Shown: positions 1 to 64,000 of the stretch, piece by piece
How positions within the stretch are numbered: the first letter of the stretch is position 1
How the letters are laid out: each line of letters starts with the position of its first letter
NCBI GenBank assembly: GCA_905479065.1
Contig: CAJQLB010000027.1
Location: forward strand, 62,001 to 126,000
Reading direction: 5' to 3'
Length of the DNA: 64,000 nucleotides
Source: an uncultured Flavobacteriaceae bacterium
GTDB lineage: Bacteria; Bacteroidota; Bacteroidia; Flavobacteriales; Flavobacteriaceae
Notes under the pieces: model-generated
What the model was told of the DNA's origin: nothing
Databases searched by the model: none
The model's input: the letters and a program-made list of their open reading frames with translations, nothing else
Made by a program: the position numbers and the translations under genes

Positions 1-1043
1 CCATTAATGGTATCTTAAAATATAACCTTGGACCTGTTCTAGATTGGAACAAATTACAGCCTTACTTTGGTGTAGGAGGTGGTTACACATGGGTTGATAA
101 AATTGGTGCAGGAACCGTTAATGGTTCTTTTGGTTTAAGTTATGTAATGAGTGAAACTGTGTCTTTAGTGGCAGAATCAACATATAAGCACGCTTTCGAA
201 AACTATTTACCAAAACATTTTGAGCACTCAATAAGTGTTGCTTTTAATTTTGGTGGTAAAGATTCTGATGGCGATGGTATTTATGATAAAAACGATTTAT
301 GCCCTGATGTACCAGGATTAGCTGAATTTGATGGCTGTCCAGATTCTGATGGTGACGGGATCGAAGATTCTAAAGACACATGTCCAAATGAAGCTGGTTT
401 AGCCGAATTTGATGGTTGCCCAGATACAGATGGTGATGGTGTTTCAGATAACAATGATGATTGTCCAAATACAGCTGGTCTTAAATCCTTAGGGGGTTGC
501 CCTGATACTGATGGCGATGGCATTGCTGATGGAAGTGATAATTGTCCAAATGAAGCGGGTCCAGCTGCAAATAATGGATGCCCTTGGCCTGATTCTGACG
601 GTGATGGCGTATTAGATAAAGATGATCAGTGTCCTAACGAGGCTGGAACAGTTGCCAATAATGGGTGCCCAGAAATTAATCCAACAGTAGAAGTAATGGA
701 TACTTTAAATGAGTACTCGAGATCTATTGGATTTGCTACTGGAAAATCATCATTCAAAGAAAAAACTGAAAATATTCTAAATGCAATGACTGCAATTTTT
801 AAGGAATATCCAAAAGCAAATTTCATCATTGAGGGTCATACAGACAGTACAGGTAGTGAAGGTTTTAATCAAAAACTTTCAGAGAAAAGAGCAAATGCTG
901 TTCACGATTATTTAGTTGCAAACGGAATTAGTGATGATCGTTTATCAACTGTTGGTTACGGTGAAACTCGACCAATTGACGATAATAAAACAAGAGCTGG
1001 GCGATCAAACAACAGACGTGTTGACGTAATATTAAATGATTAA
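1..1043 (+). CDS. OmpA-family outer membrane protein with TSP3 repeats (5' end missing)
   Basis: Structural outer-membrane protein that anchors the envelope to peptidoglycan. The reading frame is open from the window edge (codons in phase with base 3), so the true start lies upstream; the Met at 147 is internal. The visible part starts with Gly/aromatic-rich beta-strands of an N-terminal barrel. Counting from the Met at 147, five thrombospondin type 3 repeats of the form DxDGDGxxDxxDxCP follow (residues about 39-176), which bind calcium in this family. A C-terminal OmpA/peptidoglycan-binding domain (about 190-298) contains the GHTDSTG and NRRVDV motifs. A strong terminator follows directly. 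The OmpA and TSP3 assignments are certain; the barrel type is inferred because the N-terminus is cut. Confidence 0.93.
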   Translation, partial: INGILKYNLGPVLDWNKLQPYFGVGGGYTWVDKIGAGTVNGSFGLSYVMSETVSLVAESTYKHAFENYLPKHFEHSISVAFNFGGKDSDGDGIYDKNDLCPDVPGLAEFDGCPDSDGDGIEDSKDTCPNEAGLAEFDGCPDTDGDGVSDNNDDCPNTAGLKSLGGCPDTDGDGIADGSDNCPNEAGPAANNGCPWPDSDGDGVLDKDDQCPNEAGTVANNGCPEINPTVEVMDTLNEYSRSIGFATGKSSFKEKTENILNAMTAIFKEYPKANFIIEGHTDSTGSEGFNQKLSEKRANAVHDYLVANGISDDRLSTVGYGETRPIDDNKTRAGRSNNRRVDVILND

Positions 1044-1077
1044 TTATTACAGATAATTAAAATTTAAAAATAAGTTA

Positions 1078-1110
1078 AAAACGCTGAGATAATATCTCAG
1101 CGTTTTTTAT
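1078..1110 (+). terminator. Rho-independent terminator after the OmpA gene
   Basis: A perfect stem (ACGCTGAGAT at 1081-1090 pairing with ATCTCAGCGT at 1094-1103) has a three-base loop and is followed by a T tract. Flanking A and T runs extend the stem. It ends about 10 bases before the next start codon, so transcription of the nuclease gene must begin inside or just after it, or arise by readthrough. Confidence 0.85.
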
Positions 1111-1119
1111 TTTTATAAC

Positions 1120-3873
1120 ATGACAAGTTTTATTTACGACGTTTTAATTGATTTAAAAAAAAAGAATAAAAATCTATCTGAACTTATATTTATTCTTCCA
1201 AGTAAAAGAGCTGGCATTGTATTAAGAAGAGAATTAGCACATATTGAAAAACGCACTCTCTTTGCTCCTTTAATTTATAGTATTGAAGAATTTTCTGAAG
1301 AGCTTTCAGGTTTAAAATCAAAGCAAAAAATAGAGCTTTTATTTTTATTTTATGAAGTTTACCAAAACGAAACTATTGAGAAACATCAAGAACCGTTTGA
1401 CTCTTTTTTAAAATGGGCTCAAATTCTTTTACAAGATTTTAATGAAATTGATCGGTACTTAATTGATCCAAAACATATTTTTAATTATTTACACGATATT
1501 CAAAAAATTAATTCAGATCATTGGTCACTATCAAAAAATCAAACGAGTCTTACCAATAATTACTTAGTTTTTTGGTCTCAATTACACAATTTATACGAAT
1601 CATTTACAAGGGTCTTAATTAATTCGGGAAGTGGTTATCAAGGATTAATTTACAGAGAAGCGACAGAGAATATTGAAAATTACATCCAAGCAAACACCAA
1701 TAAGCACCATGTTTTTGTTGGCTTTAATGCGTTAAACACTGCTGAGTCAACCATCATACAAGAATTGTTAAATAATGGTGTAGCAGATGTTTATTGGGAT
1801 ATCGATGAAGAATTCATGAACTCAGAAATTCATACAGCTTCACACTTCATTAAGAATCACCAATCAGAATGGCCTCATTATCAAACACATCCATTCAATT
1901 TCATAACAAACAACTTTAAAACAAAAAAGAAGATACAGATCATTGGTGTTCCACAAAACATTGGACAAGCAAAGGTTATTGGTGAGACTCTCCATAATCT
2001 AAAAAAAACAACAACTATTGATAAAACAGCTGTTGTTTTAGGAGATGAATCACTTTTAATTCCCGTATTAAATTCGCTCCCAAATCAACTTAATACTTTA
2101 AACATTACCATGGGGTTTCCACTAAAAGAAACGCCTTTAACTTCTTTATTTGAGCTCTTATTTAGTGTCCATGTCAAACAGCATGAAACGTTTTATCACA
2201 AAGATGTCATTTCCGTATTATCCCACCAATACATTTGTAAATTACTTAACAAAAACACCTCTGAGGACCTTGTAAATTATATTAAAAAACAAAATTTAAT
2301 TCATATTTCGAAAACAGATCTACAATCATTATCTAAAGAAAATGAACATCTTATTTCATTGTTATTTGGCCATTGGAAAAATGATCCGAATACAGCAATT
2401 GACAATTGTTTATCATTAATTTTGCTCATTAAAAATAATCTTCGCTCTAAAAAAGACAACGCTTTAAGTCTAGAATATTTATATAGGTTTCATGAAGTAT
2501 TCAATATCTTATTTAAATTGAATCAGACATATGCAAGTTTGACATCCATAAAATCTTTAGAAAGCCTCTTCAAAGAGCTTATAGCATCAGAAACATTAGA
2601 CTTTAAAGGAGAGCCTTTGCAGGGATTACAGTTAATGGGAATGCTTGAATCCAGAGTTTTAGATTTTGAAACTGTTATCATTTCTTCTGTTAATGAGGGA
2701 ATACTACCTTCGGGAAAAACAAACAACTCATTCATCCCGTTTGATGTCAAAATTGAAGTAGGATTACCAACATATAGGGAAAAAGATGCGGTGTATACGT
2801 ATCATTTTTATCGCCTATTGCAAAGAGCAAAACAAATTTTTATAATTTATAATACAGAAGTTGACGCCCTTAATGGTGGAGAGAAAAGTCGTTTTATTTC
2901 ACAATTAGAGATTGAAAATCACCACCTTATAGAACACCAAATACTCAGTCCTAAAATACCAAAAGTTGAAAACTCTCTTGTAACTATTTCAAAAAACAAA
3001 AAAATTATTACTAAGCTTAAAGCGATAGCTGCTGAAGGCTTTTCCCCTTCGTCCTTGACCACTTATATTAAAAATCCTCCAGAATTTTACTTTAGAAAGG
3101 TGTTAGGGGTCAAAGAAAACGAAAATGTAGAGGAAGTCGTTGCTGCTAACACCCTTGGTACTGTTATACATAATACTTTAGAAGATTTTTATAAGCCTTT
3201 AGAGGGTTGCTGCCTTTCCATTAAAGACATGGATGCCATGATAGCAAAAATCAATATCACGATAACAAAACATTTCTCAGATGTTTACAAAAAAGGCTCT
3301 ATTTCAAAAGGTAAAAATCTTATTATTTTTGAAATTGCAAAACGTTACGTTTTAAACTTTTTAAACTTTGAAAAAGCGTCCTTAAAAAAAGGACATCAAA
3401 TAAAAATAATCTCTATTGAAAATAATTTAAGTATTCCAATAGATATTAAAGAATTAAACTTCCCAATTCGTCTAAAAGGAAAAGTTGATCGGATTGATGA
3501 GTTTGATGGGGTAACAAGAATTATTGATTATAAAACTGGCAAAGTTGAGCAACGTGATGTTAATCTTGAAAACTGGAATGATCTAACAATAAATTATGAT
3601 AAACACCATAAAAGTTTTCAGGTACTTTGCTATGCTTACATGATTGATGAAAAAATCCTTCAAAACAACGAATGTGAAGCAGGTATTATTTCATTTAAAA
3701 ATTTATCCTCAGGGTTTTTGAAATTTCAAAAAATAGATAAGCTTACAAAACCTGTCAAAAAACATTCTATTATTAACGATACAATAATTACAGACTTTTG
3801 TACCGAATTAAAAAAATTAATTACTGAAATATTTAATTCTAATATTGATTTTATCCAAAAACACGTATCTTAA
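1120..3873 (+). CDS. AddB/RexB-like PD-(D/E)XK nuclease, inactive helicase fold
   Basis: Probable subunit of an AddAB/RecBCD-type double-strand-break resection enzyme. The N-terminus has LPSKRAG (about residues 25-31) where a helicase would carry a GxGKT Walker A motif, which fits the degenerate helicase fold of AddB. The stretch LESRVLDF..NEGILPSG (about 505-528) is typical of AddB-like proteins. The C-terminal nuclease domain begins near residue 638 (SPSSLTTY) and carries GKVDRID (about 787) and IIDYKTGK (about 800), which supply the acidic and lysine residues of the PD-(D/E)XK site. At 917 aa it fits the Bacteroidota family. No AddA/UvrD partner lies in the window on the downstream side. 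The stop overlaps the next ATG (TAATG), so the two are translationally coupled. Confidence 0.85.
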   Translation: MTSFIYDVLIDLKKKNKNLSELIFILPSKRAGIVLRRELAHIEKRTLFAPLIYSIEEFSEELSGLKSKQKIELLFLFYEVYQNETIEKHQEPFDSFLKWAQILLQDFNEIDRYLIDPKHIFNYLHDIQKINSDHWSLSKNQTSLTNNYLVFWSQLHNLYESFTRVLINSGSGYQGLIYREATENIENYIQANTNKHHVFVGFNALNTAESTIIQELLNNGVADVYWDIDEEFMNSEIHTASHFIKNHQSEWPHYQTHPFNFITNNFKTKKKIQIIGVPQNIGQAKVIGETLHNLKKTTTIDKTAVVLGDESLLIPVLNSLPNQLNTLNITMGFPLKETPLTSLFELLFSVHVKQHETFYHKDVISVLSHQYICKLLNKNTSEDLVNYIKKQNLIHISKTDLQSLSKENEHLISLLFGHWKNDPNTAIDNCLSLILLIKNNLRSKKDNALSLEYLYRFHEVFNILFKLNQTYASLTSIKSLESLFKELIASETLDFKGEPLQGLQLMGMLESRVLDFETVIISSVNEGILPSGKTNNSFIPFDVKIEVGLPTYREKDAVYTYHFYRLLQRAKQIFIIYNTEVDALNGGEKSRFISQLEIENHHLIEHQILSPKIPKVENSLVTISKNKKIITKLKAIAAEGFSPSSLTTYIKNPPEFYFRKVLGVKENENVEEVVAANTLGTVIHNTLEDFYKPLEGCCLSIKDMDAMIAKINITITKHFSDVYKKGSISKGKNLIIFEIAKRYVLNFLNFEKASLKKGHQIKIISIENNLSIPIDIKELNFPIRLKGKVDRIDEFDGVTRIIDYKTGKVEQRDVNLENWNDLTINYDKHHKSFQVLCYAYMIDEKILQNNECEAGIISFKNLSSGFLKFQKIDKLTKPVKKHSIINDTIITDFCTELKKLITEIFNSNIDFIQKHVS

Positions 3874-4721
3874 TGGATGTCTTAAATAATTATATTTTAC
3901 AAAGAGGTATTAAAAAATCTATAGTTGTTGATGTCTATTATTCTCAAAAAAAGCATCAACAACCGATTATCATATTTTGCCACGGCTATAAGGGTTTTAA
4001 AGATTGGGGAGCTTGGCATTTAATGGCTAATAATTTTTCTGAAAAAGGTTATTGCTTTGTGAAGTTTAACTTTTCACACAATGGTGGTACAACTTCAAAT
4101 CCAATTGATTTCTCCGATTTAAATGCATTTGGCCTTAATAACTATACAAAAGAATTAGATGATTTAAGTGATGTTATAGATTGGGTACAAAATTATTTTA
4201 AAAGTAACTTGTTTGTTAATAGCAAAAATATTTGTCTTTTGGGTCATAGTCGTGGTGGAGGTATTTGTATTTTAAAAGCATCGCGAGATCAACGAATCAA
4301 AAAAGTAATTACCCTAGCAAGTGTTTGCGATTTTAAAAAACGTACAAAAGCCATTAGTGATTTGAAGGATTGGAAAAAAACAGGTGTTGCTTATGTGTTA
4401 AATGGGAGAACACATCAGAGAATGCCGCATTTTTACCAATTTTATGAAGATCTAATAGCCAATAGCGAGGCTCTTAATATTGAAGTCGCAACAAAGCAAA
4501 TACAAATCCCTCAACTCATTATTCACGGTGACTCAGACTCATCAGTATCTATTGAAGAGGCTCAAAAATTGCATAGATGGAACCCTAAAAGCGAACTTCG
4601 TACCGTAAAAAATGCAAATCATGTCTTCAACACAAAACATCCTTGGAATTTAAATTATATGCCCCCTGAATTATTATCAGTTATATCACTAATATCAAGA
4701 TTTTTAATAAAGGAATCATAG
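3873..4721 (+). CDS. Alpha/beta hydrolase (dienelactone hydrolase / S9-like)
   Basis: Predicted cytoplasmic serine hydrolase of unknown substrate, 282 aa with no signal peptide. The nucleophile elbow is GHSRGG (about residues 123-128), the acid is probably in HGDSD (about 217), and the catalytic histidine is in NANHVF (about 249). These form a complete alpha/beta-hydrolase triad. The oxyanion region FCHGYKGFKDWG near residue 35 resembles dienelactone-hydrolase and prolyl-oligopeptidase relatives. The gene shares one base with the stop of the AddB-like gene, so the pair is one operon. What a hydrolase contributes beside a recombination nuclease is unknown. The fold is secure and the substrate is not. 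Confidence 0.82.
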   Translation: MDVLNNYILQRGIKKSIVVDVYYSQKKHQQPIIIFCHGYKGFKDWGAWHLMANNFSEKGYCFVKFNFSHNGGTTSNPIDFSDLNAFGLNNYTKELDDLSDVIDWVQNYFKSNLFVNSKNICLLGHSRGGGICILKASRDQRIKKVITLASVCDFKKRTKAISDLKDWKKTGVAYVLNGRTHQRMPHFYQFYEDLIANSEALNIEVATKQIQIPQLIIHGDSDSSVSIEEAQKLHRWNPKSELRTVKNANHVFNTKHPWNLNYMPPELLSVISLISRFLIKES

Positions 4722-5166
4722 TCAAATTCCATGTCTTACTATTTCAAAAAGTTTTTTTCAATAATATAACCTTTACTAAACGCAACCTTTTAAAAAAATT
4801 GTATCTACTAAATAGTTAGTTAGTTTTAATTCCTTTCAATTTATTGCCAAGGAGTAACATTATTAGATTATATCAATCTAGTTGTTACTCCTTAATTGTT
4901 TAATTAGCTCAAATATCGAACTTCTCAATGTGACTATTCTCGCTTTAGAAGGTCTCTACTTAACTTACTTATTCCTTTATGGAGACGTTGCTAATAATTG
5001 TTATTACAACGAAAAGCCTATAATTTGGTTTTAAAAAATTGTGTTTTTTTCTATTTTTATACCGTTACTTAGCAAAAAATTAATGTCGATCATATAATGC
5101 CTCAAAATGAATTGGAAAAATAGGATGAATATGAGCTAAAATATGTACAGAAAATAGAGATTAAAT
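4722..5166. other. Intergenic stretch with two hairpins, no convincing gene
   Basis: These 445 bases are AT-rich and in all frames lack a plausible coding sequence. They contain a long imperfect hairpin (4849-4893) and a second inverted repeat (about 4984-5010, CGTTG..TAATAA / TTATTA.CAACG). Neither has a T tract, so they are not ordinary terminators. No TAnnTTTG promoter was found close to the following small ORF. Confidence 0.6.
4849..4893. repeat. Long imperfect inverted repeat
   Basis: The outer arms AAGGAGTAACA (4849-4859) and TGTTACTCCTT (4883-4893) are perfect complements of 11 bases. An inner stem TAGATT (4864-4869) and AATCTA (4875-4880) closes over five bases. There is no following T tract. 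It could be an RNA hairpin at the 3' end of the hydrolase transcript or a relic of a small mobile repeat; nothing decides between these. Confidence 0.6.
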
Positions 5167-5412
5167 ATGGTAAAATTGATTGAAGATATAGGTGAGACTT
5201 ACAAAAAGATTGTTTGGAAATTCGTAGTTGAAATAAATGACATGAAAATAGGGGTTGTTTATGAAGCAGATAATGATCATAAAGGATTTACTTACTTTAA
5301 GTTTATTGATGATAGGTTTATTTACGAAGAATTAGTAAGTGATGTGTTAAGTGACGATGATAAGTTTAATATTGAAGAAATCTTTTTTAATGACACAAAT
5401 TATAATAGTTAA
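5167..5412 (+). CDS. Small hypothetical protein, 81 aa
   Basis: I do not recognise this protein. It is an acidic, soluble-looking 81-residue product with no signal peptide, transmembrane segment or Cys/His motif, and reads like one small alpha/beta domain (VWKFVVEIND, IGVVYEADND). It starts with ATG after a purine-rich stretch (AGAGATTAAAT). It lies alone in a gene-poor gap between an operon end and tRNA-Ala, where strain-specific insertions are common. The codon pattern (many A/T third positions, D/E/K-rich) is compatible with a real gene, but without homologues it could be spurious. Confidence 0.5.
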   Translation: MVKLIEDIGETYKKIVWKFVVEINDMKIGVVYEADNDHKGFTYFKFIDDRFIYEELVSDVLSDDDKFNIEEIFFNDTNYNS

Positions 5413-5498
5413 GAAAGATGTTGTTAAGAGATAGTGACACGAGAATAAACGCTATTAAAAAACATCAAAGTGAAAAAGTGACTACTCTAAAAAATAAA

Positions 5499-5526
5499 AA
5501 AGAGCTATAAATTAATATAACTCTTT
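5499..5526 (-). terminator. Probable terminator of the usp-tRNA-Ala transcript
   Basis: The sequence forms a hairpin with arms AAAGAG..TATA and TATA..CTCTTT, each interrupted by one base, and read on the minus strand it runs into a T-rich tract (A-rich on the plus strand at 5490-5500). It lies about 14 bases past the 3' end of tRNA-Ala. Confidence 0.6.
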
Positions 5527-5539
5527 AGTAATTAATTAG

Positions 5540-5613
5540 TGGAGAAGATGGGATTCGAACCCACGACCTCTTGACTGCCAGTCAAGCGCTCTAGCCAACT
5601 GAGCTACATCCCC
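5540..5613 (-). tRNA. tRNA-Ala(GGC)
   Basis: The reverse strand folds into a complete cloverleaf: D arm (TAGCTCAGTTGGCTAGAGC), anticodon stem CTTGA/TCAAG with loop CTGGCAG giving anticodon GGC, and T arm with GTTCGAATC. The acceptor stem has the G3:U70 pair that specifies alanine. The discriminator base is A and the CCA tail is not encoded. Its 5' end lies only five bases after the stop codon of the universal stress gene on the same strand, and no promoter element is visible between them. Confidence 0.95.
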
Positions 5614-5618
5614 AATAG

Positions 5619-6413
5619 TTATTTTAACCCACTTAGTACCAAGACAGGTTTTGTGCTATAAAAATCCTTCTTCAGAATTGTGTTTTTTTCCCACTTTTTT
5701 ATAAAAAACCCCCGTTTTCTACGAACTACACATAAAACATCTGGGTCGTGAGACTTGTAGTGTTCTAAAACACCTTGAAACGTTGTCGCATTCTCAGTTT
5801 CAGTTATATTAGTTATGATAGCTTGTAAAGGCTCATTGATATTAAAATCTCCAACATTATAGTAGGTGGTTTTAACCAGAAGTAAATTAATAACTGTTTT
5901 AAATTTATTCTTAATATCTAATAATGGCTTCAAAGAATTCTCTTTTTTCAAAATAGCTGACTTAACAGCTAATAAAATTCTAGTTATCGGCTTAAATACA
6001 TAATTTTCAGGAATAATTAGAGCAGGTATTTGTGTTTGCTTAATAATTTTACCTGACGTATTTCCTAAAAAAACCTCGTCCTTAACGGAATTAGTTCTTG
6101 GTTCTATTAATATCAAATCAATGTCGGCAGCTTTACCAATTAATTTTAATGTATCTATTAAATTGCCTTTTAAGACCTTGACTGAGAAATCAATATTTTT
6201 AGTATCTATTTGAGATACTAATCCGTTTAAATACGCTTTCCCCTCACGCTCTAAAATGGCATCAACCTTTATCATGGTGCCTGCCTTGGGGTAAACATTA
6301 TAAACTTGAACAATAAATAGTTTCGCATTGAATGCCTTTGCGAAATCAACAGCATACTGCAAATGACTCAACACATTATCTGAGGATCCAACTGGGACTA
6401 AAATATTTTTCAT
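5619..6413 (-). CDS. Universal stress protein, tandem UspA domains
   Basis: Cytoplasmic stress protein of 264 aa, twice the length of a single Usp domain. Domain 1 starts with MKNILVPVGSSDN and runs to about residue 140. Domain 2 starts with ITRILLAVKSA near residue 143. The first domain ends in GNTSGKIIKQTQIPALIIPE, similar to the UspA G-x9-G(S/T) nucleotide-binding signature. The second is more diverged and lacks that loop, as is common in Bacteroidota tandem proteins. A consensus TAnnTTTG promoter lies about 35 bases upstream (6450-6457). The stop is five bases from tRNA-Ala, suggesting a joint transcript. The target process cannot be read from the sequence. Confidence 0.87.
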   Translation of the reverse strand: MKNILVPVGSSDNVLSHLQYAVDFAKAFNAKLFIVQVYNVYPKAGTMIKVDAILEREGKAYLNGLVSQIDTKNIDFSVKVLKGNLIDTLKLIGKAADIDLILIEPRTNSVKDEVFLGNTSGKIIKQTQIPALIIPENYVFKPITRILLAVKSAILKKENSLKPLLDIKNKFKTVINLLLVKTTYYNVGDFNINEPLQAIITNITETENATTFQGVLEHYKSHDPDVLCVVRRKRGFFIKKWEKNTILKKDFYSTKPVLVLSGLK

Positions 6414-6449
6414 AAGTACACTTTAAAGCCTATTTTTAAACTTTAATAA

Positions 6450-6457
6450 CAAAAATA
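6450..6457 (-). promoter_or_regulatory. TATTTTTG -7 element for the usp gene
   Basis: An exact match to the Bacteroidota primary-sigma -7 consensus TAnnTTTG on the minus strand. Transcription should start near 6443-6446, giving a leader of about 30 bases before the ATG at 6413. Confidence 0.6.
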
Positions 6458-6494
6458 CATCTTTTTATTAAGTAATTAAGATGCGACCTATCAG

Positions 6495-7829
6495 TTGAAA
6501 ACGACAATCACATTTAAACAAATTAACAAACTTGCTATTCCAGCGTTAATTTCAGGAGTCTCCGAGCCAATTTTATCATTGACTGATGCTGCTATTGTAG
6601 GAAATATTCAATTTAATGCTACAGAATCGCTTGCTGCTGTTGGTATCGTGACAACATTTTTATCAATGTTAATTTGGATATTAGGACAAACTAGAAGTGC
6701 CATATCTTCTTTAGTCTCTCAATATCTTGGTGCTAATAATTTAGATGCAATAAAAACACTTCCGGCACAGGCTATTCTTTTAATTACGTCCTTAAGCATC
6801 GTCATTATAATTCTTACTTACCCCTTTGCTGAATACATTTTTAAACTATACAACGCTTCTGATATAATTTTAGATTACAGTGTTAATTATTATAGAATCC
6901 GTGTTTTTGGTTTTCCTTTTACCTTATTTACAATTGCTGTTTTTGGAACCTTTAGGGGCCTTCAAAATACTTTTTATCCGATGATAATTGCCATTGTAGG
7001 TACAGTTATAAACATTGTTCTAGATGTAATTCTTGTTTACGGTATTGAAGGTATTTTACCCGCAATGCACATAGAGGGAGCAGGTTATGCAAGTGTTATT
7101 GCACAATTAATAATGGCTTTGCTGTCTATCTACTACCTGCTCGTTAAAACAACATTTTCTCTTAAAGTTAGTCTTACACTAAACAAAGAAATTAAAACCT
7201 TTTCTTTAATGATTCTAAACCTATTTGTGAGAACCTTAGCTTTAAATATCACGTTATATTATGCAAGTGCTTTTTCGACTAGCTACGGAAAAGAGTATAT
7301 AGCCGCTTATACCATTGCCATAAATCTTTGGTTTTTAGGGGCCTTTATTATTGATGGATATTCCAGCGCGGGAAATATTCTTTCCGGAAAGTTGTTTGGA
7401 CAAGAAAACTATCAAGCCCTTTTAAGACTGAGCTCTAAGCTTATTAAATACGGCATTATTTTAGGAATATCCATGGCAATAATTGGAGGTCTCTTCTACG
7501 AGATTATCGGTACTGTGTTTACAAAAGACCCCAAAGTACTACATGAATTTTATCAGGTTTTTTGGATCATTCTTTTGATGCAACCATTATGTGCTTTAGC
7601 ATTTATTTTTGACGGTGTCTTTAAAGGACTTGGTAAAATGAAATATTTAAGAAACGTGCTACTCTTTTCTACTTTCATGGTTTTTTTGCCTCTACTTTTT
7701 TGGCTAGACTCTATGAATTATAAACTTTATGGTATTTTTATAGCATTTACAGCATGGATAATTGCCAGAGGAGTCCCTTTAATAATTAAATTTAGACAAC
7801 AATTTTCACTCCTATCTCAAAAGGTGTAA
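6495..7829 (+). CDS. MATE-family multidrug/Na+ antiporter
   Basis: Inner-membrane exporter that uses an ion gradient to expel cationic drugs or metabolites. At 444 aa it has the family's usual length and twelve hydrophobic segments in two halves. The N-terminus NKLAIPALISGVSEPILSLTDAAIVG matches the first MATE helix with its P..DAAIVG motif. The start codon is TTG at 6495; the nearby ATG at 6481 is out of frame and closes quickly, and the TTG gives a normal family N-terminus. It is divergent from the stress gene. Two micro-ORFs and queD follow in the same direction. The substrate is unknown. Confidence 0.9.
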   Translation: MKTTITFKQINKLAIPALISGVSEPILSLTDAAIVGNIQFNATESLAAVGIVTTFLSMLIWILGQTRSAISSLVSQYLGANNLDAIKTLPAQAILLITSLSIVIIILTYPFAEYIFKLYNASDIILDYSVNYYRIRVFGFPFTLFTIAVFGTFRGLQNTFYPMIIAIVGTVINIVLDVILVYGIEGILPAMHIEGAGYASVIAQLIMALLSIYYLLVKTTFSLKVSLTLNKEIKTFSLMILNLFVRTLALNITLYYASAFSTSYGKEYIAAYTIAINLWFLGAFIIDGYSSAGNILSGKLFGQENYQALLRLSSKLIKYGIILGISMAIIGGLFYEIIGTVFTKDPKVLHEFYQVFWIILLMQPLCALAFIFDGVFKGLGKMKYLRNVLLFSTFMVFLPLLFWLDSMNYKLYGIFIAFTAWIIARGVPLIIKFRQQFSLLSQKV

Positions 7830-7856
7830 CTTTGAAAATTATTACCTGATTGTATC

Positions 7857-8030
7857 ATGAAACTAATAACCCTTTTTTATCAAATTAACATCAATGAAAA
7901 ATTGAAAAGCGCCCCAAATAGTGACTATGAAATAGGTGTTTTTATTGGGACACTATTACCTTTTATTATTTTAGTAACCATTGCCTTTTTGGTTTTTAAA
8001 TACAACAAAAATAAAATTAAAAAAAACTGA
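7857..8030 (+). CDS. Putative single-pass membrane micro-protein, 57 aa
   Basis: An ATG-initiated ORF encodes 57 residues: a short polar N-terminus (MKLITLFYQI), a charged stretch (NEKLKSAPNSDYE), one strong hydrophobic segment (about residues 28-47, ending LVFKYN) and a lysine/asparagine-rich tail (KNKIKKN). This is a single-pass, positive-inside (C-in) arrangement. The next micro-ORF starts two bases after the stop. It is not similar to anything I recognise. The tight packing with its neighbours and the coherent membrane topology argue that it is translated. A small membrane-anchor or modulator role is guesswork. Confidence 0.5.
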   Translation: MKLITLFYQININEKLKSAPNSDYEIGVFIGTLLPFIILVTIAFLVFKYNKNKIKKN

Positions 8031-8031
8031 T

Positions 8032-8133
8032 ATGGATATCCTGAATTTTCTAAGTGGCAACGGTCTATTCCTAGTGCTAGGGGTTGCTTTGATTATTATT
8101 TATTTTATAAACCGAAATAAGAAATCTCGATGA
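8032..8133 (+). CDS. Putative membrane micro-protein, 33 aa
   Basis: An ATG-initiated ORF of 33 residues begins MDILNFLSGNG, has one hydrophobic helix (about residues 11-26) and ends in the basic tail NRNKKSR. It starts two bases after the preceding micro-ORF and its TGA overlaps the ATG of queD (ATGA). This four-base overlap is the classic sign of translational coupling and is the best evidence that the ORF is real. No family is recognised. Confidence 0.5.
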   Translation: MDILNFLSGNGLFLVLGVALIIIYFINRNKKSR

Positions 8134-8582
8134 GTCATATTCGCATTACAAAACAATTCTCATTTGAAACAGGACACGCGCTTTACGGCTATGATGGTAA
8201 ATGTAAAAATGTTCATGGTCATAGCTATCGGCTAGAGGTTACGGTTATTGGGATTCCTATAAATGATAACACGAATGTTAAATTTGGCATGGTTATCGAC
8301 TTTGGAGATCTTAAAAAAATTGTAAAAGAAGAAATTGTCAATGTTTTTGATCATGCTACAGTCTTCAATAAAAACACTCCACATGTTGAATTAGCAAGAG
8401 AACTGGAAATTAGAGGGCACAATGTTTTGCTTGTTGATTACCAACCAACAAGTGAAATGATGGTCATTGATTTTGCTTCAAAAATAAAAAAGCGATTACC
8501 AAGAAATATTAAATTATTCTCTTTGAAACTTCAAGAAACAGCCACAAGTTTTGCAGAATGGTATGCAAAAGATAATGAATAA
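8130..8582 (+). CDS. queD: 6-carboxytetrahydropterin synthase (QueD / PTPS family)
   Basis: Converts 7,8-dihydroneopterin triphosphate to 6-carboxytetrahydropterin on the route to 7-deazaguanine (queuosine). The zinc ligands are visible as His16 (FETGHALYG) and His29/His31 (NVHGHSY), and Cys25 (GKCKNVHGH) is the expected catalytic cysteine. The late motif SLKLQETATSFAEW carries the conserved glutamate that grips the pterin. At 150 aa it is slightly longer than the 120-aa E. coli enzyme, as usual in Flavobacteriia. ATGA overlap with the upstream micro-ORF and an 8-base overlap with lpxH place it in a tight operon. No other queuosine gene lies in the window. Confidence 0.92.
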   Translation: MSHIRITKQFSFETGHALYGYDGKCKNVHGHSYRLEVTVIGIPINDNTNVKFGMVIDFGDLKKIVKEEIVNVFDHATVFNKNTPHVELARELEIRGHNVLLVDYQPTSEMMVIDFASKIKKRLPRNIKLFSLKLQETATSFAEWYAKDNE

Positions 8583-9345
8583 GGTTCAGCACATATCCGT
8601 TTCTAAAGGTAAAAAAGTCTATTTTTCATCAGATAACCACTTGGGGGCTCCAACTATGGGTAAATCTAAGGAGCGTGAAAAAAAATTCGTTAATTGGTTA
8701 GATCATATAAAAACTGATGCAGCAGCAATCTTTCTTCTTGGCGATTTATTTGATTTTTGGTTTGAGTATAATAAAGTTATTCCTAAAGGGTTTACTAGAA
8801 CTTTAGGAAAACTCGCTGAAATTTCTGATTCTGGTATTCCTATTTATTATTTTGTTGGTAATCACGATTTATGGATGAATGGATATTTTGAAGAAGAACT
8901 AAATATTCCTGTTTTTCATAAGCCAAAAGAATTCTTTATAAATCAAACTTCCTTTTTTATAGGTCATGGTGACGGCCTTGGACCGCATGATATAGCCTAC
9001 AAGCGAATGAAAAAAGTCTTTACAAATCCTATTTTTAAATGGGTTTTTAAATGGGTTCATCCAGATATAGGGGTGGCTATCGCTCAATACTTATCAGTAA
9101 AAAATAAGCTTATTTCTGGAGATCAAGACGCACAATTCTTAGGAAATGATAACGAATGGCTTGTACAATATTGTAAAAGGAAACTTGAAGAAAATCATCG
9201 CGATTATTTTGTGTTTGGTCATAGACATCTACCATTAGAAATCCCACTAAACACAGCATCTACTTATATCAATTTAGGAGATTGGATACAATATTTTACC
9301 TATGGTGTCTTTGACGGAAACAAACTTGAATTAAAAACATACTAG
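8575..9345 (+). CDS. lpxH: UDP-2,3-diacylglucosamine diphosphatase (LpxH)
   Basis: Calcineurin-like metallophosphoesterase that removes UMP from UDP-2,3-diacylglucosamine to give lipid X, the fourth step of lipid A synthesis, at the inner face of the inner membrane. All metal-binding blocks are present: SSDNHLG (D20, H22), LLGDLFDFW (D57), FVGNHDLWM (about 94-101), GHGDG (about 130) and FGHRH (about 215). I chose the ATG at 8575 (256 aa) rather than the TTG at 8551 or ATG at 8563, because the catalytic core starts about 12 residues later and this start overlaps the queD stop by only eight bases. It ends tail-to-tail with the MFS gene, sharing the bases CTAG for both stops. Confidence 0.92.
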   Translation: MNKVQHISVSKGKKVYFSSDNHLGAPTMGKSKEREKKFVNWLDHIKTDAAAIFLLGDLFDFWFEYNKVIPKGFTRTLGKLAEISDSGIPIYYFVGNHDLWMNGYFEEELNIPVFHKPKEFFINQTSFFIGHGDGLGPHDIAYKRMKKVFTNPIFKWVFKWVHPDIGVAIAQYLSVKNKLISGDQDAQFLGNDNEWLVQYCKRKLEENHRDYFVFGHRHLPLEIPLNTASTYINLGDWIQYFTYGVFDGNKLELKTY

Positions 9346-10607
9346 TCAGATTCATGTGCCTTCATGTCTTCTGTTAAATCTAACTTTCTAAATGATGGCG
9401 AAACAATTCCAGTTGTAACAACCGTAATTAATGTCATCGTTCCTCCAAAAACAACAGCAGAAACAGCTCCCATTAATTTTGCTGTTAAACCACTTTCAAA
9501 AGCTCCAAGCTCATTGGATGAGCCAACGAACATGGAATTTACTGAAGCAACGCGCCCCCTCATATCGTCAGGGGTTTTTAATTGTAAAATTGTTTGTCTA
9601 ATCACCATTGAAACTCCATCCGTTACACCACTAAAAAATAAGGCTATCACAGATATCCAAAACACAGAAGATATCCCAAAAACAATAATACAAAGACCAA
9701 AACCAAAAATCGCAATAAGTAATTTCATCCCAGCATGTCTACTAATTGGAATATATGCTGTTACAAGCATTGTTAAAAATGCACCAACTGCCGGAGCCGC
9801 CCTTAAAACTCCGAATCCTTCTGGACCAACCTTGAGAATGTCTTGTGCAAAAACTGGTAATAAAGCAACTGCGCCACCAAATAAAACAGCCACCATGTCT
9901 AAGGTAATAGCTCCTAATATCGCTTTTGTTTTGAACACAAATCGCACACCTTCCTTTAAACTCTGAAAAATTGGTTCTCCAATTTTTGGATTTAAAATTG
10001 GTTTTGGTGGAATTTTAAATAAAAAAATTAATGAAGAAATGACTAAACCAAAAACAACACATAAGGACCAATGAACACCAATCCAATGAATGCACGCCCC
10101 TGCAAATGCAGGTCCTAGAACGGACGCCATTTGCCATGTTGAGCTATTCCAAGTAGCAGCATTTGGATACACTTTTTTTGGAACGATTAAAGCTACCAGT
10201 GAAAAAATCGTTGGCCCAAAAAATGATCGTAAAAACCCTCCAAAAAAAACAAGGCCATAAATACAAGACAACACGCTATTTACAGTCCAGTCCCCAACAA
10301 CTCGTGGCCAAGTGAGTAAAAACAAACCAAAACTAATAAAACTAAAAGCAGCAATACACTTGGCTAATAAGTTTCTCTTTTCACTCTGATCAACAATATG
10401 ACCAGCAAACAGAGCCATGGTAAAAGCAGGAATTATTTCCATAAGACCAATAATTCCTAATGATAACGGATCCTTCGTCAATGTATATACCTGCCATTCA
10501 ATAATTATAAATTGCATAGACCAACCAAAGACTAACGCGAATCTCACTAATAAAAAAATATTAAACTCCTTAAATCGAAGCGCTGCGTAAGGATCTGTTT
10601 TTGACAT
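9342..10607 (-). CDS. MFS transporter (enterobactin-exporter-like / DHA family)
   Basis: Inner-membrane major facilitator of 421 aa with about twelve helices. The N-terminal YAALRFKEFNIFLLVRF and the later DGVSMVIRQTILQLKTPDDMRGRVASVNSMF are characteristic of the EntS/MFS_3-like exporter subgroup; the loop motif GHIVDQSEKRN lies between helices 2 and 3. It lies one base downstream of recJ on the same strand and is probably the last gene of an osmC-recJ-MFS transcript. Its stop and that of lpxH interlock over CTAG with no room for a terminator. The cargo cannot be deduced: no siderophore genes are near. Confidence 0.87.
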   Translation of the reverse strand: MSKTDPYAALRFKEFNIFLLVRFALVFGWSMQFIIIEWQVYTLTKDPLSLGIIGLMEIIPAFTMALFAGHIVDQSEKRNLLAKCIAAFSFISFGLFLLTWPRVVGDWTVNSVLSCIYGLVFFGGFLRSFFGPTIFSLVALIVPKKVYPNAATWNSSTWQMASVLGPAFAGACIHWIGVHWSLCVVFGLVISSLIFLFKIPPKPILNPKIGEPIFQSLKEGVRFVFKTKAILGAITLDMVAVLFGGAVALLPVFAQDILKVGPEGFGVLRAAPAVGAFLTMLVTAYIPISRHAGMKLLIAIFGFGLCIIVFGISSVFWISVIALFFSGVTDGVSMVIRQTILQLKTPDDMRGRVASVNSMFVGSSNELGAFESGLTAKLMGAVSAVVFGGTMTLITVVTTGIVSPSFRKLDLTEDMKAHESD

Positions 10608-10608
10608 A

Positions 10609-12300
10609 TTATGGTTTTATATCTTTAATTTTTAATTGTAAAGTAATGTTCCCTTGCCAGTGGTTTTCATCAATAGAGTATATAGCTTTAAACAATTTGT
10701 GATTTGAAATTATATTTAATTTGTCTCCCAAGCTAAATCCAATTCCTGGAATAGGGGTTCCTCCCGACTGGGTTAATGTCATTCGTAGATGCTTTAAGTC
10801 TTCTCCAACACATTTCCCAAAACCTGTGTCTTTTAAATTATCAGACATAAATATTGGACTCATGTTTCCGGGGCCAAAAGGCGCAAATTGCTTTAAAATT
10901 CTCCATAATTTTTGATCTATTTGACCTAAGTCAATGGATGCATCTACTTTTGCCTCTGGAGTCATATAAGCCAAATTAATAGTTTTTGAAACTTCATATT
11001 CAAATGCCTCCTTGAAAGCCTCATAATTTTCCAACCTAATGGTTAAACCTGCTGCATATTTGTGTCCTCCAAATTGTTCAATATGTTCTGAACATGACTC
11101 AAGTGCGTTATAAATATCAAATCCAGGAATAGATCTTGCTGACGCAGCCAAAAAATCTCCACTTTTTGTGAATACTATTGTTGGCCTATAATATGTTTCT
11201 ATAAGCCTTGAAGCAACAATACCAATAACACCTTTATGCCAAGTGTCTTTAAAAACGATCGTTGTCATCTTTTCCTCTTCTTTATCATCCTTAATTAGTT
11301 GCAGCGCCTCATTGGTAATTTGCTTATCTGTTTCTCTTCTGTCTAAATTAAACTGCTCTATTTCAGCTGCGTATTCATTCACCAAAATTACATCTGTTTC
11401 AGACAATAAAGTGACCGCATAATTGCCGTGTTTCATCCGTCCAGCAGCATTAATTCTTGGCGCAACTCGAAACACAAGATCTGTTATTGTGATATTTTGT
11501 TTGTTTGCTTGGCGCAAAATTATTTCAATTCCGGGTCGTGGATTCGAGTTGACCACTTGTAATCCAAAATAAGCAAGAACTCTGTTCTCTCCAGTAATTG
11601 GCACTATATCTGCACCAATTGCCAATACTACTAGGTCTAGATATGCAGTGAGTGCATCAATACTCTTTCCTTCTTTTGAGTTCAGGGCTTGAATAAGCTT
11701 AAATCCAACTCCGCAACCACATAATTCTTTGTAAGGGTATGTACAATCTTGTCGTTTAGGGTCTAAAACAGCCACCGCACCGGGCAGTTGAGCTGCAGGT
11801 CTATGATGGTCACAAATAATAAAATCAATACCTTTATTTTTTGCGTAAAGAACTTTATCAATAGCTTTTACACCACAATCAAGAGCGATTATTAGGCTAA
11901 AATCATTATCATGAGCAAAGTCTATTCCTTTATATGACACCCCATACCCCTCCTCATACCTGTCGGGGATGTAGGTTGCAACAGTTCGTGTTCTGGTTGT
12001 TAAATAAGTAGACATCAAAGCGACAGATGATGTTCCATCGACATCATAATCTCCATACACTAAAATATGTTCTCCCGAATTAATTGCTTTTTCAATTCTT
12101 GATACTGCGACCTCCATATCTTTCATTAAAAAAGGATCGTGCAAGTCTTCTAAATTAGGTCTGAAAAAATGCTTCGCATCATGGAATGTTTCAATACCCC
12201 TTTGAACTAAAAGAGCTGCAATAACATCATTTATTTGAAGTTGGTCTTTAAGATGTTCAACCTTTGTAACTTCTGGTTTCGGCTTGAGTGTCCAACGCAT
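10609..12300 (-). CDS. recJ: Single-stranded-DNA-specific exonuclease RecJ
   Basis: 5'-to-3' single-strand DNA exonuclease of recombination, mismatch and base-excision repair. The DHH-family motifs are in order: DYDVDGTSS (residues 84-92), ALDCG (D141), DHH (164-166), then the DHHA1 motif region with FGGHKYAAGLTI near residue 414. At 563 aa it has the usual length for Bacteroidota. The N-terminus MRWTLKPKP is typical of the family. It follows the osmC-like gene by 15 bases and precedes the MFS gene by one base. Confidence 0.96.
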   Translation of the reverse strand: MRWTLKPKPEVTKVEHLKDQLQINDVIAALLVQRGIETFHDAKHFFRPNLEDLHDPFLMKDMEVAVSRIEKAINSGEHILVYGDYDVDGTSSVALMSTYLTTRTRTVATYIPDRYEEGYGVSYKGIDFAHDNDFSLIIALDCGVKAIDKVLYAKNKGIDFIICDHHRPAAQLPGAVAVLDPKRQDCTYPYKELCGCGVGFKLIQALNSKEGKSIDALTAYLDLVVLAIGADIVPITGENRVLAYFGLQVVNSNPRPGIEIILRQANKQNITITDLVFRVAPRINAAGRMKHGNYAVTLLSETDVILVNEYAAEIEQFNLDRRETDKQITNEALQLIKDDKEEEKMTTIVFKDTWHKGVIGIVASRLIETYYRPTIVFTKSGDFLAASARSIPGFDIYNALESCSEHIEQFGGHKYAAGLTIRLENYEAFKEAFEYEVSKTINLAYMTPEAKVDASIDLGQIDQKLWRILKQFAPFGPGNMSPIFMSDNLKDTGFGKCVGEDLKHLRMTLTQSGGTPIPGIGFSLGDKLNIISNHKLFKAIYSIDENHWQGNITLQLKIKDIKP

Positions 12301-12315
12301 AAATACCTCAGATAA

Positions 12316-12738
12316 TTAATTATTTTGATAGTGAATCTCGATACTTAATTCAGCAAATCGTCGAAACATTTCCATGACTCCACAGTATTTTTCAACTGAC
12401 AAATCAACTGCTTTTTTAAACTTTGATTGATTTAGATTATTCCCTTTAAAATAATATCTGATAATTACTTTATTGAAATATTTTGGATGCTCTTGTGTTA
12501 ATTCTCCTTCTACATCCATGTTAAATTCGTAGTCTGTAATCTTCATTTTATTTAAAATTGAAACTACATCAATCCCAGAGCAACCCGCAAGAGCAGACAA
12601 CATCATCGTTTTTGGCGATACTCCAAAAAGCTTGTCTGAGCCTTCTACATGAGTATCCATCAAGGTGGTATTACCACTCGGGTCGTCAGACTCAAAAGAC
12701 ATACCTCCTTGCCATTCTACTTTGACTTTTCTTATCAT
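12316..12738 (-). CDS. OsmC/Ohr-family peroxiredoxin
   Basis: Thiol-dependent detoxification protein for organic peroxides, cytoplasmic, 140 aa. The two redox cysteines of the family are seen: C53 in the helix SALAGCSGIDVVSIL and C119 in EKYCGVMEMF. I place the start at the ATG at 12738, not at the TTG 33 bases further upstream, because a perfect TATTTTTG promoter element (12769-12776) overlaps that TTG and the family begins with the IRKVKVEWQGG strand. It is divergent from an AhpD-like gene, so two peroxide-defence candidates share one 65-base intergenic region. recJ follows. Confidence 0.9.
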   Translation of the reverse strand: MIRKVKVEWQGGMSFESDDPSGNTTLMDTHVEGSDKLFGVSPKTMMLSALAGCSGIDVVSILNKMKITDYEFNMDVEGELTQEHPKYFNKVIIRYYFKGNNLNQSKFKKAVDLSVEKYCGVMEMFRRFAELSIEIHYQNN

Positions 12739-12768
12739 ATATAAATATTTTTTGTTTCTTGTTACTAT

Positions 12769-12776
12769 CAAAAATA
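12769..12776 (-). promoter_or_regulatory. TATTTTTG -7 element for the osmC-recJ operon
   Basis: An exact TAnnTTTG match on the minus strand. The predicted transcript start near 12762-12765 leaves a 25-base leader before the ATG at 12738 and excludes the upstream TTG as start. Confidence 0.6.
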
Positions 12777-12803
12777 AGACTATTAAATTAATAATTTAGA
12801 CAT

Positions 12804-13406
12804 ATGGCATTGGTAAATCCTCTATCCTCAAATCACGATTCAGAAACTCATGAATTAGCAGCATTCTTCAACGAAACTTTAGGTTTTTGTCCTAACTCTG
12901 TATTAACTATGCAGCATCGCCCCGCCATAAGTAAAGCTTTTATCAATTTAAATAAGGCTGTAATGGCTAATGAAGGAAAGGTGACCTCTGCTCTAAAACG
13001 AATGATTGCTTGGGTAAGTAGCAACGCAACAGGGTGCAGATATTGCCAAGCTCATGCGATCAGAGCTGCAGAACGATACGGCGCTAAGGATGAGCAGCTA
13101 AAACATATTTGGGAGTTCAAAACACATCCAGCTTTTAATGATGCCGAACGTGTTGCTTTAGAATTTAGTCTTGCTGCTTCATTAGTTCCAAATGCTGTTA
13201 ATGCTGATATTAAATCACAATTACATGCTTATTGGAATGATGGCGAAATCGTTGAAATATTAGGAGTCATTTCTCTTTTTGGTTTTTTAAACCGTTGGAA
13301 TGACAGTATGGGGACCACTATTGAGGAAGATGCTGTTAATAGCGGTAAGCAATATCTTGAAGGGCATGGTTGGGACGAAGGAAAGCATAACGGCTCTGCC
13401 TATTAA
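12804..13406 (+). CDS. AhpD-like / carboxymuconolactone decarboxylase-family protein
   Basis: All-helical alkylhydroperoxidase-like protein of 200 aa. The redox motif CRYCQAH (C78, C81, H84) is the CxxC..H centre of AhpD-type thiol peroxidases, within the helix TGCRYCQAHAIRAAERYG. Members of this subgroup are annotated as peroxidase-related enzymes and most have unknown partners. It is divergently placed from the osmC gene, which supports an oxidative-stress role by context only. Convergent with rsmI, 22 bases apart. Confidence 0.86.
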   Translation: MALVNPLSSNHDSETHELAAFFNETLGFCPNSVLTMQHRPAISKAFINLNKAVMANEGKVTSALKRMIAWVSSNATGCRYCQAHAIRAAERYGAKDEQLKHIWEFKTHPAFNDAERVALEFSLAASLVPNAVNADIKSQLHAYWNDGEIVEILGVISLFGFLNRWNDSMGTTIEEDAVNSGKQYLEGHGWDEGKHNGSAY

Positions 13407-13428
13407 TACTTATTAAAGTCTTAAAAAA

Positions 13429-14100
13429 TTATTTTTTGCCCTGAACAACAATCACTAATTCTCCTTTTGGGGTGTTGTTCGAATAATAATCTAATACTGT
13501 TTTAACAGTACCTCTGTATGTTTCCTCATACATTTTTGATAATTCTCTTGACACTGAAACACATCTGTCCTCTCCAAAAAAATCACAGAAAGAGGACAGT
13601 GTTTTTAAAAGCTTATGAGGGCTTTCATAAAAAATCATGGTTCTTGTTTCATCTGCTAGTAATCGCATTCGGGTTTGCCTACCTTTCTTAATTGGTAAAA
13701 ATCCTTCAAACACAAATTTATCATTAGGTAAACCACTATTTACCAAAGCGGGAACAAAGGCAGTTGCACCCGGCAAGCAGTCTACCTCAATATCATTTTG
13801 AATACAGGCTCTTACGAGTAAAAACCCTGGATCAGAAATAGCAGGAGTCCCAGCGTCACTAATTAAAGCTAAGTTTGTTCCTGATTTTAATTTTTGAATG
13901 ATTCCACCAACAGTTTTATGTTCATTATGCATATGATGACTTTGCATCGATGTTTTAATGTTAAAATGCTTTAATAGTTTTCCTGACGTTCTTGTGTCTT
14001 CCGCTAAAATCAGATCGACCTCTTTTAAAACTTCAAGAGCTCTCAAGGTTATGTCTTGAAGGTTTCCTATTGGAGTCGGGACTATAAACAATTTACTCAT
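13429..14100 (-). CDS. rsmI: 16S rRNA (cytidine1402-2'-O)-methyltransferase RsmI
   Basis: SAM-dependent methylation of the ribose of C1402 in the decoding centre of the 30S subunit. N-terminus LFIVPTPIGNLQDITLRALE is diagnostic, followed by ILAEDTRTSGKLL, SDAGTPAISDPG and LPGATAFVPALVNSGLP, the tetrapyrrole-methylase-fold SAM pocket. The FYESPHKLLKTL motif lies near residue 157. At 223 aa it is the short form without the extra C-terminal domain, usual in this family. The start overlaps the stop of the upstream unknown gene by four bases (ATGA). Confidence 0.95.
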   Translation of the reverse strand: MSKLFIVPTPIGNLQDITLRALEVLKEVDLILAEDTRTSGKLLKHFNIKTSMQSHHMHNEHKTVGGIIQKLKSGTNLALISDAGTPAISDPGFLLVRACIQNDIEVDCLPGATAFVPALVNSGLPNDKFVFEGFLPIKKGRQTRMRLLADETRTMIFYESPHKLLKTLSSFCDFFGEDRCVSVSRELSKMYEETYRGTVKTVLDYYSNNTPKGELVIVVQGKK

Positions 14101-14846
14101 GAACCAAACTTGGTTTCAATAATTTCCATAAAACGATTTTCAATGTCAGATTTATCAACCCAATTATTGTGTTCCGGCTTGACTTTATTTTGTATAAAGT
14201 CATAGGCTAGTTTAAAAGAATTCAAAGTATTTAACTCTGATAGAGCGCGTTCATAGTCTTCAATTTTACCGTCAAAAAGATGTGTTACAAATGCTAGCTT
14301 ATCATTTAATCCTATAGAAAATTTACTTTTTTTGAGCCTATCATGAAGTGTTTTCTTACTCTCATCAGTCTGTGTATTATTTAAATCTACAACAGGTTCA
14401 AAAACAGGGATTTCTTGGAAATCAGCAACTAAATTCTCTAACTCATTTTCCAAATCTGTAGCAACTGGAATTACAGAATCCACTAAAGCATCAATTGCAT
14501 GTGTCTCATTTGGCATTTGAGCAACCATGTCCTTTATTTTTTCCATAACTGGCTCAAAAATCTCATCATCTTCAGTATCATCAAGATTAACATAAACCTG
14601 ATTTTCAACCTCAACCGCATCACTAACGGTATTATTGAACGTTTTTTCAATAGTATCAAAAAAAGAAGTACCACTCCCTATTGTTGGCATGTCATCTTCA
14701 AAGTTTTCCTGAGCAAATTTTAAAACAGTTAATTTCTCGTAAAGTTCAGAAACTTCAGCATATAATTTATTGACATCCTCCTGACCTTTTAATTTTAAAA
14801 TTCTATGGGCTATACTAATTAAATCTGCCTCGAGTTTCTTCTTCAT
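14097..14846 (-). CDS. Acidic conserved-type hypothetical protein, 249 aa
   Basis: Unrecognised cytoplasmic protein with no signal peptide or membrane helix. The N-terminal third looks like a coiled coil (KKLEADLISIAHRILKLKG..LYAEVSELYEKL). The middle is strongly acidic and low-complexity (DDTEDDEIFEPVM, then alternating E/D-V-P runs). The C-terminal part (about 165-249) looks globular and helical: LHDRLKKSKFSIGLNDKLAFVTHLFDG..YERALSELN. The four-base overlap with rsmI shows cotranslation. Its divergent position from tdk is, to my knowledge, a recurrent flavobacterial arrangement, but the function is unknown. Confidence 0.75.
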   Translation of the reverse strand: MKKKLEADLISIAHRILKLKGQEDVNKLYAEVSELYEKLTVLKFAQENFEDDMPTIGSGTSFFDTIEKTFNNTVSDAVEVENQVYVNLDDTEDDEIFEPVMEKIKDMVAQMPNETHAIDALVDSVIPVATDLENELENLVADFQEIPVFEPVVDLNNTQTDESKKTLHDRLKKSKFSIGLNDKLAFVTHLFDGKIEDYERALSELNTLNSFKLAYDFIQNKVKPEHNNWVDKSDIENRFMEIIETKFGS

Positions 14847-14947
14847 AACTTTTAAATATAATACAATTTAGGTTTTTGATTTTTAATAAATTTACGCCAC
14901 CTTTATGGAAACGAAAATTTACCTCGTTTTATTGATAAAATTACAAA

Positions 14948-15595
14948 ATGTTTCTTGAAAATACAGTAAATCATAAAGAACAATTTGGGTGGATAGAAGT
15001 CATTTGTGGATCTATGTTTTCGGGTAAAACAGAAGAGCTCATTCGGAGGTTGAAACGTGCTCAATTTGCAAAACAAAAAGTGGAAATATTCAAACCCACC
15101 ATTGATGTTAGATACAATGAAGATAAAGTAGTCTCTCATGATGCCAATGAAATTAGGTCGACTCCTGTACCTGCAGCGGCAAACATTCCTATTCTGGCAG
15201 ATGGCTGTGATGTTGTTGGTATTGACGAAGGTCAGTTTTTCGATAATGAAATTGTTCGAGTATGTAATGATCTCGCCAATAAAGGTATTCGTGTTATCGT
15301 AGCTGGATTAGATATGGATTTTAAAGGGAATCCATTTGGCCCAATGCCCAATCTTATGGCGACTGCCGAGTATGTTACCAAAGTACACGCTGTATGTACA
15401 AAAACTGGAAATCTAGCTCAATATAGTTACAGAAAAGCCAAAAGCAATAATTTAGTACTGTTAGGAGAGGTTGAAGAATATGAGCCTCTTAGTAGAGCTG
15501 CTTATTACAAATCAATGCTTCGAGAAAAGCTTCGAAACATTACCGTTAATGAGCACGAAGAATTATCTACTAAACGTAAAACAGGAAATGGCTGA
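14948..15595 (+). CDS. tdk: Thymidine kinase
   Basis: Phosphorylates thymidine to dTMP in the salvage pathway. The P-loop [14 protein letters not shown] starts at residue 21, the DEGQFF motif (about 93-98) supplies the catalytic glutamate, and the lasso region with [13 protein letters not shown] closes the active site. It is a type II (TK1-like) enzyme of 215 aa. One of the zinc-ligand cysteines is in HAVCTKTG; the CxxC and CxxH positions are partly replaced (SYRKAK), as in many Bacteroidota enzymes. The last eight bases overlap the start of alr. Confidence 0.95.
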
Positions 15596-16697
15596 AGCCC
15601 ACGAAACAATCTTAGAAGTTAATTTAAATGCACTCGAGCAGAATTACATTTATCTTAAATCTAAACTTCAAAAAAAAACAAAATTTTTAGCCGTTGTTAA
15701 AGCTTTTGGTTACGGCAGTGACGCAGGTATTATCTCTCAAAAACTTCAGCAATTAGAGGTAGATTATTTTGCAGTTGCTTACACGTCTGAAGGTGTTGCT
15801 CTGAGAAAAGCGGGAATCACCAAGCCCATTCTTGTATTCCATCCTCAAATTGTCAATTTTAAAACAATTATTAAACATTGTTTGGAACCGAGCTTATACA
15901 GCTTTAAAGTGCTAGAGGCTTTTCAACAAATAGCAAAAGAATTTAATCAAGCAAACTATCCCGTTCATATTAAATTTAATACCGGTCTCAATAGGCTTGG
16001 ATTTAATAAAAATAAGATCGATAGTGTGATTTCTATATTAAAAGCGAGCTCAGTGATAAAGGTAAAGTCTGTCTTTTCTCACTTAGCAGTAAGTGAAGAT
16101 TTAAAGGAATTTAATTTTACAAACAATCAAATAGCTTCCTTTAAAAGAATTGCTGATACATTCACGAAAAACATAGGCTATAAACCGATTATTCATCTGT
16201 GCAATACCTCTGGGGTGTTAAATTATCCTAAAGCGCATTTTGATATGGTACGATGTGGTATTGGACTCTATGGGTTTGGAAATTCTAAAGAAAAACATCA
16301 TCAATTAACCCCAATAGCTTCATTAAAATCTATTATATCACAAATACATGACATTACTGAGGGGGATTCTGTTGGCTACAATAGAGCTTATGTTGCCAAG
16401 AAAAATATGAAAATAGCAACCATTCCTGTCGGTCATGCTGATGGCTTAGGGAGACAATACGGGAATGAAGCCGGATTTGTGTATATAAATCAAAAAAAAG
16501 CATTTATTGTTGGCAACGTTTGTATGGACATGATTATGGTTGATGTCACTAATATTCCTTGTGAAGAGGGGAATCAGGTTGTTATATTTAACGAAGATCA
16601 AAGTGCTGAAAACTTGGCACTATCCTCTGGCACAATCTCTTATGAGCTCATTAGTTCAATTTCGCAACGAATACCAAGAAGCTATATCGATAATTAA
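15588..16697 (+). CDS. alr: Alanine racemase
   Basis: PLP enzyme that makes D-alanine for peptidoglycan. The PLP lysine is K38 in [11 protein letters not shown]. The second catalytic base is the tyrosine of the GYNRAY segment (about residue 264), and the domain ends with [12 protein letters not shown]. The open frame extends upstream into tdk, but the ATG at 15588 gives a normal N-terminus ([15 protein letters not shown]) and overlaps the tdk stop by eight bases; 369 aa is normal. The tdk-alr pairing suggests coexpression. Confidence 0.95.
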
Positions 16698-16767
16698 TAA
16701 AATTGATAGGTCTAATTAAAATTTTACTACTTTTAAAGTTCTTAAACAATAATTAATATTTGAAAAT

Positions 16768-17169
16768 ATGTTAAAAGAATTCAAAAATTTTATCATGACG
16801 GGAAACGTCATTGATTTATCGGTAGCCGTATTACTAGCTGGAGCAATGGGCTTAGTTGTTAATGGTTTTGTAAATGATATTATGATGCCGTTTGTAGGTC
16901 ACTTTAGTGGTGGATTAGATTTTGCAGACATGAAAGTCGTTCTTGATGAAGCTGTTGTAGGCGCCGATGGTGCTATTACCAAAGCTGAAAACGCCATCAT
17001 GTATGGAAAGTGGATTAATTCGATTATCAATTTAGTCATTGTTGGGTTTGTTTTATTTTTAATTGTAAAAGCTTACAATAAAACAAAAAAACCACCTGCT
17101 CCTGCAGGACCTAAAGGTCCATCTGACAATGATTTATTAACAGAAATAAGAGATTTACTTAAAAAGTAA
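16768..17169 (+). CDS. mscL: Large-conductance mechanosensitive channel MscL
   Basis: Inner-membrane tension-gated pore that releases solutes on hypo-osmotic shock. N-terminal amphipathic helix and TM1: LKEFKNFIMTGNVIDLSVAVLLAGAMG. A periplasmic loop, TM2 (INSIINLVIVGFVLFLIVKAYN) and a cytoplasmic helix (LLTEIRDLLKK) follow. At 133 aa it is standard length. The short Pro/Gly-rich linker PPAPAGPKGP precedes the C-terminal helix bundle. A very strong terminator ends the gene. Confidence 0.95.
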   Translation: MLKEFKNFIMTGNVIDLSVAVLLAGAMGLVVNGFVNDIMMPFVGHFSGGLDFADMKVVLDEAVVGADGAITKAENAIMYGKWINSIINLVIVGFVLFLIVKAYNKTKKPPAPAGPKGPSDNDLLTEIRDLLKK

Positions 17170-17179
17170 GTTTTTATCA

Positions 17180-17219
17180 GCACAAAAAAAACCACTTTAA
17201 AAAGTGGTTTTTTTTGTGC
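17180..17219. terminator. Strong bidirectional-type terminator after mscL
   Basis: A perfect 19-base stem (GCACAAAAAAAACCACTTT pairing with its complement ending at 17219) has an almost zero loop. A and T runs inside the stem give a U tract in either direction. Confidence 0.85.
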
Positions 17220-17237
17220 AAAATGAGATTAAATAGA

Positions 17238-17245
17238 TATTTTTG
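17238..17245 (+). promoter_or_regulatory. TATTTTTG -7 element for asd
   Basis: An exact TAnnTTTG match. The predicted transcript start is at about 17249-17252, twelve to fifteen bases before the asd ATG at 17264; this argues against the in-frame TTG at 17243 as the start codon. Confidence 0.6.
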
Positions 17246-17263
17246 GTCTCAAATTTTGTTTCT

Positions 17264-18256
17264 ATGAAAGTAGCAATTATTGGAGTGACAGGAATGGTTG
17301 GGCAAGTAATGCTAAAAGTCTTATCGGAAAGAAAGTTTCCAATATCTGAGTTAATCCCTGTAGCTTCTAAGCGAAGCGTCGGTAAGAAAATAAAATATGC
17401 AGGCAAACACTATGAGGTGATTGGAATAGAGGATGCTGTTTTAGCAAAACCTCAAATTGCATTATTCTCCGCCGGTGGGAATACTTCTTTGAAATGGGCT
17501 CCATTATTTGCAGAACAAGGTACTACTGTTATCGACAACTCTTCAGCATGGCGAATGGATGTTTCGAAAAAACTAATTGTTCCAGAAATAAATGCATCAA
17601 CTCTCACGTCGGAAGATAAAATTATAGCAAACCCTAATTGTTCGACCATACAAATGGTCTTGGCTCTCGCCGCCATTCACAAGATGTACAATATTAAAAG
17701 ACTTGTAATCTCTACCTACCAATCCATAACAGGGACAGGGGTCAAAGCTGTAAAACAGTTAGAAAATGAATTAGCTGGGATTAAAGGAGAAATGGCCTAT
17801 CCATACCCTATTCATCAAAATGCCCTTCCTCACTGTGATGATTTTCAAGACAACGGATATACGAAAGAGGAAATGAAACTTGTCAATGAGACTCAAAAAA
17901 TACTCGGAGATGAGGGTATTCGAATCACTGCAACCGCTGTAAGAATTCCAACAGCAGGAGGGCATAGTGAATCGATAAACGTAGAATTTAAAAAAGATTT
18001 TGATCTTTCAGTAGTAAGAAAACTCCTAAATAACACAGATGGTGTTACCTTACAAGATAATCCAGACGTAAACATGTATCCGATGCCAATATTTGCAAAT
18101 GGCAAAGATGATGTTTTTGTTGGAAGAATTAGAAGGGATGAATCACAAGCTAACTCGCTAAATATGTGGGTTGTAAGTGATAATTTAAGAAAAGGAGCTG
18201 CAACAAATGCTGTACAAATTGCTGAGTATTTAGCAAAAGAATCACTCATTTACTGA
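17264..18256 (+). CDS. asd: Aspartate-semialdehyde dehydrogenase
   Basis: NADPH-dependent reduction of aspartyl phosphate, the branch point to lysine/diaminopimelate, threonine and methionine. The Rossmann motif GVTGMVG is at residues 7-13, the catalytic cysteine is in NPNCSTIQ (about C126), and the base histidine is in GGHSES (about 233). The start is the ATG at 17264, since the frame upstream contains only a TTG inside the promoter. At 330 aa it is normal length. It is a single-gene unit preceded by a terminator and its own promoter. Confidence 0.96.
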   Translation: MKVAIIGVTGMVGQVMLKVLSERKFPISELIPVASKRSVGKKIKYAGKHYEVIGIEDAVLAKPQIALFSAGGNTSLKWAPLFAEQGTTVIDNSSAWRMDVSKKLIVPEINASTLTSEDKIIANPNCSTIQMVLALAAIHKMYNIKRLVISTYQSITGTGVKAVKQLENELAGIKGEMAYPYPIHQNALPHCDDFQDNGYTKEEMKLVNETQKILGDEGIRITATAVRIPTAGGHSESINVEFKKDFDLSVVRKLLNNTDGVTLQDNPDVNMYPMPIFANGKDDVFVGRIRRDESQANSLNMWVVSDNLRKGAATNAVQIAEYLAKESLIY

Positions 18257-18376
18257 TAAAATGACCTATAATTATCAGGTTTTACTACAGATTATAGAGA
18301 CTTTCTTGCATTACACCTAATTAATTTCAAGTCACATTTAGGTTTTGTATATATTCGTAGTCCAAATTTATTATAA

Positions 18377-19471
18377 ATGTTTCACAAGCATACCTATCTC
18401 CTAAAAGTGCTGATTCCGTTAGTGGCCCTAATGGCCTCGTGTAGTGATGACGACAGGTATATTGGTGTGGTTCCTGAACAAATTTCGCCGGTTATTTTTA
18501 ATATAGACAGCTTACCGTACACAAATCTTTCCACCTATAACTTTTTTGAAGGTAACATGTCCAATTTAGATCCCGTTTACGGAGTCTTGCCTTATGACTT
18601 GAACTCTTCTTTGTTTAGTGATTACGCCTTGAAAAAACGTTTTATTTGGATGCCAAAAGATTCTTCCGCAACCTATATCAATGATTTTACATCTTTTGAC
18701 TTTCCTATTGGTACGATCCTCATAAAAAACTTTTTCTATAATGACGTCCTTCCAAACATGGTCACAAAACTTATTGAAACAAGGCTCATGATTAAGCGAG
18801 AAGATGATTGGACATTTGCAAATTATGAATGGAATGATACTCAAACAGAAGCTGTTTATACGAGCGATAATAAGTTTGTTAATTTTGACTGGGTTTACAA
18901 AGGAGAGCCAAAAAATGTCAACTACAAAATACCCGGTATCTCTGAGTGTTTTACCTGCCATAATAAGTACGGAACACCCTTGCCTATAGGCCCAAAACCT
19001 CAAAATATTAATAGAAATTACTCGTACGAGGATGGTTCAAAAAATCAGTTAGCAAAGTGGGTAGAACAAGGTTATCTTAAGGATAATTTCCCAACCTTCA
19101 TAAACTCATTAGTCTCTTGGAGTGATGAGACGCAACCTCTAGATTTAAGAATTAGATCTTATTTCGATATTAATTGCGCACATTGTCACTCTGACGAAAG
19201 TTACTGCGAATATGCTCCTATGCGTTTTGCCTTTAACGAAACGGAAGATTTATCAAATTTAGGTGTCTGTGTAGAATCAATATTCTACATAAATCCAGAC
19301 ATATCTTACGTTGTAAAACCTCAGGATATTGATAATTCAGCACTGTATTATCGCTTGAATTCTAATCAAGATCAATATAAAATGCCTTTAATTGGTAGAA
19401 CCTTAAAACATGAAGAAGGGGTCAAACTGATTGAAGAATGGATTAATTCATTAAACACAGATTGTGATTAA
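18377..19471 (+). CDS. Diheme c-type cytochrome lipoprotein (SO2930-like)
   Basis: Exported electron carrier, probably outer-membrane anchored. The signal sequence ends in LMASC (C22), a lipobox followed by an acidic SDDD stretch typical of Bacteroidota surface or outer-membrane lipoproteins. Two heme attachment sites CFTCH (about 191-195) and CAHCH (about 268-272) are visible. The flanking sequence (PGISECFTCHNK, ARDINCAHCH-like context, then PQDIDNSALYYRLNS and MPLIGR) resembles the SO2930 family of diheme cytochromes; the redox partner is unknown. A T9SS-secreted FG-GAP/UnbV protein begins 25 bases downstream. Confidence 0.82.
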   Translation: MFHKHTYLLKVLIPLVALMASCSDDDRYIGVVPEQISPVIFNIDSLPYTNLSTYNFFEGNMSNLDPVYGVLPYDLNSSLFSDYALKKRFIWMPKDSSATYINDFTSFDFPIGTILIKNFFYNDVLPNMVTKLIETRLMIKREDDWTFANYEWNDTQTEAVYTSDNKFVNFDWVYKGEPKNVNYKIPGISECFTCHNKYGTPLPIGPKPQNINRNYSYEDGSKNQLAKWVEQGYLKDNFPTFINSLVSWSDETQPLDLRIRSYFDINCAHCHSDESYCEYAPMRFAFNETEDLSNLGVCVESIFYINPDISYVVKPQDIDNSALYYRLNSNQDQYKMPLIGRTLKHEEGVKLIEEWINSLNTDCD

Positions 19472-19496
19472 GCCTATTAATAAAAATTCAGATATT

Positions 19497-21635
19497 ATGA
19501 AAAAAAAATTACTAATTATAATTGCTATTGGGATACTTCCAGTCATCTCATTAGCCCAAATTAGCTCAAATTCTTGTGATGATGCTGAAACAGCATCACC
19601 CATTATTGGTAATACTGTTTACACGGTAGATGGGTTTGATGGCACAGCTGTATCAACATCCTGTTCAACAACAGGAATTGGAACTCATGGTGAATGGTAC
19701 AAGTACACACCTACATCAGATATGTATATTTATATCACCTCTGAGTTATCTCAAAATTTCAATGTTGCTGGCGGTAATAATTCACATGATACCTTTGTAC
19801 ATATCTTTACAGGAACATGCAGTAATTTATCTTGTATTGCTGGTGATGATGATAGTGGCTATCAAGATACTTCAAGAACTGGCTTTAGTGTCGCAGCTAA
19901 TGAAACCTATTATATAGCTTGGGATAATATCTGGGATAGCGCATCATTTGATTTTAAAATTGTAGAAATTGACACAGATCTTATGATTACCTTCACAAAT
20001 AGTACTATTAACGCTCCGGGTTTAGATCGGGGTGTTGTAGACATGAACGGAGATCATCTTGATGACATTGTTTCTATAAATAGTACCAACATTACCATTA
20101 ACGAGCAACAGCCCAACGGCACATTTTCAAGTACTATGTATAGTACTGACGGTATTTACAGCGCAAGCTGGAGTATGGCTGCTGCAGATTACGACCGAAA
20201 CGGTTACACAGATCTTGTTTATGGAAACAGTTCAGGAGCGCATGTCTTAAAAGCAAATTCCGATGGAACGGCTTATTCTGTTGCTGCAACAAGTCACAGC
20301 GTGTTCACTCAACGCACAAATTTTGTGGATTTTGATAATAATGGTGATCTGGATATTTTTCTCTGTGATGATGTAGCACCAAATGAATACTTTATCAATG
20401 ACGGAACGGATTTAACACTTTGGGAAGGTGATGATCCCAATGCACCTATTGCTGAAGGATTGGGTCTTTATCCATCAGGAGGTAATTATGGATCCATATG
20501 GATTGATTACGATAACGATGGCGATGCTGATTTGTTTATTGCCAAATGTGGTGGTGAACCAGCGCGTCGACAAAATGAATTATTCAAAAATAACGGTGGT
20601 TTATCGTTTTCAGATGTTAGTGTTAACACAGGAATGGATAAAGTTCTATCAACATGGTCGTCTGCTTGGGCAGACTTTGATAATGATGGTGATATGGATT
20701 GCTTCGTAGGATCTTCAGTAAGCAGTGAACCACATGTTTTCATGACTAACCGTTTAGAGGTCCCTCTTGACGGAAATGGAAACCCCATTGATGGTGGCCC
20801 TTTATTTGAAGACACAACTTCTACAGCCTTACCGGAAGGGTTTTACTCTTTTGGACATGAAAATGTACCTTATGACTTCAACAATGACGGTTATGTTGAC
20901 ATCTTCTCGAATGGGAATATGCTCATTAATAAAGGAGATGGAACATTTGTTGTTTACTCGTACAACACTACTAATCCAGACTATGAGCCAAGAGAAGGGG
21001 CTGTTGGCGATTTAAATAATGATGGCTTTCTTGATATTTTTGATAGTGGTAGAATTAAATATAATGACCTGAATAACGACAATAATGATAGAAATTGGTT
21101 AAAAATAGCATTAGATGGGACAAGTAGTAATATTAACGGAATTGGAGCAAGAATTGTTGTAAGCAGCCCAAGTTTTAATAGCAATGCCACTAACAAATCA
21201 CAAATACGTGATGTTAGAAGTGCGGAGGGTTTTGCTTATATGAGCTCTTTAAATGCCCATTTTGGTCTTGGCACCGACACCTCAGCAGATTCTGTAACTA
21301 TATACTGGCCTTCCGGGACTGTTGATGTCATCGTTAATCCAACAATTAACCAAACATTAGTAGTAACAGAGGGTGAAACCTTAGGCTTACCATCCACCGC
21401 TTCAGATGACATGATATTATTTCCTAATCCAACAAAACAATTTTTAAACGTTAATATGAATGTTATTGGATCTGAAAGAGCTATTTATACAGTGTTTGAT
21501 ATCACAGGGCGCCGCGTGTTAAATAATCGATTACTTTCTAATACGATTGATGTCTCTATGCTGAGTTCAGGTAATTATATTCTTAGAATTATCAACAATG
21601 GTAAGATTAATACTCAGAAATTTATAAAACAATAA
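19497..21635 (+). CDS. T9SS-secreted FG-GAP/VCBS and ASPIC/UnbV-domain protein
   Basis: Large secreted or cell-surface protein of 712 aa. The signal peptide is KKKLLIIIAIGILPVISLAQ. Residues about 23-155 look like a pre-peptidase (PPC)-type beta sandwich. Residues about 170-530 hold FG-GAP/VCBS repeats with calcium-type loops such as DYDNDGDAD, DFDNDGDMD and DFNNDGYVD, building a beta-propeller. An ASPIC/UnbV domain follows (GIGARIVV..HFGLGTDTSADSVTIYWPSG). The last about 70 residues are a type A T9SS sorting domain (LFPNPTKQFLNV..LSSGNYILRI). I chose the ATG at 19497 because the upstream in-frame start overlaps the cytochrome gene and lacks a signal peptide. Function is unknown; similar ASPIC proteins include CRTAC-like adhesins. 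Confidence 0.88.
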   Translation: MKKKLLIIIAIGILPVISLAQISSNSCDDAETASPIIGNTVYTVDGFDGTAVSTSCSTTGIGTHGEWYKYTPTSDMYIYITSELSQNFNVAGGNNSHDTFVHIFTGTCSNLSCIAGDDDSGYQDTSRTGFSVAANETYYIAWDNIWDSASFDFKIVEIDTDLMITFTNSTINAPGLDRGVVDMNGDHLDDIVSINSTNITINEQQPNGTFSSTMYSTDGIYSASWSMAAADYDRNGYTDLVYGNSSGAHVLKANSDGTAYSVAATSHSVFTQRTNFVDFDNNGDLDIFLCDDVAPNEYFINDGTDLTLWEGDDPNAPIAEGLGLYPSGGNYGSIWIDYDNDGDADLFIAKCGGEPARRQNELFKNNGGLSFSDVSVNTGMDKVLSTWSSAWADFDNDGDMDCFVGSSVSSEPHVFMTNRLEVPLDGNGNPIDGGPLFEDTTSTALPEGFYSFGHENVPYDFNNDGYVDIFSNGNMLINKGDGTFVVYSYNTTNPDYEPREGAVGDLNNDGFLDIFDSGRIKYNDLNNDNNDRNWLKIALDGTSSNINGIGARIVVSSPSFNSNATNKSQIRDVRSAEGFAYMSSLNAHFGLGTDTSADSVTIYWPSGTVDVIVNPTINQTLVVTEGETLGLPSTASDDMILFPNPTKQFLNVNMNVIGSERAIYTVFDITGRRVLNNRLLSNTIDVSMLSSGNYILRIINNGKINTQKFIKQ

Positions 21636-21658
21636 TTATTAATTATTTGGTCAAAATT

Positions 21659-21688
21659 AAAATTCGCTTCCAAGAAGCGAATTTTTTT
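21659..21688 (+). terminator. Terminator after the FG-GAP gene
   Basis: Perfect stem AAAATTCGCTTC (21659-21670) / GAAGCGAATTTT (21674-21685), loop CAA, then a T run. It ends the cytochrome/FG-GAP transcript about 18 bases before the next ATG. Confidence 0.85.
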
Positions 21689-21705
21689 AATGTTGTTCTT
21701 CAAGA

Positions 21706-22632
21706 ATGCTTACAGTAACCAACATATCCTTTAGTTATAAGAAATTATTGGTGCTTGACAATATCTCATTTCAAGTAAACAAAGGAGAACACCTATCTGT
21801 TATAGGTCAAAGTGGCTCTGGAAAGAGCACCTTACTAAAACTTCTATACGGAGTACATGATTTAAATCAAGGGGACATAATTTGGAACAATCAGGCTATA
21901 AAAGGGCCAAAACACAATTTAATTACTGGCCCTGAATTCATGAAATATGTCTCTCAAGAGTTTGACTTAATGCCCTTTATTACAATTCAAGAGTCCATTG
22001 GTATGTACCTTTCAAACTTCTTTGTCACTAAAAAAAATCAACGTATTGAAGAGCTTCTAAAAATTGTTGATTTACAAAATTATGCTCACACAAAAATAAA
22101 AGACTTAAGCGGTGGACAAAAACAGCGCGTTGCTCTTGCAAAGGCTATTGCTTTAGAGCCAGAGATTATTTTACTGGACGAACCATTTAGTCATATTGAT
22201 AATTTTAAAAAGAACTCTTTACGGCGAAATTTTTTTAGACACCTAAAAAAGAAAGAGATCACATGTGTTGTGGCGACTCATGATAAAAATGACGTTTTAG
22301 GTTTTGCTGACAAGGTTCTTGTGCTTCAAGATGCTCAGATAATGAGACAAGGAACGCCTCAAAATTTATTTCAATTTCCAAAACATCCTTTAATCGCCTC
22401 TTTTTTTGGTGAATATAATATTATTAAACCTCATGGTGTTGTTTACGCAAATCAACTTAATATTCTTGCAACGTCTAATTTAAAAGCAATTGTTATAAAT
22501 TCTTATTTTAAGGGAGGTTATTGGTTAATTGAGGCTGATTACGACTCAAATAAAATATATTTGGAGCATTCAAAAACTATCGAAAAAGGACAACTTATTT
22601 GCTTTGAAATTCTACCGGTCAAACGTTTTTAA
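21706..22632 (+). CDS. ABC transporter ATP-binding protein with TOBE-like C-terminus
   Basis: ATPase of an ABC importer or exporter, 308 aa. Walker A GQSGSGKST (34-42), signature LSGGQKQR (134-141), Walker B IILLDEP (about 154-160) and the switch histidine in ATHD (about 190) are all intact. After residue 215 (PLIASFFGEYNI) a further 90 residues resemble the TOBE-like regulatory domain of PotA/MalK-type importers. No permease or binding protein lies beside it: it stands between a terminator and a convergent RND gene whose 3' end overlaps by 21 bases. Possibly a shared ATPase whose membrane subunit is encoded elsewhere. Confidence 0.85.
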   Translation: MLTVTNISFSYKKLLVLDNISFQVNKGEHLSVIGQSGSGKSTLLKLLYGVHDLNQGDIIWNNQAIKGPKHNLITGPEFMKYVSQEFDLMPFITIQESIGMYLSNFFVTKKNQRIEELLKIVDLQNYAHTKIKDLSGGQKQRVALAKAIALEPEIILLDEPFSHIDNFKKNSLRRNFFRHLKKKEITCVVATHDKNDVLGFADKVLVLQDAQIMRQGTPQNLFQFPKHPLIASFFGEYNIIKPHGVVYANQLNILATSNLKAIVINSYFKGGYWLIEADYDSNKIYLEHSKTIEKGQLICFEILPVKRF

Positions 22633-24888
22633 AAGTGCTGGTAAATAAATAAGGTCTGTTATTAAAGCTGCCGCTACAGATACAGCGCATAATAAACCAA
22701 AATCTCTAACAGAAGGGACGGCGCTTGACGCAATAATTAAAAATCCTGCAACCAAAGCAATTGTTGTTGAAAAAAGTGCATTTCCAGTATACTTCACAGC
22801 TAAATTGACTCTCGATTTTGGAGAACTCTTAATCGTTCCATGTTTTTTATATTGATACACTAAATGGATGGTATCATCCATCGCAATACCAAGCATTATC
22901 GGGGTAATCATTGCCGTTGTGACGCCTAAGGGAATGTCTAATAATGACATGAGTATTGCCAATATAGATAATGGTAAAACATTGGGAATTAATACTAAGC
23001 AGGTTGTTCTAAAATTTTTAATAAAAACCCATAAACACAAAAACGCAACAAAAAAGGCAGCAACAAAAGATTTAAATTGAGTTTCTAAAATAAAATTATT
23101 TAATTGAGCGAACACCACCGCAAAGCCATTGATGTTTAGCGCATACTTATTAGTATTAAAAGATGCTTTAAAATCTCGCTTAATATCCGTTATTACTTGC
23201 TCTAATTCAGAAGTCGTCATTTCTGGCAAACTTAAGGTAAAACTAGCAGTAGAAAAGTCTTCTGAGAATAGCTTGAAAAAAGAATTATTAAGCTCAAACG
23301 AATCAAAAGTCTCTTTAATTTTTTGACTTGACACATTAGATTGAAATAATACAGGAGATCGTTTTTCTAAAAAATTTTTGATATTGACAATCGAAACAGG
23401 CGCATTAATAAATATGTTTTCATCTAGCTTGTTTTGAAAATTTTGGAGTTTTTTGAATGTCTTACTGCTTAAAATACTCGATTGATCTTCGGTTGTAATG
23501 TTAAGTTGTAGTCGTGAACTTCCCCTAAGTTTACTCTCAATATGTCGTAATTCTTGTTTTTCCTTACCCTCAGCCAACAAATCTAAAGAATGGGTGTCTA
23601 TCTCTACTTGAAATACTGCAAAAATTCCCGCAACAAGTAGCCCTGTAAAAAATACAATTATTTGTGTACTATACCTTTCCGTAACATCGTTTAACCAGGT
23701 TATAATAACAGATTGATTAATATTACTATGTGTTACTGAAGATGGCTTTTTATCAAATTTCACAACCATAAAGCTGAAGCCAATTATCACAATGATGTAG
23801 ACCAATACAAAGCTTAAAACCAATCCTATACAGGTAAAAACACCCATATTTTTAAAAGCTGGTAGAGGCGAAAGATATAGCGCAAAATATCCCACAAAGG
23901 TTGTTAAGGTTGTGTAAAAACACGGTGTTAAACTCTTTCTTATTGAAAGGCTTAATAAATCAATTTTTGAAAGTGATTTTTGTAAAAGCCCCTCTTTGTG
24001 ATAAATATTAATAATGTGTACAGCATCACTCACGCTATAGACCATTAGAATTGTTGGAATAAGCATAGAAATCATGTTTAGGGCGGCTCCCATAGATGTC
24101 ATTAAGCCAAACAGTAGGCTCACTGGTACAGCAACAGCTAAAAGGGCCATAAAAAGATATCGTTTATCTGGAAGCAAAAACAACAGCATAATTGTCATAA
24201 TTAGTACTGTTAACACTCCAAAAGTTAAACTTTCTTTATAAATACCTTTACTGTAAGCCTCATTTAAAACAGGAGGACCTGTTAAATAATACTTGCTGTA
24301 ATGGCTCTCAATAGCCTTACGAATATCGTTAGCAATGTTACGACGTTCCTCTTCTATTGAAGGAGTTGGATTCAGTTGGATATAAAAAAATTGATTTTTA
24401 AAATCTTCTGTAACTAACTGAGATGTAATATTTGGTAATTTTGAAAAAAGCGCTCTTAAACCCCTATTACTGCGAGATTTGTTATACAAATTATCTAAAC
24501 GAATATGTTTATTTATAAGTATTGGGTACTGTGCTCTTGCCAAGCTGTAACTCGTATTTACAAAGGGTAAAGTATCAATTCTTTGGTGCAAATCATTAAG
24601 AACACTCATTTCTGACTCACCGACAGCATCAGAAACTGGGAACATGGCAATAAATATTTCATCAGAGCCATAGTTTTTCTGAAAATCTATGTAAGCCTTA
24701 TAGCTAGGATCGTCTTCAAGAAACCAAATAGAAAGCGAATTATCAATACGAAGATTATTAAACGTACTGTACGCAGATAGTAACATCAACAAACTAATGA
24801 TTGTGATAATTCCAAATCTTAGTTTAATAATTAATCTTACCGCTGCTTTCAGTTGGTTCATAAATTTGTCGTGTAGAAAGTCATACAT
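22612..24888 (-). CDS. RND/MMPL-family transporter with sterol-sensing-type domain
   Basis: Inner-membrane proton-driven exporter of the HpnN/MMPL class, 758 aa. Two repeats each begin with one helix and a large periplasmic loop and are followed by five helices. The GIAMDDTIHLVYQYKK segment near residue 680 and SVSDAVHIINIYHKEG near residue 285 carry the aspartates of the proton relay. Members export lipids such as hopanoids, mycolates or isoprenoids. The ATG overlaps the stop of a YceI-like gene by one base (TAATG), which fixes the start at 24888. That partner suggests an isoprenoid or lipid cargo, but this is inference. Confidence 0.87.
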   Translation of the reverse strand: MYDFLHDKFMNQLKAAVRLIIKLRFGIITIISLLMLLSAYSTFNNLRIDNSLSIWFLEDDPSYKAYIDFQKNYGSDEIFIAMFPVSDAVGESEMSVLNDLHQRIDTLPFVNTSYSLARAQYPILINKHIRLDNLYNKSRSNRGLRALFSKLPNITSQLVTEDFKNQFFYIQLNPTPSIEEERRNIANDIRKAIESHYSKYYLTGPPVLNEAYSKGIYKESLTFGVLTVLIMTIMLLFLLPDKRYLFMALLAVAVPVSLLFGLMTSMGAALNMISMLIPTILMVYSVSDAVHIINIYHKEGLLQKSLSKIDLLSLSIRKSLTPCFYTTLTTFVGYFALYLSPLPAFKNMGVFTCIGLVLSFVLVYIIVIIGFSFMVVKFDKKPSSVTHSNINQSVIITWLNDVTERYSTQIIVFFTGLLVAGIFAVFQVEIDTHSLDLLAEGKEKQELRHIESKLRGSSRLQLNITTEDQSSILSSKTFKKLQNFQNKLDENIFINAPVSIVNIKNFLEKRSPVLFQSNVSSQKIKETFDSFELNNSFFKLFSEDFSTASFTLSLPEMTTSELEQVITDIKRDFKASFNTNKYALNINGFAVVFAQLNNFILETQFKSFVAAFFVAFLCLWVFIKNFRTTCLVLIPNVLPLSILAILMSLLDIPLGVTTAMITPIMLGIAMDDTIHLVYQYKKHGTIKSSPKSRVNLAVKYTGNALFSTTIALVAGFLIIASSAVPSVRDFGLLCAVSVAAALITDLIYLPALLKTFDR

Positions 24889-25400
24889 TAATTAGTATGC
24901 TCATGGAAAACATCAACCGTTACAGTTTTACCCATTATTAAGCTTCCCCCACCAATATTAAATTTCTTCCTGTTAATCAAAAAATTAGAAGAGATTTGAA
25001 AGGTGTTTTTAACCTTTTTCACTATGACAGGAATCTGCTTTACAACGCGAAAATCCTTTATTTGAATTTCAACAAGAACATCATAATGGTTAGCGTCTAT
25101 CTGTTTTATTTGAGTGCTATTTAGAATGATCCTTGGATGCTTTTCCACTTGGAAATAAGTGTCCCCAAGAAGATGTCTATCTCGGCTTTTAATACCCGTA
25201 TTTATTGACTTTGAACGAATAGAGCTGTAAATGCTGTCAAGTTTAAAGTTGTTATCAAAATAGGCATTAATATAAAAATCATCAAAAGAACCGGTAACAT
25301 TAATTCCTAAATTTTTAATTGAAAATTCAATCTTGCTCACCTGAGCTGGCGTCTTAATCGATACAAAAGCCATAGTCAAAAAAATTAGGATACTGCGCAT
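24888..25400 (-). CDS. YceI-like periplasmic lipid-binding protein
   Basis: Exported 170-aa protein with a signal peptide (MRSILIFLTMAFVSIKTPAQ). The core SKIEFSIKNLGINVTGSFDDF and IKSRDRHLLGDTYFQVEKHPRI matches the YceI fold, an 8-stranded lipocalin-like barrel that binds long polyisoprenoids. The C-terminal strands (IGGGSLIMGKTVTVDVF) complete the barrel. Its stop is shared with the start of the RND transporter gene. A weak TTTATTTG promoter lies 30 bases upstream. The ligand is not shown by the sequence. Confidence 0.82.
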   Translation of the reverse strand: MRSILIFLTMAFVSIKTPAQVSKIEFSIKNLGINVTGSFDDFYINAYFDNNFKLDSIYSSIRSKSINTGIKSRDRHLLGDTYFQVEKHPRIILNSTQIKQIDANHYDVLVEIQIKDFRVVKQIPVIVKKVKNTFQISSNFLINRKKFNIGGGSLIMGKTVTVDVFHEHTN

Positions 25401-25463
25401 TACGAAGAATTTATAGTAAAACTACGGTGCAAATAAACCTTGTAAAACAGATTTAACTTTTTT

Positions 25464-25913
25464 CTAAGAAATTTTAAGAATTTTAATCTTTTGATTATTG
25501 TAAAAAACCGTCTCATCAACAGCTTTTAACATAAGTGCTTGCCCAACAGGGGACATCGGTGAAATTGCGTACGCTCTAATTTTACCGGCCTTCAATTCTC
25601 CCATACTTACCGAAATAAAATAATTCGCTTGGGTCGTATAAACAAGACTTCCTAAAACAACTCTTGATATTTGCGCTTCCAAATTTATTTTATTAAAAAC
25701 TTGAAGTTGATTGTTAATAATAGCTAATTGATGGCCAAGCTTTTCTCGTTCCAAATGTAACATTGCTCTACCCGTTTCATGCTTATCACCTGCAGTGCTC
25801 TTGGTTTCAGTCTCAAGGTTGTTATAAATATCATTCATGCTTTTTTCTACAACACGAAGACGGTTTTGTAACAACTCCTGACATTTGAGATGTAGTTGTT
25901 GCTTTATCTTCAC
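25464..25913 (-). CDS. GreA/GreB C-terminal-domain protein
   Basis: 149-aa protein with an N-terminal helical hairpin (ELLQNRLRVVEKSMNDIYNNLE..GRAMLHLEREKLGHQLAIINNQLQV) and the FKBP-like domain of transcript-cleavage factors (VVLGSLVYTTQANYFISVSMGELKAGKIRAYAISPMSPVGQALMLKAVDE). It resembles Gre factors but the tip of the coiled coil is not recognisable as the DE acidic pair of GreA/B, and these proteins are often misannotated in Bacteroidota as 3-oxoacyl-ACP synthases. GTG at 25913 is the start: it forms a GTGA overlap with the stop of the upstream FAD-enzyme gene, and upstream codons overlap that gene. The role in transcription is likely but unproven. Confidence 0.78.
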   Translation of the reverse strand: MKIKQQLHLKCQELLQNRLRVVEKSMNDIYNNLETETKSTAGDKHETGRAMLHLEREKLGHQLAIINNQLQVFNKINLEAQISRVVLGSLVYTTQANYFISVSMGELKAGKIRAYAISPMSPVGQALMLKAVDETVFYNNQKIKILKIS

Positions 25914-27025
25914 GCTAATAAATCTGCTAAGTCTCTTCCAACTAAACTTCCAATCGCCACACCCATACCTCCTAGGCGAACACCACAATAAACATTATTA
26001 CTGAGCTGATTTAAAACAGGTTTTTTCTGTTTACCCACGCCCATTATCCCAGACCATCGATGCTCAATCTCAATATCTTGATCTGGTAAAATTATGTATT
26101 TTAATAGCTCTTCAAGATGGTCTTGGATAAGTTTCGACTGACCAAATGACGTCGTTTCTTCCCCCTTAAAATCCAAATTTCTTCCCCCTCCTAACAAAAT
26201 TCTATTATTAATATTTCTAAAATAATAATATCCTTGATCTAAATGAAACGTCCCTTTAATACTGAGGTTTTTTATGGGCTTTGTAATGATAACCTGTGCC
26301 CGCGCTGGAGCCACAATATCTTGTATAAATTGAGAGGCAAACCCGTTTGTTGCTATAAACACCTTTCCTGTTTTGTATTCAAAGTTTTTGGTCTTAACAA
26401 ATACCCCTTCGGAGGTGTCAGTAAATGACTCTACCAAGCAATTATTTAATATATTAATCCGAAGGTTTGTGGCCTTATCCATTAAGGCTTGCATCATTTT
26501 CCCTGTATTTATTTGTCCTTCAAACTTATTAAAACTAAGTTTTTCTTTAATGTTATGAAACCCAAAGGTGTTCTCTTTTATTGAAAAAACAGATTCGTTA
26601 AATACTGGAAAAACTAATTCATTAATGGCATCTTGTTGCTCTAGACAACTTGAATAAAGAAGATTATCACGATTATTAAAGAGCTCATATCCCCCTAATT
26701 GTCTGTAATCAATAGTTTCGTCTCCAAGAGTTTTTCTAAGGAGTTGCAACCCCGAAACACGCTGCTTAATTAAGTCTAAAGTTTCTTGCTTTGAATGTGT
26801 CTTTAAATCGTCTATAATCTCGCTTAGACTACCAAAACATGCAAACCCGGCGTTTTTTGTGCTTGCACCTTGCGGTAACATTCCTTTCTCTAAAATCAAA
26901 ATTTTAGCTGAGGGAAACCGATGCCTTAACTGTATTGCGCAACTAATACCCACAATACCACTTCCAATGATGGTAAAATCCACATTAGATAACCATGTTT
27001 TTATCTCCCAGTATGATAAGTTCAT
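25910..27025 (-). CDS. FAD-dependent amino-acid-oxidase-like oxidoreductase (DadA/GlpD fold)
   Basis: 371-aa flavoprotein with a dinucleotide-binding motif FTIIGSGIVGISCAIQLR (GxGxxG at 21-26) after a short N-terminal extension; the acidic partner strand LILEKGMLPQGAS follows and a C-terminal GVRLGGMGVAIGSLVG supplies the second FAD contact, as in the DAO superfamily. The substrate is unknown. The ATG at 27025 is preferred over the TTG at 27055, which lies inside the terminator of the accC operon. Coupled by GTGA overlap to the GreA-like gene downstream. Confidence 0.85.
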   Translation of the reverse strand: MNLSYWEIKTWLSNVDFTIIGSGIVGISCAIQLRHRFPSAKILILEKGMLPQGASTKNAGFACFGSLSEIIDDLKTHSKQETLDLIKQRVSGLQLLRKTLGDETIDYRQLGGYELFNNRDNLLYSSCLEQQDAINELVFPVFNESVFSIKENTFGFHNIKEKLSFNKFEGQINTGKMMQALMDKATNLRINILNNCLVESFTDTSEGVFVKTKNFEYKTGKVFIATNGFASQFIQDIVAPARAQVIITKPIKNLSIKGTFHLDQGYYYFRNINNRILLGGGRNLDFKGEETTSFGQSKLIQDHLEELLKYIILPDQDIEIEHRWSGIMGVGKQKKPVLNQLSNNVYCGVRLGGMGVAIGSLVGRDLADLLA

Positions 27026-27044
27026 ATGACACTTATTTCTTAAC

Positions 27045-27073
27045 AAAAAATCCAAGCTATGCTTGGATTTTTC
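27045..27073 (-). terminator. Terminator after accC
   Basis: Perfect stem AAAAATCCAAGC / GCTTGGATTTTT around the loop TAT, followed on the minus strand by a T run. It closes the fabH-accB-accC transcript 11 bases past the accC stop. Confidence 0.85.
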
Positions 27074-27083
27074 ACTCTTATTT

Positions 27084-28433
27084 TTAAACTCTTGGTAACA
27101 TTTTAAAGTCCTCCATGAATTTTGTCGTGTAATTCCCTGCTAAATAATCAGGATGCTCCATCAATTGCCTATGAAATGGAATTGTGGTTTTTACACCTTC
27201 TATAACAAACTCATCCAAAGCTCTCTTCATTTTATTAATAGCTTCTTCACGTGTTTGAGCAGTCGTTATAAGTTTTGCTATCATGGAATCGTAATTTGGA
27301 GGAATACTATATCCAGCATAAACATGAGTGTCCAAACGCACGCCATGTCCTCCGGGAGCATGTAATGTTTCTATTTTACCTGGAGACGGACGAAAACTAT
27401 TAAAAGGGTCTTCCGCATTAATTCTACATTCAATCGAATGTAAATTTGGTGTGTAATTTTTACCAGTAATTGGCACTCCAGCAGCAACTAATATTTGTTC
27501 TCTAATCAAATCAAAATCAATTACTTGTTCAGTAATTGGATGCTCCACCTGTATCCGTGTATTCATTTCCATGAAATAAAAATTGCGGTGTTTATCGACC
27601 AAAAACTCAACAGTTCCTGCTCCTTCATATTTAATAAATTCAGCTGCCTTAACAGCAGCTAATCCCATTTTATTTCTTAAGTCGTCCGTCATGAAAGGAG
27701 ACGGGGTTTCTTCTGTTAATTTTTGATGACGCCGTTGAACAGAACAATCTCTCTCTGATAAATGACATGCCTTACCTGTAGAATCTCCCACAATTTGTAT
27801 TTCAATATGACGTGGCTCCTCTATAAGTTTTTCCATATACATATCATCATTTCCAAATGCCGCTTTTGACTCTTGCCTCGCTGAATCCCATGCGTCTTTT
27901 AAATCATCTGGTTTCCAAACAGCTCGCATTCCCTTTCCTCCTCCACCTGCTGAAGCTTTTAACATGACCGGATAGCCTGTCTCAAGAGCCACTTTTTTGC
28001 ACTCTGAAAAAGTTTCTATAACACCATCACTTCCCGGAACACAAGGTACACCTGCCGATTTCATTGTTGCCTTTGCATTTGCTTTATCTCCCATCCTATC
28101 AATCATCTCTGGAGAGGCGCCAATAAACTTAATATCGTGTTCTGAACAAATTTTTGAAAACCTAGCATTCTCTGACAAAAATCCATATCCAGGATGAATC
28201 GCATCAGCATTAGTGATTTCAGCAGCAGCAATGATATTTGATATTTTTAAATAAGATTCACTACTTGCCGCAGGCCCAATACAGACAGCTTCGTCAGCAA
28301 ATTTAACATGCAAGCTTTCGGCATCAGCGGTAGAATAGACTGCAACAGTTTTGACTCCCATTTCTTTACATGTTCTAATAACGCGTAATGCTATCTCACC
28401 TCGATTTGCAACTAATATTTTTTTAAACATCAT
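27084..28433 (-). CDS. accC: Acetyl-CoA carboxylase biotin carboxylase subunit
   Basis: ATP-dependent carboxylation of biotin on AccB, the first half-reaction of fatty-acid synthesis. The N-terminal [24 protein letters not shown] is diagnostic. The ATP-grasp glycine loop [10 protein letters not shown] (about 161-170), the HIEIQIVGD strand, [16 protein letters not shown] and [13 protein letters not shown] motifs follow in the expected order. At 449 aa it has normal length. Two ATGs stand in tandem at the start. It lies 43 bases downstream of accB, separated by a small hairpin. Confidence 0.97.
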
Positions 28434-28450
28434 TTTAGTTTTAAAATTTC

Positions 28451-28470
28451 CATTCTAAAGTTTTAGAATG
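28451..28470. promoter_or_regulatory. Hairpin in the accB-accC spacer
   Basis: CATTCTAA / TTAGAATG (eight base pairs, four-base loop) in the 43-base spacer. With no T run it is unlikely to terminate. Possible RNA-processing or stability element between two subunits that are needed in different amounts. Confidence 0.4.
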
Positions 28471-28476
28471 CATTCT

Positions 28477-28959
28477 TTATGATGGATCTACCAAAAATAA
28501 AGGCTGATCAAACTCAACAGGAGAAGAATCATCAACCAATACTTTCACAATAGTTCCAGAGATTTCAGATTCAATTTCATTGAATAATTTCATAGCTTCG
28601 ATAACACACAATACGTCTCCTTCGGATATCATTTGACCCACCTCAACAAACAACGGTTTGTCAGGAGCAGGTTTTCTATAAAACGTTCCAATAATTGGAG
28701 ATTTTACAGTAATATATTTAGAATCATCCTCTGAGGTTTTCTGTGGTGCTTCAAGTGGCGCCGTTGCTGGAACTTGAGTTACAACAGGGAGTGCTTGCTG
28801 AGGTATGGGTTGTGAAACAGGCATTTGCTGAACAATAGTGGTTTCAGTATCAGATCCGGTTTTAATCGTGATTTTTACATCTTCCATTTCAAGTTTAACC
28901 TCACTTGCCCCAGACTTGGCTACAAATTTGATTAAGTTTTGAATTTCTTTTAAATCCAT
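28477..28959 (-). CDS. accB: Biotin carboxyl carrier protein of acetyl-CoA carboxylase
   Basis: Carries the covalent biotin between AccC and the carboxyltransferase. The C-terminal biotinyl domain has the EAMKLFNEIE motif with K124 as the biotinylation site and the 'thumb' region SPIIGTFYRKPAPDKPLFVEVG. A flexible Pro/Gln-rich linker (residues about 46-72) joins it to the N-terminal helix that binds AccC. At 160 aa it is standard length. Middle gene of the fabH-accB-accC operon, 14 bases after fabH. Confidence 0.96.
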   Translation of the reverse strand: MDLKEIQNLIKFVAKSGASEVKLEMEDVKITIKTGSDTETTIVQQMPVSQPIPQQALPVVTQVPATAPLEAPQKTSEDDSKYITVKSPIIGTFYRKPAPDKPLFVEVGQMISEGDVLCVIEAMKLFNEIESEISGTIVKVLVDDSSPVEFDQPLFLVDPS

Positions 28960-28973
28960 AATTTCGTTGTTTA

Positions 28974-29978
28974 TTAGTTAGTTTTAGAATTATAAGCCCA
29001 TTTCAAATAAATTGAGCCCCATGTAAATCCACCACCGAATGCGGCGAAAATTAAATTATCTCCTTTTTTTAATTGTGTTTCGTAATCATTCAAAAGCAAA
29101 GGTAATGTTGCCGAAGTTGTATTGCCATATTTCTCAATATTCATCATAACCTTGCTTTTATCGAGTTCTATTCTATTTGCTGTTGCATCAATAATGCGCT
29201 TGTTAGCTTGATGTGCTACCAACCAAGAGATGTCTTGATTTGTTAAATTATTTCTTTCTAAAATCTTAACAGCAACATCAGCCATATTAAAAACTGCGTT
29301 TTTAAATACTGTTTTCCCATCTTGAAAAACGAAATGTTTCTTGTCTTCAAGTGCTTCTTTGGTAATTGGGTGTGATGAGCCACCATAAGTCGCTTGTAAA
29401 AATTCTCTTCCTGAACCATCACTTCTTAAATATTCGTCTTGCAAACCTTGACCTTCCTCATTTGGTTCAAACAATACTGCTCCAGCTCCATCTCCAAAAA
29501 TGATACATGTGGCTCGGTCTTCATAATTTATAAAAGAAGAATTTTTATCAGCTCCTATTAATAGTACATTATTGTACCTGCCAGATTCAACATATTTTGC
29601 GGCTGTCGACATTCCAAATAAAAAACTTGAACAAGCCGCTTCTAAATCAAAAGAGAAAGCATTTGTTGCACCTATTTGAGTTGCAGTGAAAGCCGCTGTA
29701 GATGCTGCCTTCATATCTGGTGTCGCCGTGGCAACTATAACCAACTCAATATCTTTAGGATTTATCCCTCGCTTCTTAATTAAATCATTGGCTGCTTTGA
29801 TGGCAAGGAAGGAAGTGCCTTGACCTTTTTCTTTGAGAATACGTCTCTCTTTAATCCCTGTTCGAGAGGTAATCCATTCATCGTTTGTGTCAACCATTGT
29901 TTCCAAAATTTGGTTTGTTAACACGTAATCCGGTACATACGCACCAACAGCTGTAATTGCTGCATTGATTTTACTCAT
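28974..29978 (-). CDS. fabH: 3-oxoacyl-ACP synthase III (FabH)
   Basis: Condenses acetyl-CoA (or branched primers) with malonyl-ACP to start fatty-acid chains. The catalytic triad is C116 (LEAACSSFLFG), H256 (VAHQANKR) and N286 (YGNTTSAT). The N-terminal ITAVGAYVPDYVLTNQ and the FGDGAGAVLF motif are typical. At 334 aa it has the usual length. First gene of the fabH-accB-accC operon. Bacteroidota membrane lipids contain branched fatty acids, so an isobutyryl or isovaleryl primer preference is plausible. Confidence 0.96.
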   Translation of the reverse strand: MSKINAAITAVGAYVPDYVLTNQILETMVDTNDEWITSRTGIKERRILKEKGQGTSFLAIKAANDLIKKRGINPKDIELVIVATATPDMKAASTAAFTATQIGATNAFSFDLEAACSSFLFGMSTAAKYVESGRYNNVLLIGADKNSSFINYEDRATCIIFGDGAGAVLFEPNEEGQGLQDEYLRSDGSGREFLQATYGGSSHPITKEALEDKKHFVFQDGKTVFKNAVFNMADVAVKILERNNLTNQDISWLVAHQANKRIIDATANRIELDKSKVMMNIEKYGNTTSATLPLLLNDYETQLKKGDNLIFAAFGGGFTWGSIYLKWAYNSKTN

Positions 29979-30097
29979 AATGTTATATTCGTTTGAACCA
30001 AAATGATCAAAAATTGACTAAAAACATGATGAAAATACTATTTTTTGACCAAATATTGCGCAAAATAAGTTGTTTTTGCGTTTTAGAAAAATATATC

Positions 30098-30126
30098 ATA
30101 AAAAAACGCTCACAAGTGAGCGTTCA
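30098..30126 (-). terminator. Terminator after rpmF
   Basis: A nine-base-pair GC-containing stem AACGCTCAC (30105-30113) / GTGAGCGTT (30116-30124) with loop AA is followed on the minus strand by a T run. It separates the DUF177-rpmF transcript from fabH. Confidence 0.8.
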
Positions 30127-30147
30127 TTTTTTATTGCATAAAATTGG

Positions 30148-30351
30148 TTATGCTAAGTTTTCTTCTTCTTGAGAATTATCAATTAAAACCTGGCCTCTAT
30201 AATAGAGTTTACCTTCATGCCAATGAGCTCTATGATATAAATGTGCTTCGCCTGTAGTAGGGCACGTTGCAATTTGAGGAACGGATGCCTTGTAATGCGT
30301 ACGTCTCTTATCTCTTCTTGTTTTTGAGATTTTTCTTTTAGGATGTGCCAT
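30148..30351 (-). CDS. rpmF: 50S ribosomal protein L32
   Basis: Small basic large-subunit protein of 67 aa with the diagnostic start [22 protein letters not shown]. Only one cysteine (IATCPTTGE) of the four zinc ligands of the C+ form remains, so this is the zinc-independent version normal in Bacteroidota. It lies eight bases after the DUF177 gene, the conserved arrangement in most bacteria. Confidence 0.97.
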
Positions 30352-30359
30352 TGTCTATA

Positions 30360-30899
30360 TTATTTATCTGTTAATAATTTTTTTAAAGTATTCCATCGAG
30401 GATCGATATCCTCGTCATTTGTCTTTTCTCCTAAGCCTTTCGGGCTTAAATCATCGAGTCTTTTGAGTATTTCTGAATCTAAAGTACCATCTTCAATACC
30501 AGGATGTATTCTTTTAGTTGGTATGGAAAGTACTATCAACTCATAAATATATTGAGCAATATTAACTTCATACTCTCCATGGGGTACTATTAGTATTTGA
30601 TCATTGTCGTCATTAAAGGTATCCCCAAATTTTACAACTAAATCAAAGCTGTTTTCAATGTGCTGGTTGTAACGCTCATTTGTGGTATCACAGTGAAGGT
30701 TAACAAAACCTGTTACTGCAAAATGTAATTCTAATAACGTGGCCTTTTTGTTTAAACCAACGTTTACATTTAACGATGCATCATTAAATTCATCAAACTC
30801 AAAATTCTCAAAGAACGTCTTATTAATTTCGTACTCGAAATGATGTTTCCCTATTTTTAATCCAATAAATTGAATCGTAAAGTCTTTCAACGGCTTCAT
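30360..30899 (-). CDS. DUF177/YceD-family protein
   Basis: 179-aa cytoplasmic protein of the YceD family, in other bacteria linked to 23S rRNA accumulation and usually encoded beside rpmF, as here. The strands GLNKKATLLELHFAVTGFVNLHCDTTNERY are the recognisable core, with the conserved LxCD(R/T)T segment, and the C-terminal half includes EYEVNIAQYIYELIVLSIPTKRIHPG typical of the family. I prefer the ATG at 30899 over the GTG two codons upstream. A perfect TATATTTG promoter element is 23 bases upstream. Confidence 0.88.
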   Translation of the reverse strand: MKPLKDFTIQFIGLKIGKHHFEYEINKTFFENFEFDEFNDASLNVNVGLNKKATLLELHFAVTGFVNLHCDTTNERYNQHIENSFDLVVKFGDTFNDDNDQILIVPHGEYEVNIAQYIYELIVLSIPTKRIHPGIEDGTLDSEILKRLDDLSPKGLGEKTNDEDIDPRWNTLKKLLTDK

Positions 30900-30921
30900 T
30901 ATCACATTTATTTCGAGCGTG

Positions 30922-30929
30922 CAAATATA
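30922..30929 (-). promoter_or_regulatory. TATATTTG -7 element for DUF177-rpmF
   Basis: Exact TAnnTTTG match on the minus strand; start of transcription near 30915-30918, 16-19 bases before the ATG. Confidence 0.6.
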
Positions 30930-30954
30930 TAAAATTTTCTTAAGCTTACAGCTG

Positions 30955-32019
30955 TTAATAACTTTTTTTTACGGATCTTTTGTTGGGCTGCTTCTTCAAA
31001 GGATTAGCTGATAGCTTCTCATGGCTTGCTCTATTGTTTACAATGGAAATGCCTGTGAACAACGCTTCTGCAAATGAACTATGATCGGCCACGCCTTGAC
31101 CAGCAATTTCATATGCCGTACCGTGATCTGGAGATGTTCTTACTTTGCTTAATCCAGCAGTGAAATTTACGCCCTGCCCAAAGGATAGTGTTTTAAAGGG
31201 AATTAAACCTTGATCGTGATACGTTGCTACAATGGCATCAAAACTTTTATAATTATTGGATCCAAAAAAACTGTCTGCAGCGTAAGGACCATAAACAAGC
31301 TTTCCTGAATCTCTCAACATGCTTAAGGTTGGCCTTAGCACGGTATCGTCTTCAGTACCAATAACGCCGTTATCTCCCGTATGCGGATTAATTCCTAAAA
31401 CGGCAATTTTAGGTCTTCTTATCGCGAAATCAATTTTAAGTGTTTCGTGAATCGTATTAATTTTTGATACGATTAGGTCTTGAGTAATTTGAGATGCGAT
31501 ATCTTTCACAGGCACATGATCAGTGAGTAATCCTACTTTTAATGATTCTGTTACCATAAACATTAAACTGTTCCCATCTAATTTACTATTTAAATAATCG
31601 GTGTGGCCAGGGAATTTAAAAGTGTCTGATTGAATAGAATGCTTGTTTATTGGTGCAGTTACCAGTAAGTCGATATAACCTTTTTTTAACTCTTTAGTAG
31701 CCTCTGTAAATGACTTGATCGCGTAATTGCCAATATTAAAATCCTCTGTTCCAAAATTTATGTCAACAGCTTCTTTCCATAAATTCACAACATTTATTTT
31801 TCCATGAATCGCTTGTTCTGCTTTATGAATAGTATTGAAATTGAGTTCGATCTTAAAATGATCTTTTAGAAAAGATAAAGTCTTTGATGATGCAAATATA
31901 ATAGGAGTACATAAATCAAGAATTCGAGAGTCCTCTAGGGTTTTTAACACAATTTCACCTCCAATCCCATTTAAGTCTCCTATAGAAATGCCCACTTTAA
32001 TTTTTTCTTCTTTTCTCAT
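30955..32019 (-). CDS. pdxA: 4-hydroxythreonine-4-phosphate dehydrogenase
   Basis: NAD-dependent step of the DXP-dependent pyridoxal phosphate pathway. N-terminal KVGISIGDLNGIGGEIVLK, the metal-binding histidines in FPGHTDYL, TDHVPV and YHDQGLIPFK, and the INPHTGDNGVIGTED motif are all present. The ATG at 32019 is preferred over the TTG immediately upstream. At 354 aa it is normal, with a basic Lys/Arg-rich C-terminal tail. Divergent from ribE, with which it may share overlapping promoters. Confidence 0.95.
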   Translation of the reverse strand: MRKEEKIKVGISIGDLNGIGGEIVLKTLEDSRILDLCTPIIFASSKTLSFLKDHFKIELNFNTIHKAEQAIHGKINVVNLWKEAVDINFGTEDFNIGNYAIKSFTEATKELKKGYIDLLVTAPINKHSIQSDTFKFPGHTDYLNSKLDGNSLMFMVTESLKVGLLTDHVPVKDIASQITQDLIVSKINTIHETLKIDFAIRRPKIAVLGINPHTGDNGVIGTEDDTVLRPTLSMLRDSGKLVYGPYAADSFFGSNNYKSFDAIVATYHDQGLIPFKTLSFGQGVNFTAGLSKVRTSPDHGTAYEIAGQGVADHSSFAEALFTGISIVNNRASHEKLSANPLKKQPNKRSVKKSY

Positions 32020-32056
32020 CAATAAATGAAGATATTAGTTTGTAATTTTACTGAGA

Positions 32057-32064
32057 CAAATTTA
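32057..32064 (-). promoter_or_regulatory. TAAATTTG -7 element for pdxA
   Basis: Exact TAnnTTTG match on the minus strand in the pdxA/ribE divergent region; predicted start near 32050-32053. A one-mismatch element for ribE (TTAGTTTG, 32035-32042, plus strand) would start transcription inside or next to it. Confidence 0.55.
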
Positions 32065-32085
32065 GTTAAATAAACCCACAAAATT

Positions 32086-32676
32086 ATGTTCACAGGAATT
32101 ATCGAAAATTTAGGTAGAATAACAAAACTTAAAGAAGAAAATGGCAACTTACATCTATCAGTTCATTGTAATTTCACTGACAAATTAAAGGTTGATCAAA
32201 GCGTAGCTCATAATGGCGTATGTCTCACCGTTATAAGCTTAAACGACACTGAATACACTGTAACAGCTATTGACGAAACTTTAAAAAAAACCTGTCTCAA
32301 TCAGGTTACTGTCAACGACTCTGTAAACCTTGAAAGAGGAATGATCCTCGGGGAGCGCCTCGATGGACATATTGTACAGGGCCATGTTGACCAGATTGGA
32401 ACTTGTATTGGTGTTGAAACAGCTAAAGGTAGCTGGATTTACACTTTTAACTACGACGCAAGCCTTGGTAATGTCACAATTGAAAAAGGGTCAATAACTG
32501 TTAATGGTGTTAGTTTAACAGTGCTAAATTCACAAGATGGTTCTTTCAGTGTTGCCATCATTCCTTATACTTATAGGCACACAACTTTTCAACACATGAA
32601 AGTAGATGATAATGTTAATCTTGAATTTGATGTAATTGGCAAGTACGTCAAAAAACTCATGCCTGCAATTAAATAG
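32086..32676 (+). CDS. ribE: Riboflavin synthase (alpha subunit)
   Basis: Dismutation of two 6,7-dimethyl-8-ribityllumazine molecules to riboflavin. Diagnostic start MFTGIIENLGRI and two repeated lumazine-binding domains: domain 1 with SVAHNGVCLTV and domain 2 starting RLDGHIVQGHVDQIG with SITVNGVSLTV. At 196 aa it is standard length. Single gene divergent from pdxA, convergent with a small sorted protein gene whose stop abuts it without a gap. Confidence 0.96.
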   Translation: MFTGIIENLGRITKLKEENGNLHLSVHCNFTDKLKVDQSVAHNGVCLTVISLNDTEYTVTAIDETLKKTCLNQVTVNDSVNLERGMILGERLDGHIVQGHVDQIGTCIGVETAKGSWIYTFNYDASLGNVTIEKGSITVNGVSLTVLNSQDGSFSVAIIPYTYRHTTFQHMKVDDNVNLEFDVIGKYVKKLMPAIK

Positions 32677-32886
32677 TTATTTGTTTTTACTAGAAAAACA
32701 AATACTGTAAGCGCCAAAGATTAGTCCAACAATTAATAGCCACAAAATGTTTTGATCTATTGGTAAGCCTGGTCCAGGTGGTGGAGCAGGAGGTGGCGGT
32801 GGATCAATATTGTCTTGTGCATAAGAAACAATACTGAATAGCATAAAAATAGAAGAAATTAATATAGTTTTAAGTTGAGCTTTCAT
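32677..32886 (-). CDS. Small sorted membrane protein, PID-CTERM-like, 69 aa
   Basis: Signal peptide (MKAQLKTILISSIFMLFSIVSYAQ) followed by a proline-rich linker (DNIDPPPPPAPPPGPGLPID), a single transmembrane segment (LWLLIVGLIFGAYSI) and a short tail with lysines (SSKNK). This tripartite layout, with a PID motif before the helix, matches the small C-terminal sorting class called PID-CTERM in flavobacteria. I recognise the pattern from memory and cannot test it. I chose the ATG at 32886 because the longer ORF (to 32943) lacks a signal peptide. No sorting enzyme is in the window. Confidence 0.65.
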   Translation of the reverse strand: MKAQLKTILISSIFMLFSIVSYAQDNIDPPPPPAPPPGPGLPIDQNILWLLIVGLIFGAYSICFSSKNK

Positions 32887-33223
32887 TACAAACACATGCA
32901 GTAAACGAAGAGATTTAGCATAACGCAACAGAGGATAAGACATAACAACATTTCGTTATGATAATCTTTTCTTGAAATTCAGAAGCGCAGTTCTCCTCAT
33001 TAACCAATAATGCAAATAACGAAAAAAGATTGTAATAATACTGCTAAAATAAAAATTATCGATACATCGAATAATGCAAAATTCAAACGCCTAACAAACT
33101 CTTCAAAACTTTCATCTTAAAAAACAACAACATTTCAATCTAATTGTCATTCGGCACAGCTCTGACCTTTTTATTTTATTATTTTTAAGTGATAATAATA
33201 ACTAATTGTACCGAACATAACTT
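32887..33223. other. Intergenic stretch, nothing supported
   Basis: 337 AT-rich bases between a minus-strand and a plus-strand gene. A short inverted repeat (CATAAC / GTTATG, about 32940-32958) is the only structure. No ORF, RNA fold or clear TAnnTTTG element close to either start was found. Confidence 0.5.
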
Positions 33224-34015
33224 ATGACATTACACAACAAAATAATTTGGATTACAGGAGCCTCCAGTGGAATTGGAAAAAGTCTCGCTATCAGTTTATC
33301 AAAGTGCAATTGTAAACTTATACTGTCTGCCAGACGAATAGCTCTTCTTGAAACAGTTAAATCACAATGCCAAGAGCCAGAAAATGTTGTTGTATTGCCC
33401 TTAGACTTAGAAAACATTACATCAATGCAGGCTGTAACAATGCAAGCTATTGACGCCTTTGGCCGCGTTGATATGCTTATAAACAATGGTGGAATCAGCC
33501 AGCGGTCTGCTATTATTGATACAGATATTTCTGTTGACAGGAAAATAATAGAGATCGATTATCTTGGAACAATCGCCTTAACTAAAGCATTATTACCACA
33601 TTTTGTTGCCCAAAACAAAGGTCACTTTGTGGTCGTTTCTAGTCTTATGGGAAAATTCAGTTCTCCTTTAAGATCTGCTTATTGTGGGGCAAAACACGCA
33701 CTGCACGGGTTTTTTGATGCCCTTCGTCTTGAACATGTAAATGATCACGTAAAAGTCACGATGGTTTGCCCTGGATTTGTAAATACAAACGTTGCTCGTA
33801 ATGCACTGACAGGAGATGGAAGTAAGCAAGGCTACCAAGACAGTATGACTGAAAAAGGTCTTGATGTTACTGTGTTTACTACAAGAATGATTAAGGCCAT
33901 CAAAAAAGAAAAGTTTGAGGTATATATAGGTCAGTTTGAAACTCTCGGTGTATACGTTAAACGTATGTCCCTGCGCTTACTACATCACCTTATTTTGAGA
34001 ACTAAAGTACGGTAA
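33224..34015 (+). CDS. Short-chain dehydrogenase/reductase
   Basis: NAD(P)-dependent oxidoreductase of the classical SDR family, 263 aa. The cofactor motif TGASSGIG is at residues 11-18, NNGG near 88 (variant of NNAG), and the catalytic triad includes S (VVVSSLMG, about 140) and Y-C-G-A-K (about 152-156). The C-terminal helix region LGVYVKRMSLRLLHHLIL resembles DHRS7-like reductases that act near membranes. Substrate unknown. Monocistronic, ends in a double hairpin region. Confidence 0.9.
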   Translation: MTLHNKIIWITGASSGIGKSLAISLSKCNCKLILSARRIALLETVKSQCQEPENVVVLPLDLENITSMQAVTMQAIDAFGRVDMLINNGGISQRSAIIDTDISVDRKIIEIDYLGTIALTKALLPHFVAQNKGHFVVVSSLMGKFSSPLRSAYCGAKHALHGFFDALRLEHVNDHVKVTMVCPGFVNTNVARNALTGDGSKQGYQDSMTEKGLDVTVFTTRMIKAIKKEKFEVYIGQFETLGVYVKRMSLRLLHHLILRTKVR

Positions 34016-34069
34016 ATTATGTTCTATTTTTCTTTAATTAATGGCTGTTAGAAACTTCTATGAAACGAA

Positions 34070-34110
34070 GAAGGCCTTCCCAAAGAAGGCCTCCTGTCAG
34101 ACGCGTCTGA
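34070..34110. terminator. Double hairpin between convergent genes
   Basis: Stem AGGCCTTC (34072-34079) / GAAGGCCT (34085-34092) with a five-base loop, followed by a perfect 14-bp palindrome TCAGACGCGTCTGA (34097-34110). Lies between the SDR stop (34015) and the stop of the NTF2-like gene (34135). No good T run, so a rho-independent terminator is only one possibility. Confidence 0.5.
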
Positions 34111-34134
34111 TTTACAAAAATTCTATTCTAACGA

Positions 34135-35073
34135 TTATTCTGGTAATAATGATGGATTCCAATAATAATCTTCTTTGATTATTTTACCATCATTATTAAC
34201 AGTAATTTGATTGTGATGATAGCCCGTAGTTACGTTACCTGAGGCTTTGTTTTTAATGCTGATTTCCCACCAAGAAATAATGGTTGTATCATTGCTTCCA
34301 TCGTATCTTAAAAGATCTGGATATCCTATTTCTTTTAAATTTACAATTTCATAAGTTCTGTAAAAGTCTTCTAACATCGTCATCTTTTCTTCTGGGCCAA
34401 AGTAATTTTTGATATCTGTCAAACTCATTACATCTCTAATTGCAGCATCGTCATCATACATTAATCTTATTTTTTCAAGATTCGCTTGTGCTAAATACGC
34501 ATATAATAATCTCGCCTTTGCAATCATTGGATGGTCTTTGAAAATAATTCCATTCTCTCGAGTGTCCCAAGCATCATAGGCCTTTTTCCATTTTAATTGA
34601 CTATCCGACACCACTAAACCAGAAATTTTTGTCCCTGTTTCATCCATAAAAAAAATGGAATTTCTAGGCATGGTCAAATTCATTCCAGTGTTTTTATCAA
34701 AACCTTTCATCAGTTGATAAGCGTATACGTGAACCGATTTATCTTCACCAAATTCCATGGCATCTGAATATGCACCCCCATTGTTCACTATATTAAATCC
34801 TATTACATTATTGCTCAAATACTGTGACCTTCTTAAAAGACTTGCTAATTTCTTTTTACTGGGATTAATTTGATTTTTTGCCCACCAACCAAAATTGTCG
34901 GTTACTAGAGATTTAATCTTAACCGTGTCTCCAGAAACAAAGGCTTCTGTAAATTCGTCAGCAACAGTGATTGCTGGATGTTTGTCATATATTTTACCAT
35001 TAACATGTTTCTTTTGTGCTTGTAAATTCAAGAATGCTAAAAGAAGTGTAATTACTATATATCTTTTTTTCAT
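34135..35073 (-). CDS. Secreted protein with tandem NTF2/SnoaL-like domains
   Basis: Exported 312-aa protein (signal peptide MKKRYIVITLLLAFLNLQAQ). Two repeats of a SnoaL-like alpha+beta cone fold appear: ADEFTEAFVSGDTVKIKSLVTDNFGWW..(about 38-160) and ARLLYAYLAQANLEKIRLMYDDDAAIRDV..(about 188-312). Each starts with the helix that precedes the typical 'D.D..xxxx.LY' turn, and ends in strands (GYHHNQITVNNDGKIIKEDYYW). Such domains are pockets with very varied substrates, so no reaction can be assigned. The stop of the upstream secreted gene is 25 bases away, so they form an operon of two exported unknowns. Confidence 0.75.
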   Translation of the reverse strand: MKKRYIVITLLLAFLNLQAQKKHVNGKIYDKHPAITVADEFTEAFVSGDTVKIKSLVTDNFGWWAKNQINPSKKKLASLLRRSQYLSNNVIGFNIVNNGGAYSDAMEFGEDKSVHVYAYQLMKGFDKNTGMNLTMPRNSIFFMDETGTKISGLVVSDSQLKWKKAYDAWDTRENGIIFKDHPMIAKARLLYAYLAQANLEKIRLMYDDDAAIRDVMSLTDIKNYFGPEEKMTMLEDFYRTYEIVNLKEIGYPDLLRYDGSNDTTIISWWEISIKNKASGNVTTGYHHNQITVNNDGKIIKEDYYWNPSLLPE

Positions 35074-35098
35074 TGTAGATTACTTAAAATTTTTATGT

Positions 35099-35869
35099 TT
35101 AGTTTGTGTATAATTTGTCAATTGACATCACTTCAGGAGAGCTCAATTCTGGCATAAACGTCATGGTATATGTTCGTCTTCCATACATCTCCAAAGATTT
35201 TCCAAAATTGCTAATGTCTTTGTCATAACTCCCTTCCCCGTTAAGCTTGTTATAGGTATTATAAACTTTTTCCCATTCTATTGAATTATCAACAGCTGAT
35301 GCGCCATAATTGTCATGACCAAATACTACCATGACCATATTACCATCACAGCCTGAAGCACAACCCCAAACTTCCATAAAAATTGCTGCTCCTGATTCTT
35401 TTACTGCCTTTGCAACATTATTTCTAAATCTCCAAAACTCAGCTGACATACCTCCTTGAAAGGTGTATTCCATAACCGTTCTCAAAGGTTTTGAAAATGG
35501 ACTTACTGTGACATGAGACGCTTCTTTGTTTAGAGAGAGCATTCGAGTATTTTTGCTTGTTGCCAGATCAGATACCTCAGAATTCCAAAGCTTCATGGCC
35601 TCATTGCTAGGGTTTCTGTCAAAACCCTTCATATCATCTTCATATCTCACGCGCACATAATTACCCATATTGGCTCCTGTATTTACCATAAACGTATAAA
35701 ATCGCAATTGCCCTTCTTTAGCGTTAAACTTGCTCGTTTTTTTTGCAACCCCTTTTTCAAAGGCTTCGTTAGAACCCTTATCAACAGATATAAATCGTGT
35801 ATTAATGTGTTGTGCAAAAGCAAATGACGAGATAACTAATGTCATTAAAAATAGATTTGTTTGTTTCAT
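35099..35869 (-). CDS. Secreted hypothetical protein, 256 aa
   Basis: I do not recognise this family. A signal peptide (MKQTNLFLMTLVISSFAFAQ) supports the ATG at 35869 rather than the upstream in-frame ATG at 35914. The mature part reads like a mixed alpha/beta domain duplicated in tandem (first half FYTFMVNTGANMGNYVRVRYEDDM, second half FMEVWGCASGCDGNMVMVVFGHDNYGA) with a CASGC pair that could form a disulfide. It is 25 bases upstream of the NTF2-like gene on the same strand. An HxlR-type regulator gene starts 138 bases upstream of its coding start in the same orientation. Confidence 0.65.
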   Translation of the reverse strand: MKQTNLFLMTLVISSFAFAQHINTRFISVDKGSNEAFEKGVAKKTSKFNAKEGQLRFYTFMVNTGANMGNYVRVRYEDDMKGFDRNPSNEAMKLWNSEVSDLATSKNTRMLSLNKEASHVTVSPFSKPLRTVMEYTFQGGMSAEFWRFRNNVAKAVKESGAAIFMEVWGCASGCDGNMVMVVFGHDNYGASAVDNSIEWEKVYNTYNKLNGEGSYDKDISNFGKSLEMYGRRTYTMTFMPELSSPEVMSIDKLYTN

Positions 35870-36007
35870 AAGTAAAGTATTATTAATTAGTAAATAGATT
35901 GTTTTGAATTGCAATTAACAATAAATATAGCAATAAATAATGAACTTTCGCTTAGAGGGAACTATAAAAAGATAAATGGATCGTATGAGAAGATGGAAAA
36001 ATATCGT

Positions 36008-36460
36008 TTACAAAGTAGCTGTCTCTAAAAGAGCTTTCCTTCGTTTTTGGTAATCTTCCACAGTATCAGAAATTTCACAAGCTAGACCTTTGTTCTCTAT
36101 TCGAGTAATTTGGTCTACTCCTAGCGGATGCATTTCACGAAATTTAAGATGTTTCTTATGCCAAATGGTCATTTCACAAATGATCGGGTATAAGTCAATC
36201 CCTAAATCCGTCAAATAATATACTTTTACTTTCTTATCATTTGGCTTTTTAAAATAAGAAATAAGACCGTAAGAGGTTAATTTCTTTAATCGATCTACTA
36301 AAATATTTGTAGCAATACCTTCAGGAGATTTCAAAAATTCGCTGTAAGTATTTCTATCTAGAAATAGGTCTCTAATAATAATTAAAGACCACTTATCGCC
36401 AATGATGTCCATAACGCTTGAAACAGGACACGTCGATCGAAAATTGATGTTGTCTAACAT
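36008..36460 (-). CDS. HxlR-family transcriptional regulator
   Basis: Winged-helix DNA-binding repressor or activator, 150 aa. The HxlR signature CPVSSVMDIIGDKWSLIIIRDL is at residues 11-32, followed by the recognition helix region EGIATNILVDRLKKLTSYGLI and the wing YFKKPNDKKVKVYYLTDLG. Cys11 matches the conserved cysteine that senses oxidants or electrophiles in related proteins. A perfect TATATTTG promoter lies 27 bases upstream. The two secreted-protein genes downstream on the same strand are candidate targets, as is the distant sugar porter. Confidence 0.88.
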   Translation of the reverse strand: MLDNINFRSTCPVSSVMDIIGDKWSLIIIRDLFLDRNTYSEFLKSPEGIATNILVDRLKKLTSYGLISYFKKPNDKKVKVYYLTDLGIDLYPIICEMTIWHKKHLKFREMHPLGVDQITRIENKGLACEISDTVEDYQKRRKALLETATL

Positions 36461-36922
36461 AGGGATGATGTTTTAGTGTTTATTTACAAATATAGGATAA
36501 TTAAGACATAAAAATTAAAACCTTTTGTTAAGGTTTAAAACCTGCTACTCCATGGCCGGTAAGGTTTTTCCGTAATTCGCTGTGCCTGACCCTTCTGTTC
36601 CCTCTGTTTTTTAAACATTATCAGACTAACACGTTAAAACAACTACTTAAGCTACCTTTTATTTACGTTACTTTTGCCACAATAAATAGATGCTTTTTGT
36701 AAGAAATATCTTATTCAAAATGCAGATTTTGTCAGTAATTAAAAAATATTTTTCAGATACGTATATCAGGAATTTATATGTTTTTAATTAGTGTATAATT
36801 CAAAGAAACATGTGAACAAAAACACATATTCGTTTACTTATGTTATCTTAGTTTTTTAAAAAAATGTCATGTCAGAGAGTTAAATTTCTAATGAAATCGC
36901 TGTTACATGAATTCAGAATATT
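36461..36922. other. Long intergenic region upstream of the sugar porter
   Basis: 462 bases. Near the HxlR side a hairpin AAAACCTT..AAGGTTT (about 36517-36536). In the middle a perfect plus-strand promoter-like TACTTTTG (36669-36676), 247 bases upstream of the porter start. A short inverted repeat ATGTG / CACAT (36810-36827) could bind a regulator. Only a 33-codon ORF (ATG 36690) follows the promoter-like box and it has no coding features. Confidence 0.45.
36487..36494 (-). promoter_or_regulatory. TATATTTG -7 element for the HxlR gene
   Basis: Exact TAnnTTTG match on the minus strand; predicted start near 36480-36483, about 20 bases before the ATG. Confidence 0.6.
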
Positions 36923-38458
36923 ATGAATAAAAAACTTATTTTTATTGCATCTGTTGTTTCCTTAGGTGGGTTCCTTTTTGGTTTTGATGCTGGTATTATT
37001 TCAGGAGTGATGGCTTATGCCGGTCCGGAATTTGACTTAAACGAATTACAGTCTGGTTGGGTGGTTAGTGCTCCGTCATTTGCAGCCATGTTTGCAATGC
37101 TCTTTTCGGGACGAATAAGTGATCTTATTGGTCGAAAAAAAGTGCTCATTGTAGTCGCTCTCTTATATGCAATCTCCGCACTGTTTTCAGCGCTAGCGAC
37201 AACCTACGAAATGCTCTATATCGCTCGAATAATTGGAGGACTTGCCTTCGGTGCCGCCTTAGTATTGGCACCTATGTATATCGCTGAAATTTCGTCTGCA
37301 GAAAACAGAGGAAAACTTGTGTCATTACAACAATTAAATATTGTTTTTGGATTTTTTGTAGCTTTTTTAAGCAACTATTTCTTTAACAAATACAACACCC
37401 CAGACAATACTTTTTTTTCTGATACGAATGTATGGAAATGGATGTTAGGAGTAGAATTAATTCCTGCTACACTTTATTTTATATCTCTGTTTTTTATTCC
37501 AAAGAGCCCTCGTTGGCTTTATTTGAAGGGTCAATTTAACAATGCTAAAAAGGTCATATTACTTCTTCACGGACCTAAGAAAGGAGCTTTAGAAATTGCC
37601 ATTATTGAAGCTAGTATCGAAAAAAGTAAAGAAAATTCAAAATTAAAACTTAACGAGTTGTTCAAACGCTCTTTGGGCTATATTCTCTTTGTAGGTCTAG
37701 TTGTTGGAGTTCTTCAACAAATTACAGGGATTAACGCTGTTTATTTCTACGCAACCTCAATATTTAAACAAACAGGTATTGGAACCGATGCAGCGTTTTC
37801 GTCAGGAGTATTGCTGAGTACTATTTCTGTAATTTTCACTTTTCTAGCTATTTATTTAATTGATAGAATGGGGCGCAGACCATTACTTTTAATAGGAACT
37901 GCTGGTATTTCCCTAAGTTTACTAATATGCTCCTATGGTTTTAATCAAGCAACTTATCAGCTATCAAAAGATCAAATAAGTCAATTTGAATTTTCTAATG
38001 CCAATGCATTACTGCCGCTTTCAGACAAAATCTATTCGAGCGATGTGACCTTTAAAAATGAACTTAAAACTATTTTGGGTAATCAAGCTTACAGTAAAAA
38101 TGATGGCGCTATTCTAGAGGCTGCCACCACCATCAACGCAAACTTAGTTCTCTTTGGAATTCTTGGCTTTATTGCTTGTTTTGCGTTTTCATTAGGGCCT
38201 GTAATGTGGGTGTTGCTATCAGAACTATACCCATTGAAATATCGTGGACTAGCTATAGGTGTGATTGCTTTTATTAATTCATTAATCAGTTCCTTAGTCC
38301 AATTGGTTTTCCCATGGGAATTGTCAAACTTCGGAAATGCGCTTACGTTTTTTATTTTTGGGGCAATCGCGTTTATTGGCTTCTTTGTTATGTTAAAAAT
38401 ACTTCCAGAAACAAAAGGAAAATCATTGGAAGCTCTAGAAGCAGAATTTGTCACATAA
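36923..38458 (+). CDS. Sugar porter (MFS) transporter
   Basis: Inner-membrane sugar:proton symporter of 511 aa with twelve helices. Sugar-porter motifs are intact: FGFDAGIISGVM near residue 20, GRISDLIGRKK (about 70), PKSPRWLYLKG (about 190), QQITGINAVYFYA (about 270), DRMGRRPLL (about 315) and PETKGKSLEALE near the end. A loop of about 60 residues between helices 9 and 10 (about 341-404) is longer than in XylE-like proteins. No sugar-metabolism gene is nearby, so the sugar cannot be named. Confidence 0.92.
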   Translation: MNKKLIFIASVVSLGGFLFGFDAGIISGVMAYAGPEFDLNELQSGWVVSAPSFAAMFAMLFSGRISDLIGRKKVLIVVALLYAISALFSALATTYEMLYIARIIGGLAFGAALVLAPMYIAEISSAENRGKLVSLQQLNIVFGFFVAFLSNYFFNKYNTPDNTFFSDTNVWKWMLGVELIPATLYFISLFFIPKSPRWLYLKGQFNNAKKVILLLHGPKKGALEIAIIEASIEKSKENSKLKLNELFKRSLGYILFVGLVVGVLQQITGINAVYFYATSIFKQTGIGTDAAFSSGVLLSTISVIFTFLAIYLIDRMGRRPLLLIGTAGISLSLLICSYGFNQATYQLSKDQISQFEFSNANALLPLSDKIYSSDVTFKNELKTILGNQAYSKNDGAILEAATTINANLVLFGILGFIACFAFSLGPVMWVLLSELYPLKYRGLAIGVIAFINSLISSLVQLVFPWELSNFGNALTFFIFGAIAFIGFFVMLKILPETKGKSLEALEAEFVT

Positions 38459-38508
38459 TATTATTACGTAATGAGACTAATAATGTGCTTTGCTTAACTC
38501 AAAAATGA

Positions 38509-38535
38509 TGAAAGCTTACTTTACCGGAGCTTTCA
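38509..38535. terminator. Hairpin downstream of the sugar porter
   Basis: TGAAAGCT / AGCTTTCA stem of eight base pairs with an 11-base loop, 50 bases past the stop. No T run follows, so termination here is uncertain. Confidence 0.4.
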
Positions 38536-38668
38536 CCAAAACCTGACTCTGATTTTATAGCTTAAGCCTATTTTTAAATCATAATACACCCCGAAGGCAG
38601 TCCATAAACAGCATCTGTACAGCCATTTATTTAAGAGAACATATATCATGTTATAAAGATAAATAAAA

Positions 38669-38692
38669 AACCCTTCAATTAAGAAGGGTTTT
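38669..38692 (-). terminator. Terminator after the CAT-anticodon tRNA
   Basis: AACCCTTC / GAAGGGTT stem with a short AT loop and a T run on the minus strand, a few bases past the tRNA 3' end. Confidence 0.75.
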
Positions 38693-38696
38693 AAGG

Positions 38697-38770
38697 TGGT
38701 CTCACAAGGGCTCGAACCTTGGACCCTCTGATTATGAGTCAGATGCTCTAACCAACTGAGCTATGAGACC
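38697..38770 (-). tRNA. tRNA-Met(CAT), elongator (or Ile2)
   Basis: Reverse-strand cloverleaf with acceptor GGTCTCA/TGAGACC, D arm TAGCTCAGTTGGTTAGAGC, anticodon loop CTCATAA (anticodon CAT), T loop GTTCGAGCC and discriminator A. It is not an initiator, as it lacks the C1:A72 mismatch and the three G:C pairs. The choice between elongator Met and lysidine-modified Ile2 cannot be made with certainty; the acceptor stem fits elongator Met slightly better. CCA is not encoded. A one-mismatch promoter box (TAATATTG, 38782-38789) with a TTG 20 bases upstream lies just before it. Confidence 0.9.
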
Positions 38771-38781
38771 AAATTAGGCTG

Positions 38782-38789
38782 CAATATTA
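38782..38789 (-). promoter_or_regulatory. Candidate tRNA promoter TAATATTG with TTG -33 box
   Basis: One mismatch to TAnnTTTG on the minus strand; a TTG (plus-strand CAA at 38810-38812) lies 20 bases upstream, within the usual spacing. Confidence 0.45.
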
Positions 38790-38823
38790 CTACTTATTTT
38801 AGTTCTCCGCAAGAAAATTAATT

Positions 38824-39231
38824 CTATTTAGCAATGTCTTGACATAGCTCAATAAGCACCCCATTACAGGATTTTGGATGTAAAAAAGCAACAAGTTTAT
38901 TATCTGCTCCATGCTTAGGGCTTTCGTTTAAAACTTGAAATCCTTCCTTTTTTAAACGCTCTATTTCCTTGTAAATGTCGAAAACCTCAAAAGCGATATG
39001 GTGAATGCCTTCACCGCGCTTGGCTATAAATTTACCTATCGGACTATCGGAATCTGTTGCTTCAAGTAATTCTATTTTTTGATCGCCAATCATAAAAAAA
39101 GAAGTGTTAACACCCTCACTAACAACTGATTCAATCTTGTACTGTGGTTTGCCAAATAAAGTCTCAAAGAGTTTATTTGAATCCTTAAGGTTTTTCACAG
39201 CGATGCCAATATGTTCAATTTTATTCATCAT
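38824..39231 (-). CDS. mce: Methylmalonyl-CoA epimerase
   Basis: VOC-fold metal enzyme that interconverts R- and S-methylmalonyl-CoA in propionate metabolism. N-terminus KIEHIGIAVKNLKDSNKLFETLFG contains the first metal histidine, HIAFEVFDIYKEIERLKKEG (about 86-105) the second, and the C-terminal FLHPKSCNGVLIELCQ the conserved Glu. At 135 aa it is standard length. A perfect TAAATTTG box predicts transcription to start at the two tandem ATGs (39231/39228), so the mRNA may be leaderless. Confidence 0.92.
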   Translation of the reverse strand: MMNKIEHIGIAVKNLKDSNKLFETLFGKPQYKIESVVSEGVNTSFFMIGDQKIELLEATDSDSPIGKFIAKRGEGIHHIAFEVFDIYKEIERLKKEGFQVLNESPKHGADNKLVAFLHPKSCNGVLIELCQDIAK

Positions 39232-39235
39232 GTTA

Positions 39236-39243
39236 CAAATTTA
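39236..39243 (-). promoter_or_regulatory. TAAATTTG -7 element, leaderless mce
   Basis: Exact TAnnTTTG match on the minus strand; transcription is expected to begin 4-7 bases downstream (39229-39232), at the start codon itself. Confidence 0.55.
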
Positions 39244-39286
39244 GTTTAATTGCATTACCTTTTAAAGAATACCAATCAAAATGTCT

Positions 39287-39294
39287 TATTTTTG
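39287..39294 (+). promoter_or_regulatory. TATTTTTG -7 element, leaderless rbfA
   Basis: Exact TAnnTTTG match; the last G is five bases upstream of the rbfA ATG, so the transcript would begin at or next to the start codon. It also overlaps the longer in-frame start at 39281, which is thereby unlikely. Confidence 0.6.
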
Positions 39295-39298
39295 CAGT

Positions 39299-39688
39299 AT
39301 GGAAAGTAACCGTCAAAAAAAAATAGCTTCAGTTTTACAAGAAGATTTAGTTAATGTTCTACAAAGCGCAGCTCGTAGTGGTCAACTTGGAGTAATTATT
39401 TCTGTGACTAAAGTTAATGTAACTGTTGATCTTTCCATTGCAAAAGTATACTTAAGTATATTTCCTACCGATAAACGCGACACGCTCATAGAAGGCATCA
39501 AGTCTAATACTAGTATTATTAAGCATGAATTGGCACAGCGAACTCGCCATCAGCTACGACGCATGCCAGAATTACAATTTTACATAGATGACTCACTAGA
39601 ATATATTGATCACATAGAGCAATCCCTTAAAGGATTGGAAAACCCTATGAACAGTCCAGACTTATTAGATAAACGAAAAAAAAAATAG
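39299..39688 (+). CDS. rbfA: 30S ribosome-binding factor RbfA
   Basis: Late maturation factor of the 30S subunit that binds near helix 1 of 16S rRNA; KH-like fold. The core KIASVLQEDLVNVLQ..LGVIISVTKVNVTVDLSIAKVYLSIFP and RTRHQLRRMPELQFYIDDSLEYIDHI match the family. The ATG at 39299 is chosen because the promoter box overlaps the alternative upstream ATG; 129 aa is normal. The following permease gene begins with TTG directly after the stop. Confidence 0.92.
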   Translation: MESNRQKKIASVLQEDLVNVLQSAARSGQLGVIISVTKVNVTVDLSIAKVYLSIFPTDKRDTLIEGIKSNTSIIKHELAQRTRHQLRRMPELQFYIDDSLEYIDHIEQSLKGLENPMNSPDLLDKRKKK

Positions 39689-40888
39689 TTGAATGTTTCC
39701 TTCTACATTGCGAAACGCTATTTGTTTTCTAAAAGCAAAAATAATGCGATTAATTACATGACCATTATAGCCGCAATTGGTGTGGTTGTGGGGTCTGCTG
39801 CCCTACTTGTAGTTCTTTCAGGATTTGCTGGCTTAAAGGACTTTAGTTTACAATTTTCATCTATCGTTGATCCTGATTTAAAAATAACCCCTCGAACAGG
39901 TAAAACCATACGTTTAAAATCAAACGCATTAGCTCAAATTAATGAGATAAATAGTGTTGTTTCGTACTCTAAGATTGTAGAAGAACGTGCTGTTCTTGTT
40001 TCAGATAACAAACGGCAAATAATCACCCTCAAAGGTGTTGATTCTCTATATCCTCAAAACACCATCAACAGTATCACATCACTAGGCTCTTGGATGACTC
40101 CTGGTTCACGTCAAATTGTGGCTGGCTGGGGTGTCGCAAGTAACCTCTCCTTTGGCGTCATGGATTATGGAAAAATACTAAAGCTGTACACACCAAAACC
40201 TGGAAAGGGTCAGATTACTTCAGAAAAGGAAGCTTTTAATAAAATTTCAACAGCTAATATTGGTATTTTTGAAATTAATGAAGACCTAGATCATGACATG
40301 GTTTATGCTGATATTGATATGGTAAGCGCCTTATTGAATTATCCGGAAGACACTGTAAGCTCCCTAGAACTAATATTAAACTCTGATGACTCTCTTGACG
40401 AAGTGCGTGACAAGCTTTATGGCATATTTGGAAACAACATCACCATAAAAACCAAAGAACAACTCAATGGGGCACTTCATAAAATGCTTAATACCGAAAA
40501 CCTTGCTGTGTACCTCATTTTTACATTGGTACTAATTATTGCATTATTCAATGTGGTAGGCTCTATAATTATGATGATTTTAGATAAAAAAAATGACATA
40601 ACAACACTTTTTAACCTGGGCCTTACTGCCAAAGAAATTCGTCAAATTTTCTTTTTCCAAGGAAGTATAATGAGCTTGTTGGGTGGCTTAATCGGTATCA
40701 TATTAGCCATAATGCTAGTTAGTTTACAAAAAAGTTTTGGATTAATAATGATTACAAGTACACTGTCTTATCCAGTTACGCTGAAAATATTCAATATTAT
40801 AATTGTATTTATCACTATCGCGACATTAGGTCTGCTCGCCTCAAAATTAGCTTCAATACGGATTTCCAAATCACTGACAAGGCAATAG
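39689..40888 (+). CDS. FtsX/LolC-type ABC transporter permease
   Basis: Inner-membrane permease subunit of a MacB/LolCDE-like ABC system, 399 aa. One N-terminal helix (YMTIIAAIGVVVGSAALLVVLSG) is followed by a large periplasmic MacB-type domain (about 60-260) and three C-terminal helices with the FtsX motif (LYLIFTLVLIIALFNVVGSIIMM). The start is TTG, immediately after the rbfA stop codon, giving the expected N-terminus (MNVSFYIAKRYLF). LolC/E homologues move lipoproteins to the outer membrane, but the ATPase is not here. Convergent with dusB, three bases apart. Confidence 0.85.
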   Translation: MNVSFYIAKRYLFSKSKNNAINYMTIIAAIGVVVGSAALLVVLSGFAGLKDFSLQFSSIVDPDLKITPRTGKTIRLKSNALAQINEINSVVSYSKIVEERAVLVSDNKRQIITLKGVDSLYPQNTINSITSLGSWMTPGSRQIVAGWGVASNLSFGVMDYGKILKLYTPKPGKGQITSEKEAFNKISTANIGIFEINEDLDHDMVYADIDMVSALLNYPEDTVSSLELILNSDDSLDEVRDKLYGIFGNNITIKTKEQLNGALHKMLNTENLAVYLIFTLVLIIALFNVVGSIIMMILDKKNDITTLFNLGLTAKEIRQIFFFQGSIMSLLGGLIGIILAIMLVSLQKSFGLIMITSTLSYPVTLKIFNIIIVFITIATLGLLASKLASIRISKSLTRQ

Positions 40889-40891
40889 TCC

Positions 40892-41887
40892 TTATAGCAC
40901 AAATTCATGATCTCCGAATTTTTCTTGCACCTCATCAAAGGCGGCAAAAACGTCTTTAGAAGCGTCACTAGTAACCATTTTCATTCGGTATTCTTTAAAG
41001 TGTGGAATCCCTTTAAAGTAATTCGTATAATGTCGCCTGGTTTCGAACACCCCTAAAATCTCACCTTTCCAGGCAATCGCCATTTCTAAATGTCTTCGGG
41101 CTGCCTCAACACGCTCAGGCATAGATACGGGCGGTAAGTGAGTCCCATTTTTAAAATAATGCTTTACTTGTTTGAAAAACCACGGATTTCCAATTGTGGC
41201 TCGTCCAATCATTGCGCCGTCTAAACCATACCTATCACGCATTAATACGGCTTTTTCAGGTGAATCTACATCACCATTACCAAAAACAGGGATGTGCATT
41301 CTTGAATTATTTTTTACCGCAGCAATAAGGTCCCAATTGGCATCGCCTTTATACATTTGAGCACGTGTCCGACCATGAATTGCAATAGCTTTACATCCAA
41401 CATCTTGCAATCTTTCTGCAACCTCGACAATTTTTATTGAGCTGTGGTCCCAACCCAAACGGGTTTTTACAGTAACTGGAAGTTTCGTCCGCTTCACTAT
41501 CTCAGCAGTCAGTTTTTCCATAAGACAAATGTCTTTTAATATCCCTGCTCCAGCCCCCTTGCTAACTACTTTTTTAACTGGACAACCAAAGTTAATGTCA
41601 ATTATATCTGGATTAGATTTTTCAACAATGTCTATAGTTCGAAGCATGCTATCCAGGTTGGCTCCAAAAATTTGAATTCCAACAGGGCGTTCCTTCTCAT
41701 AAATATCTAGTTTCATAACACTTTTAGCTGCGTTACGAATTAACCCTTCGCTAGATACGAACTCTGTGTAAACCACATCAGCTCCCTGCTCTTTACAAAG
41801 AGCTCTAAACGGTGGGTCACTTACATCTTCCATAGGTGCTAAAAGCAGTGGAAAATCAGAAAGTTCTATGTTGTCTATTTTTACCAA
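40892..41887 (-). CDS. dusB: tRNA-dihydrouridine synthase B-type
   Basis: FMN enzyme that reduces uridines in the D-loop of tRNAs. N-terminus LLLAPMEDVSDPPFRALCKEQGADVVYTEF is diagnostic for the Dus TIM barrel. The catalytic cysteine is C102 in DINFGCPVKKV, and AIHGRTRAQMYKG plus GNGDVDSPE (about 195-215) complete the active site and FMN phosphate contacts. At 331 aa it is normal length. A perfect TAATTTTG promoter lies 17 bases upstream. Confidence 0.94.
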   Translation of the reverse strand: MVKIDNIELSDFPLLLAPMEDVSDPPFRALCKEQGADVVYTEFVSSEGLIRNAAKSVMKLDIYEKERPVGIQIFGANLDSMLRTIDIVEKSNPDIIDINFGCPVKKVVSKGAGAGILKDICLMEKLTAEIVKRTKLPVTVKTRLGWDHSSIKIVEVAERLQDVGCKAIAIHGRTRAQMYKGDANWDLIAAVKNNSRMHIPVFGNGDVDSPEKAVLMRDRYGLDGAMIGRATIGNPWFFKQVKHYFKNGTHLPPVSMPERVEAARRHLEMAIAWKGEILGVFETRRHYTNYFKGIPHFKEYRMKMVTSDASKDVFAAFDEVQEKFGDHEFVL

Positions 41888-41903
41888 AGGACTTGTTTTT
41901 AGG

Positions 41904-41911
41904 CAAAATTA
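41904..41911 (-). promoter_or_regulatory. TAATTTTG -7 element for dusB
   Basis: Exact TAnnTTTG match on the minus strand; predicted start near 41897-41900, ten to thirteen bases before the ATG. Confidence 0.6.
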
Positions 41912-41968
41912 CATCTTTTTAAGGAAAACACACAAGTGAGTTCGACAGTGTTTAAAAGAGACGTAACC

Positions 41969-43102
41969 TTAATTATGAATAATTTTTTTTATCAACAAAG
42001 AACCGTTATTTAAAATCAGTTTTACCGTATAAACACCGTGAGCATAAGGGCTCATATCTATACGACTACCTCTTCCTCTGTACAAAAACGTTCCTTTTTC
42101 ATCAAAGATTTCAACAGTGTTCACATGATCATCCTTAATTTCTAATGTGTGTTGAACTGGGTTAGGATACACCATGTTCTGATACTGTTCAGAACCTCCT
42201 TGAAGAGATAGCACCGAATCCTCAATGATTAACTCAATAACCTTTGCATTATCAGATAAATTTCCAAAGGCAAAAGACTCTGAAGTAATATAATAAACTG
42301 TATTAGTTTTATAAGCAATACTCTCAATTTGCTCAAAACTTAAACTTTCTGATAGAGATATAAAGGTGTTAGTTCCAGATAAAATATCGACATCCTCAAT
42401 ACTCTCACAAAACCATACAAAGGGCTGCAAAGTAGGGTTCGAATATCCGACCAACAATAACTGATTTGTATTATCGTCGTAAGTCGCTCCAGTAATTAAA
42501 CCATTCGCGTTTAATTCTGTTTCTAAAGGAGAAATAACATATGTTCCCGGTGTTTTTGGAAGCACATAAGCACTTGTAGTGCCAGAAACCCAGTTCTTGC
42601 TTAACAATACTAAACTTGAAGCGTCCCAAGAAACAAGTGCTTCGGCATCCCATGTGGTATTCTGAGGATTGGATGTGAAATCAATCTGATTAGCATAAGT
42701 AAAGCTAATGATTTCAGCAGTGACTACATTCGAGCTTTGATAATCGCTTTTACTGATTTTATAAACTTTCAAATCTGTTCGATCACCACTATTATTACCA
42801 AAATCACCAATATAAATACTAGAATCGTCCTGAGCCATGTCTTCCCAATCCACATTAGTTGCGCCAATAATAGTAATTACTCTAGTAACTAACTCAGTTT
42901 CTAAATCCAATTCATATAACACATTGTTGTTCCCGGAATCGTTGTGAGTAATAAGCTTGTTGTTATAAAAAATAGTCCCAGAAGATTCACTTAACTCGTT
43001 GGGTAATGCAAATTGCTCAGTGACTGAAAACACTTGTGCGTCAAGACTACTCAGGCTAAAAAATATAATCAAAAACCTAACAATGTGCCTAATAACTATC
43101 AT
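41969..43102 (-). CDS. T9SS-secreted beta-propeller-like protein
   Basis: 377-aa secreted protein with a signal peptide (FLIIFFSLSSLDAQ), a beta-propeller-like repeat body (residues 30-300; DSGNNNVLYELDLETELV, DFGNNSGDRTDLKVYKI are typical repeat units) and a type A T9SS sorting domain (MVYPNPVQHTLEIKDDHVNTVEIFDEKG..GVYTVKLIL). Similar proteins are cell-surface or secreted and have no known enzyme activity. Its start overlaps the SOUL gene by 14 bases, so it is cotranslated with that cluster. Confidence 0.82.
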   Translation of the reverse strand: MIVIRHIVRFLIIFFSLSSLDAQVFSVTEQFALPNELSESSGTIFYNNKLITHNDSGNNNVLYELDLETELVTRVITIIGATNVDWEDMAQDDSSIYIGDFGNNSGDRTDLKVYKISKSDYQSSNVVTAEIISFTYANQIDFTSNPQNTTWDAEALVSWDASSLVLLSKNWVSGTTSAYVLPKTPGTYVISPLETELNANGLITGATYDDNTNQLLLVGYSNPTLQPFVWFCESIEDVDILSGTNTFISLSESLSFEQIESIAYKTNTVYYITSESFAFGNLSDNAKVIELIIEDSVLSLQGGSEQYQNMVYPNPVQHTLEIKDDHVNTVEIFDEKGTFLYRGRGSRIDMSPYAHGVYTVKLILNNGSLLIKKIIHN

Positions 43103-43712
43103 GGGGTGCTTCTATCTCAACTAAAACCTCATTTAAACGATTAAACACTTCGTAAGGCGCATTATACCCGAAAAAATAAAATCGTTTTTGATGAACAATA
43201 CCATGCTTTTCGAGAGCTAAGGTTAATTTGTCTTTGAAAGATTTAATTTTATTGTCATTTGCCCAGCCGCTAAAACTAATGGCCGCCATTGTTTTTGCTG
43301 GCTCTTCTTTAAAAACAATATTAGATTGATTCGGTTTTGGTAAATCTTCTTTTTTTATTTCTTTTGGCACCATAAACATCATGGTCACAGAATCTCCTAT
43401 AGACATAGAAACAGGTGAGGTCATTGCAATTTTTTCCTCCGACTCGTTTCCTCCAAAAATATAACCTGCTAATATTGAAAAACCCTGACTAGAAGCTGTT
43501 TTATAGTCACTCGAAGTTAACTTAACTGACGTAAACAAAGTTGGCTCATATTCTCTAACTTCAAAATTATCATAAACCTCAACCGTTTTGTAAGGATATT
43601 TTTGAATCCCTCGTTGGCTAAAAAATCCAAATATTTGGACCGCTATAATAACCGTAAGAATAACTCCAATGATAATAAAAATAACTTTCATCGTGGCTGC
43701 AGTAAATTTCAC
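43089..43712 (-). CDS. SOUL heme-binding-family protein, membrane-anchored
   Basis: 207-aa protein with one N-terminal transmembrane helix (VIFIIIGVILTVIIAVQIFGFF) and a SOUL/HEBP domain: YPYKTVEVYDNFEVREYEPTLFTSV, AGYIFGGNESEEKIAMTSPVSM and TMMFMVPKEIKKEDLP match the family. HEBP-like proteins bind heme or porphyrins in eukaryotes; the bacterial role is unknown. Middle of the 3'-overlapping cluster T9SS propeller-SOUL-membrane protein. Confidence 0.87.
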   Translation of the reverse strand: MKFTAATMKVIFIIIGVILTVIIAVQIFGFFSQRGIQKYPYKTVEVYDNFEVREYEPTLFTSVKLTSSDYKTASSQGFSILAGYIFGGNESEEKIAMTSPVSMSIGDSVTMMFMVPKEIKKEDLPKPNQSNIVFKEEPAKTMAAISFSGWANDNKIKSFKDKLTLALEKHGIVHQKRFYFFGYNAPYEVFNRLNEVLVEIEAPHDSY

Positions 43713-43715
43713 ATG

Positions 43716-44090
43716 TTATGCTTTTGTCCTTAGAACCCATAAGCTATATCCTCCTAATAATAGCTCTCCAAGGCATCCAAATATAAATAAAATGGATGGC
43801 ATTCCATCAAGTATCATGCTGAGTACTCTTCCTAAAGCTAAGCCAAGCATAAAAAAAACATTAGAAGTTAGGGCTGCCTTAAAATATAGAGATTTAAACA
43901 GTCCTAATAACCACAGCACCGCAAAAGCCAAGTACAAACCCATTACAGCTTTTAATAAACTGCTATCATCTAAGGTATCTGGATAGATTTCAAAGTATTC
44001 GAAAGGAAAAAAGCCGTAAACAAAAGATACTGGGATTACAATAAAACAAGAAACTAGTAATGAAGCTTTATTGATAATCAGTTTATTCAT
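43716..44090 (-). CDS. Small membrane protein, 124 aa, four helices
   Basis: Four hydrophobic segments separated by short loops (ASLLVSCFIVIPVSFVYGF; AVMGLYLAFAVLWLLGLF; ALTSNVFFMLGLALGRVL; SILFIFGCLGELLLGGYSLWVL) suggest an integral inner-membrane protein, similar in layout to DUF4345-type proteins. No catalytic motif. Its ORF lies three bases upstream of the SOUL gene and nine after the M28 peptidase gene, so all four are one transcript. Confidence 0.65.
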   Translation of the reverse strand: MNKLIINKASLLVSCFIVIPVSFVYGFFPFEYFEIYPDTLDDSSLLKAVMGLYLAFAVLWLLGLFKSLYFKAALTSNVFFMLGLALGRVLSMILDGMPSILFIFGCLGELLLGGYSLWVLRTKA

Positions 44091-44099
44091 AATTGAGCC

Positions 44100-45326
44100 C
44101 TAAAATGAAATATCAAAAATTACTTCTTTACCGTCGCGCAACACTAACACTTTAGACTTATTCCCTTTTTCAAATACAGACAAAGCCCTCATATAGCTCA
44201 TCATGTCAACCACTGTACTGTCTCCTAATTTCACAACAACATCCCCTTTTTGTAATCCTGCCTTTTGAGCAGGTTTGTCGTCGCTCACACCATCAATACG
44301 CATCCCTTTGCCATCAAACAAATAGTCTGGAACTACGCCAAGCCCCACTTTAAATCGAGGAGTTTCCTCTGACTCGTTTTTTGTTTTTCTAAAACTGAGT
44401 TTTCCGTTGCTGTCGAGGTCTGTAATAATATCAAAAATATAATCAGAGATCATATTCATGCCTTCATAATTAAGCTTAGACGCATCATCTCCAGGTTTAT
44501 GGTAATCCTCGTGCTGACCTGTAAAGAAATGTAAAACAGGTACATCTCCTAGATAAAATGATGTGTGATCTGAAGGCCCAATACCTGACTCGTTTTCTAC
44601 TAATTTAAAAAATTGATTGTTTGCTGTAAGAGCTTGCTTAAACCTTGGAGAGGTGCCAACGCCATAAACAGCTAAAGTGCTATCTGCATTCATTTTACCA
44701 ACCATGTCCATATTAATCATGTAATTCATTTTGGCCACATCTATAGTGGCATTTTTGACAAAATAATTAGATCCTAACAACCCCATTTCTTCTCCTGAAA
44801 AAGCAATGAATAAATAATTATTATTAACATTAGTGGCGCGTAGTTTACTGGCTAAATTTAACATTAAAGCAACCCCACTTGCGTTATCGTCTGCACCGTT
44901 GTGAATCGCCTTCTCATCGCCTCTAAACAAAGAGTCTTCTCCTCCGTATCCTAAATGATCGTAATGAGCCCCGATAACAATAGTTTGATCACTTTTGTTA
45001 TCAATAAAACCTAATACATTGCGACCTACTATTGTGCTATCACTCGATACTTCTGTAAACTTGACGTCTTCATGTGGATTAGTTTTGGGTTTAAAATTAA
45101 ACATTTGAATATAGCCATCCGTTCCTTTAGGTTCTAAATCAAGTTCTTGAAACCTCTGTACTAAATATGCAGCGGCAGCTTTTTCTCCCTCGGTGCCTGT
45201 TTGACGACCTTCAAGTTTGTCATCAGCAAGAAAAGTGACATCTTCTAGAATTTTATTTTGAGTAGTGTATTCTTGTTTGCACCCTAGTAGCGACAAAAAA
45301 AGAACAAGTAGCGATATTTTTTTCAT
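44100..45326 (-). CDS. M28-family zinc aminopeptidase lipoprotein with PDZ domain
   Basis: Exported lipoprotein of 408 aa, with the lipobox LLGC (C16). The dizinc centre of the peptidase M28 family is complete: H121 (GAHYDHLG), D146 (NGADDNASG), the catalytic glutamate pair in FSGEEMGLLG (E179/E180), MDMVGKM (about 210) and HTSFYLGDVPVLHFF. A PDZ domain fills residues about 330-405 (GMRIDGVSDDKPAQKAGLQKGDVV). Typical Bacteroidota surface-anchored aminopeptidase. It is divergent from the PD40 gene through the overlapping promoters at 45338-45355. Confidence 0.93.
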   Translation of the reverse strand: MKKISLLVLFLSLLGCKQEYTTQNKILEDVTFLADDKLEGRQTGTEGEKAAAAYLVQRFQELDLEPKGTDGYIQMFNFKPKTNPHEDVKFTEVSSDSTIVGRNVLGFIDNKSDQTIVIGAHYDHLGYGGEDSLFRGDEKAIHNGADDNASGVALMLNLASKLRATNVNNNYLFIAFSGEEMGLLGSNYFVKNATIDVAKMNYMINMDMVGKMNADSTLAVYGVGTSPRFKQALTANNQFFKLVENESGIGPSDHTSFYLGDVPVLHFFTGQHEDYHKPGDDASKLNYEGMNMISDYIFDIITDLDSNGKLSFRKTKNESEETPRFKVGLGVVPDYLFDGKGMRIDGVSDDKPAQKAGLQKGDVVVKLGDSTVVDMMSYMRALSVFEKGNKSKVLVLRDGKEVIFDISF

Positions 45327-45337
45327 GATTTATGTGT

Positions 45338-45345
45338 TATTTTTG
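45338..45345 (+). promoter_or_regulatory. TATTTTTG -7 element for the PD40 lipoprotein gene
   Basis: Exact TAnnTTTG match, followed by GCGCAAAA. Predicted start near 45349-45352, inside the opposite promoter box; leader of about 33 bases to the ATG at 45385. Confidence 0.6.
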
Positions 45346-45347
45346 CG

Positions 45348-45355
45348 CAAAATTA
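45348..45355 (-). promoter_or_regulatory. TAATTTTG -7 element for the M28 peptidase operon
   Basis: Exact TAnnTTTG match on the minus strand. It is two bases from, and interlocked with, the opposing box through the perfect palindrome TTTTGCGCAAAA (45341-45352). Predicted start near 45341-45344, inside the opposite box; the ATG is at 45326. Confidence 0.6.
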
Positions 45356-45384
45356 GGTATTAATTGCCATTTAGAAACATAATT

Positions 45385-46488
45385 ATGAGGAAAACCATAT
45401 CACTTTTAACACTTGTTGTATTAATAACCGTGTCATGTAAATCTGAAAAAAAAGGAGAAAACGATGCTTACACAGGGGCAACAAAATGGGTAGACTCTTT
45501 GATTTATCCTGAAGAAACACATTTTAAATCTATCAAGCAAATCACCTTTGGCGGTGACAATGCTGAAGCTTACTGGAGCTTTGATGATTCCCAAATTATA
45601 TTCCAATCTAACAACAAAAAATGGGGGGTTGAATGTGATCAAATGTTTTTAATGAATCGTGATGAGGTTTTTGACACAAGTATGCCCCCTATGATAAGTA
45701 CTGGAAAAGGACGCACGACTTGTGCCTATTTTTTACCAAATAACAAACAGTTTGTGTATGGTTCAACACATTTAGGTGGTGATGAATGCCCAGACGCACC
45801 TCTTCGTAGAGAGGGAAAATATGTTTGGCCTATCTATGAAAGCTATGATATTTTTGTAGCAGATTTAGATGGAAATATCACAAATCAGCTAACGACCGAG
45901 CCCGGATATGATGCAGAAGCAACAGTGTCTCCACAAGGTGACCGTATTGTTTTCACCTCCATGAGAACTGGTGATTTAGAATTGTTTACTATGAATATTG
46001 ATGGTAGTGATGTTAAACAAGTCACCCATGAATTAGGTTACGATGGTGGTGCTTTTTTCTCACCTGACGGAACGCAGCTTATTTTTAGATCGTCAAGACC
46101 AAAAACAGTAAGTGAAATAAAAGAATATCAAGATTTGCTAGCAGAAGGATTAGTGCAGCCAACAGAAATGGAATTGTACATCTGTAATGCCGATGGTTCA
46201 AATTTACGCCAACTAACCAATCTTGGAAATGCTAATTGGAGCCCCTTCTTCCACCCTAGTGGTAAAAAAATATTATTTTCTTCAAACTTTGAGGCAGAAC
46301 GAGGATTTCCATTTAACCTCTATCTTATAGATTTAGACGGTAAAAACTTAGAGCGGGTGACTCATGGAGAGACTTTTGATGCGTTCCCTGTATTTTCAAA
46401 CGATGGAAAACACCTCTTGTTTTCATCTAATAGAAATAATGGTGGTGGTCGAGACACTAACTTATTTCTTGCGGAATGGCAAAATTAA
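45385..46488 (+). CDS. PD40/TolB-like beta-propeller lipoprotein
   Basis: 367-aa exported protein with a lipobox (LLTLVVLITVSC, about C16) and six-bladed propeller repeats of the PD40/TolB type: IKQITFGGDNAEAYWSFDDSQIIFQS, EATVSPQGDRIVFTSMRTGDLELFTMNIDGSDVKQVTHE, DGGAFFSPDGTQLIFRSSR, WSPFFHPSGKKILFSSN, DAFPVFSNDGKHLLFSSNR. These are binding scaffolds. The ATG at 45385 is preferred because the in-frame TTG at 45364 has no signal peptide context. Convergent with the TonB-receptor gene, nine bases apart. Confidence 0.87.
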   Translation: MRKTISLLTLVVLITVSCKSEKKGENDAYTGATKWVDSLIYPEETHFKSIKQITFGGDNAEAYWSFDDSQIIFQSNNKKWGVECDQMFLMNRDEVFDTSMPPMISTGKGRTTCAYFLPNNKQFVYGSTHLGGDECPDAPLRREGKYVWPIYESYDIFVADLDGNITNQLTTEPGYDAEATVSPQGDRIVFTSMRTGDLELFTMNIDGSDVKQVTHELGYDGGAFFSPDGTQLIFRSSRPKTVSEIKEYQDLLAEGLVQPTEMELYICNADGSNLRQLTNLGNANWSPFFHPSGKKILFSSNFEAERGFPFNLYLIDLDGKNLERVTHGETFDAFPVFSNDGKHLLFSSNRNNGGGRDTNLFLAEWQN

Positions 46489-46497
46489 TCTAAACAA

Positions 46498-48882
46498 CTA
46501 ATTTTTAAGCCTGTCACGTTCTGCCTTTTGACTTGTGCGTTGATTAGTTTTTAGCGCAGTGTTGCCAAACCTGTATCTAAATCCTAATTTAACGTAGCGT
46601 GTGTCAAGATCATTATATATGCGGCTACGTTGGTCTAAAAAGCTTAAACTTCTAGCGTAATCTTGCTTGTTAAACAAATCACTAACAGATAAAGAGATTA
46701 CGGCATTATCTTTAAGTAAAGTTTTCGACATTGTTAAATAGGTGTCCCAGCGTTCACGACTCGTCTGAAGTCCATATACATTCTCCCCTAGATAAACAAC
46801 GGATAATGTGGCTGTTAAGCTCTTATCCTCAAGGAGCGACACATTGTTTGTTAAATCTGTATAATTAGACCACTGGCTAAGTTGTATCGTTGATCCAGAA
46901 AAACTGTTCGTGTCTCGAATTTTATAAATGGAAGTTCCAAGTGACAAAAACCACCTTGACGTGATATTTAAATAAGCTTCAAAATCAAAGCCAATTTCTT
47001 CAGTACTGTCGATATTTATCGGTGTATAAATAATCACATTATCTAGATTATCTTGAAGAGGTAATTCAAAAAAATTATTTTTATACCGTTTATAGTAAGC
47101 CTCAAAGGTAAAGGTGTCTCCAAGGCTTGTCCCAAAAACATATTTATCATTAAAAACAGGTTTTAAATCTGGATTACCTGTTACAATCGTATTATCATTG
47201 AGATAATACACAAATGGATTGAGATTTCTGTAATCAGGACGTTCAATGCTTCTCTTATAGGTTATATAGGTGCTTATTTTATCTGATATTTGATAACCAA
47301 TATTTATGGTTGGGAAAAATTCGAGATAATCTTGTTTGCTATTGCTGTTATTTGAAGAAAGCCCTTTGATGTTTGTTTGTTCAGCACGTATTCCTGCGCT
47401 TATATTTATAGTCTTAAAATTATAGCTATAGTCAATAAAAGCAGCATACACGTCTTCATTGTAATTGAAATTATTTGTATTATTTGTGTTTAATATTTCC
47501 TCGTTATTGATGATGTCATTCTGTAAAATGCCACTAGATGTTTGTACGTTTGACCATTTCACTCCAGTAGCTAACAGTATCTCATCGCTTAAATTGATAG
47601 CATACTCTAATTGAGTAGTAAAAATTTCTGTGTCTTGTTCCGCAAGCACATTAAATGCTGTCTGCTCTAAGATAATCAAGCTGCTCTGTGAGTATTTACT
47701 ACTAACGTCTTGTTGTCTTTGATAGTCGTAATTCGTGTAATGAATATTTGCAGCTATTCTTGAAGCATCGTTAGCATTATAGACATAATCTAAGTCAATT
47801 CCGGTATTAAATTTAGTGTCTCTTGAAATACTTTTTGAATCAATGCGATTAATGTTGCTGTCAGCTGACTGAATGGCTGTGTAGCCTCGAGCAAGATATT
47901 TGAAATAAGGTAAAAATTGAGTATTCGCAGACAAGTTAAGGCTGCTTTTTTTATTAAAATCGTAATCAATGTTTAAAGATGCGTTGTGGGTTTCAGACCA
48001 CGTATTTCTATTAAAATTAGTAACCCATTCTTCATTGGGGTAATAAATATGTTCTTTATCAATACGATTGTCCTTCTTTGTAGTGTAATTATAGTTTAAA
48101 AAAACGTTTATTTTTCGCGCTTTTAAATATTGAGATATACCCATGTTATACTTTGGAAATACTCCTTGTGTGTAATTACTAAAAAGACTACCATTATATC
48201 CAGAAATGAGATTTTTTGACATCTTGATGTTTAGAACCACACTATTATCAGCATCATATTTTGCGGATGGATTAGTGATTACTTCTACAGATTGAATATT
48301 TGATGCGGGTGTGCTTTGAAGTAATTCAATCAATTCAGGTGACGACAAATGTACTCTACGATCATTAATATAAACTACAGGAGGGGTGTTTTGAACCAAA
48401 ATAGTGTCATCTAAAACTAGCACGCTCGGAGTACTTCTTAAAACTTCAACAAGATTTCCTTGGCTCAATGCTGTATTCTCTACCTTAAAAACTAAACGGT
48501 CTGGCTCACGTTTTAATATTGGTTTTACAAAAAAAAGCTCTACTTCCTCAAGGTTCTCTAAAGACGCTGTTATCCGTAATTGTAAATCATCTAGGTTCTC
48601 AGTAAGCTCGATATTTTGGTAAACCTCCTTGTAGCCAATAAAACTTGCATTTAAAAGGTATTTATTAGGTTTTAATTTATCTATTTTAAACAATCCCTTG
48701 TCGTCGGAAGACGTTCCAGTAACCACCGTTGAGTCTTGTGGATTCAGAACTAAAATATTTGCAAATGCAACCGGCTCATTTTTTTCATCATTAATAACAC
48801 CAGATAACTCATATGATTGAGCATTTATTGATGTAATAAAACCTAAAAAAACAGTTATAAATAAGTAGATTTTGACATTCAT
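46498..48882 (-). CDS. TonB-dependent receptor with CarboxypepD_reg-like domain
   Basis: Outer-membrane barrel of 794 aa for uptake or for signalling. A signal peptide (MNVKIYLFITVFLGFITSINAQ) supports the ATG at 48882, rather than the longer frame to 48918. A regulatory beta sandwich follows (SYELSGVINDEKNEPVAFANILVLNPQ), then a plug (residues about 115-230) and a barrel with many alternating strands that ends in the aromatic-rich RYRFG signature (YVKLGFRYRFGN). The sequence resembles 'outer membrane beta-barrel family' receptors without a TonB box that I can point to. No SusD partner is adjacent. Confidence 0.88.
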   Translation of the reverse strand: MNVKIYLFITVFLGFITSINAQSYELSGVINDEKNEPVAFANILVLNPQDSTVVTGTSSDDKGLFKIDKLKPNKYLLNASFIGYKEVYQNIELTENLDDLQLRITASLENLEEVELFFVKPILKREPDRLVFKVENTALSQGNLVEVLRSTPSVLVLDDTILVQNTPPVVYINDRRVHLSSPELIELLQSTPASNIQSVEVITNPSAKYDADNSVVLNIKMSKNLISGYNGSLFSNYTQGVFPKYNMGISQYLKARKINVFLNYNYTTKKDNRIDKEHIYYPNEEWVTNFNRNTWSETHNASLNIDYDFNKKSSLNLSANTQFLPYFKYLARGYTAIQSADSNINRIDSKSISRDTKFNTGIDLDYVYNANDASRIAANIHYTNYDYQRQQDVSSKYSQSSLIILEQTAFNVLAEQDTEIFTTQLEYAINLSDEILLATGVKWSNVQTSSGILQNDIINNEEILNTNNTNNFNYNEDVYAAFIDYSYNFKTINISAGIRAEQTNIKGLSSNNSNSKQDYLEFFPTINIGYQISDKISTYITYKRSIERPDYRNLNPFVYYLNDNTIVTGNPDLKPVFNDKYVFGTSLGDTFTFEAYYKRYKNNFFELPLQDNLDNVIIYTPINIDSTEEIGFDFEAYLNITSRWFLSLGTSIYKIRDTNSFSGSTIQLSQWSNYTDLTNNVSLLEDKSLTATLSVVYLGENVYGLQTSRERWDTYLTMSKTLLKDNAVISLSVSDLFNKQDYARSLSFLDQRSRIYNDLDTRYVKLGFRYRFGNTALKTNQRTSQKAERDRLKN

Positions 48883-49004
48883 GCAATAGCAATATGTTGC
48901 AAACATAAAACATTTCAATTACTTAAATTTACGGTAAATCCATAAATTGAACTTCTTACTGCGCTTAATAAGTAAACGACTCTTTCAAATGTCTTAATTT
49001 TATG

Positions 49005-49012
49005 TATTTTTG
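49005..49012 (+). promoter_or_regulatory. TATTTTTG -7 element for lepA
   Basis: Exact TAnnTTTG match; transcription should start near 49016-49019, about 27 bases before the ATG at 49045. Confidence 0.6.
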
Positions 49013-49044
49013 CGCTTCGGTATTACATGCCTAATATTGCTTGA

Positions 49045-50841
49045 ATGAAAAAGATAAGAAACTTCTGTATCATCGCCCATATTGACCATGGCAAAAGCAC
49101 CCTGGCCGATCGCTTATTAGAATTTACCGGTTCTGTTACCGATCGAGAGAAACAGGATCAATTACTGGACAGTATGGATCTTGAAAGAGAACGCGGAATC
49201 ACGATTAAGTCTCATGCTATTCAAATGGAGTACCAGTATGGTGGAGACGTCTACACTTTAAACCTTATTGACACCCCTGGTCATGTGGATTTTTCATACG
49301 AAGTTTCGCGATCTATCGCAGCGTGTGAAGGTGCGTTACTTATTGTGGATGCTGCACAAAGTATTCAGGCTCAAACAATTTCAAACTTATACTTAGCCTT
49401 AGAAAATGATTTAGAAATAATTCCTGTTCTTAACAAGGTTGATTTACCGAGTGCAAATCCAGAAGAGGTAACTGACGATATTGTTGACTTGCTTGGCTGT
49501 GATCCTACCGAAGTGATTCCGGCTAGTGCAAAAACAGGTATTGGTATTGAAAGTATTTTAAGTGCTATTATTGAACGTATTCCTTCACCAGAAGGGTCCT
49601 TAGATGAGCCGCTACAAGCCCTAATCTTTGATTCTGTTTACAACCCTTTTCGTGGAGTAGAAACCTATTTTCGTGTCATTAATGGAGCAATAAAAAAGGG
49701 ACAGCACATAAAATTTATTGCCACTGGGCAAACATATTTTGCTGACGAAGTTGGAACGCTGAAACTTAAACAATTTCCAAGAAAAGAAATTAAAGCTGGA
49801 GATGTTGGTTATGTCATTACGGGAATTAAAGAAGCTAAAGAAGTGAAAGTTGGGGACACCATCACTGACGCAAAAACACCAACCACAAATGCTATTGCAG
49901 GCTTTGAAGACGTAAAACCAATGGTTTTTGCTGGTATATATCCTGTAGACACTGAAGATTATGAGGAGCTTCGAAACTCTATGGAGAAACTTCAATTAAA
50001 CGATGCCTCCTTGGTCTTTGCTCCGGAAAGTTCTGCAGCCCTTGGGTTTGGTTTTCGATGTGGTTTTCTTGGGATGTTGCACATGGAGATTATTCAAGAG
50101 CGTCTTGAGCGTGAGTTTAATATGACTGTAATCACAACGGTTCCCAATGTAAGCTACTATGCTTTTACCAGAAAAGATCCAGATAATGTCATTATTGTAA
50201 ACAATCCATCAGACCTTCCGGATCCTTCAACACTAGATCATGTTGAAGAGCCTTTTATCAAAGCTACCATTATTACAAAAGCAGATTTTGTGGGTAATGT
50301 TATGAGTTTGTGTATAGAAAAACGTGGAATGATTACAAACCAAACGTATTTAACGCCTGAACGAGTTGAATTAAGCTTTGATATGCCTTTGGCAGAAATC
50401 GTGTTTGATTTTTATGATCGTTTAAAAACTGTATCAAAAGGCTACGCCTCGTTTGACTACCATCCAATTGGTATGAAGACGTCAAAATTGGTTCGTGTAG
50501 ATATCCTGTTAAATGCCCAGCCTGTTGATGCTTTGTCTGCTTTAATTCATGCTGAAAATGCACACAAAATTGGGAAAAAGATAACTGAAAAACTAAAAGA
50601 ATTAATTCCACGTCAGCAATTTGATATTCCAATACAAGCAGCTATAGGGGCTAAAATTATCGCCAGAGAAACAACAAAAGCATTACGAAAAGACGTTACA
50701 GCAAAATGTTATGGTGGTGATATTTCTAGAAAACGAAAGCTGCTTGAAAAACAGAAAAAAGGAAAAAAACGTATGCGACAAGTTGGAAGTGTCGAAATTC
50801 CACAAGCCGCTTTTATGGCTGTCCTGAAATTAAACGACTAA
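49045..50841 (+). CDS. lepA: Elongation factor 4 (LepA), back-translocating GTPase
   Basis: Ribosome-associated GTPase that fixes stalled or mistranslocated ribosomes. G motifs: AHIDHGKST (11-19), DTPGHVDFS (about 76-84), NKVDLPSA (about 131) and SAKTG (about 164). The LepA-specific C-terminal domain is present ([30 protein letters not shown]). At 598 aa it is exact family length. Single gene with its own promoter. Confidence 0.97.
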
Positions 50842-50984
50842 GAAGAGTCTCACAATTACTATTTGACTTATTGATAAAATGTTTTTTACAATTTTTGTTT
50901 TTGGTAAGCATTTAAAAGATACTATCTCTAAATAATTTCTTAAGTTTTTTTCGTTCTATCATCATTTTATTACTTTGCATTACT

Positions 50985-51842
50985 ATGAAATTATACCCAA
51001 TAAATGCCGGAAATTTTAAGCTTGATGGAGGGGCTATGTTTGGAGTTGTTCCTAAGTCTATTTGGAATAAAACAAACCCAGCAGACGCAAACAATATGAT
51101 TGATATTGCCGCGCGGTGTTTACTTGTTGAAAACGGAAACAAACTCACTTTAATTGATACCGGAATGGGAAACAAACAAAGTGATAAATTTTTTAGTTAT
51201 TACCATCTTTGGGGTAATGATACTCTTGAAGCTTCATTAAAAACAGCTGGTTTTCACAGGGACGACATTACTGATGTCTTTATGACGCATTTACATTTTG
51301 ATCATTGTGGTGGTGGTGTTCAGTGGAATTCCGACAAAACAGATTTTGAAACTGTTTTTAAAAATGCTAATTATTGGAGTAACAAGAATCATTGGAATTG
51401 GGCAACAAAACCTAATAAACGTGAAAAAGCCTCCTTTCTAAAAGAAAATATTTCACCCATTGAAGCTAGTGGACAACTAAAGTTTTTATCGCTTTCATCA
51501 TCAAAAATTCTAAGTTCAACAGAATTAGATTTTAATATATTTCTTGCAGATGGGCACACTGAAAAACAAATGATTCCAATGATTGAATATCAAAATAAAA
51601 CCATTTGTTTTATGGCTGATTTACTCCCAACCGTTGGGCACTTACCTGTACCGTTTGTCATGGGTTACGACACAAGGCCATTAATAACCCTTGATGAAAA
51701 AGAAGGATTTTTAAAGTTAGCCGCTGACAACAACTATTACCTGTTTTTAGAGCACGATGCACATCACCCAATTATCACGGTAAAACACACAGAAAAAGGA
51801 GTACGGCTGTCTAAAGTTTTTCAAATTGAAGAATTGTTTTAA
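50985..51842 (+). CDS. MBL-fold metallo-hydrolase
   Basis: 285-aa metallo-beta-lactamase-fold enzyme. The zinc-binding core HLHFDHCGGG sits at residues 102-111 (HxHxDH), with a second metal-site histidine probably in FLADGHTEKQM (about 190) and a third in LEHDAHHP (about 255). It is close to lactonase or glyoxalase-like hydrolases; the substrate is unknown. The near-match promoter TTACTTTG (50970-50977) would place the transcript start within a few bases of the ATG, so the mRNA may be leaderless. Confidence 0.85.
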   Translation: MKLYPINAGNFKLDGGAMFGVVPKSIWNKTNPADANNMIDIAARCLLVENGNKLTLIDTGMGNKQSDKFFSYYHLWGNDTLEASLKTAGFHRDDITDVFMTHLHFDHCGGGVQWNSDKTDFETVFKNANYWSNKNHWNWATKPNKREKASFLKENISPIEASGQLKFLSLSSSKILSSTELDFNIFLADGHTEKQMIPMIEYQNKTICFMADLLPTVGHLPVPFVMGYDTRPLITLDEKEGFLKLAADNNYYLFLEHDAHHPIITVKHTEKGVRLSKVFQIEELF

Positions 51843-51904
51843 AATCTAAAAAAAATCACTGTATATATTGCATTAATAAAAGCTAAAAAATTATCAAATT
51901 AACT

Positions 51905-53791
51905 ATGATGAAAATATTATTATCTAAAACCTTATATCTGTGTGCCTTTTTATGGTATAACTTCGGAATATCTCAAAATAATACTTACTGGCAGCAACAA
52001 GCAGACTATAAGATGATTATTGACATGAATGTTGAAACTTTTCAATATAAAGGTAATCAACACTTAACATACACTAATAATTCGCCTGACACACTAACAC
52101 GGGTATATTACCACCTTTACTTAAATGCTTTTCAGCCTGGAAGTAACATGGATGTGCGTTTACAACAGATAAAGGATCCTGATAAGCGAATGGTAAACAA
52201 TATAGGCACAAATGACAATCCAATATATGAAAGTAGAATAAGTCAATTATCACCAAATGAAATCGGCTATTTAAACGTCACCTCTTTGACTCAAAATGGT
52301 GTTCCGCTTATTTATAATATTGTTGACACGGTATTAGAAGTTGACCTAGCAACTCCTATTCAACCAGGTGAACAAACCACCTTTGATATGGTGTTTAACG
52401 CACAATTACCTGTTCAAATTAGAAGAAATGGACGAAATAACCGAGAGGGTGTGGCTATATCAATGGCACAATGGTATCCAAAAATAGCTGAATATGATTT
52501 TGAAGGGTGGCACGCTGATGCTTACATTGCTAGAGAATTTCATGGTGTTTGGGGCAACTTTGATGTGAAAATATCTATTGATAAAGATTACATTATTGGC
52601 GGTACGGGATATTTACAAAATCCTGAAGATATAGGTCACGGCTACGGAAGCAAAACAAACAACACGGGTAATGATAAATTAACATGGCATTTCAAAGCGC
52701 CAATGGTACATGATTTTACTTGGGCAGCTGACCCAAATTATATTCATGATAAATTACAGGTTAAAAATGGTCCCTTGCTTCATTTTTTTTATAAGAATAA
52801 TCCAGAAACCAAGGACAACTGGAAAGCACTACAGCCGGTAGCGGCAGAGCTAATGTTTTATTTTAGTGATGCTATTGGAGCATACCCTTATAAACAATAC
52901 TCCATTATTCAGGGAGGAGATGGGGGTATGGAATACGGAATGTGTACATTAATCACTGGAGGTAGAAGCTTAAGGGGTTTAATTGGAGTAACTTCACACG
53001 AGATGGCGCACTCTTGGTTTCAATTTTTGTTAGCCACTAACGAGTCCAAACATGAATGGATGGACGAAGGCTTCACAAGTTACATTAGCACATCTGCAAT
53101 GAATGATGTCATGAAATTAAATCGTAAAAACCCACACTTAAGTTCTTATAATCGCTATATCGCCCTTGCGAATTCTGGTGATGAACAACCACTAACAACG
53201 CATGCTGATCGTTATAACATAAATAGCGCCTACAGTACTTCAGCTTACAGTAAGGGCGCTGTCTTCTTAGCACAACTTGGTTATATTATTGGAAAAGACA
53301 ACTTAACAAAAACTATTAAAAAATATTTTACTGATTTTGCATTTAAACATCCAACACCAAATGCTATTATTAGAACTGCTGAAAAAGTATCTGGATTAGA
53401 ATTAGATTGGTATTTAACAGATTTTGGACAGACAACTAACACCATTGACTATAGTATTAAAACAGTTAATGGCCTGAATGAAATGACCGAAATCACCTTA
53501 GAAAGAAAACAATTGATGCCAATGCCAATTGATTTGACGGTGAATTATCTTGATGGGTCATCAGATAACTTCTATATTCCGTTAGAAATGATGAGAGGAG
53601 AAAAGCCAGTTAACGGTCGTGCTATAGCATTAGCAGATTGGCCATGGGTTAATCCTTATTACACGTTTTCTATAGACGTAAAAAAAGATTTCATTGCTTC
53701 TATCGTCATAGATCCAAGTGAACACATGGCAGATACTAATAAAAGTGATAACACCATTTCTTTTGATCAATCTGAAAATAAAAAACAATAG
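51905..53791 (+). CDS. M1-family metallopeptidase (secreted)
   Basis: 628-aa exported aminopeptidase with a signal peptide (FLWYNFGISQ). The gluzincin motif HEMAH (365-369) and the distal glutamate (DEGFTSY, about 388) bind zinc; GGMEYGM (about 340) is the substrate-side GAMEN variant. The last about 100 residues (EITLERKQLMPMPIDLTVNYLDGS) are the M1 C-terminal beta domain. No sorting domain is present, so it is probably periplasmic. It starts 62 bases after the MBL gene; no intervening terminator is visible. Confidence 0.9.
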   Translation: MMKILLSKTLYLCAFLWYNFGISQNNTYWQQQADYKMIIDMNVETFQYKGNQHLTYTNNSPDTLTRVYYHLYLNAFQPGSNMDVRLQQIKDPDKRMVNNIGTNDNPIYESRISQLSPNEIGYLNVTSLTQNGVPLIYNIVDTVLEVDLATPIQPGEQTTFDMVFNAQLPVQIRRNGRNNREGVAISMAQWYPKIAEYDFEGWHADAYIAREFHGVWGNFDVKISIDKDYIIGGTGYLQNPEDIGHGYGSKTNNTGNDKLTWHFKAPMVHDFTWAADPNYIHDKLQVKNGPLLHFFYKNNPETKDNWKALQPVAAELMFYFSDAIGAYPYKQYSIIQGGDGGMEYGMCTLITGGRSLRGLIGVTSHEMAHSWFQFLLATNESKHEWMDEGFTSYISTSAMNDVMKLNRKNPHLSSYNRYIALANSGDEQPLTTHADRYNINSAYSTSAYSKGAVFLAQLGYIIGKDNLTKTIKKYFTDFAFKHPTPNAIIRTAEKVSGLELDWYLTDFGQTTNTIDYSIKTVNGLNEMTEITLERKQLMPMPIDLTVNYLDGSSDNFYIPLEMMRGEKPVNGRAIALADWPWVNPYYTFSIDVKKDFIASIVIDPSEHMADTNKSDNTISFDQSENKKQ

Positions 53792-53832
53792 CTTTTCTGT
53801 CTATAAAGCATTCATAATCTTTGTGATATGTT

Positions 53833-53840
53833 TACTTTTG
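53833..53840 (+). promoter_or_regulatory. TACTTTTG -7 element for rnpA
   Basis: Exact TAnnTTTG match; the final G is eight bases before the ATG at 53849, so the leader is only a few bases. The alternative ATG at 53828 lies upstream of the box and cannot be the start. Confidence 0.6.
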
Positions 53841-53848
53841 TTTTAAAC

Positions 53849-54220
53849 ATGAAAGCATCCTTCTCAAATATTGAAAAACTTAAAAGTAAGGCGATAATTG
53901 ATGCGCTTTTCACAAACGGGAGCTCAATTAGCTGTTTTCCGTTACGGTTTGTGTACCTACAAAAAGACTTCCCAGAAAATATTACTCTTAAATGCGGTGT
54001 TTCGGTTAGTAAAAAGAAGTTTAAACGCGCGGTAGATCGTAACAGAATAAAAAGACTAATGAGAGAAGCCTACCGACTAAACAAAAACACCTTTATTGAT
54101 AAAATTCCATCACAACAAGCATTAATGATTTTGTATATTGGTAAAGACATGCCCTCAAGCGCACAAATTAACCAAGCAATGTCGGCACTATTTCAAAAGT
54201 TTATCAAAACAACTTGTTAG
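53849..54220 (+). CDS. rnpA: Ribonuclease P protein component
   Basis: Protein cofactor of RNase P that trims tRNA 5' ends. The RNR motif KFKRAVDRNRIKRLMREAYR is intact (about residues 52-71). N-terminus KSKAIIDALFTNGSSISCFPLRF is typical. I use the ATG at 53849 because a promoter box precedes it directly; 123 aa is normal. rpmH, its usual neighbour in other phyla, is not here. The S41 protease gene follows after 13 bases. Confidence 0.93.
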   Translation: MKASFSNIEKLKSKAIIDALFTNGSSISCFPLRFVYLQKDFPENITLKCGVSVSKKKFKRAVDRNRIKRLMREAYRLNKNTFIDKIPSQQALMILYIGKDMPSSAQINQAMSALFQKFIKTTC

Positions 54221-54233
54221 CAACTTCAAACTC

Positions 54234-55871
54234 ATGAATATTTCTAAAAAAAACAAACTTATTATTCCTATCGTTGCTCTGGTTTTGCTAATTACCACCT
54301 CTGCTTATAAAAACGATTTTTTTGAAATTGCTAAACAAATAGAAATATTTACAACCTTATATAAGGAAATAAATATGAATTATGTAGATGAGACCAGCCC
54401 AAGTGATTTAATGAACGTAGCTATCAAAAATATGTTATCTGAATTAGATCCGTATACCGTCTTTTTTAACGAACAGGATGTTGAAGCGTCTAGAATTAAC
54501 AGCACTGGAGATTACACAGGAATAGGTGCTACAATTAAAACTCTAAAAGATCGGCTAATTGTTATTGAACCCTTTAAAGATTATCCTGCTGACAGAGCAG
54601 GACTTAAAGCAGGAGACGAAATCCTAAAAGTAGACAATATAGTCGTAGCTGACTTTCAAAACGACGCTGGTGAATTGCTTCAGGGTTCTGCAGGATCAAA
54701 AGTTTCTGTCACCTATCGTAGACAAGGTGAAATTAAATCAGTACCAATTACCAGACAAGAGGTTGCTGTCAAAGCAGTCCCCTTATATAAAATGGTAAAT
54801 AAAACCATTGGTTATGTCGCTTTGGCTAAATTTACAAGAACGGCTTCTCAGGAAGTTAAAAATGCTGTTTCTTACCTTAAAGCTGAAGGAGCAGAACAAC
54901 TTGTGTTTGATTTAAGAGGAAACCCAGGAGGACTTTTAATTGAAGCTATAAATATTGTAAACTTATTTGTTCCAAAGAATGAAGTTATTGTTACAACAAA
55001 ATCAAAAGTTGATAAATATAATAAGACCTATAAGACAAGAAATGAGCCTCTTGATATCCAAATTCCACTTGTTGTTTTAATTGACGGTGGTAGCGCCTCA
55101 GCAAGTGAAATCGTTTCTGGCTCATTACAAGATTTAGATCGTGCTGTTATTATTGGCTCTAGAAGTTTTGGGAAAGGGCTAGTACAGCGTCCAAAACCTT
55201 TAAGCTACGGTACACAACTAAAAGTAACTATTTCAAGATATTTTACACCGTCTGGTCGTTGTATTCAAGCACTAGACTATAAAAAAAGAGATGAAAATGG
55301 ACAAGCAATCCGGGTCAGAGAAGAAAATTATAACTCTTTTAAAACAAAAAACGGTAGAGCTGTTTTTGATGGTGGTGGTGTTATGCCAGATATAGAACTA
55401 ACAGAATCAGAGATTTCGGAATTTACAAAAGACATAATTAAACAAAACTTTGTATTTAATTATGCGACTAATTATTACTATGAAAATTCTACTATTGATT
55501 TAAACACTTTTAAACTAAACGACGCTGATTTTAGCGATTTTATTGATTATCTCAAACAAAATAATTTTGAGTTTAAAACCAAAACAGAAACAGCGCTTAA
55601 CAGTGTTATAAAAATAGCTAAAGAAGAAGGTTTTGATGAAGATTTAAGTTCCTCGTATACGGCTATGGTAAAAGATATTAATGCTATAAAAGATTATGAA
55701 ATTAATAATAATAAATCACAATTATTGGTGCTTCTAGAAAATGAAATTATATTACGCTACTTTTACAGGGAGGGGCTGTACAAGTATTATTTGTCAAATA
55801 ACAATGAAATTCAAAAAGCTACTGATATTTTATTGGATTTAGATAAATACAACAGTTATTTAAAACCCTAA
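54234..55871 (+). CDS. S41-family C-terminal processing protease (CtpA-like)
   Basis: Membrane-anchored or periplasmic serine protease of 545 aa. One N-terminal hydrophobic segment (LIIPIVALVLLITTSAY) anchors it. A PDZ domain (GDYTGIGATIKT..LKAGDEILKVDNI, about 80-165) precedes the catalytic core with GGSASASEI (serine, about 288) and SRSFGKGLVQ (lysine, about 312). I chose the ATG at 54234 because the longer frame overlaps rnpA. The C-terminal extension of about 130 residues is longer than in E. coli Prc's catalytic core, as usual in Bacteroidota. Frequently downstream of rnpA in flavobacteria as far as I know. Confidence 0.93.
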   Translation: MNISKKNKLIIPIVALVLLITTSAYKNDFFEIAKQIEIFTTLYKEINMNYVDETSPSDLMNVAIKNMLSELDPYTVFFNEQDVEASRINSTGDYTGIGATIKTLKDRLIVIEPFKDYPADRAGLKAGDEILKVDNIVVADFQNDAGELLQGSAGSKVSVTYRRQGEIKSVPITRQEVAVKAVPLYKMVNKTIGYVALAKFTRTASQEVKNAVSYLKAEGAEQLVFDLRGNPGGLLIEAINIVNLFVPKNEVIVTTKSKVDKYNKTYKTRNEPLDIQIPLVVLIDGGSASASEIVSGSLQDLDRAVIIGSRSFGKGLVQRPKPLSYGTQLKVTISRYFTPSGRCIQALDYKKRDENGQAIRVREENYNSFKTKNGRAVFDGGGVMPDIELTESEISEFTKDIIKQNFVFNYATNYYYENSTIDLNTFKLNDADFSDFIDYLKQNNFEFKTKTETALNSVIKIAKEEGFDEDLSSSYTAMVKDINAIKDYEINNNKSQLLVLLENEIILRYFYREGLYKYYLSNNNEIQKATDILLDLDKYNSYLKP

Positions 55872-55931
55872 CAATTAACTTACTGCGCATCAAATTTTAA
55901 AATGTTATATTTAATTAGTTAACAAAAATAC

Positions 55932-56747
55932 ATGTTGCGATTTACTTTCTTTTTTTATGCTTTTTACATCGTTTCATATGCTCAAGAACTACATCATAAT
56001 GTTTTTTTTGAAACAGATAAATACAATATAATTTCAGAACAAGAAAATTCATTAAACACGTTTATCTCATCTTTAGATAGCTTAACAATTGAAACAATTA
56101 AAATATATGGCTATTGTGATGATCGTGGTACAAAAACCTATAATCAACAACTTTCAGAAAATCGAGCAACAACCATTAAAGATTATCTTTTAGATAGTGA
56201 ATTTTCAGAAAAACAAATAAAAGTTATTGATGGAAAAGGAGAGCTACCTCTAAATGTTACTGTTAATATTAATAAAATTAGAAAAAAAAATAGACGAGTA
56301 GAAATTGTTGTTACTGCAAAATACACCTCTAATAATATTGAAAAACCAACAACTCAAACGATTTTAAAAAAAGGAGTTAAGGTCGGTGATAAAGTTCGTT
56401 TAAAAAATATCTATTTTAAAACTGGCTATAGTACCATTATGCCTAGTTCGATACCAACTCTAAAAGAAATTACTGCTATTTTGGTTGAGAAGAAAAATAT
56501 TTATTTTACAATTGAAGGTCATGTTTGTTGTACTCACGATACTTATGATGCTATTGATAGAAAATCCGGATTACGAAATCTATCTATTTCAAGAGCAAAA
56601 TTCATCTACACTTTTTTACTACAACAAGGTGTTGAAAAACACCGAATGAAGTATGTTGGACTTCGAAGAAAACATCCTTTAGGTGGTGATCCAAAACTAG
56701 ACAGACGTGTTGAATTATTAATCACTTATGTAGGGAAAAGTAATTAA
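55932..56747 (+). CDS. Protein with two tandem OmpA-like domains
   Basis: 271-aa protein with a signal peptide (MLRFTFFFYAFYIVSYAQ) and two OmpA/MotB-like domains: residues about 20-130 (NVFFETDKYNIISEQENSLNTFISSL..GYCDDRGTKTYNQQLSENRATTIKDYLL..RRVEIVV) and about 155-270 (NIYFKTGYSTIMPSSIPTLKEI..IEGHVCCTHDTYDA..RRVELLITYVG). The peptidoglycan-contacting residues (D..N..R pattern of GHTD / RRV) are changed or partly lost in both (GYCDDRG, GHVCCTH), so wall binding may be weak. No beta-barrel or lipobox is present. The stop overlaps the 3' end of the GNAT gene by four bases. Confidence 0.85.
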   Translation: MLRFTFFFYAFYIVSYAQELHHNVFFETDKYNIISEQENSLNTFISSLDSLTIETIKIYGYCDDRGTKTYNQQLSENRATTIKDYLLDSEFSEKQIKVIDGKGELPLNVTVNINKIRKKNRRVEIVVTAKYTSNNIEKPTTQTILKKGVKVGDKVRLKNIYFKTGYSTIMPSSIPTLKEITAILVEKKNIYFTIEGHVCCTHDTYDAIDRKSGLRNLSISRAKFIYTFLLQQGVEKHRMKYVGLRRKHPLGGDPKLDRRVELLITYVGKSN

Positions 56748-57187
56748 TTCTTTATCATCATTATATGTGGAATATTATCTTCTAAATACTCATTTCCCAG
56801 TGTATTAAAACCAAGATTTATGTAGAATTGTTTCAAATAAGCTTGAGCAGAGAGTTCTATTACGGAAGTATTAAAGAGATTATTAATAGACGTTATAGCC
56901 ACTTTAATAATCTGGTAACCATATTCTTTATTACGGTATTTTACATTAACAACAACTCTGCTGATACTTGCATTTTTAAAATAAACGCCAGGTTTAAAAA
57001 TTCTAGTATATGCCACAATTTTAGTATTTTTTTTACCTAAAATATGAACTGCATTTATATCTTTTCCATCAATATCTAAATAAGGACATTGTTGTTCAAC
57101 AACAAATACCTGGCTTCTTAGTTGGAGTAAATTATATAACTCTTCGTTTGTTAATTCTTCATATGTTTTAACCTCTATCTCTAACAT
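56744..57187 (-). CDS. GNAT acetyltransferase (ElaA-like)
   Basis: 147-aa Gcn5-related acetyltransferase. The ElaA-type start LYNLLQLRSQVFVVEQQCPYLDIDGKDINAVHILG and the motif A region VNVKYRNKEYGYQIIKVAI, which would bind acetyl-CoA (usual R/Q-x-x-G-x-G/A here reads NKEYGYQ), place it in the ElaA group. Substrate unknown. It lies six bases after the CDF gene on the same strand, likely the end of an rpiB-CDF-GNAT transcript. Confidence 0.82.
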   Translation of the reverse strand: MLEIEVKTYEELTNEELYNLLQLRSQVFVVEQQCPYLDIDGKDINAVHILGKKNTKIVAYTRIFKPGVYFKNASISRVVVNVKYRNKEYGYQIIKVAITSINNLFNTSVIELSAQAYLKQFYINLGFNTLGNEYLEDNIPHIMMIKN

Positions 57188-57193
57188 CTGTAA

Positions 57194-58114
57194 TTAATCT
57201 TGAACAACTAAATTTTTATCATCACATTTTCCGTATTCTGGTTGAATATTAACATGATTAATATCAAATTTACGATTTAATATATCTTCAATTGTGTGTA
57301 AAATTTCATCAAACTCTGAGAGTGAAATATCCTCATAAAAATCAATATGTGCTTCAAAATGAGTTTCCATTTCATTTAACTGCCAAACATGAATATGATG
57401 TATATTTTTAACAGCTTTTAAATTGATTATTTCTGTAATAATATCATTAACAGGAACTGATTCTGGTGTAAACAACATTAATACTTTAGTTGAGGATTTT
57501 AATAAATCATAACCCATCCATATTAAATATAAAGCAATAAAAAAAGTTAAGACACTATCTACCCAAAACACATTGTAAAATTTAATAAGTAAACCACCAA
57601 CTAATACCGCTATACTTGCCATCATATCAGTAAGTAGATGTAAATACGCACTTTTCATATTCATATTAGTATCAGCATCTTTTTTTAATAAAAGAACACT
57701 AAAACCATTACCTAAAATCGCTATTGTAGATAACCATATAACTAATGCAGATTCTATTACTTGTGGGTTTTGAAAACGCTCTACAGCCTCAATAACAAGT
57801 AAAATAGCAACAATAATTAAAGTTGAAGAATTTATAAAAGCTGCAAGTATTTCTGCACGTTTATAACCAAATGTTTTATTTAGAGAAGCTTTTTTTTTTG
57901 ATAATCTATTTGCTATGTAACTAATTATTAAAGAAAGAACATCACTAAAATTATGTAAAGCATCACTTAATAGTGCTAAACTTCCTGAAATAATACCACC
58001 AAATACTTGAGCTATTGTTATTAAAATATTTAAAAAAATAGATATTAGTAAATTAGTTCCTTTTAGGTTTCCATGTGAGTGATGAGAATGATTATGTGAA
58101 TGGGAATGACTCAT
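57194..58114 (-). CDS. Cation diffusion facilitator (Zn2+/Co2+/Cd2+ exporter)
   Basis: 306-aa inner-membrane metal:proton antiporter with six helices. A histidine-rich N-terminus (SHSHSHNHSHHSHG) binds metal in the cytoplasm. The transport-site motif SDALHNFSDVLSL (about 50) and LTDMMASIAVL (about 165) contribute the HD..HD-type zinc site of CDF helices 2 and 5 (D, H and D residues visible). The C-terminal cytoplasmic domain contains the HIHVWQLN and HINHVNIQPEYG strands. The stop of rpiB directly abuts its start. Confidence 0.92.
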   Translation of the reverse strand: MSHSHSHNHSHHSHGNLKGTNLLISIFLNILITIAQVFGGIISGSLALLSDALHNFSDVLSLIISYIANRLSKKKASLNKTFGYKRAEILAAFINSSTLIIVAILLVIEAVERFQNPQVIESALVIWLSTIAILGNGFSVLLLKKDADTNMNMKSAYLHLLTDMMASIAVLVGGLLIKFYNVFWVDSVLTFFIALYLIWMGYDLLKSSTKVLMLFTPESVPVNDIITEIINLKAVKNIHHIHVWQLNEMETHFEAHIDFYEDISLSEFDEILHTIEDILNRKFDINHVNIQPEYGKCDDKNLVVQD

Positions 58115-58552
58115 TTAACAAGGTGTTATAGGAATTTTATTTACACGATTTTGATGTCTTCCACCTTCAAATTTAGTTTCTAAAAATGTATTAACTATTT
58201 GAAGTGCTTGTGTTATGGAAGTATAACGAGCAGGAATGCAGCATATATTTGCGTTATTGTGTTGTCTTGTAAGTTTTGTTATCTCATTCATCCAACAAAT
58301 ACCTGCACGAATATTTTGATATTTATTAGCAGTCATTGCTACACCATTTGCACTGCCACAAATTAATATACCAAAATCAACTGCGCCAGACTCAACATCT
58401 TTCGCAACAGGATGAACAAAATCAGGATAATCTACACTATCTAAAGTATCTGTTCCATAATTCATGATAACTAAACCTTTTGCTTCTAAATGTTTTACAA
58501 TAGCTTTTTTGTATTCAGGGCCTGCGTGATCGTTTCCTATAGAAATCTTCAT
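58115..58552 (-). CDS. rpiB: Ribose-5-phosphate isomerase B
   Basis: Interconverts ribose-5-phosphate and ribulose-5-phosphate. KISIGNDHAGPEYKKAI has the phosphate-binding residues, ICGSANGVAMTANKYQNIRAGIC the catalytic cysteine and anion hole, and HNNANICCIPARY completes the pocket. At 145 aa it is standard length. A perfect TAACTTTG promoter lies about 30 bases upstream. First gene of a probable rpiB-CDF-GNAT transcript. Confidence 0.94.
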   Translation of the reverse strand: MKISIGNDHAGPEYKKAIVKHLEAKGLVIMNYGTDTLDSVDYPDFVHPVAKDVESGAVDFGILICGSANGVAMTANKYQNIRAGICWMNEITKLTRQHNNANICCIPARYTSITQALQIVNTFLETKFEGGRHQNRVNKIPITPC

Positions 58553-58581
58553 AATAGTATATAATATCTGATTGCGAACAT

Positions 58582-58589
58582 CAAAGTTA
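58582..58589 (-). promoter_or_regulatory. TAACTTTG -7 element for rpiB
   Basis: Exact TAnnTTTG match on the minus strand, start near 58575-58578, 23-26 bases before the ATG. Confidence 0.55.
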
Positions 58590-59169
58590 ATAATTGCTAA
58601 TAAGTAAGCATAACTTATAATACCTTACTTATTCATAATTTTTATTTTTAATAAATCTATTATAAAATAGTTTTTATACTTAATGTTGATAAGTATCCTT
58701 AAAATTATTAAATACTTGTTAATAAGTGTTCGTAAAAAATAAGAAGTAAATTATTGAGAATCCAATTAATTTTACAAGGTAAAAGTAAAATTTATAAACC
58801 TAAATTTTTAGTCTCTTTTTAAAAACTTATTATAAACATTAAATTTATTCATATAAACATTTTTTATAAAAATACTTATAAAAATAATACTGTGAATAAG
58901 GGTTATTAACAACTGTGAATATATTAACTAATCTTATTATAAATGAGTGAATTAAGTATATTATAAGTTGTTAATAGAGTAGTATTAAAATAAATTCAAA
59001 TAAAATATTAAAATAGTTATAAAGCTTATTAACAGACTATAATAAACATCATTTATTTGAAAATTTTTAAAGAAAAATATAATTATAGGTATATAAATGT
59101 TAATAAATTGATTTTATTCTATTTTTATAGGCTTAATACCAGGGAAATATTGATTTAATATATAAACCT

Positions 59170-59177
59170 TAGATTTG
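59170..59177 (+). promoter_or_regulatory. TAGATTTG -7 element for rnr
   Basis: Exact TAnnTTTG match; predicted start near 59181-59184, giving an 85-base leader to the rnr ATG at 59268. Confidence 0.5.
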
Positions 59178-59267
59178 CAGAAACTTAATAACCTTTCTTC
59201 ACCTAAATTAAGTCTTAAATTTTAAATAGTCCTTAACTTTAAGGAATAGAATATGATAACATAATAA

Positions 59268-61457
59268 ATGACAAGAAAGAAAAAAAGGAAACCTTCACAT
59301 AATAGAATTTCCAACTTAACAAATACAATTCTAAGTATTTTAAAAAAAGAAAGAACCAAAACATTTAACTATAAACAAATTGCTGCTATACTTGGTGTAA
59401 ATGATGCAAGTAGTAGAAATCAAATCATAAAGAAACTTCAACAACTTAAAATAAATAAAGAAATTGAAGAAGTAGATCGTGGTAAATTTAAGGTGATTAT
59501 AAATACCGAATATCATACAGGTCATGTAGATATAGCTTCAAGAGGATCTGGATATATTATTTGTGATGATTTTGATGATGATATATTTATTACATCAAAT
59601 AATATGAATAAAGCACTTCATGGAGATGAAGTCGAATTTTATGCTTATAAACGTAGAAAACGCGGTAAGATAGAAGGAGAAATTACAAATATTATTCAAC
59701 GTGCAAAAAGTGAATATGTTGGGGTAATCCAAATTCATAAAAGTTATGCGTTTGTTATTCCTGATGGAAACAAAATGTATACTGATATTTTTGTTCCAAT
59801 AAATAAAACGAATAAAGCAGAGGAAGGAGATAAAGTACTCGTATCTCTTGAAGATTGGCCAGAAAAAGCTGACTCTCCTTATGGTCGCGTATTAAAAGTT
59901 CTTGGTAAACCAGGTGAACATAATACAGAAATTCATGCAATACTTGCTGAATATGGATTACCATTAGAATTTCCTCATGATGTAGAGGAATTCGCTAATA
60001 ATATTGATACTTCTATACGAAATGAAGAAATAAAAAAACGTCGTGACATGCGACAAGATTTAACTTTTACTATAGATCCAAAGGACGCAAAAGATTTTGA
60101 TGATGCTTTATCATTTAAAGTATTAGAACACAATTTATATGAGATAGGAATTCATATTGCAGATGTTTCGCATTATTTAAAAGAAGGAACTATTTTAGAC
60201 AATGAAGCTTATGAGCGCGCTACAAGCGTTTATTTAGTAGATAGGGTAGTACCAATGTTACCTGAAATACTATCAAATGGAGCATGTTCCTTAAGACCAC
60301 ATGAAGAAAAGTACACGTTCTCAGCTATCTTTAAAATAAATGATAAAGCAGAAATTAAAGACGAGTGGTTTGGTAGAACGGTAACTTATTCAGATGCACG
60401 ATTCGCTTATGAAGAAGCTCAAGCTATCATAGAATCTAAAACAAATAATATTCCAAAAGAAGTGTCATTAACTGGTAGTGATTATAAAGCTAATCAAGTA
60501 ATTGCGGATGCTATTTTAAAAATGGATGAACTAGCAAAAATCATGCGTCGTAAACGTATGAGTTCTGGTGCAATTTCTTTTGATAAAGTAGAGGTTAAGT
60601 TTAATTTAGATGAAGAAGCTAATCCAGTAGGTGTTTTTTTTAAAACAAGTAAAGATGCTAATAAACTTATTGAAGAATTTATGTTATTAGCAAATAAAAA
60701 AGTAGGTGAATTTATAGGAAAGCAAAAGAAAACCTTTGTTTATCGTGTTCATGATGAACCAGATGATAGTAAACTTGCTACATTACAAAATGTCGTTAAA
60801 CGCTTTGGTTATAAACTAGATTTTAAAGATAGAAAAAGCGTGTCTTCTTCATTAAATAATTTATTGAAAGATGTCAATGGAAAAAAAGAGCAAAACCTTG
60901 TTGATACCTTGACGATTCGTACCATGAGTAAAGCTGAATATTCGACACACAACATTGGGCATTATGGTTTGGCTTTTGATTATTACAGTCATTTTACTTC
61001 TCCTATAAGACGGTATCCAGACGTCATGGCACATCGTTTATTACAACATTATTTAGATGGAGGGAAGTCTGCAAATACTGATGTTTATGAAGATAAATGC
61101 AATCATTCAAGTAATATGGAAAATATTGCTACAAAAGCAGAAAGGGATTCTATTAAATACATGCAAATTCGTTTTATGGAAGATCATAAAAATAAAGAAT
61201 TCATGGGTGTTATTTCAGGTGTGACTGATTGGGGAATTTATGTTGAAATTATAACTAATAAATGCGAGGGTATGGTAAGTGTTAGAGATATGAAAGATGA
61301 TCATTATGTTTTTGATGAAGATGTCTATGCATTAGTGGGATATAATCATAAAAAAATGTACCAACTGGGAGATGAAGTTGTAGTTAAAGTTAAAAAAACT
61401 GATTTAATTAAAAGACATTTAGATTTTTTATTAATAGGAAAACATAATAATAGCTAA
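59268..61457 (+). CDS. rnr: Ribonuclease R
   Basis: Processive 3'-5' exoribonuclease that degrades structured RNA. Order of domains: basic N-terminus (MTRKKKRKPSHNR) and winged helix (ILSILKKERTKTFNYKQIAAILG), two cold-shock domains, RNB catalytic domain with DPKDAKDFDDALSF (about 268-281) carrying the metal-binding aspartates, HYGLAFDYYSHFTSPIRRYPD (about 565-585), and a C-terminal S1 domain (FMGVISGVTDWGIYVEI..GMVSVRDM). At 729 aa it matches the family. The coding sequence is noticeably more AT-rich in third positions than genes at 49-55 kb. Confidence 0.96.
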   Translation: MTRKKKRKPSHNRISNLTNTILSILKKERTKTFNYKQIAAILGVNDASSRNQIIKKLQQLKINKEIEEVDRGKFKVIINTEYHTGHVDIASRGSGYIICDDFDDDIFITSNNMNKALHGDEVEFYAYKRRKRGKIEGEITNIIQRAKSEYVGVIQIHKSYAFVIPDGNKMYTDIFVPINKTNKAEEGDKVLVSLEDWPEKADSPYGRVLKVLGKPGEHNTEIHAILAEYGLPLEFPHDVEEFANNIDTSIRNEEIKKRRDMRQDLTFTIDPKDAKDFDDALSFKVLEHNLYEIGIHIADVSHYLKEGTILDNEAYERATSVYLVDRVVPMLPEILSNGACSLRPHEEKYTFSAIFKINDKAEIKDEWFGRTVTYSDARFAYEEAQAIIESKTNNIPKEVSLTGSDYKANQVIADAILKMDELAKIMRRKRMSSGAISFDKVEVKFNLDEEANPVGVFFKTSKDANKLIEEFMLLANKKVGEFIGKQKKTFVYRVHDEPDDSKLATLQNVVKRFGYKLDFKDRKSVSSSLNNLLKDVNGKKEQNLVDTLTIRTMSKAEYSTHNIGHYGLAFDYYSHFTSPIRRYPDVMAHRLLQHYLDGGKSANTDVYEDKCNHSSNMENIATKAERDSIKYMQIRFMEDHKNKEFMGVISGVTDWGIYVEIITNKCEGMVSVRDMKDDHYVFDEDVYALVGYNHKKMYQLGDEVVVKVKKTDLIKRHLDFLLIGKHNNS

Positions 61458-61541
61458 TTTTATAACTTTTAAATATATTGATATTTAATTGTTTATTATT
61501 TTTGATTGAAATTAATTTGATAATACATCTAAAACAACACA

Positions 61542-62219
61542 ATGAAATTTTTATTATTAATTTATTACTCCCTTTACACATCAACCTTACTATTAGCTCA
61601 AGACAGTGTTGTTAAAAATATAGGTGATTTTTCTATTTTAAAAGCCTATGATTTAATAAATGTTGAACTTATTAAATCTGATAAAAATATAGCTGAAATT
61701 TCGGGAGATAATAAGAATAATATTGAAATAGTAAATAAAAATGGAGTATTAAAAATAAGACTTAATATCGAAAAAAGTTTTGATGGTAAAGCAACTAATG
61801 TTAAACTATTTTATAATACACTTGATGTAATTGATGCTAACGAAGGGGCTGTTATTACTTCATATGACACGATAAGGCAATACGAAATTGAACTTAAAGC
61901 ACAAGAAGGTGGTTTGATTAAAACTGCTATTGATACTAAAGAAATTATTATGAAAGCAGTAACTGGAGGTGTTATAGATGTTTCTGGTATTACTCAACAT
62001 CAGAACATTGCAATTAGCACAGGTGGTGTGGTAAAAGCAGCAACTTTAAAATCTAAAAATACAGACATCCTTATAACTACCGGAGGAGAAGCTTTCGTGA
62101 ATTCAACAGAATCTCTTGATATTAAAATTAGGGCAGGTGGGGACGTTTTTATTTATGGCAAACCTAAAAAGGTTACTAAAAACAAGGTGTTAGGTGGTAG
62201 AATAAAATACATGGATTAA
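61542..62219 (+). CDS. Exported head-GIN-domain (DUF2807) protein
   Basis: 225-aa exported protein with a signal peptide (FLLLIYYSLYTSTLLLAQ). The mature part is a right-handed beta-helix-like array of short strands (IKTAIDTKEIIMKAVTGGVIDVSGITQHQNIAISTGGVVKAATLKSKNTDILITTGGEAFVNSTESLDIKIRAGGDVFI is its end part) typical of GIN/DUF2807 domains, which are common in Bacteroidota and of unknown role. It is a single gene between rnr and LysE. Confidence 0.82.
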   Translation: MKFLLLIYYSLYTSTLLLAQDSVVKNIGDFSILKAYDLINVELIKSDKNIAEISGDNKNNIEIVNKNGVLKIRLNIEKSFDGKATNVKLFYNTLDVIDANEGAVITSYDTIRQYEIELKAQEGGLIKTAIDTKEIIMKAVTGGVIDVSGITQHQNIAISTGGVVKAATLKSKNTDILITTGGEAFVNSTESLDIKIRAGGDVFIYGKPKKVTKNKVLGGRIKYMD

Positions 62220-62271
62220 AGATGTCGCCTTTAGTGTTAAAACTTTAAAATAGAATTTACTTCATATTAGC

Positions 62272-62940
62272 ATGATTGACGATATCCAAGCAGCAATACC
62301 TTTAGGGTTTTTCTTATCTTTTATGATTGGACCAGTTTTTTTTGTTTTAATTGAAACAAGTGTTACTAAAGGTTTTAGAGCGGCTGTGGTGTTTGATTTA
62401 GGGGTTATTATTGCTGATGTTTTTTTTATTGCTTTAGCTTACTTTAGTAGCTTTCAATTATTAGAAAACCTCAGTAATCAACCTGGGTTATTTGTATTTG
62501 GCGGTATGATTATCACAGTCTATGGTATTATAATTTTTTTAAAAAAACCAAAGAAAGCTTCGCAACAAGAGAATGAATATATTTCTGATAAAAAAAACTA
62601 CCTAGGAATGTTTATTAAAGGGTTTTTAATAAATTTTATTAACATAGGTGTTCTTGTGTTTTGGCTAGGTATTATTATTATCACAGGCCCTACTTTAGAG
62701 AACAATCTCAATAGATTTGTTGTTTTTTTTTCAACGATGATTGGTGTTTATTTTTTTACAGATTTAGTTAAGATTTTATTAGCAAAGCAACTTAAAAAGA
62801 AGTTAACACCCACACGTATAGTCAAAGTAAAGAAAATACTAGGATTTATTTTAGTCATCTGTGGTTTGGTTTTAATTATTAAAGGATTTCTTCCGAAAGA
62901 CCAATTAAATCCACAAAATTTAATTGAAGATATACGTTAA
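62272..62940 (+). CDS. LysE/RhtB-family amino-acid exporter
   Basis: 222-aa inner-membrane transporter with six helices. The start IPLGFFLSFMIGPVFFVLIETSVTKGFRAAVVFDLGVIIADVFFIAL is the typical LysE N-terminus (GPxxxxxxxxxxxxGxxxG-like). The substrate (lysine, homoserine, threonine or others) cannot be told. It ends next to a tRNA-Cys terminator on the opposite strand. Confidence 0.88.
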   Translation: MIDDIQAAIPLGFFLSFMIGPVFFVLIETSVTKGFRAAVVFDLGVIIADVFFIALAYFSSFQLLENLSNQPGLFVFGGMIITVYGIIIFLKKPKKASQQENEYISDKKNYLGMFIKGFLINFINIGVLVFWLGIIIITGPTLENNLNRFVVFFSTMIGVYFFTDLVKILLAKQLKKKLTPTRIVKVKKILGFILVICGLVLIIKGFLPKDQLNPQNLIEDIR

Positions 62941-62942
62941 TA

Positions 62943-62972
62943 AAAAAAACCTTCAATAAAAATTGAAGGTTT
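62943..62972 (-). terminator. Terminator of tRNA-Cys
   Basis: AACCTTCAA / TTGAAGGTT stem with a six-base AT loop (stem 62948-62956 with 62963-62971), followed on the minus strand by a T run. It may also stop LysE readthrough in the other direction only poorly. Confidence 0.75.
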
Positions 62973-62975
62973 GAG

Positions 62976-63046
62976 AGGCGTCTAGCGGATTCGAACCGCT
63001 GTAGAAGGTTTTGCAGACCTCTGCCTAGCCACTCGGCCAAGACGCC
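62976..63046 (-). tRNA. tRNA-Cys(GCA)
   Basis: Reverse-strand cloverleaf with GGCGTCT acceptor, D arm TTGGCCGAGTGGCTAGGC, anticodon loop CTGCAAA (anticodon GCA), T loop GTTCGAATC and discriminator U73, the cysteine identity base. 71 bases; CCA not encoded. A perfect TACATTTG promoter box with TTGACA further upstream is on the same strand. Confidence 0.95.
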
Positions 63047-63057
63047 ATAATTGGCAG

Positions 63058-63065
63058 CAAATGTA
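63058..63065 (-). promoter_or_regulatory. TACATTTG -7 element for tRNA-Cys
   Basis: Exact TAnnTTTG match on the minus strand, 12 bases from the tRNA 5' end; a TTGACA lies about 26 bases upstream, slightly farther than the usual -33 spacing. Confidence 0.55.
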
Positions 63066-63095
63066 AAAAAAATTAATCTTTCTTAGCCTGTCAAT

Positions 63096-63461
63096 TTAGA
63101 TTTTTCGTTCTTGTGTCATTTTAATCGTTACCATTTGAACATCACCGCCGATTGGTGGATTTACTTTTGAAACAGCCACAGTAACGACATTTACTCTTGG
63201 ACAATTGTAAAAAATAGCATTAATTATCCGTGATGTAACATGTTCTAATAGCTTTGATGCTGATGCCATTTCTGTGGTGACAATTTTGTTTAGTAACACA
63301 TAGTCTACGGTATCTTCTAAAGCATCTGTTTGAGATGACTTGTTGAGATTTGCATGAACACTTAAGTTTACTAAGTAATCACTTCCTATGATTGTTTCTT
63401 CCTCTAAACAGCCGTGATAAGCGTAAACACGAATTGTATCAAGTGTAATTATAGCCTCCAT
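63096..63461 (-). CDS. folB: Dihydroneopterin aldolase
   Basis: Cleaves dihydroneopterin to hydroxymethyl-dihydropterin in folate synthesis. ITLDTIRVYAYHGCLEEETIIGSDYLVNLSV, the Y-HG-C-x-E-E motif, is diagnostic, as is KVNPPIGGDVQMVTI near the C-terminus. At 121 aa it is standard. The start overlaps the zinc-ribbon gene stop by one base, so they are coupled. Confidence 0.94.
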   Translation of the reverse strand: MEAIITLDTIRVYAYHGCLEEETIIGSDYLVNLSVHANLNKSSQTDALEDTVDYVLLNKIVTTEMASASKLLEHVTSRIINAIFYNCPRVNVVTVAVSKVNPPIGGDVQMVTIKMTQERKI

Positions 63462-63670
63462 TAATTAGTAAAAAAATCAAAAACATTACTTAACGCACTA
63501 GTTTTTGTCTTAAAAAACTCCGTGTAAGTGCATTGCTTACATGTAACTGACGTGAATTTTTTAGTTTGAATATCAAATAATTTTGAAAAAACACCACCAG
63601 TTGCTCTAATTTGATCTATTTCATATTGTTTATGACCACATTTTTGACAATTATAATTTATCGTATTCAT
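63461..63670 (-). CDS. Small zinc-ribbon protein, 69 aa
   Basis: Two CxxC pairs, CQKCGHKQ (residues 8-11) and CKQCTYTEF (about 44-47), form a zinc ribbon of the nucleic-acid-binding 'GTP-binding protein' type commonly found upstream of folB or glnS in flavobacteria. Between them lies FSKLFDIQTKKFTSVT. No further function is assignable. One base overlap with folB. Confidence 0.8.
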   Translation of the reverse strand: MNTINYNCQKCGHKQYEIDQIRATGGVFSKLFDIQTKKFTSVTCKQCTYTEFFKTKTSALSNVFDFFTN

Positions 63671-63746
63671 TTTTTATCTTTTTTCTATGTTATATCCAAG
63701 AAACGGGATAATATTATCAATAGCACTAAAATAAGCTGAATTTGTT

Positions 63747-63754
63747 TAATTTTG
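63747..63754 (+). promoter_or_regulatory. TAATTTTG -7 element for glnS
   Basis: Exact TAnnTTTG match; predicted start near 63758-63761, about 22-25 bases before the glnS ATG at 63783. Confidence 0.55.
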
Positions 63755-63782
63755 AAAACATATTAGAAAGAAAAATATTTAG

Positions 63783-64000
63783 ATGTCAGAAGATGTTAAA
63801 GCGCTTAATTTTATTGAGCACATTATAGAAGAAGATTTAGGTTCAAGCCTTCAAAAGAGTCAGTTGCGCTTTCGATTTCCTCCTGAACCAAACGGGTATT
63901 TACATATTGGCCATACAAAGGCAATTGGTATAAGTTTCGGGTTAGGTGAAAAGTATAACGCTCCTGTAAACTTACGTTTCGACGACACTAATCCTATTAA
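63783..64000 (+). CDS. glnS: Glutamine--tRNA ligase, 5' part only (3' end missing)
   Basis: Charges tRNA-Gln. The ATG at 63783 begins [19 protein letters not shown]; the class I signature HIGH ([12 protein letters not shown], about residues 40-51) and the downstream LRFDDTNPI follow. 72 codons are visible before the window ends. The frame stays open. The pattern [18 protein letters not shown] is the diagnostic GlnRS N-terminus, distinguishing it from GluRS. Confidence 0.94.

Follow-up and report, generated by a model that had tools for sequence, protein, structure and literature searches.

The origin of Bacillus subtilis carries a basal unwinding system (BUS), in which DnaA boxes are found next to a triplet tract and to AT-rich DNA (PMC8287927, PMC6669920). 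The search rule for BUS, as given in the sections used here, calls for three or more 3'-NAN-5' triplets located within 16 bp of a DnaA box (PMC8287927). Ori-Finder 2022 has placed oriC at or beside mnmG in Mariniflexile litorale, where dnaA is said not to fit the skew (PMC11278836), and in a strain described in the Bizionia/Algorimicrobium paper (PMC12843772). The sections of both reports drawn on here name mnmG or its vicinity, but neither an rpiB-rnr gap nor a core element such as the one described below. In the open-licence literature, searched mostly by way of listings, no publication naming the rpiB-rnr gap or its core was found; DoriC may hold it.

A predicted oriC has also been described for Elizabethkingia meningoseptica, a member of another family than the host of the present sequence. 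It has a length of 649 bp, AT-rich unwinding elements and DnaA boxes, and it is far from dnaA, all of which resembles the locus reported here; it differs in having three boxes with at most one mismatch from TTATCCACA (PMC8994065, as far as the sections used extend).

The locus is the 715-bp gap between rpiB and rnr on contig C27 (191,450 bp) of an assembly with 48 contigs and 2.42 Mb. The window, i.e. the whole stretch of DNA that was analysed, has 64,000 nucleotides and corresponds to bases 62001-126000 of that contig. The host, a Flavobacteriaceae bacterium, is close to Psychroserpens; its rnr protein shares 89% identity with the one from a Psychroserpens strain (among the matches listed). 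We conclude, with high confidence, that the gap is the chromosomal oriC of this bacterium. The initial annotation had proposed a candidate oriC here, and this reading is now supported by the strand-composition switch on the host contig, by an excess of DnaA boxes and by conservation in relatives. In kind, the locus is ordinary (an oriC); what sets it apart is its precise placement and a family-specific, rigidly spaced core. The features are listed in Table 1.

Table 1. Features of the rpiB-rnr region (positions are those of the window)
Feature	Position	Strand	Basis
rpiB, ribose-5-phosphate isomerase B, left flank, reads away from gap	58115..58552	-	TIGR01120, 148.0 bits (cut-off 138.65)
oriC region (rpiB-rnr intergenic gap), very probable	58553..59267	.	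GC 17.2%, box excess over shuffles, own-contig skew change-point, sole place below 23% GC
DnaA-box-like TTATCAACA	58684..58692	-	
DnaA-box-like TTATTAACA	58717..58725	-	
DnaA-box-like TTATAAACA	58830..58838	+	
DnaA box TTATTCACA, only exact TTATNCACA of the gap, trio member 1	58891..58899	-	
DnaA-box-like TTATTAACA, trio member 2, left arm of inverted box pair	58903..58911	+	
DnaA-box-like ATATTCACA, trio member 3, right arm of inverted box pair	58914..58922	-	
Conserved origin core element, profile match	59013..59106	+	nhmmer E 2.9e-9 (own sequence in training set); family alignment
ATAGTTAT at the head of the core (AAASTTAT in the family consensus), perhaps a weak DnaA box in tandem	59013..59020	+	alignment columns 29-37; putative function
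Left core DnaA box TTATTAACA, ACA end towards AT tract	59026..59034	+	
Triplet tract CTATAATAAACATCATTT, A every third base, candidate single-strand DnaA-binding element	59037..59054	+	alignment; putative function
AT tract, candidate duplex-unwinding element	59055..59097	.	60 bp from 59069 are one of the window's ten least stable stretches; putative function
Right core DnaA box TTATTAACA, ACA end towards AT tract	59098..59106	-	
TAGATTTG, Bacteroidota -7 promoter-like, probably rnr promoter	59170..59177	+	similar word aligned there in most of 23 sequences
rnr, ribonuclease R, right flank, reads away from gap	59268..61457	+	TIGR02063, 720.6 bits (cut-off 597.85)

As described initially, the gap is extremely AT-rich (83% A+T) and its flanking genes diverge. 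When 189 kb of the contig were scanned in 700-bp windows, values under 23% GC occurred only here. Four of the ten least stable 60-bp stretches of the window fall in the gap, which thus has easily melted AT-rich DNA beside its boxes. The single dnaA of the genome is encoded on contig C3, so that dnaA is not adjacent to the gap; its reported absence from the window is thereby confirmed. The gene rnpA, which had been noted as an origin neighbour, is indeed nearby (53828-54220; TIGR00188, 47.2 bits, cut-off 38.35), but the marker to consider is mnmG, which lies 14 kb to the right on the same contig. In other bacteria, the genes rpmH, rnpA and dnaA form a common arrangement. Since the window lacks dnaA, the proximity of rnpA to the origin probably does not reflect this arrangement. 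The gene that comes after rnpA codes for a C-terminal processing peptidase.

Rfam at the gathering threshold returned three tRNAs and nothing else for the whole window, and no terminator-like sites were found in the gap. Promoter-like matches number 15 in the gap, compared to 9.0 +/- 3.3 in shuffled sequence, a count that is uninformative in such AT-rich DNA.

About nine DnaA-box-like 9-mers had been counted initially; with up to one mismatch from TTATNCACA allowed, there are 10 (shuffle mean 1.21). The statement that most of them deviate from the consensus holds: only one is an exact TTATNCACA, and at least one such match also occurs in 10 of 300 dinucleotide shuffles. The variant TTATTAACA occurs four times (shuffle mean 0.11; four copies in 0 of 300 shuffles). 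For the relaxed word TTATNMACA, the gap holds the densest cluster in 189 kb of the contig, with seven copies against at most three elsewhere. The tight group TGTGAATAA / TTATTAACA / TGTGAATAT at 58891-58922 is present as described. A 16-bp direct repeat (ATAAGGGTTATTAACA / ATAAAGCTTATTAACA, 88%) at 58896-58911 and 59019-59034 links this trio with the left core box.

It could be argued, and the initial annotation had raised this worry, that these are chance words in AT-rich DNA. The base composition of the gap would favour such an explanation, as would the fact that 13 of 201 shuffled gaps contain a loose match (at least 30 positions) to the 50-base core consensus described below. The counts, when compared to the dinucleotide-shuffled control suggested at the outset, refute it: none of 300 shuffles of the gap reaches 10 sites, so that the worry is unfounded for the box set as a whole. 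The same is seen in relatives. The rpiB-rnr gaps of 67 genomes, including the host, contain 201 copies of TTATNMACA, while 20 shuffled sets average 26.4 and reach 36 at most. Together with the core patterns, which occur in none of the 20 shuffled sets (see below), this leaves the probability of a chance origin of the boxes negligible.

The 67 gaps derive from the best 80 of at least 581 relatives; rpiB was found in the stretch for 66 of these, and 14 were left out. Most of the 80 carry Flavobacteriaceae or Flavobacteriales names or the names of genera that belong there, and four are titled only Bacteroidia, Bacteroidota, Bacteroidetes or Cytophagaceae. In all 67, rpiB is on the minus strand and points away from rnr, and the gaps have 16-36% GC. 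An inverted box pair, searched with a looser pattern, is present in 21 of the 67 gaps (shuffle mean 0.1). The trio itself, written as a literal regular expression, was rejected as a family pattern because it matches only the host gap among the 67. The initial annotation had suggested looking for conservation of the cluster at 58891-58922 in related genomes; the region is conserved in relatives, the trio in its literal form is not. The best conserved part of the gap is an 80-bp element at 59013-59106, which the initial annotation had not singled out.

In this core, two DnaA boxes face inwards and span 80 bp from edge to edge; they enclose a triplet tract and an AT tract. The order seen in the alignment of 63 cores is AAASTTAT, the box TATNMACA, CTATAATAANCAYYATTT, the AT tract, and TGTKNATAA, which is the second box on the opposite strand. 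The regularity of the triplet tract is pronounced, columns 56, 59, 62, 65 and 68 carrying A in 100, 100, 95, 100 and 97% of the sequences. A strict pattern for the left half (25 bases) matches 51 of the 67 gaps and none in the 20 shuffled sets. The right box is present in all 51, and the outer length is confined to 78-81 bp, although 51-91 bp had been allowed. The complete bracket, in its strict form, matches 44 of the 67 gaps, again with no match in 20 shuffled sets; on the plus strand of the window it has one match, at 59027. When the inner distance is measured for any box pair, it peaks at 63 bp (30 cases), with six cases at 62 and seven at 64 (43 at 62-64); off this peak, 57 bp is found in five cases and 54 bp in two. 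The element is nearly symmetrical, as is seen at locus L108, where both strands of the core are matched by the profile.

The 50-base consensus finds the core in 63 of 67 gaps at a threshold of at least 30 matches, which shuffled gaps also pass at times (see above), and in 53 of 67 at a threshold of at least 34, which none of the 201 shuffled gaps reaches. About 10 of the 63 cores therefore rest on the alignment alone. Four loci scoring below 30 (L056, L069, L071, L081) were not part of the core alignment; the profile later recovered L069 and L071, and L056 and L081 remained unmatched. The E-values of the profile are circular for its 63 training loci. Outside these, it matches a core at five of the 14 rnr loci for which rpiB had not been found (L018, L045, L073, L074 and L075).

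Across the family, the strict left-half pattern was found in 75 of 149 genomes, with 77 matches, and is absent at that strictness from the other 74; a reversed control pattern matches 2 of 149. The pattern is rare within a genome: 73 of the 75 have exactly one match, and the host has one in 2.42 Mb. As many as 72 of the 77 matches are located 368-2,118 bp upstream of rpiB, all of them on the strand opposite to it. The remaining five are distributed among G105 (two), G136 (one stray match), G063 and G116 (one each). In a sample of the class, 4 of 197 genomes matched, three of them from the same family (the host included). The fourth match (G298, locus L261) is inside an open reading frame and was taken as chance. 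Loci L230-L261 were recruited by the core pattern itself and are not an independent test.

One of the two matches in G105 (C1:588518, L237) is a half core, covering profile positions 2-57, on a contig that differs from that of rpiB. It may represent an origin that has moved, a duplication or a copy in decay.

The divergent arrangement of the flanking genes raises the question if the boxes might rather form a double promoter region for rpiB and rnr that is controlled by DnaA and has no origin function. DnaA also acts as a transcription factor in other bacteria (PMC8203912, as far as the section used extends), and a word ahead of rnr would fit a promoter. This word, TAGATTTG, resembles TAnnTTTG, the Bacteroidota -7 promoter motif. 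The core, however, persists where the gene arrangement is broken. An ORF of 385-551 codons separates it from rnr at five loci (L004, L006, L007, L011, L039), and ORFs of 311-476 codons separate it from rpiB at two others (L021, L027). In addition, G063 and G116 keep their match to the core pattern even though no rpiB match was obtained for them. On the evidence of this arrangement, the core is not a promoter element of either neighbour gene. A double promoter would also leave the strand-composition switch unexplained, and we consider it very unlikely.

The initial annotation had suggested computing the cumulative GC skew to see whether its minimum falls at the gap. In its raw form, the skew has its minimum in the window at 44-46 kb, not at the gap. 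Raw GC skew was rejected as a guide to the origin, since gene orientation dominates it in these genomes and it misleads when used by itself. Because of this dependence, the skew of G versus C and of T versus A was computed instead at third codon positions, per gene and on the coding strand. A two-parameter model with a sign constraint was then fitted, which finds the position at which leading and lagging classes change places. A variant with the terminus forced opposite the origin was dropped, since it is symmetric when origin and terminus are swapped.

On the host contig (189,450 of 191,450 bp, 165 ORFs), the best switch point is at 120 kb; 121 and 122 kb score just 0.9 log units less. The gap occupies 120,553-121,267 on that contig and thus matches the switch. 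The gain in likelihood over a model without a switch is 172.1, compared to a mean of 11.9 and a maximum of 36.7 in 300 permutations of the genes. The bootstrap interval (2.5-97.5%) extends from 106 to 124 kb and is wide on its left side, with 70.2% of the samples at 118-124 kb. The expectation of a skew signal at the gap was thus borne out on the host contig after correction for orientation, but not by the raw minimum, nor by two of five relatives.

These five relatives have complete genomes, which were sampled in stretches of up to 20 kb. In two of them, the switch is within about 3 kb of rpiB: the best origin is at 386 kb in G045 (rpiB at 388.8 kb; dnaA 305 log units worse) and at 1,122 kb in G132 (rpiB at 1,118.8 kb; dnaA without an allowed fit). 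In a third, G124, the switch at 2,424 kb is off by 29 kb from the core, which the bootstrap interval (5-95%, 2,402-2,432 kb) excludes; log-likelihoods relative to the best point are -16.0 for the core and -341.0 for dnaA. The other two lend no support. The switch of G055 is at 938 kb, 81 kb from rpiB at 857 kb, which is 25 log units worse (bootstrap 840-960 kb). For G099, whose skew is not usable, the fit gives 998 kb (bootstrap 440-1,000 kb), with rpiB 32.7 and dnaA 13.5 log units worse. In the genomes with a readable skew, dnaA is not the origin.

The neighbourhood of the gap agrees with the published predictions. Among 20 genomes with an mnmG match, 19 have this gene 8-56 kb from rpiB, and in G019 the interval runs across the record start; a 21st genome, G099, has no match. 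At such distances, the Ori-Finder reports point to the same neighbourhood as our analysis. They could also mean that the origin is near the gap but not in it, for example beside mnmG, with the gap serving as a DnaA-titration or regulatory site. This alternative draws on the same predictions (PMC11278836, PMC12843772, in the sections used), on the constant vicinity of mnmG and on G124, whose switch falls between core and mnmG and is slightly closer to the latter (25 kb). In the two genomes for which the comparison was computed, mnmG nevertheless fits far worse than the core: it is 61.4 log units below the best point on the host contig (mnmG at 135 kb), where the gap is about 1 below, and it reaches -81.7 in G124. 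Among the 117 stretches of the skew test (2.30 Mb, some of them deliberately centred around rpiB), the profile has three matches, each upstream of rpiB, in G132, G045 and G055; there is no other match, including the mnmG regions of the host contig, G045, G132 and G055. A marker gene that is tens of kilobases away, as reported by Ori-Finder, does not contradict an origin in the gap, and an origin near the gap but outside it, such as one beside mnmG, seems improbable to us.

With the gap as oriC, a scheme for initiation can be proposed, modelled on those for the BUS (PMC8287927 and PMC6669920, in the sections used). DnaA, encoded elsewhere, would bind the boxes of the gap, including the inverted pair at 58903-58922 and, in the core, the boxes at 59026-59034 and 59098-59106. 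Starting at either or both of the latter, it would spread to single strands at the triplet tract, and it would open the AT tract. The helicase would then be loaded and forks would depart in both directions. With bidirectional forks from the gap, rpiB and rnr would each be co-directional with their own fork.

The core resembles the BUS of Bacillus subtilis in that its boxes adjoin a triplet tract and AT-rich DNA, and perhaps in a tandem of two boxes (AAASTTAT plus TATNMACA) ahead of the tract (PMC8287927, PMC6669920, in the sections used). It differs in several respects from what these sections describe. Inspection of the 63 aligned cores shows that the tract does not follow the DnaA-trio consensus 3'-GAT-5'. 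By the same inspection, three successive 3'-NAN-5' triplets stand in the 23 of 63 cores that have T at column 63, while in the sequence of the window the succession is broken at the third triplet. Beyond the AT tract, a second box points back towards the first at a fixed distance, and dnaA is not adjacent.

The DnaA of the host has 475 residues. It matches DnaA chains of known structure over domains I, III and IV, so that the box-binding domain IV is present. Its helix-5 motif is DHATV, while the best matching chain (8btg) and 1l8q have DHTTV. Position 435 of the E. coli protein makes a base-specific contact and is threonine in most of the sequences examined (PMC5043019, in the section used). 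Judged from the motif, E. coli T435 would align with the alanine of DHATV. One sample of family DnaA domains has DHATV in 40 of 40. In a phylum sample of 60 genomes, the motif was found inside a DnaA domain in 16, seven with alanine and nine with threonine; one genome of this family, G135, is among the 44 outside this count. Five of the seven alanine cases belong to this family and two to other families of the class, while none of the nine threonine cases belongs to this family. As alanine also occurs in those two genomes, the change is not exclusive to Flavobacteriaceae.

The residue change may be linked to a relaxed box, although the relation is a correlation only. The 67 gaps contain 165 copies of TTATNAACA (20.6 expected from shuffles) and 36 of TTATNCACA (5.7 expected). 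Because the shuffles already favour A over C at box position 6, these numbers indicate that both forms are enriched, not that A is preferred.

It is tempting to speculate, though we lean slightly against it at present, that Flavobacteriaceae have a distinct type of origin. The unwinding tract would be clamped by two inward-facing boxes at a fixed inner distance of 63 +/- 1 bp, and DnaA filaments might extend from the two sides over a triplet tract of non-canonical type. The box would be relaxed at position 6, both TTATNAACA and TTATNCACA being used, and this would go together with the loss of T435 to alanine in domain IV of DnaA. The fixed two-box bracket and the change in DnaA make a mechanism of origin opening testable outside the model bacteria. 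An origin at sequence level is now available for a family in which 6 of 20 single-contig records start at dnaA. A sharply placed origin enables growth-rate estimates from metagenome coverage, oriC plasmids and analyses of replication strands.

Additional ORFs occur in the interval from core to rnr. In 18 of the 63 gaps with a core (e.g. L046), this interval holds an ORF of 79-95 codons on the minus strand. Seven copies are alike, and one of two tested weakly matches DUF2007 (E 1.3e-4, below the Pfam cut-off). The large ORFs between core and rnr at L004, L006, L007, L011 and L039 are on the plus strand, and those of L004 and L007, which were read in part, resemble by eye a repeat protein encoded beside the half core of G105 (L237).
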